From Deltaproteobacteria bacterium (lineage in GTDB: Bacteria > Desulfobacterota > Desulfobacteria > Desulfobacterales > C00003060), in contig JAUVJO010000003.1 of NCBI GenBank assembly GCA_030592345.1, positions 1 through 33,548 on the forward strand: a stretch of DNA of 33,548 nucleotides. Reading direction: 5' to 3'. Made by a program: the position numbers and the translations under genes. Numbering within the stretch: position 1 is the first letter of the stretch; each line of letters starts with the position of its first letter. The notes under the pieces were generated by a model. That model saw only the letters and a list, made by a program, of their open reading frames with translations. It made no database searches and had not been told where the DNA came from. This document shows positions 1 through 33,548 of the stretch, piece after piece.

Positions 1-55
1 CTTTGCTCCCTGCTCCATGCTCCCTGCTCTTTGCTCTATGCCCCTTGCTCTTTCA
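1..55. repeat. heptad array (unit NNNTGCT)
   Basis: ctttgct ccctgct ccatgct ccctgct ctttgct ctatgcc ccttgct; runs into the 3' end of the GT2 gene. Confidence 0.9.
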
Positions 56-833
56 CCAGCCCGTTGGAACATGTGTATTCACTTGATTCCACAACCTTTC
101 TCAGAAGCTCATCATTTGTGGAAAGTCGTGTCTTGTCATGGTCCGGATGCCAGAGGTGGAAACAGATGGCCATAAATGGGTGCTCTTTTCTCTTCAGACC
201 GTAACGGTAAAAACGAACCGCGAGTTCAGAGTCTTCCCGTCCCCATCCCTCAAAGTCTTGATTGAATCCATTAACAGCGCATATGTCCTTCCTAAAAAAA
301 CTCATGTTACAACTGCGCATTCCACGCAGCCTGGTGGAGGAATACGAAGGGAAGCATGTAAGTCTTACTATGTGATGACTATTTGATATATCTCGTCTGA
401 GAGCATACCCCAGGAGTCTAGGCGTGGAATTTGCATCCTCATGCGTAAAGGTGAGGGAAAGCCTTTTGCTTATAAGAACCCTCTTGCCCTGGAAGAAGTA
501 GCCTGGCTCGGCAAGCAAAAGGTGATCTTCAATAAAGTGCTTTTCAGGAATGCAGTCTCCGTCAAGCAGGACTATGTACTCTCCTTTTGATCTCTTGATT
601 GCTTTGTTTCTGATTTCTGCGGCTCTGAATCCCCGATCCTCTTGCCACACGTGTTGTAGCGAATACGAGGAACAGGCAATGAAGTGGCGAACTGATTCAA
701 CAGCCTCTGCTCCGGAACCGTCATCAGCCACGATGACCTCATCGGCCATCCTGGTTTGATTCCCCAGACTTTCCAACACCTTGACCAATGTCTCCGCTCG
801 GTTGTAAGTAGTTATGATAACTGATACTCTCAC
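36..833 (-). CDS. GT2-family glycosyltransferase (GT-A fold, with C-terminal galactosyltransferase-like region)
   Basis: ORF 265 aa; N-terminus MRVSVIITTYNRAETLVKVLESL, DDGS, LLDGDCIP, and GWGREDSELAVRFYRYG motifs typical of GT2. Confidence 0.9.
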   Translation of the reverse strand: MRVSVIITTYNRAETLVKVLESLGNQTRMADEVIVADDGSGAEAVESVRHFIACSSYSLQHVWQEDRGFRAAEIRNKAIKRSKGEYIVLLDGDCIPEKHFIEDHLLLAEPGYFFQGKRVLISKRLSLTFTHEDANSTPRLLGYALRRDISNSHHIVRLTCFPSYSSTRLRGMRSCNMSFFRKDICAVNGFNQDFEGWGREDSELAVRFYRYGLKRKEHPFMAICFHLWHPDHDKTRLSTNDELLRKVVESSEYTCSNGLVKEQGA

Positions 834-875
834 GTATACTGCTCCAACTCAGGTCTTTCGTAATCGTTTTCCCCT

Positions 876-1049
876 TCAGCTTTCTATCGGCTTTGCTTCG
901 TCAATTAGCATGATGGGAATGTCATCCTTGATTTCATAAAGGAGCTTACACTTATCACAGATAAGACCGTCCTTTTTATCGTTGAGATAAATATCCCCTT
1001 TGCACTTTGGACAGGCCAAAATATCCAACAACTCCTGGCTGATTGTCAT
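876..1049 (-). CDS. Trm112/YcaR-like zinc-ribbon protein
   Basis: MTISQELLDILACPKCKGDI...LICDKCKLLYEIKDDIPIMLIDEA; start chosen at the ATG with upstream GGGAGGTAAAGG, not the longest ORF (876..1103). Confidence 0.88.
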   Translation of the reverse strand: MTISQELLDILACPKCKGDIYLNDKKDGLICDKCKLLYEIKDDIPIMLIDEAKPIES

Positions 1050-1115
1050 ACCTTTACCTCCCTTCGTAAGAATGATTGAGTGGTCGAATGATTTTCTAAT
1101 CAACCAATCGACCGC

Positions 1116-2228
1116 TTAAATGGACAACGCCCAGGTCTTGATATACTCTTCAAAGGCTTCTGTATCATCTCCGAAGGAGATGGTAATCTCCAGAACTAAC
1201 AATTGCGGCGATGATGGAATATCAGTCGAAATATTGACGTAATCCTTCTCAGTTGTAATGATGCTATCAACGTTCAGGTCTCTTGCCGTCTCCCAAATGA
1301 GCCTCAGGTCGTGATGGCTATACCGATGATGGTCAACAAAGTCAAGGAAGCCTGAAATATTTCCTTCAAGCCCGGCAATGGTTTCACGAAAAGACTCATT
1401 TCGGGCAATACCGGAAAACGCAAAGAGGTTTCGTCCTTTCAGACCGGCTACATCGAGCACCTCTTTGCGGCCGGCCGCAAAGAGCATTTCAGGGACATGC
1501 TTGCACCGGAAAACCGGACGCCCGTGGGCGCTGATGATAGAGCGCTCTTGAGTTAAATTGCTCCCATCCGCTCGCCATCGAGTCAGAACAAAAGCGCTGG
1601 CACGTTTTATATGTTCCACGGGCTCACGCAGCGTGCCCCTTGGGATACAATAGCCGTTACCAAAAGGATGCGTACTGTCCAAAAGCAATAGGTCCAGATC
1701 CCTTTTCAAGGCCAGGTGCTGAAACGCATCATCAAGAACCAAAACTGATGACCCAAAACTGGAGAAGGCGCGCCTGCCTGCCTGATAGCGGTTTTTCCCG
1801 ACGAGCAAAGGGACTCCCTTGAGTTTCGAAGCCAACAGTTGAGGTTCGTCCCCTGATGACCGCACTCCCATCAATGTGGCCTTGCCATCCGATACAATTC
1901 CCCCCAAACACTGGGCCTGCCCCCCATATCCCCGGCTAATAACAGCTACATCGAGGCCAAGCCCTTTCAATAGAGTTGCCACATGGTGCACCATTGGGGT
2001 TTTTCCAGTGCCTCCCATGGTTATGTTGCCTATCGAAACAACCTTGCACGGCAGGCTCTTTTGTTTCAAGACGCCCTTATTGTACAGATGTAGCCGGAAT
2101 CTCACGGCCACTTGATAAACTTTAGAGCATGCATAGAGCAAGAATTCAAGAGGTGATGAAAAGGCACGGGAAGCCATATCGCATCGAGTCATCACTCGCT
2201 CTACCTTACGTCCCAAAAGACTCACCAT
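1116..2228 (-). CDS. lpxK: tetraacyldisaccharide 4'-kinase LpxK
   Basis: 370 aa; VVSIGNITMGGTGKTPMVHHVATLLKGLG, VISRGYGG, SSGDEPQLLA, VLDDAFQHLALKRDLDLLLLD. Confidence 0.96.
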   Translation of the reverse strand: MVSLLGRKVERVMTRCDMASRAFSSPLEFLLYACSKVYQVAVRFRLHLYNKGVLKQKSLPCKVVSIGNITMGGTGKTPMVHHVATLLKGLGLDVAVISRGYGGQAQCLGGIVSDGKATLMGVRSSGDEPQLLASKLKGVPLLVGKNRYQAGRRAFSSFGSSVLVLDDAFQHLALKRDLDLLLLDSTHPFGNGYCIPRGTLREPVEHIKRASAFVLTRWRADGSNLTQERSIISAHGRPVFRCKHVPEMLFAAGRKEVLDVAGLKGRNLFAFSGIARNESFRETIAGLEGNISGFLDFVDHHRYSHHDLRLIWETARDLNVDSIITTEKDYVNISTDIPSSPQLLVLEITISFGDDTEAFEEYIKTWALSI

Positions 2229-2282
2229 ATAGTGACCTCTATCACGCTCATTGCAAGGGCTCAGCCAGTGCCAAAATCGTGT

Positions 2283-3359
2283 TCAATCGGCATTGAGTAG
2301 CATGAAGGTCCCAAGGCATGCAAATATGAAGTTAGTTAACCATGCTGCTATCATCGGTGGCAAGATCTCCCCATATCCCAACGACAGACAAAAGCTGTAA
2401 ATGGTCCAATAAAGAAATGCCATCACAATACCTGAAAAAATACTACTGGCAAGCCCTTCCTTCTTTTCCCTCCAAAGGGCCAAACCAACCCCTGCAATAC
2501 TCATGATAATGCATACAAAGGGAAAGGCTATTTTGGCACTTAGGTCTACCCTATAAGTTGTAGCATCGTATCCTTCTTGTTCAACCTCCCGTATATATCC
2601 GGACAGCTCACTGTAACTCATTTCCTCACACTTCTTCACAACCCTGCTTAGATCTTCGGGAGCAAATTCGAGTTTTTCAGTACTTTCCGGCAGACAGGTG
2701 ACCTTATAGCTTCCATCATCTTCCAATAGAACCTGCTCAATGACATCAAAGAAATGCCATCTCCCTCCGGAATAAACACCCTTTTGAGCATCAAGGCATC
2801 TTATCAGGCGGAACTGCTCGTCAAAAAAATTCAGCGTTACGCCAAATATCGCCTTATCAGAAGGCATGAAATACTTAATGAGGAAAATGGAGCGATTACC
2901 TTTGATCCAGATATTCTTTTCCCTGGAGGTAACTGCAGATTCCTTTCTGACTTCACCTTGCCATATCTCATTTGCTCTCCTCATGGTCATCGGGACTAAA
3001 GACTCGCTAAAGAAAAAAAGGAGGGCGCTAAATATTGCGGCTATAACAAGAATAGGCTTGAAGAGACAACGGACACTCACTCCACCGCTTTTTAAGGCTA
3101 CTATCTCATTGTTCCTGACCATGAGACCAAAGACTATTATCACAGCCAGCAAAAGACCCACAGGTGTTATCTGGGCCACTATAAAAGGAATCCTGAGCGC
3201 AAAAAACACAACGGCCCTTGACAGGGCCACCTTGGCCTCTACAAAGTTATCAATTTTCTCGAAAAAATCAACCGCGAGATATATGCCCACCACACTGCTA
3301 AGCACCATACAAAAATACTTCATCAATTCTCTGATCAGGTATTTGTTAAGTACTGTCAT
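2283..3359 (-). CDS. lptG: LPS export ABC transporter permease LptG
   Basis: 358 aa YjgP/YjgQ-family protein: MTVLNKYLIRELMKYFCMVLSSVVGIYLAVDFFEKIDNF; paired with the adjacent lptF. Confidence 0.9.
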   Translation of the reverse strand: MTVLNKYLIRELMKYFCMVLSSVVGIYLAVDFFEKIDNFVEAKVALSRAVVFFALRIPFIVAQITPVGLLLAVIIVFGLMVRNNEIVALKSGGVSVRCLFKPILVIAAIFSALLFFFSESLVPMTMRRANEIWQGEVRKESAVTSREKNIWIKGNRSIFLIKYFMPSDKAIFGVTLNFFDEQFRLIRCLDAQKGVYSGGRWHFFDVIEQVLLEDDGSYKVTCLPESTEKLEFAPEDLSRVVKKCEEMSYSELSGYIREVEQEGYDATTYRVDLSAKIAFPFVCIIMSIAGVGLALWREKKEGLASSIFSGIVMAFLYWTIYSFCLSLGYGEILPPMIAAWLTNFIFACLGTFMLLNAD

Positions 3360-4541
3360 CTAACTTGCTTTTCCCGAACGAATTTTTTCCCATTGTGTGT
3401 CAAGAAAACCGGTCAGTTTGGCCAACAGGGGACGCTCCCTTGCACTTGAAATTAGAAGGTACATACCAACGGCCCCGATCACCAGGTTGGGACCCCACAT
3501 AGCAATAATGGGTGCGCAGGTCCCTGCTTCACCAAGAACCCAGCCAACGGACATCAGCACATAGTAAACGAGAAAAAAAAACAGACCAAGCATCATTCCA
3601 AAAGACCGCTTTGCAAAGTTTGATTGAATCCCCAAGGGGACAGCTATAAGACCGAGGACAAAACATGCAAAGGGAATGGAAAACTTCTCATGATATTGCA
3701 TCAAGGTTGAATAGTATTCGGCATTTTTTTGTGCAGCCTTCTTCAAACTCTCGCGCAGTTCCGCTAAACTCATCTCTCTTCTGCTTTTCTGGCTCTGTTT
3801 CTTGGCGGATAGCACCTGGGCAAGTTCAACATTGATATCATAGGTGTCGAAACGAATAGAGTGGACAGCCTTACTCTTCTGATCGACCTGATTAACAATT
3901 CCGTTGAACAGTGTTAATCGGAACGCAGCTTTTCCAGTCTCGCCAAGGAGTTTTCCCTTGGGAGCAATAATAGTGCTTACCATCCCGGGAGTTTGCCGAT
4001 CTTCAACAAAAATATCGGTGAGGGTTTTCTCATGCGGATCGATTTCACTGACATAAAGCATGATACCATCGAAACTGTCGTTAAACCTTCTCTCTTTTAA
4101 GCCTATATGAATATTTGATGTGGCGGCTTCAAGCAATAGAGCCTTAGAAGAAAGCTGCCCCCACGGAGATCCAAATATGCACACGAAACCGGTCACCAGG
4201 CACCCGACAAGACAGAAAACGAATACTGCGGGCAGAAGCCCATAAATGCTAAGCCCGCCAGCTTTCATAGCAATGATCTCATTGTCATTTGATAATCTCA
4301 GGAAGGCAAGTAGCACACCCATCATGATCGACACAGGGAGTACAAAGACCAGGAAACGAGGTATGGCGTATATCAACAGGAGAAGGATAGAAGACAGGCT
4401 CACGCCATGGTTTATGACCAGGTCGGTAACATCCAGTATTTTGGCCATCTGGAAAATAAAGGTAAATACTACCAGGTTGATGATAAAAGGAGGTATCATC
4501 TCCTTGAACACATATTTTGCAATAATGCTATTTACTTTCAT
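3360..4541 (-). CDS. lptF: LPS export ABC transporter permease LptF
   Basis: MKVNSIIAKYVFKEMIPPFIINLVVFTFIFQMAKILDVTDLVINHGVS; ATG at 4541 preferred over the longest ORF start (4631), overlaps the msbA end by 14 bp. Confidence 0.9.
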   Translation of the reverse strand: MKVNSIIAKYVFKEMIPPFIINLVVFTFIFQMAKILDVTDLVINHGVSLSSILLLLIYAIPRFLVFVLPVSIMMGVLLAFLRLSNDNEIIAMKAGGLSIYGLLPAVFVFCLVGCLVTGFVCIFGSPWGQLSSKALLLEAATSNIHIGLKERRFNDSFDGIMLYVSEIDPHEKTLTDIFVEDRQTPGMVSTIIAPKGKLLGETGKAAFRLTLFNGIVNQVDQKSKAVHSIRFDTYDINVELAQVLSAKKQSQKSRREMSLAELRESLKKAAQKNAEYYSTLMQYHEKFSIPFACFVLGLIAVPLGIQSNFAKRSFGMMLGLFFFLVYYVLMSVGWVLGEAGTCAPIIAMWGPNLVIGAVGMYLLISSARERPLLAKLTGFLDTQWEKIRSGKAS

Positions 4542-6327
4542 GCGTCTTCTGGCAATTGTTGTTCTCAAACTGCATTTTGTAGAGTTTGCAATACTCGCCT
4601 TGGCGGGCCATGAGTTCCTCATGTTTGCCATCCTCTACAATCTGCCCGTTTACAATTACGACTATACGATCAGCATGATGGATTGTGGAAAGCCTGTGCG
4701 CGATCACAAAGGTCGTGCGACCCTGCATCAGGTTTTCAAGGGCGTGCTGAACGGCCAGTTCCGACGCGGTATCAAGTGAAGAAGTAGCTTCATCCAGGAT
4801 AAGGATAGGTGCATTCTTCAGAAGTGCACGCGCAATACAAATGCGTTGCTTTTCCCCTCCGGAAAGTCGCACCCCCTTCTCACCCACCACGGTATTGAAT
4901 GAGTCAGGAAACCCTTGAACAAAATCATAGGCGTAGGCTGCCTTTGCCGCTGCTATGATGTCTGACTCGGATGCATTCAGATTACCGTAGGCAATATTGT
5001 TGTAAACCGTATCATTAAAAAGAATGGGGTCCTGGGTTACTATCCCTATCTGATTGCGAAGTGATTTGATCGTCATACCCCTGATATCGTGCCCGTCGAT
5101 GAGGACAGCGCCTTCGGTTACATCGTAAAAGCGAGGAATCAAGTTCACCGAAGTCGTCTTGCCTCCACCACTCGTTCCCACCAGGGCCAGAATTTCGCCG
5201 CTCTTCACTTCAAGGTTGATATTTCTTAGGACCATTTGGTCTTCGTACTTGAAAGAAACATTACGAAAAATCACTGAGTGACGCCCCGCATCGAGAGCCA
5301 CAGCGTCTTGCCGTTCTTCGATTTCCGAAGACATATCGAGGATATGATAGATTCGAACTGCTGCGGCCATGCCTTCCTGGATCATGTTGTTCAGTTCGCT
5401 GATCCTCTTGATAGGTTCGTACAACATGATCAGAGCTGTCATGAAAGAAAAGAACGTCCCCGGAGTTGATGTCCCTTGGATCACCTTGTTTCCGCCATAC
5501 CAGATTATGAGTGTGATACCGATGCCCCCCAGGAAGTGCATGACAGGCGAAGATAAGGATCTGACCATTACGGCCTTCATTTCATACTGAAATAATCGAA
5601 GCGTCTTTTCAAAAAAGCGCCTGTTTTCATAGGGCTCCATCCCGAAAGCCCTTACAATTTTCGTGCCCGTAAAGGTCTCGTGGAGCAGCGAACTTACGTC
5701 AGCCATGGCTTCCTGGGTCCTGGTGCTGAATTTTCGCATTCGCCTGCCAAATTTCACAATGGGGATCACAGCCAGTGGTAAAACAGTGATTGCAATCAAG
5801 GCCAGCTTCCAATCTCGATAGAAAATAACACAAAGTAACCCTATGATCGTAAAGAAATCCCTTAGTATCCCGGTAACGGCTTGGGATACCATCGACATGA
5901 CAATGTTAACGTCGTTCATAATTCTTGCCATCAGCAGGCCGGTGTCATGTTTGTGGAAAAACGACAAGGACAACACCTGAATGTGACTGTAGAGTTTGTC
6001 ACGCAACTGCTTGACAAGGTTATGTCCGACATAACTCATGAGATATGCCTGACCAAAAAAGGCCGCTCCTCTAAACAGGTAGAGTAAGATGATAACAAGT
6101 GGAAGGAGCATCAACATGGTCTTGTCTTTGTCAACAAAGATATCGTCCATTACAGGCTTGACAAGATAGGCCGTCGCGGCAGTCAACCCTGCCACCACCA
6201 TCATACACAACATGGCCGAAAGGAGGCGAAGCCACTGTGATATTACAAGGGTAAAAATCCGGCGGGATACACTTGGCAAGTCGGTGCCTTTTGTTTTTTT
6301 GTAGGCGTTCACAGGTTCAGAGTTCAC
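4528..6327 (-). CDS. msbA: lipid A export ABC transporter MsbA
   Basis: 599 aa; TM region plus Walker A (VGTSGGGKTTS), LSGGEKQRICIARALL, ILILDEATSSLD; apparent GTG start lies in a short-period repeat. Confidence 0.93.
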   Translation of the reverse strand: MNSEPVNAYKKTKGTDLPSVSRRIFTLVISQWLRLLSAMLCMMVVAGLTAATAYLVKPVMDDIFVDKDKTMLMLLPLVIILLYLFRGAAFFGQAYLMSYVGHNLVKQLRDKLYSHIQVLSLSFFHKHDTGLLMARIMNDVNIVMSMVSQAVTGILRDFFTIIGLLCVIFYRDWKLALIAITVLPLAVIPIVKFGRRMRKFSTRTQEAMADVSSLLHETFTGTKIVRAFGMEPYENRRFFEKTLRLFQYEMKAVMVRSLSSPVMHFLGGIGITLIIWYGGNKVIQGTSTPGTFFSFMTALIMLYEPIKRISELNNMIQEGMAAAVRIYHILDMSSEIEERQDAVALDAGRHSVIFRNVSFKYEDQMVLRNINLEVKSGEILALVGTSGGGKTTSVNLIPRFYDVTEGAVLIDGHDIRGMTIKSLRNQIGIVTQDPILFNDTVYNNIAYGNLNASESDIIAAAKAAYAYDFVQGFPDSFNTVVGEKGVRLSGGEKQRICIARALLKNAPILILDEATSSLDTASELAVQHALENLMQGRTTFVIAHRLSTIHHADRIVVIVNGQIVEDGKHEELMARQGEYCKLYKMQFENNNCQKTHESK

Positions 6328-6360
6328 CGTTACCTATATTCCTCAATCCCTAATCACAAC

Positions 6361-6400
6361 TTTAGGCACTTTAGCTCACTTCAGACACTTTAGACACTCG
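6361..6400. repeat. 9/10-bp array, TTTAGGCAC/TTTAGCTCAC type
   Basis: tttaggcactttagctcacttcagacactttagacactcg. Confidence 0.9.
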
Positions 6401-6403
6401 AAA

Positions 6404-7105
6404 CTAATCTATCCTGTGACCATAGTATCGGTCCACCACTTTCGTGATTCTGTTGAGTTCATCTTCAAGCCTCAGGCGATAAGACTCGTGGCCTTTTGCA
6501 TCGATTTTTGTGGGAACGGAAACAGGTGTGCCAAAAATAACGCGACACTCAGTAAAGGGATAAGGAAGGAGAAAGCGGTCCCAACTGGCAAAGATTTTTA
6601 TCCTCTTGGCACCGTAACTCACAGGGACAATAGGATACCCTGTCTTTTGAGCCAAGGCGATCACACCAGGCTGAACCTTGAACCGCGGACCCCCTGGACC
6701 GTCCGGAACCATCCCTCCAGGACGAATATCTTTTTTGAGGGCCTTGATCAGTTTGGTCATTGCTCGAAGGCCGTGCCGCGAAGTAGATCCGCGGATGGTC
6801 TCGTGGCCCTGCCGTTGGAGTATCTGTGCCATGATCTCCCCGTCCTTGGATTTGCTGACAAGGATGGCTGCACCCCACCCCTTGTAAAGGTAGCTAATCA
6901 TCAATATCCTCGAATGCCAAAAGGTAAAGATGAATCTCCTTGACTCAATCAGAGATCGAGCCTTCTCTAAGTCAACGAAGCGAATCCGCATCGTGGAGCA
7001 GATCAGATCGACCAAACCTTTCCCCAGCCAGCCGACCAGCCGCCACTTCAAGCTGTCGGATTGCGGATTGCGAATTGCGAGTTTAGAATTTAGGTAAAAC
7101 GTCAT
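6404..7105 (-). CDS. DUF374 lysophospholipid/lipid A acyltransferase (LpxJ-like candidate)
   Basis: 233 aa; FTFWHSRILMISYLYKGWGAAILVSKSKDGEIMAQILQRQGHETIRGSTSRHGLRAM, VPDGPGGPRFKVQPGVIALAQKTGYPIVPVSY; next to lpxB and msbA. Confidence 0.85.
   Translation of the reverse strand: MTFYLNSKLAIRNPQSDSLKWRLVGWLGKGLVDLICSTMRIRFVDLEKARSLIESRRFIFTFWHSRILMISYLYKGWGAAILVSKSKDGEIMAQILQRQGHETIRGSTSRHGLRAMTKLIKALKKDIRPGGMVPDGPGGPRFKVQPGVIALAQKTGYPIVPVSYGAKRIKIFASWDRFLLPYPFTECRVIFGTPVSVPTKIDAKGHESYRLRLEDELNRITKVVDRYYGHRID
7057..7091. repeat. heptad array inside the predicted 5' end of the DUF374 gene
   Basis: cggattg cggattg cgaattg cgagttt agaattt. Confidence 0.88.
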
Positions 7106-7184
7106 TATTGATATTTATTCAACACGTATGGTCGAAAAAAACTATTTACCGCAGAGAACGCAGAGAAAAAACTTGATAAATTCA

Positions 7185-8339
7185 TTAGCCTGCGGCCCCC
7201 TTATGCTCACGCGAAAGCAGACTCATGGCTACCTCTGCAGCCCGTTTCGAGGCACCCGGAGCGCCCAATCTCTGTGGCACACGGAGCAGTTGGTGTCGCA
7301 TCTCGGAAAGACAACTTTTATCTCTCAGCATCTGTAATGTATGGTGGGCGATTTTTTCGGCCGAGGCCTCGTGCTGAATCAGCTCCGGCACGATCGGTCT
7401 TCCCGCCACCAGGTTGACCAGGCCAATATGTTTTACCCGAATCATACGCTTTCCGATCCAATAACTGAAACCCGACACCTTATACACGATGATCATGGGC
7501 GTGCCTGCTATGGCCGCCTCCAAGGTTACGGTCCCGGAAGCTGTCACGATCAACGCAGCTTCATCCAACACGTCACCGAGCCTGCCAGAAACGATCAAGA
7601 ACTTCTCAGCCCTCCCCTTGGTAATAGCCTCCACCAAAGTCCTGTCCACCGTAGGGGCCACAGGTATGGCAAAACTGACACCCGGCATCTTCTCCGAGAC
7701 AATACCTGCCGCCTGCACCATAGTTGGAAGAAGACGCATAATCTCCGAGTTTCGGCTCCCGGGCAACAATCCGATCAGCAGGCCACCTTTGTTAAGGCTT
7801 TTCTTTTTCTTAGTAGGTGTCACGGAAATCACGCTGTCTAGTAAAGGATGCCCAACAAAGGTCACGGGGACATGCCATCTTTTGTAATACGCCACCTCAA
7901 AAGGAAAGATCACGACCATATGATCAACCACTTTCTTGATCTTTTTCACTCTGCCGGCCCGCCATGCCCATATCTGAGGACTAATGTAATACATGACCGG
8001 GATACCCAGTTCCCTGGCCATCGTGGCAACGCGCAGGTTAAAGTCGGGAAAATCGATAACAATAAGGAGAGCAGGGCGGAGCCTTCTCAAGTCTTCCTTG
8101 GCAACCCTGAGTGCACTGAGAAGGATTCTAAACTTTAAAAAGGCCTCGGAAATTCCAACAACAGCTATTTGAGAATTATCAACTCTTATGCCAACGCCTG
8201 CTTGTCGAAGGAGATTGCCACCTATGCCGAAAAACTCGAGCCCAGGGTTAAGCTCTTGCATTGCCTTCACAAGACGTGCACCGTGCATGTCGCCGGAGGC
8301 TTCTCCGGCAATAACCATGATTTTTTGTGTTGCGCTCAT
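7185..8339 (-). CDS. lpxB: lipid-A-disaccharide synthase LpxB
   Basis: 384 aa; KIMVIAGEASGDMHGARLVKAM, YYISPQIWAWRAGRVKKIKKVVDHMVVIFPFE, LLPGSRNSEI. Confidence 0.97.
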   Translation of the reverse strand: MSATQKIMVIAGEASGDMHGARLVKAMQELNPGLEFFGIGGNLLRQAGVGIRVDNSQIAVVGISEAFLKFRILLSALRVAKEDLRRLRPALLIVIDFPDFNLRVATMARELGIPVMYYISPQIWAWRAGRVKKIKKVVDHMVVIFPFEVAYYKRWHVPVTFVGHPLLDSVISVTPTKKKKSLNKGGLLIGLLPGSRNSEIMRLLPTMVQAAGIVSEKMPGVSFAIPVAPTVDRTLVEAITKGRAEKFLIVSGRLGDVLDEAALIVTASGTVTLEAAIAGTPMIIVYKVSGFSYWIGKRMIRVKHIGLVNLVAGRPIVPELIQHEASAEKIAHHTLQMLRDKSCLSEMRHQLLRVPQRLGAPGASKRAAEVAMSLLSREHKGAAG

Positions 8340-8488
8340 TATTTACCCGTGAAGTAAAAATATCCGACACAGAATCTTCGTCAGTATCAGCAAAGGGGTG
8401 CGGTTTTGTGGCTTGTATCGAGGATCGGTCTGCGGCAAAAAGTTCTTCAAAAAAACGCAACCGGCAAGCGAGGCATGCATAAAATAAC

Positions 8489-9457
8489 CTAAGTTGATCG
8501 ACTTTCGGCCAGAGTCCTGCTGCTTGCCTCAATCTGCTCAATGATGTCCAGGGCGACACTGAGAGCGTTTCGGCCGTCATGCGCTGAGACCAATGGCGAC
8601 TGTCGAGTCCTTACTGACTCCACAAATGACCTTATCTCTGTTTCCAAAGAATCGGCCTTTTCAAAGGTCGATCGTTCCATGGACATCCCCGGGACAGGAA
8701 GATCAGTCCCTGGGCCATCCTTTCGGATGATGGTAATATCGTGGTTTGCATAATCCACGGAAACATAAGTGCCCTTCTGAAAGAAGCGTATCTTTCGCAT
8801 GTTTTTTATTGAAATCCGGCTGGCAGTCACGTTTGCAACACAACCATTATTAAAAATCAAGCGTGCGTTGGCAATATCTACGCGTGAAGACATGACTGGA
8901 ACTCCAGCGGCATGCATGCTCTCGAGATCGGAGTCTACAAATTTCAATATGATGTCGATGTCATGTATCATTAAATCTAAGACGACATCGACTTCTGTTC
9001 CCCTGTCCTTAAAAGCACTTAAACGGTGCGACTCTATGAACAATGGCTCGTCTACCACCTTGCTCAGTGCTATGACCGCTGGATTGAATCTTTCCAGATG
9101 GCCCACCTGGATGATCGAGCCATGGGAATCAGCAACTCTAATGAGAGCATCCGCTTCCTCAAGGGTCTCTGTTATGGGTTTTTCGACCAACGTATCCACA
9201 CTGTTTTCCAGGAAATCACGGCTAACGGGAAAATGAACCGGTGTAGGCACAACTACGCTTACCGCGTCCACCTTACCTATGAGATCCCTGTAATCCGTGA
9301 ATGATTCGGTTCCAAGCAGATTGGCAACAGCTTCTGCCCTGTCGGCAACAATATCCACAACGCCCACCAGCTCAACGTTTTCCAGGCGCGCATATTTCTC
9401 GGCATGAAACTTACCGAGATAACCCACTCCAACAACCCCAACACGTATAGGTTTCAT
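8489..9457 (-). CDS. Gfo/Idh/MocA-family oxidoreductase (possibly GnnA-like)
   Basis: 322 aa; MKPIRVGVVGVGYLGKFHAEKYARLENVELVGVVD Rossmann start, VEKPIT motif, QVGHLERFNPA; inside the lpx cluster. Confidence 0.93.
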   Translation of the reverse strand: MKPIRVGVVGVGYLGKFHAEKYARLENVELVGVVDIVADRAEAVANLLGTESFTDYRDLIGKVDAVSVVVPTPVHFPVSRDFLENSVDTLVEKPITETLEEADALIRVADSHGSIIQVGHLERFNPAVIALSKVVDEPLFIESHRLSAFKDRGTEVDVVLDLMIHDIDIILKFVDSDLESMHAAGVPVMSSRVDIANARLIFNNGCVANVTASRISIKNMRKIRFFQKGTYVSVDYANHDITIIRKDGPGTDLPVPGMSMERSTFEKADSLETEIRSFVESVRTRQSPLVSAHDGRNALSVALDIIEQIEASSRTLAESRST

Positions 9458-9475
9458 AGTTTATTCACTAATATA

Positions 9476-9644
9476 AAGTGCCTAAAGTGAACTAAAGTGA
9501 GCTAAAGTGTCTAAAGTCAAGAAAAGGAGGATTTCAGGAATTGAGGTCGGATAGATATCTTTCAATTCACAATTCCCCGGTTCCCCAATCCTTAATAATC
9601 ACAACTTTAGGCACTTTAGCTCACTTTAGACACTTTAGGCACTT
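9476..9644. repeat. inverted pair of 9/10-bp arrays
   Basis: Forward agtgcctaaagtgaactaaagtgagctaaagtgtctaaagt (9476-9517) and reverse actttaggcactttagctcactttagacactttaggcact (9605-9644). Confidence 0.92.
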
Positions 9645-9647
9645 GTC

Positions 9648-10454
9648 TTACTCCATACCTATTATCGCAATCCCGTTCTCATCCGCTACCCTTACCATCT
9701 CGTCCCTATCAAATACGACTGTATTGTCTGCCTCAACTGCCAGGACCGAGGCGCAAACATCAGACATGGCCTGAATGGTATTGACTCCGACGGCAGGCAT
9801 GTCAAATCGCATGTCCTGGTTTGGCTTGCTTGCCTTCACAACGACAGTTTTTTTTCTTCCAAGCTCCCCTCCTCGTTTTATGGTGGCATCAGTACCATCA
9901 ATCGCCTCAACTGCCATCACTGCCCTGTCTCTGACAACCACCGTCTGACCGATATCCAGCCTTCCGATCTCCTTTACTATACGCCACCCAAAATGCACGT
10001 CAGCCATCTCAGCCCTAGAGGGCTTGCGACGTGTCCAAATGCCTTTTTGTGCCAGGATCTCCGGCACCAAAAAAGTGGAGGCATGCATGGTAATGCCTGC
10101 CTTTTCCAGTTCGTCGGCAAACGCACGAAGAACTCCATCATCCTGCGTGTGGTCCATGGTGGCCAGAACCTTCAGTGCCCTTAGGTCAGGCCTTACATCA
10201 GAAAACATTCTGGTCTTTGTAATAGCCCCAGCCATTACCGCATCCCTGACTCCATGGTCCCTAAAAAACGAAATGAGTCGATTCACCTGGCCCAGCTTGA
10301 TCCACTTTGTCGCCTCCACAAACGTCTCCAGGCGACCTTCTGTTTCTCCCACATGCGCTACAGCGTAAACCCTTAATCCCTTTTTCCGGGCTGCCCTTGA
10401 AAAAACAACAGGAAACTGTCCGCTTCCCGCAATTAGTCCTATACGTTCCATCAC
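9648..10454 (-). CDS. lpxI: UDP-2,3-diacylglucosamine pyrophosphatase LpxI (DUF1009)
   Basis: 268 aa; RIGLIAGSGQFPVVFSRAARKKG, KWIKLGQVNRLISFF, AVMAGAITKTRMF, DMRFDMPAVGVNTI; start overlaps the lpxA stop (ATGA). Confidence 0.95.
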   Translation of the reverse strand: MMERIGLIAGSGQFPVVFSRAARKKGLRVYAVAHVGETEGRLETFVEATKWIKLGQVNRLISFFRDHGVRDAVMAGAITKTRMFSDVRPDLRALKVLATMDHTQDDGVLRAFADELEKAGITMHASTFLVPEILAQKGIWTRRKPSRAEMADVHFGWRIVKEIGRLDIGQTVVVRDRAVMAVEAIDGTDATIKRGGELGRKKTVVVKASKPNQDMRFDMPAVGVNTIQAMSDVCASVLAVEADNTVVFDRDEMVRVADENGIAIIGME

Positions 10455-11224
10455 CTCGTTATCCCACGCTCCGAGGACTTGATAAATTCTACCAGACTAG
10501 TAACCTCGGGGGCCTGATCGACCTCTGCATTGACCCTTTCGATCGCTTCGTTCAACGTCAACCCCAGGCGAAACACGATGCGATAGGCCTTTTTAAGAGC
10601 AAGGACCGTCTCTGTTTGAAAATCACGCCGCTTCAGCCCAACGACATTCAACCCGTGGAGTTTTGCCCGGGGCGTACCCGAGGCAAGCATGTAGGGCGGA
10701 ACGTCTTTTGTAACCGCAGTGACAGCCCCCACAAAGGCAAAGTCTCCGATCCGTACAAATTGGTGGACCGCCACAAACGCCCCCAAGGTCGCGTAATCTC
10801 CCAGCTTGATATGACCACCCAGGCTTGCAGCATTGGCAAGGATAACCTTTCGGCCAGTGAAGCAGTCGTGAGCAATGTGCACATAGGCCATCAAAAAATT
10901 CTCTTCCCCAATTTCGGTCATTCCCCCCCCGAACCCGGTTCCACGGTGAATCGTCACGAATTCACGAATGGTAGTTCCACGACCGATTCTCAAAAAAGTT
11001 TTTTCCCCTCTGTATTTAAGATCCTGGGGCATGGCACCTATGGCCGCGTGCTGAAAAATCGTGCAATCCGGTCCAATGGTCGTATACTGGTCGATGGTCA
11101 CATGAGCACCAATGGTAGTGCCAGCATGTATTTGAACGTCAGGACCTATAACAACATAGGGCCCGATTTCTACATCAGGATCGATCAAGGCATTTGAATC
11201 AATCACAGCCGTAGGATGTATCAT
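10451..11224 (-). CDS. lpxA: UDP-N-acetylglucosamine O-acyltransferase LpxA
   Basis: Hexapeptide repeats [43 protein letters not shown] at 11224 overlaps the fabZ stop (ATGA); longest ORF extends to 11293. Confidence 0.96.
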   Translation of the reverse strand: MIHPTAVIDSNALIDPDVEIGPYVVIGPDVQIHAGTTIGAHVTIDQYTTIGPDCTIFQHAAIGAMPQDLKYRGEKTFLRIGRGTTIREFVTIHRGTGFGGGMTEIGEENFLMAYVHIAHDCFTGRKVILANAASLGGHIKLGDYATLGAFVAVHQFVRIGDFAFVGAVTAVTKDVPPYMLASGTPRAKLHGLNVVGLKRRDFQTETVLALKKAYRIVFRLGLTLNEAIERVNAEVDQAPEVTSLVEFIKSSERGITR

Positions 11225-11667
11225 GGCTTTTCTCCTGTCATGGCCGTGATCTCGGCATCTGCAACCAGCTTTCCGTCCACTGTTGCCTTGCATAACATTC
11301 TTGATACGTTTCCGCGTCTTCTAGTCCAGATTATTTCAAACACGAGTTGGTCTCCCGGAACGACGGGTTTTCTGAAACGGGCCTTATCAATGCCCATGAA
11401 GTAGACCGGGCCCCCCCTCTTTTCCTCCGGCAGAGAAGCATAAACAAGCACACCTCCTATCTGCGCCATGGCTTCAACAATGAGCACACCCGGCATAACG
11501 GGTGTTCCCGGAAAATGGCCCTGGAAAAACGGTTCATTTATTGTAACATTCTTAATGCCGACAATGCGTTCATCCGGCACCAGTTCGATAATCCGATCAA
11601 CCAAAATAAAGGGATACCGGTGGGGCAAGAGCTCCATGATCTTCAGGATGTCATATACCATTTTCAC
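11221..11667 (-). CDS. fabZ: (3R)-hydroxymyristoyl-ACP dehydratase FabZ
   Basis: 148 aa; [46 protein letters not shown]. Confidence 0.97.
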
Positions 11668-11680
11668 TTCTAATTCCTTT

Positions 11681-12703
11681 TTATACCTTTTCCAGTTCTT
11701 CGATTCGCCCCTCCAGCTCTCTTAGCTTCTTTTTCATATCAGGAAGTTTCGGAATAATATTAGAAACTCTTAACCACAACCGATGGGGCATGCCGGGACT
11801 ACCGGTGACGACCTGACCATCAGGTACAGACTTGGCAATCCCCGCTTGGGGTCCGATAGTCGCACGGTCACCAATGTTAAGATGTCCTGCAATTCCTGCC
11901 TGGGCGGCCAGAATCGCATGGTTTCCGATCGTAACACTACCGGATATGCCCACTTGAGCGACAAGGACAGTATCTTCACCCACCACTACATTGTGAGCAA
12001 TTTGAATCAGGTTATCTGTCTTCACGCCCCGTTTGATCCAGGTCTTGCCAAAGGTGGCTCGATCTATCGTATTGCAGGCACCGATCTCAACATCATCATC
12101 GATACGCACGATACCAACCTGGGGAATCTTATAGTACTTATCGCCATCAGACGCAAAGCCAAAGCCTTCGCTGCCGATCACAGATCCTGCCTGGATGATA
12201 ACTCTGTTACCAATCTGGCAACGGTCCAAAATAGACACATTGGGATGCACAACCACATTGTTTCCGATCTCCACGCTGTTGCCAATCATTACTCCGGCGT
12301 GGAGAGTGACGCAGTCACCCAGGGTGACGTCGTCTCCGATGAATACACCTGCATATATTGAGATCTCTTTGCCGTGCCTGAACTTCTTGCCCACATGTGC
12401 TTGTTGGCTGATACCAATCACTGGCCGTGAAACAGCGTGGAACAGGCCCGAAACCTTCGCTAAAGCCAAATAAGGGTTTTCAACACGCACAAGGATCTTC
12501 TTGGATCGATCAATCTCAAACGGGACAATCACCGCACTGGCACCGGTCTCATCAATCCGTTCCCTGTACCTGGCAGATGTGGCAAAGGTTATGTCCTCAG
12601 GGCCGGCTTCATCAAGGGCGGCAACACCCCGAATGATACAATCACCGGGACCTGCCAGCTCACCCCCGACAAGCTCGGCAATCTTGCCTACGGTCAGTTC
12701 CAT
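11681..12703 (-). CDS. lpxD: UDP-3-O-acylglucosamine N-acyltransferase LpxD
   Basis: 340 aa; [83 protein letters not shown]. Confidence 0.97.
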
Positions 12704-12750
12704 TTCCTGTCACCCATTTGACGTCATTTATTTTAGATAATCGTTTTTCA

Positions 12751-12808
12751 TTCGATGTTGGACGTTCGATGTTCGATGTTCATCTTTTAATATGTTCGAC
12801 GTTCATCT
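12751..12808. repeat. heptad array TTCGATG
   Basis: ttcgatg ttggacg ttcgatg ttcgatg ttcatct ... ttcgacg ttcatct. Confidence 0.9.
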
Positions 12809-12867
12809 TTCAAAACAATCCCGTACGGCATAAATGTAACCTGTGAACGTTTAAAACAACTTAGCGC

Positions 12868-13446
12868 TTATGACTCTTTTTCCTCTGACCTGCCTGTTGA
12901 TTTGTCTTTCTTTCCTGCACGTTTTGTATCCAGGACATCATACGCCTCTATGACCCGGTCTGTGATATCAATGGTATCTGGTGCATAGACCACACCCCCA
13001 AACCGGCGTTCGAGAATCAATAAATAGCCCTCTCGCCTTCCTATTTCTTCAGCAATCTCAAAAACGTCTTTTTTGATCTCATCAGAGAGCTTAAGGTTCA
13101 GGTCCTTTAGATTTTCCAGGTACCGTCTTTTGAGAGACTGTAGATCGTTTGCCATGATCCGAAAGTTCCGTTCCTTTTCCTCGCGGGCTTCCAGGCTCAT
13201 GACCAGGGCCTTCTGCTCAAGGGACTTCTGCAATTCCTCAATCTTAGCCTCTTTTTCTTTAAGGACCTGTTCCATTTTCTTTCCTTGGCTCTTGATCTCA
13301 ACAGCAGATCGCTTACCGGCAATCGAGGCGTCGATTACCGTTTGGAAGTCTATAATCCCTATTTTTGCCACCTCGGCCCCGTAAACGACTCCGGCAGTAC
13401 AAAACAAACAGAAAATGACAGATATAAAAACCGTACGCATCTTCAT
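12868..13446 (-). CDS. skp: OmpH/Skp-family periplasmic chaperone
   Basis: MKMRTVFISVIFCLFCTAGVVYGAEVAKIGIIDFQTVIDASIAGKRSAVEIKSQ, coiled-coil middle; SD AAGGAGG upstream of ATG 13446; located next to bamA. Confidence 0.88.
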   Translation of the reverse strand: MKMRTVFISVIFCLFCTAGVVYGAEVAKIGIIDFQTVIDASIAGKRSAVEIKSQGKKMEQVLKEKEAKIEELQKSLEQKALVMSLEAREEKERNFRIMANDLQSLKRRYLENLKDLNLKLSDEIKKDVFEIAEEIGRREGYLLILERRFGGVVYAPDTIDITDRVIEAYDVLDTKRAGKKDKSTGRSEEKES

Positions 13447-13461
13447 GAAAAACCTCCTTGT

Positions 13462-13506
13462 CTTGTCATTGGTCATTTGTGAACCAACGACGAATGACAA
13501 ATGACT
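13462..13506. repeat. inverted heptad pair between bamA and skp
   Basis: cttgtca ttggtca tttgtga accaacg acgaatg acaaatg ac. Confidence 0.85.
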
Positions 13507-16169
13507 CAAAATGCCGCCCCCATGGCAAACTCAAAGCGTCCCTCACCTTTCTGACCTTGTTTATCATCCAAAATGTAACCATACTCCAAACGAATCGGAC
13601 CCATGGGCGAAAACCACCGGATACCATATCCTATACTGCTTCTGAGCTCTCCGAGGTCCATATTTTCTCCATTTTCATAGGACATTCCCGTATCGTAGAA
13701 AAGCACACCCTGCAAACCTGACTTCTTTACAATGGGAAACATAAACTCCACATTGAATTGCAGCATCTTGTTCCCGCCGATCGGATCATCAGTATCCGGA
13801 TCCTTGGGACTGATATCTCGCCATTCATAACCCCGCACCGAGCCTATACCTCCCAGGTAGAAACGTTCCCATACTGGCACCTTGCCGGTACTGTTTCCGC
13901 CGATAAAGCCGATGCGGCCATGTAACAGGCCGACCGTATCCCATAAAAGGGGGAAATACCATCCGGAATCCCCCACAAACTTGGTATAGCCAATATCTCC
14001 GCCAAAAGGTATGCCTGCGTGCTTGACCGTAATACTATGATCCGAGCCTTTAGTAGGCTGGAAGACCCGGTCTCTTGAATCGCGGTGCAAAACCGCGGTA
14101 ATGGTGTGGGCTACGTTTATCCCCTCCATATCCCTGATGGCATAGGAAGCGTCTTCGGTAAGATTTCTGATGTCACTCCGGTCATAGTTATACGACAGGA
14201 AGGCTCTGGTGTAATCAAGAACCGGATACCCAAACCGAATGGTCCCTCCAGTGCTATCCTTGTCATACGTGTCATAGTCCATCTCCGTCATATAAAGATC
14301 AAAACCTGCTACCAGGGGCATGTCAAAAAGCCACGGTTCAGTGAAGCCAAATGTGAAGGTATTTCTTCTGCCGCCCAGTTGGCCAAGGAGGTTCAAGGTA
14401 TATCCTTTCCCAAGAAAGTTCCTTTGTGAAATCGAGGCCATAAAAAACAGTTTGTCCACAGAACTGAAGCCACCGCCAAAGCTGAATGTTCCGGTTGGTT
14501 TTTCTGTCACGTCGAGCTTGAGGATAATCTTGTCATCAGCGCTACCTTTTGCCGTGTTTATCTTGATGTCCTCAAAATAATCAAGGCGGTGGAGGTTTTG
14601 CGCCCCCCTCTTTAATCGCTTCCCGCTATAAAGTTCCTGCTCATACACGTTGAGCTGTCTGCGGATGACCTTGTCCCTGGTCTTGGTGTTGCCGGCAATT
14701 ACGATCTTTTCGAAATAAACGAGTGGTCCCTTGTTGATCACATATGTGATATTGGCCTTGTGTTCTTCAAAGTCCTGATCAATACGCGGTGAAATATCAG
14801 GGTAAGCATAGCCTGCATCCGAGTATATGTCCCCCAGAGCAAGGAGGTCTTGTCTTATCACTTCCCGGTTGTAGACCCCTTGCCTGCAAATCCTTATCTT
14901 CTCAAGCAAGATATCTTTCGGCTGAATCAGGTCTCCCTCAAGGTCAACTCTGCCAACCTTAAACTGGGGCCCCTCTTCTATCTTGATAGTGATATGAATC
15001 CAGCGCCCATCATAGGTAATCTCTGGCTCACCAACTCTTGCCTGAATGTAGCCGTGATTGTGATAGTAAGCAGCTATCTTGGATACATCCTGGTCCAAGA
15101 CTTCATAATCCAAATCGCCCGATGACGTAAGCAACGAAAACCAATCCTTCTCCGCTGTCTTCATCACGTCCTCCAACGTATCGTCATCAAAGGCATTGTT
15201 TCCCTCAAAAGAGATTACCTTGACAAAGACCTTCTCACCCTCTTTGATGACAAAAATAACATCAGCACGAGTATCTGAGACAGGCTCTATCTCATAGCTT
15301 ACCTCGACATGATGATAACCCTTTTCTTTGTAAAGATTTTCAATCTCACTTTGGGCATCTCGAAGGCTGTTGACGTTTAGGACAGACCCTTGTCTCATGT
15401 GGATCAAGTCTTTGATCTTTTCATCATCCAATGCATTGTTGCCTTTGACTTCGATGTTACGAAGCGTCTCCTTTTCCGTAACCTGAAAAGTCACAACCTT
15501 GCCTTCAGGCGTGTTGCTGGCCTCTACTCGAACGTCACCAAAATACCCCATCCTGAAAACCGATTTTACGTCATCCTGTATGTGCTTTGCCAGATACGTA
15601 TCACCCTTCTTAGTCTTGACAACCCTTTTTATGGCCTCAGTTTCTATCCGCTTGTTCCCCATGATCACGACCTGTACGACCTTCTCCCGTTTGAGTATCT
15701 TCATACTAAGGTCGCGGCCCAGTTGACGAACCGAATCTTCCAGGCTCTCAATGCCTTCCCCTTCCACATAAAAGGCATCCGGAAGCTTTTCACCGTAGGA
15801 CTCTACCATTTTGGCATCCAGGCTGTAACGTTTATCCATCTGCGTGAAGCTTCCCCAAATGACAAAATCGGCACCAACGCTCATGCCCAATGAACGGTAA
15901 TGATCCACGCCCAAGACTGCTTTACCCGTGGGGATCGGTTCACCTGCAAACGGTGCCTCTACGGCCAAAACACTATCCTCTTTGAGTTGCTGCACAAGCA
16001 GGGTCTGAATGTGGTCCCTCAAGGACTCGGCCCCTTCAGGGGTATGCACCTCAAAGGGCAAAACGACCACTGGCACACTCTCCTGGGCCAAAACACTCGG
16101 CCACCACGCCAACAAAATCACAACAGCAGACAACCAGTGTCTAAGTATATGTCTCTGTAAACGTATCAT
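13506..16169 (-). CDS. bamA: outer-membrane assembly factor BamA with N-terminal extension
   Basis: 887 aa; signal peptide, about 150-aa N-terminal domain, POTRA repeats, Omp85 barrel (VWERFYLGGIGSVRGYEWRDISPKD) ending ...FAMGAAF. Confidence 0.95.
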   Translation of the reverse strand: MIRLQRHILRHWLSAVVILLAWWPSVLAQESVPVVVLPFEVHTPEGAESLRDHIQTLLVQQLKEDSVLAVEAPFAGEPIPTGKAVLGVDHYRSLGMSVGADFVIWGSFTQMDKRYSLDAKMVESYGEKLPDAFYVEGEGIESLEDSVRQLGRDLSMKILKREKVVQVVIMGNKRIETEAIKRVVKTKKGDTYLAKHIQDDVKSVFRMGYFGDVRVEASNTPEGKVVTFQVTEKETLRNIEVKGNNALDDEKIKDLIHMRQGSVLNVNSLRDAQSEIENLYKEKGYHHVEVSYEIEPVSDTRADVIFVIKEGEKVFVKVISFEGNNAFDDDTLEDVMKTAEKDWFSLLTSSGDLDYEVLDQDVSKIAAYYHNHGYIQARVGEPEITYDGRWIHITIKIEEGPQFKVGRVDLEGDLIQPKDILLEKIRICRQGVYNREVIRQDLLALGDIYSDAGYAYPDISPRIDQDFEEHKANITYVINKGPLVYFEKIVIAGNTKTRDKVIRRQLNVYEQELYSGKRLKRGAQNLHRLDYFEDIKINTAKGSADDKIILKLDVTEKPTGTFSFGGGFSSVDKLFFMASISQRNFLGKGYTLNLLGQLGGRRNTFTFGFTEPWLFDMPLVAGFDLYMTEMDYDTYDKDSTGGTIRFGYPVLDYTRAFLSYNYDRSDIRNLTEDASYAIRDMEGINVAHTITAVLHRDSRDRVFQPTKGSDHSITVKHAGIPFGGDIGYTKFVGDSGWYFPLLWDTVGLLHGRIGFIGGNSTGKVPVWERFYLGGIGSVRGYEWRDISPKDPDTDDPIGGNKMLQFNVEFMFPIVKKSGLQGVLFYDTGMSYENGENMDLGELRSSIGYGIRWFSPMGPIRLEYGYILDDKQGQKGEGRFEFAMGAAF

Positions 16170-16170
16170 C

Positions 16171-16860
16171 TCAATTCACTGGCACTGTTTTGCCGTCTAT
16201 TAACGTCACCTGACGGGACAGTCTTTCTGCCAATTTCATATTGTGGGTGACGATCACGGCGGTAACACCGTCATCGCGGTTTAATGAAATCAAAAGGTCA
16301 TGTATGGTTTCACCAGTCTTGGTATCGAGGTTCCCCGTTGGCTCGTCTGCCAACAACACGGAAGGTTTGAGCACCAAAGACCTGGCCACAGCGACCCTTT
16401 GTTGTTCACCACCGGAGAGTTCCCCTACCTGGTGCCTGAAGCGATGCTTCATGCCCACACGTACCAATATGGCTTCGGCCAGTTCAGACGCCTCTTTGGC
16501 GTTCATCCCTTTTATCAAAGCGGGCATCATAGTGTTTTCGAGGGCGTCAAATTCCGGCAGCAGATGATGAAATTGAAATACAAAACCAATGGTCTGATTG
16601 CGGAAAGAAGCGAGTCTCTCATCATCATAACCAAAAACGCTCTTGCCTTTGAAAAGAACATCTCCACTATCCGGCCGTTCCAAGGTCCCCAGCACATGCA
16701 GAAGGGTTGACTTGCCCACCCCGGAGGCCCCAACAATGGCAACCATCTCTCCTTGCTCGATTTCCAAAGAGACACCTTGCAGCACGTCCACCCGGTTGCC
16801 ACTCGTGATGAACGATTTGTGAACCCCTATGACGCTTATCAACGGCTGCTGGCTATTCAT
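16171..16860 (-). CDS. lolD: lipoprotein-releasing ABC transporter ATP-binding protein LolD
   Basis: 229 aa; VGASGVGKSTLLHVLGTLERPDSG, GELSGGEQQRVAVARSLVLKPSVLLADEPTGNLD. Confidence 0.95.
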   Translation of the reverse strand: MNSQQPLISVIGVHKSFITSGNRVDVLQGVSLEIEQGEMVAIVGASGVGKSTLLHVLGTLERPDSGDVLFKGKSVFGYDDERLASFRNQTIGFVFQFHHLLPEFDALENTMMPALIKGMNAKEASELAEAILVRVGMKHRFRHQVGELSGGEQQRVAVARSLVLKPSVLLADEPTGNLDTKTGETIHDLLISLNRDDGVTAVIVTHNMKLAERLSRQVTLIDGKTVPVN

Positions 16861-18109
16861 ACCTGATGGCTGCTGCTGGCTCCAATCTGGACGCTTGATA
16901 CGACGGGTAGAGAGTAGCCAGAAAGCTAATGGCTAGGGCCGATAGCGCTATGATAGTCACGTCCAGCACCTGGACTTTGACGGGGAGCGTAGAAATATAG
17001 TACACGTCGCTCGGAAGCTTCACGAATTCGTACCGCTTTAACAAATAACAAAGCAAACCGCCTCCCATCAAGCCGAGGATAGTCCCCACCACGCCAATGA
17101 TAAGACCGTCCATCACAAAAATTCGCATGATGCTCTTTGCCTTGGCACCCATGGATTTCAGGATAGCAATTTCCTTGGTTTTATCCATGACCATCATGAT
17201 CAGCGTGCTGATAATATTGAAGGCAGCCACTAAAATTATCATTACCAGAATGATAAACATGACAACCTTCTCCAGTTTTAAGGCCGAAAGAAAATTCCTG
17301 TTCATCTGCATCCAGTCTTGAGTCCAATAACCTGGTCCTAAGTGCTCCAGGATGGCATCAGAAATGCGCTTGACACTATAGACGTCATCCACCCTCACCT
17401 CTATGCCATGGACCGTATCTCTAAGCTTCAGGAGTTGCTGTGCTGATTCAATCGAAACATAGGAAAAAGTCGTGTCATAGTCGTACATCCCTGAATCAAA
17501 CAGAGCCACGACACTGAATTTCTTCATACGTGGCACCCGACCCCCAATCGGTGTAAGGCTTCCGCTTAAGGGTGAGATGACGTATAGTTCGTCTCCCGGA
17601 TTCGCTGTCAGCAGCCTGGCAAGCTCCTTTCCTAAGATGATCCCGGGAGGGGGTGCTGTTTCTGTCACTGTCCGCGAGCTGTTCTCTTGAGCCAATGCTT
17701 GCAAATCGGTCCCCTTCATGCACTTTTCCAAATCCAACACCCGACCAGCCCGCGAAGGGTCGATTCCCTTCAAGATGGCCCCGGAAACAGAGGGGCCGCA
17801 CCGAAGCATCACTTGACTGTGAATGAAAGGAGCTGCAGCCTCCACCCCCTCCACGGCCTCAATCTCCTTGATGACCTCATTATACGACTTCAGTTTGCCC
17901 ATTCGACTCATGACTCGGATATGGGCATTCATTCCAAGGATTTTTGACTTGATATCCGCGCTGAATCCGGTCATAACCGCCAGCACGACCATCATAGCCA
18001 TAACGCCCAGCATGACCCCTGCGATAGATATCAGGGCGTTAATTGAAATAAAAACCTGTCTCTGTTTTGCCCGAAGGTACCTAAGGCACACGAAGAATTC
18101 AAATCTCAT
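16853..18109 (-). CDS. lolC: lipoprotein-releasing ABC transporter permease LolC/LolE
   Basis: 418 aa; MRFEFFVCLRYLRAKQRQVFISINALISIAGVMLGVMAMMVVLAVMTGF, MDKTKEIAILKSMGAK. Confidence 0.94.
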   Translation of the reverse strand: MRFEFFVCLRYLRAKQRQVFISINALISIAGVMLGVMAMMVVLAVMTGFSADIKSKILGMNAHIRVMSRMGKLKSYNEVIKEIEAVEGVEAAAPFIHSQVMLRCGPSVSGAILKGIDPSRAGRVLDLEKCMKGTDLQALAQENSSRTVTETAPPPGIILGKELARLLTANPGDELYVISPLSGSLTPIGGRVPRMKKFSVVALFDSGMYDYDTTFSYVSIESAQQLLKLRDTVHGIEVRVDDVYSVKRISDAILEHLGPGYWTQDWMQMNRNFLSALKLEKVVMFIILVMIILVAAFNIISTLIMMVMDKTKEIAILKSMGAKAKSIMRIFVMDGLIIGVVGTILGLMGGGLLCYLLKRYEFVKLPSDVYYISTLPVKVQVLDVTIIALSALAISFLATLYPSYQASRLEPAAAIRYE

Positions 18110-18200
18110 TGGTTATTTGTCACTGGTTATTTGTCACTGGTTATTTGTCATTTGTCTCTTGTCACAAGTGGTAAACGAATCATACCAATGACAAATGACC
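18109..18200. repeat. heptad array TTTGTCA/CTGGTTA with inverted partner
   Basis: ttggtta tttgtca ctggtta tttgtca ctggtta tttgtca tttgtct cttgtca ... aatgaca aatgacc. Confidence 0.92.
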
Positions 18201-18203
18201 AAC

Positions 18204-18364
18204 TATACCTCGGAAGGTCACAAGTTGCGCTTTTCTCGGTGAGTCATGAGCATCAAGAGCAAGGCGCGAAGGCGCGGAATAGCTGGCTATTGCAAGCCTG
18301 AGCAACACGGCTATTAATGTTCATGGCCGGCGAAAAAGTGTCATTTGTGGCCTTTCGAGGTATA
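18204..18364 (+). repeat. hairpin element family 2, copy 1 (161 bp)
   Basis: TATACCTCGGAAGGTCACAAG...CATTTGTGGCCTTTCGAGGTATA imperfect terminal inverted repeat; near-identical to 23581-23741. Confidence 0.94.
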
Positions 18365-18365
18365 A

Positions 18366-19910
18366 CTAATAACTAATATTCTTTAACAGGGGAAAGAGGA
18401 TCACTTCACGGATGGAAGGCGCATCGGTCAGCAACATGACAAATCTGTCAACGCCGATGCCTTCACCCGCTGTTGGAGGCATGCCGTATTCGAGAGCTAA
18501 CAGGTAGTCTTCGTCCATGTAGTGTGCTTCTTCGTCACCTTCCTCACGATTTTTAGCCTGATCCAAGAAGCGCTTTTTCTGGTCAATAGGGTCGTTGAGT
18601 TCCGAAAACCCGTTGGCGATCTCGTAGCCTCCAATAAAGAGCTCGAATCGCTCGGTCATATCAGGGTCCGAGCTGCTCCTCCTGGCAAGTGGCGAGATTT
18701 CCACTGGATAGCCTGTAATAAAAGTGGGCTCGGTCAGTTTGGGCTCCACTAATACGTCGAAAAGCTTTGTCAGGATCTTGCCTCTCCGCCCTTTTTTCGT
18801 AATGTGGATCCCTTTGGATTCGGCAAAATCGAGCAATCGCTTCCGATCATTGAACAGGGAAGAATCAATGCCGCCCAGATCACTCAGTGCTTCCTTCAGT
18901 GTTAATCGTCGCCAAGGTCCATCCAAGTCAATGTTCATCCCCTGGTATGTAAAATGAGTCGCCCCAAAAACCCGCTGGGTCACGAATCGGAACATCTCCT
19001 CGGTAAAATTCATAAGATCGTCATACGTCGCATAAGCCGCATAGAATTCCAACATGGTGAATTCCGGATTGTGTCGGCTTGAAACACCTTCGTTTCTGAA
19101 ATTTCGGTTTATTTCAAAAACTCGATCAACCCCCCCAATCACCAATCGCTTTAGATAGAGCTCGGGTGCTATCCGCAAGAAAAGCTCCATGCCTAATGCG
19201 TTATGAAATGTTTTAAATGGGGTAGCCTCAGCCCCGCCGGGGATGGGCTGCATCATGGGTGTCTCCACCTCGAGGAAACCCTGTTCAAGTAGATAGTCCC
19301 TAAAGGCTCGAATAATTCGTGCCCTGTTGATAAAAATGTCCCGGACACCCGGGTTCATAATCAAGTCAAGATACCTCTGGCGGTAACGCTTCTCCGGGTC
19401 CCTTAGTCCGTGGAATTTTTCGGGCAGTGGCCTAACCGCCTTACAAAGCAGGCAAATCCCTTTGGCCAAAAGAGTCCATTCACCTGTCTTTGTCTGAAAT
19501 ATTGTCCCCTTGATTCCGATGAAGTCACCAATGTCAACTTGTTTGAACAACTCGTAGGCATCTTCGCCAACCTCGTCTTTTTTTACGTAAGCTTGAAGCT
19601 GCCCCGTGTAATCCTTGAAATGGAGGAACGCAGCCCTTCCGAAAGACCTGAGCCCGACAATCCGGCCAGCCATTGCAAAAAAAGTCGAATCATCGGCAGC
19701 CGTATCTTTTTTGCCAATATGCTTCCTTACGTCCTCGACACTGTGAGACACCTTGAAATCGTTGGGATAAAGCTCGACACCCTGGTCAGCCAGTGCCTTT
19801 GCTTTTTCTCGTCGTTGGCGAACAACTTCACTCGATTCGTCCACAGTACACCGATACCTCACCGAAAAGTTTAAGAAATCTTTGCTAGCCCATTTGCCAT
19901 AACGTGTCAA
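18366..19910 (-). CDS. lysS: lysyl-tRNA synthetase, class II
   Basis: 514 aa ORF; FLEVETPMMQPIPGGAEATPFKTFHNALGMELFLRIAPELYLKRL, GEGIGVDRFVMLLTDAPSIREVILFPLLK; true start probably GTG near 19844. Confidence 0.96.
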   Translation of the reverse strand: MTRYGKWASKDFLNFSVRYRCTVDESSEVVRQRREKAKALADQGVELYPNDFKVSHSVEDVRKHIGKKDTAADDSTFFAMAGRIVGLRSFGRAAFLHFKDYTGQLQAYVKKDEVGEDAYELFKQVDIGDFIGIKGTIFQTKTGEWTLLAKGICLLCKAVRPLPEKFHGLRDPEKRYRQRYLDLIMNPGVRDIFINRARIIRAFRDYLLEQGFLEVETPMMQPIPGGAEATPFKTFHNALGMELFLRIAPELYLKRLVIGGVDRVFEINRNFRNEGVSSRHNPEFTMLEFYAAYATYDDLMNFTEEMFRFVTQRVFGATHFTYQGMNIDLDGPWRRLTLKEALSDLGGIDSSLFNDRKRLLDFAESKGIHITKKGRRGKILTKLFDVLVEPKLTEPTFITGYPVEISPLARRSSSDPDMTERFELFIGGYEIANGFSELNDPIDQKKRFLDQAKNREEGDEEAHYMDEDYLLALEYGMPPTAGEGIGVDRFVMLLTDAPSIREVILFPLLKNISY

Positions 19911-19950
19911 GGCAAAAGGCCGGGCTTAACTAGGCCACAGGGTTCGAAGA

Positions 19951-20055
19951 TATAGACTTTCAAATATTAAATTTCACAAGGCCAGAGGGAGGAGGCTGTA
20001 TTGTAATACGCCGACGACTGATAACGCAGTGAAATTTAATACGTGAAAGTCTATA
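19951..20055 (+). repeat. hairpin element family 1, copy A (105 bp)
   Basis: TATAGACTTTCAAATATTAAATTTCAC...core...GTGAAATTTAATACGTGAAAGTCTATA; core AAGGCCAGAGGGAGGAGGCTGTATTGTAATACGCCGACGACTGATAACGC. Confidence 0.95.
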
Positions 20056-20238
20056 GACAGGCAATGAGGGAATAACGGCCCTTGAATCGGACCATGAGGC
20101 TTGAGACAAAAAAAGGGAAAAGTTCAGGGGTTCAGAGATTCAGGGTTCACCGAAACCCTGAACCTTTTAACACCTGCAAAGAGGACAGCCCTGCAATCCG
20201 CATTCCGAAATACTTGAGAAGCCACTTCATCCACCGCG

Positions 20239-21450
20239 CTATTGGCCAACCATGCCTGCCATCTTGAAGATAGGCAAATACATGGAAACAACCAACCCCC
20301 CGATCGTCACACCCAAAAAGACCATCATAAAGGGCTCAATCATGGCTGTCAGGCTGGAAACAGCAGCATCCACCTCATCATCGTAGTAATCGGCTATCTT
20401 CTCGAGCATGGCATCCAAGGCCCCTGTAGATTCACCCACACCCACCATCTGACACACCATGGAAGGAAAGACCCCACTTTCTGCCAGGGGGGCTGCCATT
20501 GTTTGTCCCTCGCTGATAGCAGCGCGGACTTTGTAGACAGCCGACTCAACGGTCTTGTTACCTGCGGTCCTTGCCGTAATTTCGAGCCCGTCCAAGATTG
20601 GCACCCCACTACTGATCATGGTCCCCAGTATGCGTGTAAATTTGGCCACGGCGACCTTGCGAAGAAGCGGGCCAAAGACGGGTAGCTTCAGCAAATACTT
20701 GTCCACGAGGACACGCCCCTTTTCAGTCTTGTAAAATCGCCTGAATGCAAAGCCCAAAACCACAACAGCACCAATCATGTACAGGATGTTGCCTTTGACA
20801 AACCTGCTGAGTTCTACGACTATCTTGGTAGGTGCTGGGAGTTCACCGCCGAAATCTTTAAACATTTGTTCGAAAGTGGGAATTACAAAGACCAAGATTA
20901 CTCCAATGACCAAGACAGCAACGCAAAGGACTATAATAGGATAAGTCATGGCAGACTTCACCTGTTTTTTAAGCTTCTCAGCCTTTTCCATGTACGCGGA
21001 AAGGCGGTTTAGAATCGTATCCAAGATGCCGCCCGTCTCTCCTGCTGCCACCATATTGACAAATAGATCATCAAATATGTCCGGGTACTTCTTCAACGCA
21101 TCTGCGAGCGTCGCCCCACCCTCCACAGACTCCTTGATCTGCTTTAGCATCTTCTTAAACGTCTTGTTTTCTTGCTGAGAACACAAAATATCGAGACACT
21201 GAATCAGCGGAAGTCCGGCATTGATCATGGTTGCAAATTGCCTTGCAAATACCACCACATCAACGCGTCGCACCTTGGGTTGCAAGAAGGAAACGTTTTC
21301 AAACAGGTCCTTAGGCTTTTTCTTTATCTTGGTAGGCTTGATTTGCATGCGGCGCAGTTGAGCCTGCGCGGCGTCCTGATCAGCAGCCTCTAATTCTCCC
21401 TTGTGGATCATTCCTTTCCTGTCTTGACCCTGCCATAGATAGATTGGCAT
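20239..21450 (-). CDS. pilC: type II secretion system F / type IV pilus assembly PilC family protein
   Basis: MPIYLWQGQDRKGMIHKGELEAADQDAAQAQLRRM...FARQFATMINAGLPLIQCLDIL...; two GspF domains. Confidence 0.94.
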   Translation of the reverse strand: MPIYLWQGQDRKGMIHKGELEAADQDAAQAQLRRMQIKPTKIKKKPKDLFENVSFLQPKVRRVDVVVFARQFATMINAGLPLIQCLDILCSQQENKTFKKMLKQIKESVEGGATLADALKKYPDIFDDLFVNMVAAGETGGILDTILNRLSAYMEKAEKLKKQVKSAMTYPIIVLCVAVLVIGVILVFVIPTFEQMFKDFGGELPAPTKIVVELSRFVKGNILYMIGAVVVLGFAFRRFYKTEKGRVLVDKYLLKLPVFGPLLRKVAVAKFTRILGTMISSGVPILDGLEITARTAGNKTVESAVYKVRAAISEGQTMAAPLAESGVFPSMVCQMVGVGESTGALDAMLEKIADYYDDEVDAAVSSLTAMIEPFMMVFLGVTIGGLVVSMYLPIFKMAGMVGQ

Positions 21451-21552
21451 ACGACACCTCTGCTCGCTATTCACACTAATTTGGGTTGACGTTCACAGGT
21501 TCAGAGTTTCCCGCTGAAAGCGGGGTTCAGTGTCACCCTTCTTTTGTTAGCC

Positions 21553-21665
21553 TATAGACTTTCACATATTAAATTTCACAGCGTTATCGGTCGTCGACGT
21601 ATTACAGTATTACAATACAGCCTCCTCCCTCTGGCCTTGTGAAATTTAATATGTGAAAGTCTATA
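21553..21665 (-). repeat. hairpin element family 1, copy B (113 bp, core reversed)
   Basis: Same 27-bp terminal inverted repeats; core reversed and carrying an internal 8-bp TGTAATAC duplication. Confidence 0.95.
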
Positions 21666-21737
21666 GCTCGTAGGACAATTAAGATTACGGTAAACCCTGA
21701 ACCCTGACGGTTATTTTCAAAATTTGTGGAAATTTTA

Positions 21738-21766
21738 TTGACAAGCAGAAAAAAGAGCAATATATA
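21738..21766 (+). promoter_or_regulatory. consensus sigma70-type promoter for the PxxKW gene
   Basis: TTGACA (21738-21743), exact 17-nt spacer, TATATA (21761-21766); AAGGAGG and ATG follow within 60 nt. Confidence 0.75.
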
Positions 21767-21822
21767 TTTAGGTTTTAGTGTAACTGTTTTACACATCATA
21801 AACAAGAAAGGAGGTGGTTCCA

Positions 21823-22101
21823 ATGGACTGCACAACCGTAAAGCCGGACACGGAATGCGTATTCATGACGAAGAAAGGTTGTTCCTTTAATGGCGGCACT
21901 TGCCATGCCATCGTGGAACAATGCGAAGGATGTGACCGCACCTCAAAATTTCCTTCTGGATGGTACTGCACGGCTTGTCCAGACCCTTCACTAAAATGGA
22001 AAAGAGGCAATTGTAACTTTGCCACCCATGTGAAGGATACAGCCAAGAGCAAGGTTGACAAGACGAATCCGCTCAAGGCATCCAAGCGAAATGCCCACTA
22101 G
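21823..22101 (+). CDS. PxxKW-type cysteine-rich small protein
   Basis: 92 aa, 9 Cys, CPDPSLKWKRGNC motif; SD AAGGAGG upstream of ATG 21823; ORF track start at 21814 is an upstream in-frame GTG. Confidence 0.85.
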   Translation: MDCTTVKPDTECVFMTKKGCSFNGGTCHAIVEQCEGCDRTSKFPSGWYCTACPDPSLKWKRGNCNFATHVKDTAKSKVDKTNPLKASKRNAH

Positions 22102-22133
22102 TGTTACGTCTTAGTCAATGGTCATTGGGTAAA

Positions 22134-22239
22134 CGTTCACCGTTTTCCGTTCACCGTTTTCCGTTCTTCGATAAGCACAACGGGAATTATGTCCCGATAT
22201 CCCCGGTGGACGGACAACGGATAACGGACTTCGGTTAAC
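22134..22239. repeat. inverted heptad arrays flanking a small hairpin
   Basis: cgttcac cgttttc cgttcac cgttttc cgttctt (22134-22168); cgggaattatgtcccg hairpin (22181-22196); ggtggac ggacaac ggataac ggacttc ggttaac (22205-22239). Confidence 0.92.
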
Positions 22240-22247
22240 GATTACGA

Positions 22248-23453
22248 CTAGACCAGCTTTCCAAGTGCAACCTCTATCCTGTTGAGACCTTCCTCTATTG
22301 TCTCAAGATTTGTTGCACAGGAAAATCTGATAAAATCCTCTGCACCAAAGGCACTCCCCGGCACAAGTGCGACCCGTGCCTCGGTCAAAAGGTACTCACA
22401 CAGATTGCTGGAGCCCTCCACAATCTTCCCGTCTTGGCGATCTGCCTTGAAATAGTGGTTAAAATCGGCGAAGGCATAAAAGGCGCCTCCTGGCATGTTG
22501 CAATCAACACCAGGTATGGCATTCAATCGTTTTACGAGGTATTTGCACCGCTGCTCAAAGGCTTGAACCATTTCCAGGACCGAATCCTGCGGACCGTTCA
22601 ATGCAGCGATCCCTGCCCTCTGAGCAATGGAATTGGGATTTGAAGTACTTTGGCTCTGGATTTTTGTCATTCCTGCAATCACTTCGCGGGCCCCGCCCAC
22701 ATACCCGATGCGCCATCCTGTCATGGCGTAGGTTTTCGACAATCCGTTGACAACAAACGTCTTTGATTTGAGACCTTCGCTTACCTGCGCAATGCTGTGA
22801 AAGGGTTTGCATCCAAAAATCAGCTTTTCGTAGATTTCATCTGAGACCACCGAGATATCGTGTCTTTCGACAACCTCAGCCAAGGCTTCCAGTTCCGATC
22901 TGGTGTAGACCGATCCTGTCGGGTTGGAAGGACTGTTAAGAATCAAGAGCTTGGTTCGTGGTGTGATGCATGCCTCAAGGGCATCAGGGGATAACTTGAA
23001 GTCTTGGGATTGCCTTGTTTCTGCAATAACAGGGCTCGCTCCTGCCAGAACCACAATCGGAGGATAGGAGACCCAATAGGGGGCTGGAATGATTACCTCA
23101 TCACCAGGGTTCAACGTGGCTTGTGCCAGGTTGTAAAGCACGTGTTTGCCTCCGCACGATACCATGACCTCTTCACGCTCGTAACTCAGGTTGTTGTCTC
23201 GGCGAAGTTTTTTTATGATGGCGTCCTTGATCTCAGGCATGCCCCCTACGGCAGTGTATCGCGTGAAGCCCCCCTCCATGGCCCGCACGGCCTCCTGGCA
23301 AATATGTTTCGGCGTATCGAAATCAGGCTCTCCAACACCAAAGCTGATCACATCTACCCCAGACTCTCGCATGGACACGGCCTTTGCATTTATGGCTAAG
23401 GTCGGAGAAGGCTTGACAGCCTTGATTCGTTCAGACACCAGCATGATAACCAC
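22248..23453 (-). CDS. class I/II pyridoxal-phosphate aminotransferase (aspartate aminotransferase type)
   Basis: 401 aa; ISFGVGEPDFDTPKHI, YTAVGGMPEIKDAI, LILNSPSNPTGSVY, VVNGLSKTYAMTGWRIGY. Confidence 0.95.
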   Translation of the reverse strand: MVIMLVSERIKAVKPSPTLAINAKAVSMRESGVDVISFGVGEPDFDTPKHICQEAVRAMEGGFTRYTAVGGMPEIKDAIIKKLRRDNNLSYEREEVMVSCGGKHVLYNLAQATLNPGDEVIIPAPYWVSYPPIVVLAGASPVIAETRQSQDFKLSPDALEACITPRTKLLILNSPSNPTGSVYTRSELEALAEVVERHDISVVSDEIYEKLIFGCKPFHSIAQVSEGLKSKTFVVNGLSKTYAMTGWRIGYVGGAREVIAGMTKIQSQSTSNPNSIAQRAGIAALNGPQDSVLEMVQAFEQRCKYLVKRLNAIPGVDCNMPGGAFYAFADFNHYFKADRQDGKIVEGSSNLCEYLLTEARVALVPGSAFGAEDFIRFSCATNLETIEEGLNRIEVALGKLV

Positions 23454-23580
23454 TCACTCTATTCTAGGCTACTCCCGGTTTCCATTGGAGGCCCTGCTGA
23501 GCAGGATTCTCCTTGCCCGCAAGGCCATTACAACAACCTCAAGCAATACGGATTTTTTGAAAAGTTAGTTTTTCTTGACC

Positions 23581-23741
23581 TATACCTCGGAAGGTTATAA
23601 ATGGCGATTTTCTCGGTGAGTCATGAGCATCAAGAGCAAGGCACGAAGGCGCGGAATAGCTGGCTATTGCAAGCCTGAGCAACGCGGCTATTGATGTTCA
23701 TGGCCGGCGAAAAAGTGTCATTTGTGGCCTTTCGAGGTATA
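23581..23741 (+). repeat. hairpin element family 2, copy 2 (161 bp)
   Basis: Same length and sequence family as 18204-18364, with few substitutions. Confidence 0.94.
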
Positions 23742-23835
23742 ACATGGTAGACTCATTATAAATCAAAAAGCTCAAGAAAGACGAATCTACCTTACTATAA
23801 ATAACTATCAGACTTCGGACCGAAAGGCAATTCCT

Positions 23836-26121
23836 TTGAAAAAGAAAAGTTTGTTAAGGCATTTTTCTTTGAAAATAAAAACAGATCGCATCACCATCGC
23901 AGGGAAATGGACGTTGTATTACGTCCTGATCGGCCTTATTGCCGGCCTGGGCTCCGTCGCCTTTCAATATCTTTGCCAGATAGGGTCACACGTTTTCTTG
24001 GATCAAATGGCCGGCTACAGTCCACCCTCACCTGCCGGAGAACCTCACCTGTTTTCACCAACAAACACACCATTCAATCGTTGGATACTCTTGTTTCTGC
24101 CAGCCTTGGGAGGCATCGTTAGCGGATGGCTGGTCTATACCTTTGCCCCCGAGGCAGAAGGCCATGGGACAGATGCTGCCATTGATTCGTATCACAATAA
24201 GGGAGGATTTGTGCGTGGAAGAATACCGTTTATCAAAACTATTGCCTCCGCGCTCACCATAACCTCGGGCGGTTCAGGGGGCCGCGAGGGACCGATCGCC
24301 CAGATTGGGGCTGGCTTTGGTTCTTACCTTGCCACAAGGCTTGGACTCTCTGACAGGCAACGTCGAATTATGTTGGCAGCAGGCATTGGTGCCGGTGTCG
24401 GAAGCATCTTCCGCGCGCCGCTGGCAGGAGCGCTATTTGCTGCCGAAGTCCTTTACCGAGAGCCTGAGTTTGAAGCAGAAGTGATCATCCCTTCCGGCAT
24501 TTCGTCGGTCGTTGCTTACTGTGTCTTTTGCCTGGTGTTCGGATGGGGGTCCCTGTTTGAATCTCAGGATTTTCTTTTTCGAAACCCCTTGGAACTGGGC
24601 CCCTATATTGTGCTCGCCTTTGTCTTGGTTGGAGGCGGGATATTGTATATCAAGTCCTTTTATGGGGTGCAGCACGTTTTCAGGGAGTTCAAGATTCCCA
24701 ATCACATCAAACCGGCCATTGGAGGTCTGTGCACCGGTGTTATCGGTTTCTTTCTCCCTGCAACTCTTTCCTTCGGCTACGGCTATGCGCAAATGGCCTT
24801 AAACAACGAGGTCCCCGCCCTCTTCGGGTTTCCGACGCTTTTCCTCCTGGCCCTGGCCTTTGGAAAGATATTGACCACTGCTTTTACAATCGGCTCCGGA
24901 GGCAGTGGCGGCGTATTTGGCCCATCCATCGTTATCGGTGGGGCCTTGGGGGGGGCAGTGGGCAGGATTTTTCATGCCATCATGCCAGGTATTGTGGTCG
25001 AGCCAGGGGCATTTGTAGTTGTGGGCATGGCCGGGTTCTTTGCTGCTGTGTCCAATGCCCCGATCTCGACGATAATTTTTGTCAGCGAAATGACTAATTC
25101 ATATCACCTGCTGCTGCCCAGCTTACTGGTTTGCTCACTTGCTTACTTGCTCTCGCGAAATTGGACAATTTATATCAAGCAAGTGCCAAGCAGGATAGAT
25201 TCCAATGCACACCGCGGCGATTTCTTTGTGGATGTGCTTGGTACCATCAGGGTGAAAGAAATCCTCGGCCAGGTGAGAAGAGTGGAACTGATCCCTGAAG
25301 ATATGCCGCTCACGGCTTTCAGAAGGATGTTTTCCTCAACAGACCAGCACTATTTCCCGGTCGTAAATAAGGAGGCCCGGCTGACTGGAATATTTTCCAT
25401 TAATGACGTCAGGGGCGTTATCTTTGATCAGGAAATCGGCAGTCTCGTGGTCATGAAAGATATCGCCAACCCGGACATTATTGTTACAACCCCATCTGAA
25501 GACCTCAGTGAGGTACTCAAGAAGTTTACCATTCGCAACCTTCACAGGCTCCCGGTCGTTAAGGACGAAGATCATTCCATTCTGCTCGGGATGTTAGATA
25601 GAAGGGAGGTCATCCAGTATTACAACCAGAAAGTCGAAGTGATTAAGTCAAGACACGATAGAGAAGATATTGAGAAAAACCACGAAATCAGCCAACTCAA
25701 ACACGTACGCGTGCGCCAGGCCATGAGGAGAGACACGGAAACAATCCTGGCGAGTATGCCACTCAAGGAACTAAGGGAATTTATTTTTCAATGCAAGTAT
25801 AGCAGTTTTCCTGTAGTTGATGCCCTGGGTCTTTTGAGGGGCGTCATTTCCTTAGCTGATTGCCAGAAGGCCTTTGATGAAAAGACCGAAAAAGCGCTGA
25901 CAGCGCAAGAGATCGCCACCCGTGATCTCGTCACTGTGACTGAAGATGATACACTGTTCTTGGCCCTTACCAGAATCATTCAAGGAGATTTCTCCATACT
26001 CCCCGTAGTGAGCAAAGAGAATCCCAAATTGCTCCTGGGCGTTATCAGCCGCAGGGATATCATGTCCACATATGACGATATTGTAATCAAAAACGTGGCC
26101 AGAGATACATCAGCCGCCTGA
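23836..26121 (+). CDS. ClC-family chloride channel/transporter with four C-terminal CBS repeats
   Basis: 761 aa; GGSGGREGPIAQIGAGFGS, GSGGSGGVFGPSIVIGG selectivity motifs; four CBS-like repeats after residue about 460. Confidence 0.95.
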   Translation: MKKKSLLRHFSLKIKTDRITIAGKWTLYYVLIGLIAGLGSVAFQYLCQIGSHVFLDQMAGYSPPSPAGEPHLFSPTNTPFNRWILLFLPALGGIVSGWLVYTFAPEAEGHGTDAAIDSYHNKGGFVRGRIPFIKTIASALTITSGGSGGREGPIAQIGAGFGSYLATRLGLSDRQRRIMLAAGIGAGVGSIFRAPLAGALFAAEVLYREPEFEAEVIIPSGISSVVAYCVFCLVFGWGSLFESQDFLFRNPLELGPYIVLAFVLVGGGILYIKSFYGVQHVFREFKIPNHIKPAIGGLCTGVIGFFLPATLSFGYGYAQMALNNEVPALFGFPTLFLLALAFGKILTTAFTIGSGGSGGVFGPSIVIGGALGGAVGRIFHAIMPGIVVEPGAFVVVGMAGFFAAVSNAPISTIIFVSEMTNSYHLLLPSLLVCSLAYLLSRNWTIYIKQVPSRIDSNAHRGDFFVDVLGTIRVKEILGQVRRVELIPEDMPLTAFRRMFSSTDQHYFPVVNKEARLTGIFSINDVRGVIFDQEIGSLVVMKDIANPDIIVTTPSEDLSEVLKKFTIRNLHRLPVVKDEDHSILLGMLDRREVIQYYNQKVEVIKSRHDREDIEKNHEISQLKHVRVRQAMRRDTETILASMPLKELREFIFQCKYSSFPVVDALGLLRGVISLADCQKAFDEKTEKALTAQEIATRDLVTVTEDDTLFLALTRIIQGDFSILPVVSKENPKLLLGVISRRDIMSTYDDIVIKNVARDTSAA

Positions 26122-26132
26122 AATATCGGGGG

Positions 26133-26230
26133 GGGCGTGTCCAGAACTTTGGGGATGCACTTATGAAACGACTTGCGCCACATTTGTGGAGTACATTAAG
26201 TGCCTAAAGTGAGCTAAAGTGCCTAAAGTT
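26133..26230 (+). repeat. composite dispersed repeat copy 1 (about 70 bp unit plus 9/10-bp array)
   Basis: GGGCGTGTCCAGAACTTTGGGGATGCAC..GAAACGACTTGCGCCACATTTGTGGAGTACATTAAGTGCCTAAAGTGAGCTAAAGTG; matches 33371-33481. Confidence 0.9.
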
Positions 26231-26360
26231 AAGGTGTTCTGCCTATTTTAAATATGTTGCGCCGGAGACGCACTGCTTAATCCCGCTAAAGGCAGGACTC
26301 ACTTTCTTGCAATAATAAAACTGTTTCTTCAAGTCCTTAATCCCGCTAACAGCGGGACTC

Positions 26361-26394
26361 ACTTTAGACACTTCAGGCACTTTAGCTCACTTTC
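26361..26394. repeat. 9/10-bp array, reverse orientation, partner of 26198-26230
   Basis: actttagacacttcaggcactttagctcactttc. Confidence 0.88.
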
Positions 26395-26438
26395 TTTCTT
26401 CAGAAGGATGCGGAAAAGTTGTTGTCTCCCCACAGTTA

Positions 26439-27200
26439 TTAGATAAGCCCGTCGCGAGGTCTATATTTGACTTCCCTCAGGAACAACCCATGAGGGGGAG
26501 CTGTCTTGCCTGCCTGTTTGCGATCCTTTGAAAGCAGAATCTCCCTAAACTCCTTTGGCGATGTTTTTCCCATACCCACATCTACCAGACTGCCAACGAT
26601 GTTTCGCACCATGCACCGCAAGAACCCGTCGGCCTCAATACTGAAAACCAGGTAGCCGTCTGCATCCTTTGCTGCGAAGCTCACATCCACTACAGTTCGT
26701 ACCGACTGGGTTCTGGGGCTACCGCTTGCCTCAAAGGCCGAAAAGTCGTGCTTACCTTTCAGGTAAAACATGGCCGTCCTCATGGCACCAAGATCAAGGC
26801 ACTTTTTGATGTGCCAGACGTACTTCCGAAAGATGGCCGCCGGGAGGGGCCGATTCAAGATACGATAATCGTAAATCTTGCTCCAGGCATCGTATCGGGA
26901 ATGGAACGTGTCAGGGACTTCTTTGCAATCTTTTATCACTATGTCTGCTGGCAGCAGGCTGTTTAAGCCCCTTTTGAAGATGTCAGGTGTGAGCTTTGTA
27001 GCGACCGAAAAGTTGGCGACCTGGTTTAGGGCGTGTACGCCAGCATCGGTCCGTCCAGACCCGATAACAGCGACCGAACGTCCGGTCATGGTCTTGAGCG
27101 CAGCTTCAATCGTGCCCTGAATCGTGGGAGTCACCTTCTGGCGCTGCCATCCATGATAATCCGTGCCGTCGTACTCGATAATAAGCTTGAAGTTGGACAA
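26439..27200 (-). CDS. truA: tRNA pseudouridine(38-40) synthase TruA
   Basis: 253 aa; KLIIEYDGTDYHGWQRQ, GSGRTDAGVHALNQVANF, FLRCMVRNIVGSLVDVG. Confidence 0.97.
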   Translation of the reverse strand: MSNFKLIIEYDGTDYHGWQRQKVTPTIQGTIEAALKTMTGRSVAVIGSGRTDAGVHALNQVANFSVATKLTPDIFKRGLNSLLPADIVIKDCKEVPDTFHSRYDAWSKIYDYRILNRPLPAAIFRKYVWHIKKCLDLGAMRTAMFYLKGKHDFSAFEASGSPRTQSVRTVVDVSFAAKDADGYLVFSIEADGFLRCMVRNIVGSLVDVGMGKTSPKEFREILLSKDRKQAGKTAPPHGLFLREVKYRPRDGLI

Positions 27201-27205
27201 TGGAT

Positions 27206-27321
27206 AAAGTGCCTAAAGTGAGCTAAAGTGAGCTAAAGTGCCTAAAGTTAAAAGAAAAAACCAAATTTTTGCAAAGAGTTTCCTCAGCTTGCAACCAAAA
27301 TTAAGCTCACTTTAGCACTTC
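27206..27321. repeat. inverted pair of 9/10-bp arrays between truA and argC
   Basis: Forward agtgcctaaagtgagctaaagtgagctaaagtgcctaaagt (27208-27248) and reverse aagctcactttagcactt (27303-27320). Confidence 0.88.
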
Positions 27322-27330
27322 AGTTCCCTG

Positions 27331-28368
27331 TCAAAGAGGAAAGGGTACTTGGTCCAGGCCTGCTGTCTCTGGAAATCCAAACATGATATTCATGTTCTGC
27401 ACGGCCTGCCCGGAGGCGCCTTTTACCAGGTTGTCAATAGCAGACACAAGGATCAGGCGTTTTGTGCGCTCCGCTACCCTGACTCCGATGTCGCAAAAAT
27501 TTGTCCCTTTCACGTGCCGCGTGTCCGGAAATTTGCCAGGCGGACAGATCCGAACAAAAGGTTTATTCTCAAAAAAAATATCAAGACAGGAAGTTACGTC
27601 CTGTGTGGAAATAGACTCTTTCAGGCCAACGTAAGTCGTGGTTAGCATCCCCCGTGTCATGGGAACCAGGTGGGGTACAAACGTGATGTGAATCGCGCGT
27701 CCGGCAAACAGGCTCAATACTTCGTCCATCTCCGGGTTATGTCGATGCTCTGCCACCTTGTACGCCTTAAAACCTTCATTGACTTCACAAAAGAGCGTCG
27801 CCAGACTCACGGACCGGCCTGCACCACTGGCGCCTGACTTTGAATCTGAAATGATGTTCTCCAGGTCCACAAACCTGGCCTTCACAAGAGGTAGCAACGG
27901 TAGAACGACACTGGTGGGATAGCACCCCGGGTTGCCAATCAGAGAAGCATTCCGGATCTCGCTGAAATAGATTTCAGGAAGCCCGTAAACCGCAGATTCA
28001 AGCAAATCTTTTGCCTGATGCGGTTCATACCATGCCTCGTACAAAGCAGGATCCTTGAACCTGAAATCCGCGCCAAGATCAATGACCTTCTTGCCTTGGC
28101 CAATAAGCCCTGGCACCACGGCCATGGATGCCTTGTGTGGAAGGGCGGTAAAGACAACGTCACTCGCCTCGGAGACAGCCTCTTCAGAAAACGGTTGGCA
28201 TGTCAAATCCACAATACCGGCCATGCTCGGATAAATATCCGAAAAGCGAGTGCCCACGTACTGCCGGGAGGTAATCATCGATAATCTTGCATGAGGATGA
28301 CCTGACAGAATCCTTACCAGTTCTGCCCCGGCATAGCCAGTGGCACCAACAACTGCGGCCCTAACCAT
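27331..28368 (-). CDS. argC: N-acetyl-gamma-glutamyl-phosphate reductase ArgC
   Basis: 345 aa; AAVVGATGYAGAELVRILSGHP, VYGLPEIYFSEIRNASLIGNPGCYPTSVVLPLLPL. Confidence 0.97.
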   Translation of the reverse strand: MVRAAVVGATGYAGAELVRILSGHPHARLSMITSRQYVGTRFSDIYPSMAGIVDLTCQPFSEEAVSEASDVVFTALPHKASMAVVPGLIGQGKKVIDLGADFRFKDPALYEAWYEPHQAKDLLESAVYGLPEIYFSEIRNASLIGNPGCYPTSVVLPLLPLVKARFVDLENIISDSKSGASGAGRSVSLATLFCEVNEGFKAYKVAEHRHNPEMDEVLSLFAGRAIHITFVPHLVPMTRGMLTTTYVGLKESISTQDVTSCLDIFFENKPFVRICPPGKFPDTRHVKGTNFCDIGVRVAERTKRLILVSAIDNLVKGASGQAVQNMNIMFGFPETAGLDQVPFPL

Positions 28369-28388
28369 ATCGCCTCCTAAGAAAGGGT

Positions 28389-28603
28389 GTAACCGTTCAC
28401 GGGGCTCAGATGAATGGTTGCGGTTGCGCTACTCGTTACGGTTATCGTTGTGCGTTGTGCGGCTCCAAAAACAACTCAACCGACAGACGACAGACGTACT
28501 GTTTTCAAGGCGCAAGCCGCAAACGAGTCGCGCAACCGATAGACGACAGACAGCCAAGGGGCTAAGGTCTTACTCCCAACACATGAACCCCGTGAACGGT
28601 TAC
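28389..28603. repeat. 215-bp inverted-repeat region upstream of argC
   Basis: GTAACCGTTCACGGGG (28389-28404) exactly complementary to CCCCGTGAACGGTTAC (28588-28603), with further inner inverted similarity. Confidence 0.88.
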
Positions 28604-28662
28604 AAAAGGGTATACTTCACACGGCCACGAACTGCGTTTTCTTGAGAGAGGGAAACACAGGC

Positions 28663-28767
28663 TATAGACTTTCACATATTAAATTTCACAAGGCCAGAGG
28701 GAGGAGGCTGTATTGTAATACGCCGACGACCGATAACGCCGTGAAATTTAATATGTGAAAGTCTATA
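28663..28767 (+). repeat. hairpin element family 1, copy C (105 bp)
   Basis: Perfect 27-bp terminal inverted repeat TATAGACTTTCACATATTAAATTTCAC around the consensus core. Confidence 0.97.
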
Positions 28768-28851
28768 TATACCAGAACTATCCGAGGGGCACAAGCAAGT
28801 GAAACAGTGAAAGGAGCAAAACCATCAGGCAGGAAAGCCAACGATTCAGCG

Positions 28852-29097
28852 TCAGTGTCTGTTGCCCTGGCGGCCGCTGAAACGATATGTGATTCTCCCC
28901 CGTGAGAGGTCGTACGGCGAAAGTTCTACAGTTACCGTGTCTCCCGGAAGGATCTTTATCGAATATTTGCGCATTTTTCCACACGGATGAGCAAGTATCT
29001 GATGCTTGTTCTCCAACTCTACCTTATAGTTGCCGTGGGACATATCCTGGATGACTTTGCCGCGTACTTCAATGGCGTCTTCTTTTGCCACTATCAA
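28852..29097 (-). CDS. infA: translation initiation factor IF-1
   Basis: 81 aa; [69 protein letters not shown]. Confidence 0.95.
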
Positions 29098-29197
29098 TTC
29101 ACCTCCTTGTGTAGGGCATATTCATGACACTAGCTCCGCTTTTCTCCGCAATCGGAATAATGGAATTGTGGAATATTGGGTTTAAAAGGGTTTCTAC

Positions 29198-29302
29198 TAT
29201 AGACTTCCACATATTAAATTTCACAAGGCCAGAGGGAGGAGGCTGTATTGTAATACGCCGACGACCGATAACGCTGTGAAATTTAATATGTGAAAGTCTA
29301 TA
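29198..29302 (+). repeat. hairpin element family 1, copy D (105 bp)
   Basis: Same terminal inverted repeats and core, between infA and rpsI. Confidence 0.97.
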
Positions 29303-29318
29303 GTCAAAGGCTTCTAAG

Positions 29319-29708
29319 CTACCGCTTGGAATACTGGAAGCGGGCGCGAGCCCCTTTTTGACCGTACTTTTTTCGTTCTTTGATCCTTGGGTCCCGTGTA
29401 ACAAAACCAGCCCTTTTCAGAACCAGTCTGAATTCCGGATTCACCTGAAGCAACGCCTTGGTGATACCATGCCGAATGGCAGCCGCCTGACCGGAAATCC
29501 CGCCGCCCGAGACATTGACGTTTATGTCATAGCTACCATACGTATCAGTCAAAACCAGAGGTTGCTCCACAATCATCTTGGCAGTTTCCCTGCCAAAATA
29601 ATCATCGATACTCCGCTTGTTGATAACAATGCTTCCTTTTCCTGGTTTAAGCCATGTTCTGGCCACCGAGGTTTTCCGCTTTCCAGTACCATAATAAGCT
29701 TCTGGCAT
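29319..29708 (-). CDS. rpsI: 30S ribosomal protein S9
   Basis: 129 aa; [34 protein letters not shown] ... [17 protein letters not shown]. Confidence 0.98.
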
Positions 29709-29717
29709 AAAAAACTC

Positions 29718-30152
29718 CTAGACCTGAGGTCGCAGTGGTTGAGGCCGCTGTGCCACATGTGGGTGATCTGGTCCTGCATAAATTTTGAGTTTTGTTAGCA
29801 TTTTACGACCGAGTCTATTTTTTGGAAGCATCCCGCGGACAGCACAGGTGACCAAATCCTCAGGCCGCTTATGCAAAAGCTGTTTGGCGGTCATAGACTT
29901 AAGCCCCCCGACGTAACCACTGTGGCGATAGTACATCTTCTGGTCCCACTTCGCGCCTGTCAAAGCGACTTTAGCCGCATTAATCACAATGATGTGATCC
30001 CCAGTATCAATATGGGGCGTATAAATGGGTTTATGCTTTCCCGAGAGTCGAACGGCAACCAGGCTGGCGAGTCTGCCCAAAACACACCCGTTCGCATCAA
30101 TGACGTACCATTTTCTTCCAACTTCTTTTGGTTTTGCAGAATAAGTTTTCAT
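29718..30152 (-). CDS. rplM: 50S ribosomal protein L13
   Basis: 144 aa; [42 protein letters not shown]...[28 protein letters not shown]. Confidence 0.98.
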
Positions 30153-30193
30153 GATTCGGTCTCTCTCTGAGTGTTAAGTGCTATAAAAGGGTG

Positions 30194-30223
30194 ACCATAA
30201 ATCCCATCAGTTCGCAATGTCAA
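30194..30223 (-). promoter_or_regulatory. candidate sigma70-type promoter for rplM-rpsI
   Basis: Minus strand TTGACA-18 nt-TATGGT about 40 bp upstream of the rplM ATG. Confidence 0.5.
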
Positions 30224-30396
30224 GGGAAAAATCACTCTTTGTTGCGCAAGCGCACTGGCGCTCAAACTTCTTGACAAACGCTCCGGATTCTAATACGTGA
30301 GCGATCTTAGGTGGTGCCTGAACGAAAGTTACCCTTCCGTGTCATTTCGAGCGAAGTGAGAAATATGTTGTTTGTTGTTTACGGATTTCTTCCCGC

Positions 30397-30502
30397 TATA
30401 GGCTTTAAGATAAAGATTTTGGGAAGGCTAGAGGGAGGAAGGCGTACTCGTCGTACGTTGACGACCGATAACGCATCCAAAATCTTTATCTTAAAGCCTA
30501 TA
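30397..30502 (+). repeat. hairpin element family 1, divergent copy E (106 bp)
   Basis: Different but perfectly paired 26-bp arms TATAGGCTTTAAGATAAAGATTTTGG/CCAAAATCTTTATCTTAAAGCCTATA with conserved core GAAGGCTAGAGGGAGG...GACGACCGATAACGC. Confidence 0.95.
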
Positions 30503-30596
30503 ACAGCGTGATCGAAATAACAACTAAAGCAGCCCCAACGAGAAGAAGGGGATTTCCGTTCAGGCACTAAGCAAACTTACAAGAAAGGAGAGGAGT

Positions 30597-31271
30597 ATGA
30601 ACATTTTGATGTTTGGACCAAACGGCAGTGGCAAGGGGACACAAGGGGCGATCGTAAAGGACAAATACAATCTGCCCCATGTTGAATCAGGGGCAATATT
30701 CCGTGAAAATATCGGTAAAGGTACGGAAATCGGCGTCAAGGCCAAAGAATATATTGACCGCGGCGAATTAGTGCCGGACGAAATCACCATTCCGATGATT
30801 CTGGACCGCCTGAAACAAGACGATTGCAAAAATGGCTGGCTCTTGGATGGGTTCCCGAGAAACAAAGTACAGGCCATAAAACTGGATGAAGCCCTGAAGG
30901 CCGCTGGCTTGGATCTGGATATTGTGGTCGAGGTGCTTCTGGATAGAGAAATTGCCAAGAACCGTATTATGGGGCGCAGGTTGTGCGCGAACGACAACAA
31001 TCATCCGAACAACATTTTTATTGACGCAATAAAACCGGATGGCGACAAGTGCCGTGTATGCGGTGGCGATCTTTCAACACGGTCCGACGATCAGGATGAA
31101 GATGCCATCGGCAAACGCCACGCTATTTACTACGATACTGATACCGGCACGTTGGCAGCGACTTATTATTTCAAAGATCTCGCTGAAAAAGAAGGCAAAA
31201 TCAAATATATTAACCTGGATGGCTCCCCCGGCGTAAAAGAGGTAACGGCAGATTTGATGTCGAAACTGTAA
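30597..31271 (+). CDS. adk: adenylate kinase with Cys/His metal-binding LID
   Basis: 224 aa; MNILMFGPNGSGKGTQ P-loop, WLLDGFPRN, C-X5-H-X15-C-X2-C LID; SD AAAGGAGAGGAG. Confidence 0.95.
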   Translation: MNILMFGPNGSGKGTQGAIVKDKYNLPHVESGAIFRENIGKGTEIGVKAKEYIDRGELVPDEITIPMILDRLKQDDCKNGWLLDGFPRNKVQAIKLDEALKAAGLDLDIVVEVLLDREIAKNRIMGRRLCANDNNHPNNIFIDAIKPDGDKCRVCGGDLSTRSDDQDEDAIGKRHAIYYDTDTGTLAATYYFKDLAEKEGKIKYINLDGSPGVKEVTADLMSKL

Positions 31272-31332
31272 GGACATCCAGAACAACTTCTGTGCCTGCC
31301 CGGAACAACCAGGTTTCAGGCAGGCATGCATT

Positions 31333-31447
31333 TATAGACTTTCAGATAATTAATTTCACAAGGCCAGAGGGAGAAATCCGAGTAAGGCGTACGTTGTCGA
31401 GGATTTTGACCGATAACGCCGTGAAATTATTTATCTGAAAACCTATA
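31333..31447 (+). repeat. hairpin element family 1, divergent copy F (115 bp)
   Basis: Arms TATAGACTTTCAGATAATTAATTTCAC/GTGAAATTATTTATCTGAAAACCTATA; core AAGGCCAGAGGGAG...GACCGATAACGC with replaced inner stem AAATCC/GGATTT. Confidence 0.93.
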
Positions 31448-31473
31448 GCTCCGCTGTTCACGCATCATGCATC

Positions 31474-31866
31474 TCAAACATCATGGGCCTGTGGTGCTAC
31501 ACCCGTGGTGTAGACCTTAAGAAAAAGATCCAGTTGCGAAACCTTGTCTTCTGTGAGTCCCACAAACTGCACACCACACTGTTTGGTCATGAAGGTCTCA
31601 AACACTATGCGACTGGCATCATCAGACTTACGCTTTGGCATGTCATAGACGACCCTACACGGCACCTTGGCCAAATGAAAATCATTGCCGGAAAGAAAGA
31701 TATCTAATTGGGAGGCTTCCTGGTCTGAATCTTCATCAGTTATATACTCAAAAGCCAAGCCGCCTATGCTTATATTTTTGATCTTCCCAACTCTGGCAAA
31801 AGTGGACCCAAGTGCAGCGAATGCACTATCATGCGGCACGAACCGAATTTGTCTTCTCTGTTCCAT
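31474..31866 (-). CDS. PilZ-domain protein
   Basis: 130 aa; MEQRRQIRFVPHDSAFAALG...GKIKNISIGGLAFEYI...CGVQFVGLTEDKVSQLDLFL. Confidence 0.8.
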   Translation of the reverse strand: MEQRRQIRFVPHDSAFAALGSTFARVGKIKNISIGGLAFEYITDEDSDQEASQLDIFLSGNDFHLAKVPCRVVYDMPKRKSDDASRIVFETFMTKQCGVQFVGLTEDKVSQLDLFLKVYTTGVAPQAHDV

Positions 31867-32100
31867 TGCCCCTCTATTTCACCTCAAAATTGATCCGGTT
31901 GATTAGAAAGATCCACAAACCTAACTTTGACCCGTTACACATAGTCATCTTCGTTTTCATTTTTGCGGGAAAATTCGGTGACTGTCAAGGATTATTCTTG
32001 GGGGTGATAAAATGGGTATGCCCTCTACCTACCCCTTCGCTCCAAGAGCTGAAAAAGGGTTTTGTCGATGTTCCAATTGTGCTGAAGCCCCAAAGTTAGG

Positions 32101-32187
32101 TGGTGCCGAAGGGGAGACTCGAACTCCCACGGGCGTACACCCACTAGACCCTGAACCTAGCGCGTCTACCAGTTCCGCCACTTCGGC
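32101..32187 (-). tRNA. tRNA-Leu (anticodon CAG), CCA encoded
   Basis: Minus strand GCCGAAGTGGCGGAACTGGTAGACGCGCTAGGTTCAGGGTCTAGTGGGTGTACGCCCGTGGGAGTTCGAGTCTCCCCTTCGGCACCA; acceptor, D, anticodon, long variable and T arms all pair. Confidence 0.96.
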
Positions 32188-32192
32188 ACTTC

Positions 32193-32297
32193 TATAGACT
32201 TTCACATATTAAATTTCACAGCGTTATCGGTCGTCGGCGTATTACAATACAGCCTCCTCCCTCTGGCCTTGTGAAATTTAATATGTGAAGGTCTATA
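32193..32297 (-). repeat. hairpin element family 1, copy G (105 bp, core reversed)
   Basis: Consensus terminal inverted repeats and reversed core; starts 5 nt from the 5' end of tRNA-Leu. Confidence 0.97.
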
Positions 32298-32384
32298 AAC
32301 TCAGAAAAAGATTGATTTTGTAACGAGAGTATTCTAACTAGAACATTTCACTTTGTTTGTCAAGGAGCATATAAGGCGATCAGC

Positions 32385-33314
32385 ATGGAACTCATTAATC
32401 ATCTCGGCGAAATTTCCAAACCATTCAAGAATGCTGTTGTTACTATTGGTAACTTTGACGGTGTTCACATCGGACATCGAGCCCTTTTCCGCCAGGTCAT
32501 GGAAAAGGCCCGAAGCATAGGGGGCACATCTGTGGTCATGACGTTTGAGCCCCATCCCATCCGGGTCCTTAACTGTAACAAGCACTTTCCGCTCATAACC
32601 CTTTATGAACAAAAGCTTGAGTTGATTGGCGCTATAGGCATAGACACGCTGGTATGTGTGCCATTTACCCAGGAGTTCGCTGCGACCCCGGCCCACACGT
32701 TTGTCAAAGAGATCCTATGTGAATTGATTGGCATGAAGTCGGCGGTAGTGGGCCAGGATTACAGCTTTGGAAAAAAGAGGGAAGGCAACATCTCCTTGCT
32801 CAGGGAAATGGGAACAACTTATGGTTTTGAAGTGATTATTTCAGGATGGGTTAAACTGGGCGATCGTCGCATTAGCAGCACCAAGATTCGAAATCTGGTA
32901 TTGGAAGGCAACGTCGAGGAAGCTAAGGAACTCCTGGGCCGCCACTATCAGGTTCGAGGGACAGTCATGCGGGGCCGGGATCGAGGAGGAAGACTACTCG
33001 GTTTCCCTACGGCCAACCTGAAACTCTACGATGAACTCTCCCCCAAGGGGGGTGTATATGTGGTGACCGTGGAGTGCCATGGCAATACCCACAAAGGTGT
33101 TGCCAATATCGGATACAGCCCAACGTTTGATAATGGCGAGTTCAGCATAGAGGCCCACATCTTTGATTTTGATCAGGATATTTATGATCAACCCATACGT
33201 GTGAATTTTATCCAACGCCTGCGCGGTGAAAAGAAGTTTCCCGGACCTGAAGCCCTGGCTGCCCAAATAGGTCTCGATATTGAGAAGGCTCGGGGTATCC
33301 TGTCTAACGTGTAG
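32385..33314 (+). CDS. ribF: bifunctional riboflavin kinase / FAD synthetase
   Basis: 309 aa; VVTIGNFDGVHIGHRALFRQV, FEPHP, GRHYQVRGTVMRGRDRGGRLLGFPTANL, GVYVVTV. Confidence 0.97.
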   Translation: MELINHLGEISKPFKNAVVTIGNFDGVHIGHRALFRQVMEKARSIGGTSVVMTFEPHPIRVLNCNKHFPLITLYEQKLELIGAIGIDTLVCVPFTQEFAATPAHTFVKEILCELIGMKSAVVGQDYSFGKKREGNISLLREMGTTYGFEVIISGWVKLGDRRISSTKIRNLVLEGNVEEAKELLGRHYQVRGTVMRGRDRGGRLLGFPTANLKLYDELSPKGGVYVVTVECHGNTHKGVANIGYSPTFDNGEFSIEAHIFDFDQDIYDQPIRVNFIQRLRGEKKFPGPEALAAQIGLDIEKARGILSNV

Positions 33315-33370
33315 GTTGCGTGCCGAGTCTATGCACCATTCCCCTGCCACTTGACTGACCCATCCACACC

Positions 33371-33481
33371 GGGCGTATCCAGAACTCTTGGGGGATGCAT
33401 TCTCTTGAAACGACTTGCGCCGCATTTGTGAAGTACATTAAGTGCCTAAAGTGAACTAAAGTGAGCTAAAGTGCCTAAAGT
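33371..33481 (+). repeat. composite dispersed repeat copy 2
   Basis: GGGCGTATCCAGAACTCTTGGGGGATGCAT..GAAACGACTTGCGCCGCATTTGTGAAGTACATTAAGTGCCTAAAGTGAACTAAAGTGAGCTAAAGTG. Confidence 0.9.
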
Positions 33482-33548
33482 AAAGGATGATATCCATTTG
33501 TGTTAGAGAAGTACTTGCTGGAAAAGTGCCTAAAGTTGAAAGACAAAA

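Follow-up and report, generated by a model that had tools for sequence, protein, structure and literature searches.

Correia or NEMIS elements of Neisseria occur as ~107-bp units and as longer forms of ~155 bp that contain an internal insert, are bounded by 24-26-bp terminal inverted repeats with TA at the termini, and have been characterized through hairpin transcripts and through comparison of filled and empty sites (PMC2229807, PMC3049150). RUP of Streptococcus pneumoniae, a MITE of 107 bp, has ends similar to those of the IS630 element IS630-Spn1 and uses TA targets (PMC2229807, PMC3049150), with inverted repeats listed as only 9 bp (PMC2229807). A further MITE, residing in a dsrA intron of Candidatus Thiomargarita nelsonii, features TATAG/TATA termini and a long hairpin and has been likened to both Correia and IS630-type elements, with no parent IS element found there (PMC4853749).

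Here we examine a hairpin repeat, copy E (30397..30502, forward strand), within a 33,548-nt stretch of DNA (the window) that belongs to a MAG of 3.26 Mb in 444 contigs and about 90% completeness (G000). The repeat family to which it belongs is short and without coding capacity, carries terminal inverted repeats and is present in many dispersed copies, as MITEs are. In light of the results presented below, we consider it highly probable that copy E is a non-autonomous MITE mobilized by IS630-type enzymes, and that it represents a subfamily which obtained its own transposase specificity through recombination between core halves.

Copy E and its genomic setting

Copy E extends from TATAGGCTTTAAGATAAAGATTTTGG to CCAAAATCTTTATCTTAAAGCCTATA and is closed by a perfect 26-bp inverted repeat, with the left arm (TATAGGCTTTAAGATAAAGATTTTGG) at 30397..30422 and its exact complement, the right arm, at 30477..30502 (both +). 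The mobile unit, TAG...CTA, covers 102 bp (30399-30500, +) and is flanked on either side by a putative target duplication of TA (30397-30398 and 30501-30502, +), assigned from other copies of the family and from their empty and filled alleles. Between the arms lie a conserved 5' core block (AAGGCTAGAGGGAG, 30424..30437, +) that is nearly invariant over subfamilies and genomes, an inner hairpin CGTAC-TCGTC-GTACG (30443..30457, +) that is seen in the fold and whose helix covaries in long-core relatives, and a conserved 3' core block (GACCGATAACGC, 30463..30474, +). Retention of the core, noted in the first-pass annotation as well, is thus confirmed by the presence of both AGAGGGAGG and GACGACCGATAACGC. 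The same annotation had described the arm as almost wholly different from the consensus arm yet perfectly self-complementary: the complementarity stands, but the difference is smaller than claimed, with 17 of 26 bases equal to the T1 consensus arm TATAGACTTTCACATATTAAATTTCA (also 17 identical over 27 bases) and the differences falling mostly in the arm's inner third. The whole copy folds into a single long hairpin of -51.4 kcal/mol (z = -9.7), a value equalled by none of 200 shuffles.

As annotated earlier, the element sits between the divergent genes rplM (29718-30152, -) and adk (30597-31271, +), and the adk start lies 94 bp past it. A TTGACA-containing block is found 5' of the copy and is seen again, at similar spacing, in front of adk in several genomes of the genus; because copy E is placed downstream of this block and so close to the gene, it is likely part of the adk leader transcript. 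Searches at copy E returned no sigma-70-like promoter or terminator above chance, and the sole Rfam match at gathering score in the window was a tRNA, while a permissive Rfam search at the copy gave two weak miRNA matches far below cut-off. A REP-like stretch, TGTCATTTCGAGCGAAGTGAGAAAT, is found ~40 bp upstream (30340-30368).

Such a setting raises the question of whether copy E is a host cis-regulatory RNA, for example an adk leader attenuator or an RNase III site, and not a mobile element at all. Its position between the TTGACA-containing block and the adk start and its strong predicted hairpin (z -9.7) would be in keeping with such a role, as would the intergenic centres of 40 of the 48 family copies in 357 kb of sequence, 80% of which is ORF; purging of insertions from genes, however, would give this bias anyway. 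The reading is further contradicted by near-identical copies scattered in unrelated flanks, by the TA insertion alleles described below, by the absence of any Rfam family and by the adk leaders of the same genus: the 11 same-genus upstream regions of adk that were examined carry no element, a lack of locus conservation that the first-pass annotation had named as a point against its proposal of a second subfamily. We therefore regard a host regulatory RNA as very improbable.

Copy number, structural forms and target sites

That proposal, of a second subfamily defined by termini of its own, was to be checked by a genome search for E-type arms. In G000 the 32-base E arm plus core start has 62 matches (up to 3 mismatches) as opposed to 0 for the reversed control pattern, so the arm class is not a product of chance, and full-length E copies at 97-100% identity number at least 40. 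Together, these counts bear out the proposal and identify E as a recently amplified subfamily. The same holds beyond the genome of origin, where a near-identical E copy (L319) occurs in another family of the order; the absence of E-type copies from all related genomes, which the first-pass annotation had named as its other point of refutation, is thus not what we find. The repeat family as a whole is larger, with 388 matches to the core pattern in G000 (up to 1 mismatch) against 93 for the reversed pattern, or about 300 copies.

Three main forms can be distinguished: T1, with a short core and ATTTCAC arms, which accounts for the majority of copies in the window; E, which combines a short core with ATTTTGG arms; and an older form, in which a long core is joined to arms of either class. 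The T1-type copies of the window are located at 19951..20055 (+, consensus arms), 21553..21665 (-, with 8 extra core bases), 28663..28767 (+), 29198..29302 (+) and 32193..32297 (-), and a long-core copy with ATTTCAC (F) arms is found downstream of adk at 31333..31447 (+). Three long-core copies (L068, L069, L071) carry an extra small hairpin, TCCCGCTTTC(A)AGCGGGA, at the 5' arm-core junction. At four loci (L049, L059, L068, L073) one MITE copy is inserted at the end of another, with TATA shared or abutting, the end of one element having been the target for the next. Several intergenic places of the window also contain short arrays of CTAAAGTG / AAAGTGCCTAAAGT units (9473-9525, 26190-26232, 27204-27256, 33437-33489), with inverted copies at 6351-6399 and 9596-9644.

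Direct views of the insertion site come from empty and filled alleles. A 164-bp repeat of G000 is present twice in the window (18203-18366 and 23580-23743, 95% alike) in its empty form, GAAGGCGCGGAA-TA-GCTGGCTATTGCAA, with the unoccupied TA at 18280..18281 and 23657..23658 (neither assigned a strand); elsewhere in the genome, where this repeat is both target and carrier of T1 elements, a T1 element occupies exactly this position in the filled form GAAGGCGCGGAA-TATAGAC...GTCTATA-GCTGGCTATTGCAA. Likewise, an orthologous same-genus site, AAAAGC-TA-TGA, is filled by a long-core F-type copy in G005 and is a bare TA in G014, which is 98% identical to G005, and in G017, G008 and G019. From these alleles it follows that the mobile unit is TAG...CTA and that TA is duplicated. 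At the level of sequence, TA targeting with duplication is thus demonstrated for two types, T1 and long-core F. Empty counterparts of E-type copies did not turn up, and duplication by E itself is what its identical termini would predict. Abutting copies with a shared TATA had suggested that TATA is duplicated, a reading discarded on account of the single TA in the empty alleles; no flanking direct repeats longer than TA were detected. The flanks are biased, with C before the left TATA in 46 of 86 copies and G after the right TATA in 39 of 86, and this C-TA-TA-G bias fits IS630, for which a CTAG target preference is known.

The insertion alleles also bear on whether the element could be a palindrome of the REP type, mobilized by a Y1 (RAYT-like) enzyme. 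The long core does contain GGGAGAAATCC...GGATTTCGACC, reminiscent of REP hairpins, and the REP-like TGTCATTTCGAGCGAAGTGAGAAAT lies ~40 bp upstream of copy E. Y1 enzymes, however, produce neither long terminal inverted repeats nor TA duplication, both of which are in line with DDE transposition as carried out by Tc1/mariner-IS630 elements, and REP/RAYT elements are marked by the lack of a target duplication, which the empty-site alleles directly contradict. We consider such an origin hardly credible.

Arm classes, transposase clades and the origin of E

The arms themselves point to two kinds of IS630 partner. A complete IS630 element in the same genus (L234 in G005, at a locus identical to record Meg22_46_Bin_1) encodes a 371-aa transposase (NF033545, 4e-73; DDE_3) and has the ends TATAGCTTTTAAGAAAAACATTTTGGGG and TATAGACCTTACGAAAAAGATTTTGGGG, both of which match the E arm at 23 of 27 positions, including all of the innermost 11 at one end. 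A second element (L239), with a transposase 78% identical and similar ends, matches the E arm at 23/27 on the right and 19/27 on the left. Copy E thus has ends that match those of an autonomous IS630 element. The reverse is seen for a diverged IS630 (L269, 42% amino acid identity), whose ends match the F arm at 23-24/27 and the E arm at only 17-18/27, the F arm in turn matching the L234 ends at 16-18/27. Other IS630 loci of the order differ from any arm by 7 to 12 mismatches, most by 9 to 11, and seven further same-genus IS630 loci (L231-L233, L235-L238) were dismissed as partners, no matching ends having been found for them. This crossed pattern suggests that arm class follows transposase clade, as judged from few elements (E-like ends in L234 and L239, F-like ends in L269). 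A 58-bp bare hairpin (TATAGTTTTTCATTTAAATAAATTC...CTATA, L243:156-213) without the core lies ~750 bp from an IS630 transposase and may represent a minimal MITE that belongs to the F-arm IS630 clade.

In G000, an incomplete genome, neither the IS630 transposase domain PF13358 nor a match to the L234 protein was found, and the partner is therefore missing, unassembled or lost there. The lack of an autonomous partner in the same genome is common for MITEs and so does not disqualify the family. We infer that transposases of these clades move the MITE: an IS630-family transposase acting in trans would recognize the ~26-bp ends of copy E, excise the element at TAG...CTA and insert it at a TA dinucleotide with duplication of the TA. 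The E arms would then be terminal repeats belonging to one IS630 clade and the consensus T1/F arms those of a diverged one, with both types carried on the same core because core halves recombine between copies, making E a subfamily with its own transposase specificity.

How E acquired its arms can be judged from a tally of arm against core over 152 distinct copies. All four combinations of arm class and core length are found, both inside and outside G000, and two copies (L071, L287) are recombinant, pairing an arm of one class with an arm of the other across a junction in or near the shared core. Of the two routes considered in the first-pass annotation, these copies support arm exchange with another lineage; its label of "compensatory variant" is not supported, as the perfect arms are those of E's own master copy and match IS630 termini. 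The alternative, in which a consensus copy was turned into E where it stood, by paired substitutions retained for a functional RNA or DNA hairpin, is not without evidence: between subfamilies, covariation is seen at 14 of the 27 arm pairs, the outer and inner helices covary over genomes (19 of 46 pairs altered on both sides, with 93.9% of cells paired, a result reached by 0 of 500 shuffles and strongly degraded once partners are slid), and among 63 T1 copies the five positions altered on both arms are complementary in all five cases (shuffle mean 0.58; 0 of 5000 as high). Mutations in young copies are nevertheless mostly uncompensated, with perfect arms in only 21 of 63 T1 and 13 of 42 E copies; matched changes in the E set are not above chance (3 vs. 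a mean of 1.35, P 0.11); and both arm classes are older than G000 and match IS630 ends. Insertions at one orthologous site that bears both arm classes, moreover, appear independent.

This site is a TA occupied in the same orientation by an F-arm copy in G005 (L299) and an E-arm copy in G018 (L304); it overlaps an apparent start codon (CTATGA), the ATG of which is preserved via the TA duplication. An arm switch by conversion between the two genomes was rejected there, independent insertion being simpler since the 98%-identical G014 is empty.

Given the four combinations, the two recombinants and the rarity of matched changes in young copies, we judge it unlikely that copy E originated as a compensatory mutant of the consensus in place. 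Exchange, combined with selection for ends that match, accounts for E better than stepwise compensation does, though paired change may have contributed, and recombination between copies would be what made the E subfamily. MITE subfamilies are usually merely described; with arm classes tied to two transposase clades and exchange intermediates visible, a change of transposase partner by a non-autonomous element becomes testable.

The core module and comparison with described elements

Within the core, the blocks AAGGCYAGAGGGAG (5') and GACCGATAACGC (3') are nearly invariant, whereas the outer arms covary, as does the inner helix in long-core copies. The IS630 ends examined are without this core: they part from the MITE sequence within the arm, which means that the core does not stem from the IS and requires another explanation. 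By eye it can be drawn as a helix with repeated tandem G-A mismatches between G-C pairs, and a selected single-stranded structure is plausible.

Its distribution is wide. Same-genus genomes hold few copies, mostly long-core, and further families of both the order and the phylum also contain copies, in a phylum survey that scored the best candidates per genome and in which absence is weak evidence. A pattern scan of named genomes detected the long core in MAGs labelled Nitrospinota, Nitrospirae, Deltaproteobacteria, Proteobacteria and Desulfobacterales, with over a hundred matches in one Nitrospinota MAG. A single pattern match on a viral contig, in apparently coding sequence and without arms, was taken as chance. 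Tentatively, the core may be a motif, folded as RNA or as single-stranded DNA, whose function is under selection, for instance host-protein binding or transposition control, held between two covarying helices and spread across Desulfobacterota, Nitrospinota and Nitrospirota by acquiring locally served IS630 ends; we put this forward as a possibility that is less likely than not to be correct in full. The question of core function recurs in several phyla.

Overall, the repeats constitute a new IS630-type MITE family with subfamilies, and as such an already known kind of element. The dsrA-intron MITE shares TATAG/TATA termini and a long hairpin with the family of copy E, a likeness in termini and hairpin alone. 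RUP differs in its short inverted repeats; the arms of the present family are 26-28 bp, form perfect hairpins, come in exchangeable classes and enclose a conserved internal module. Correia/NEMIS elements, like RUP, resemble it in architecture, as small hairpin MITEs with a TA target and IS630-like ends, and, the resemblance to Correia/NEMIS being one of architecture, we set the family apart from theirs. Its hosts are others, each of its two arm classes finds its match in one of two IS630 clades, and its core module is common to distant genomes.
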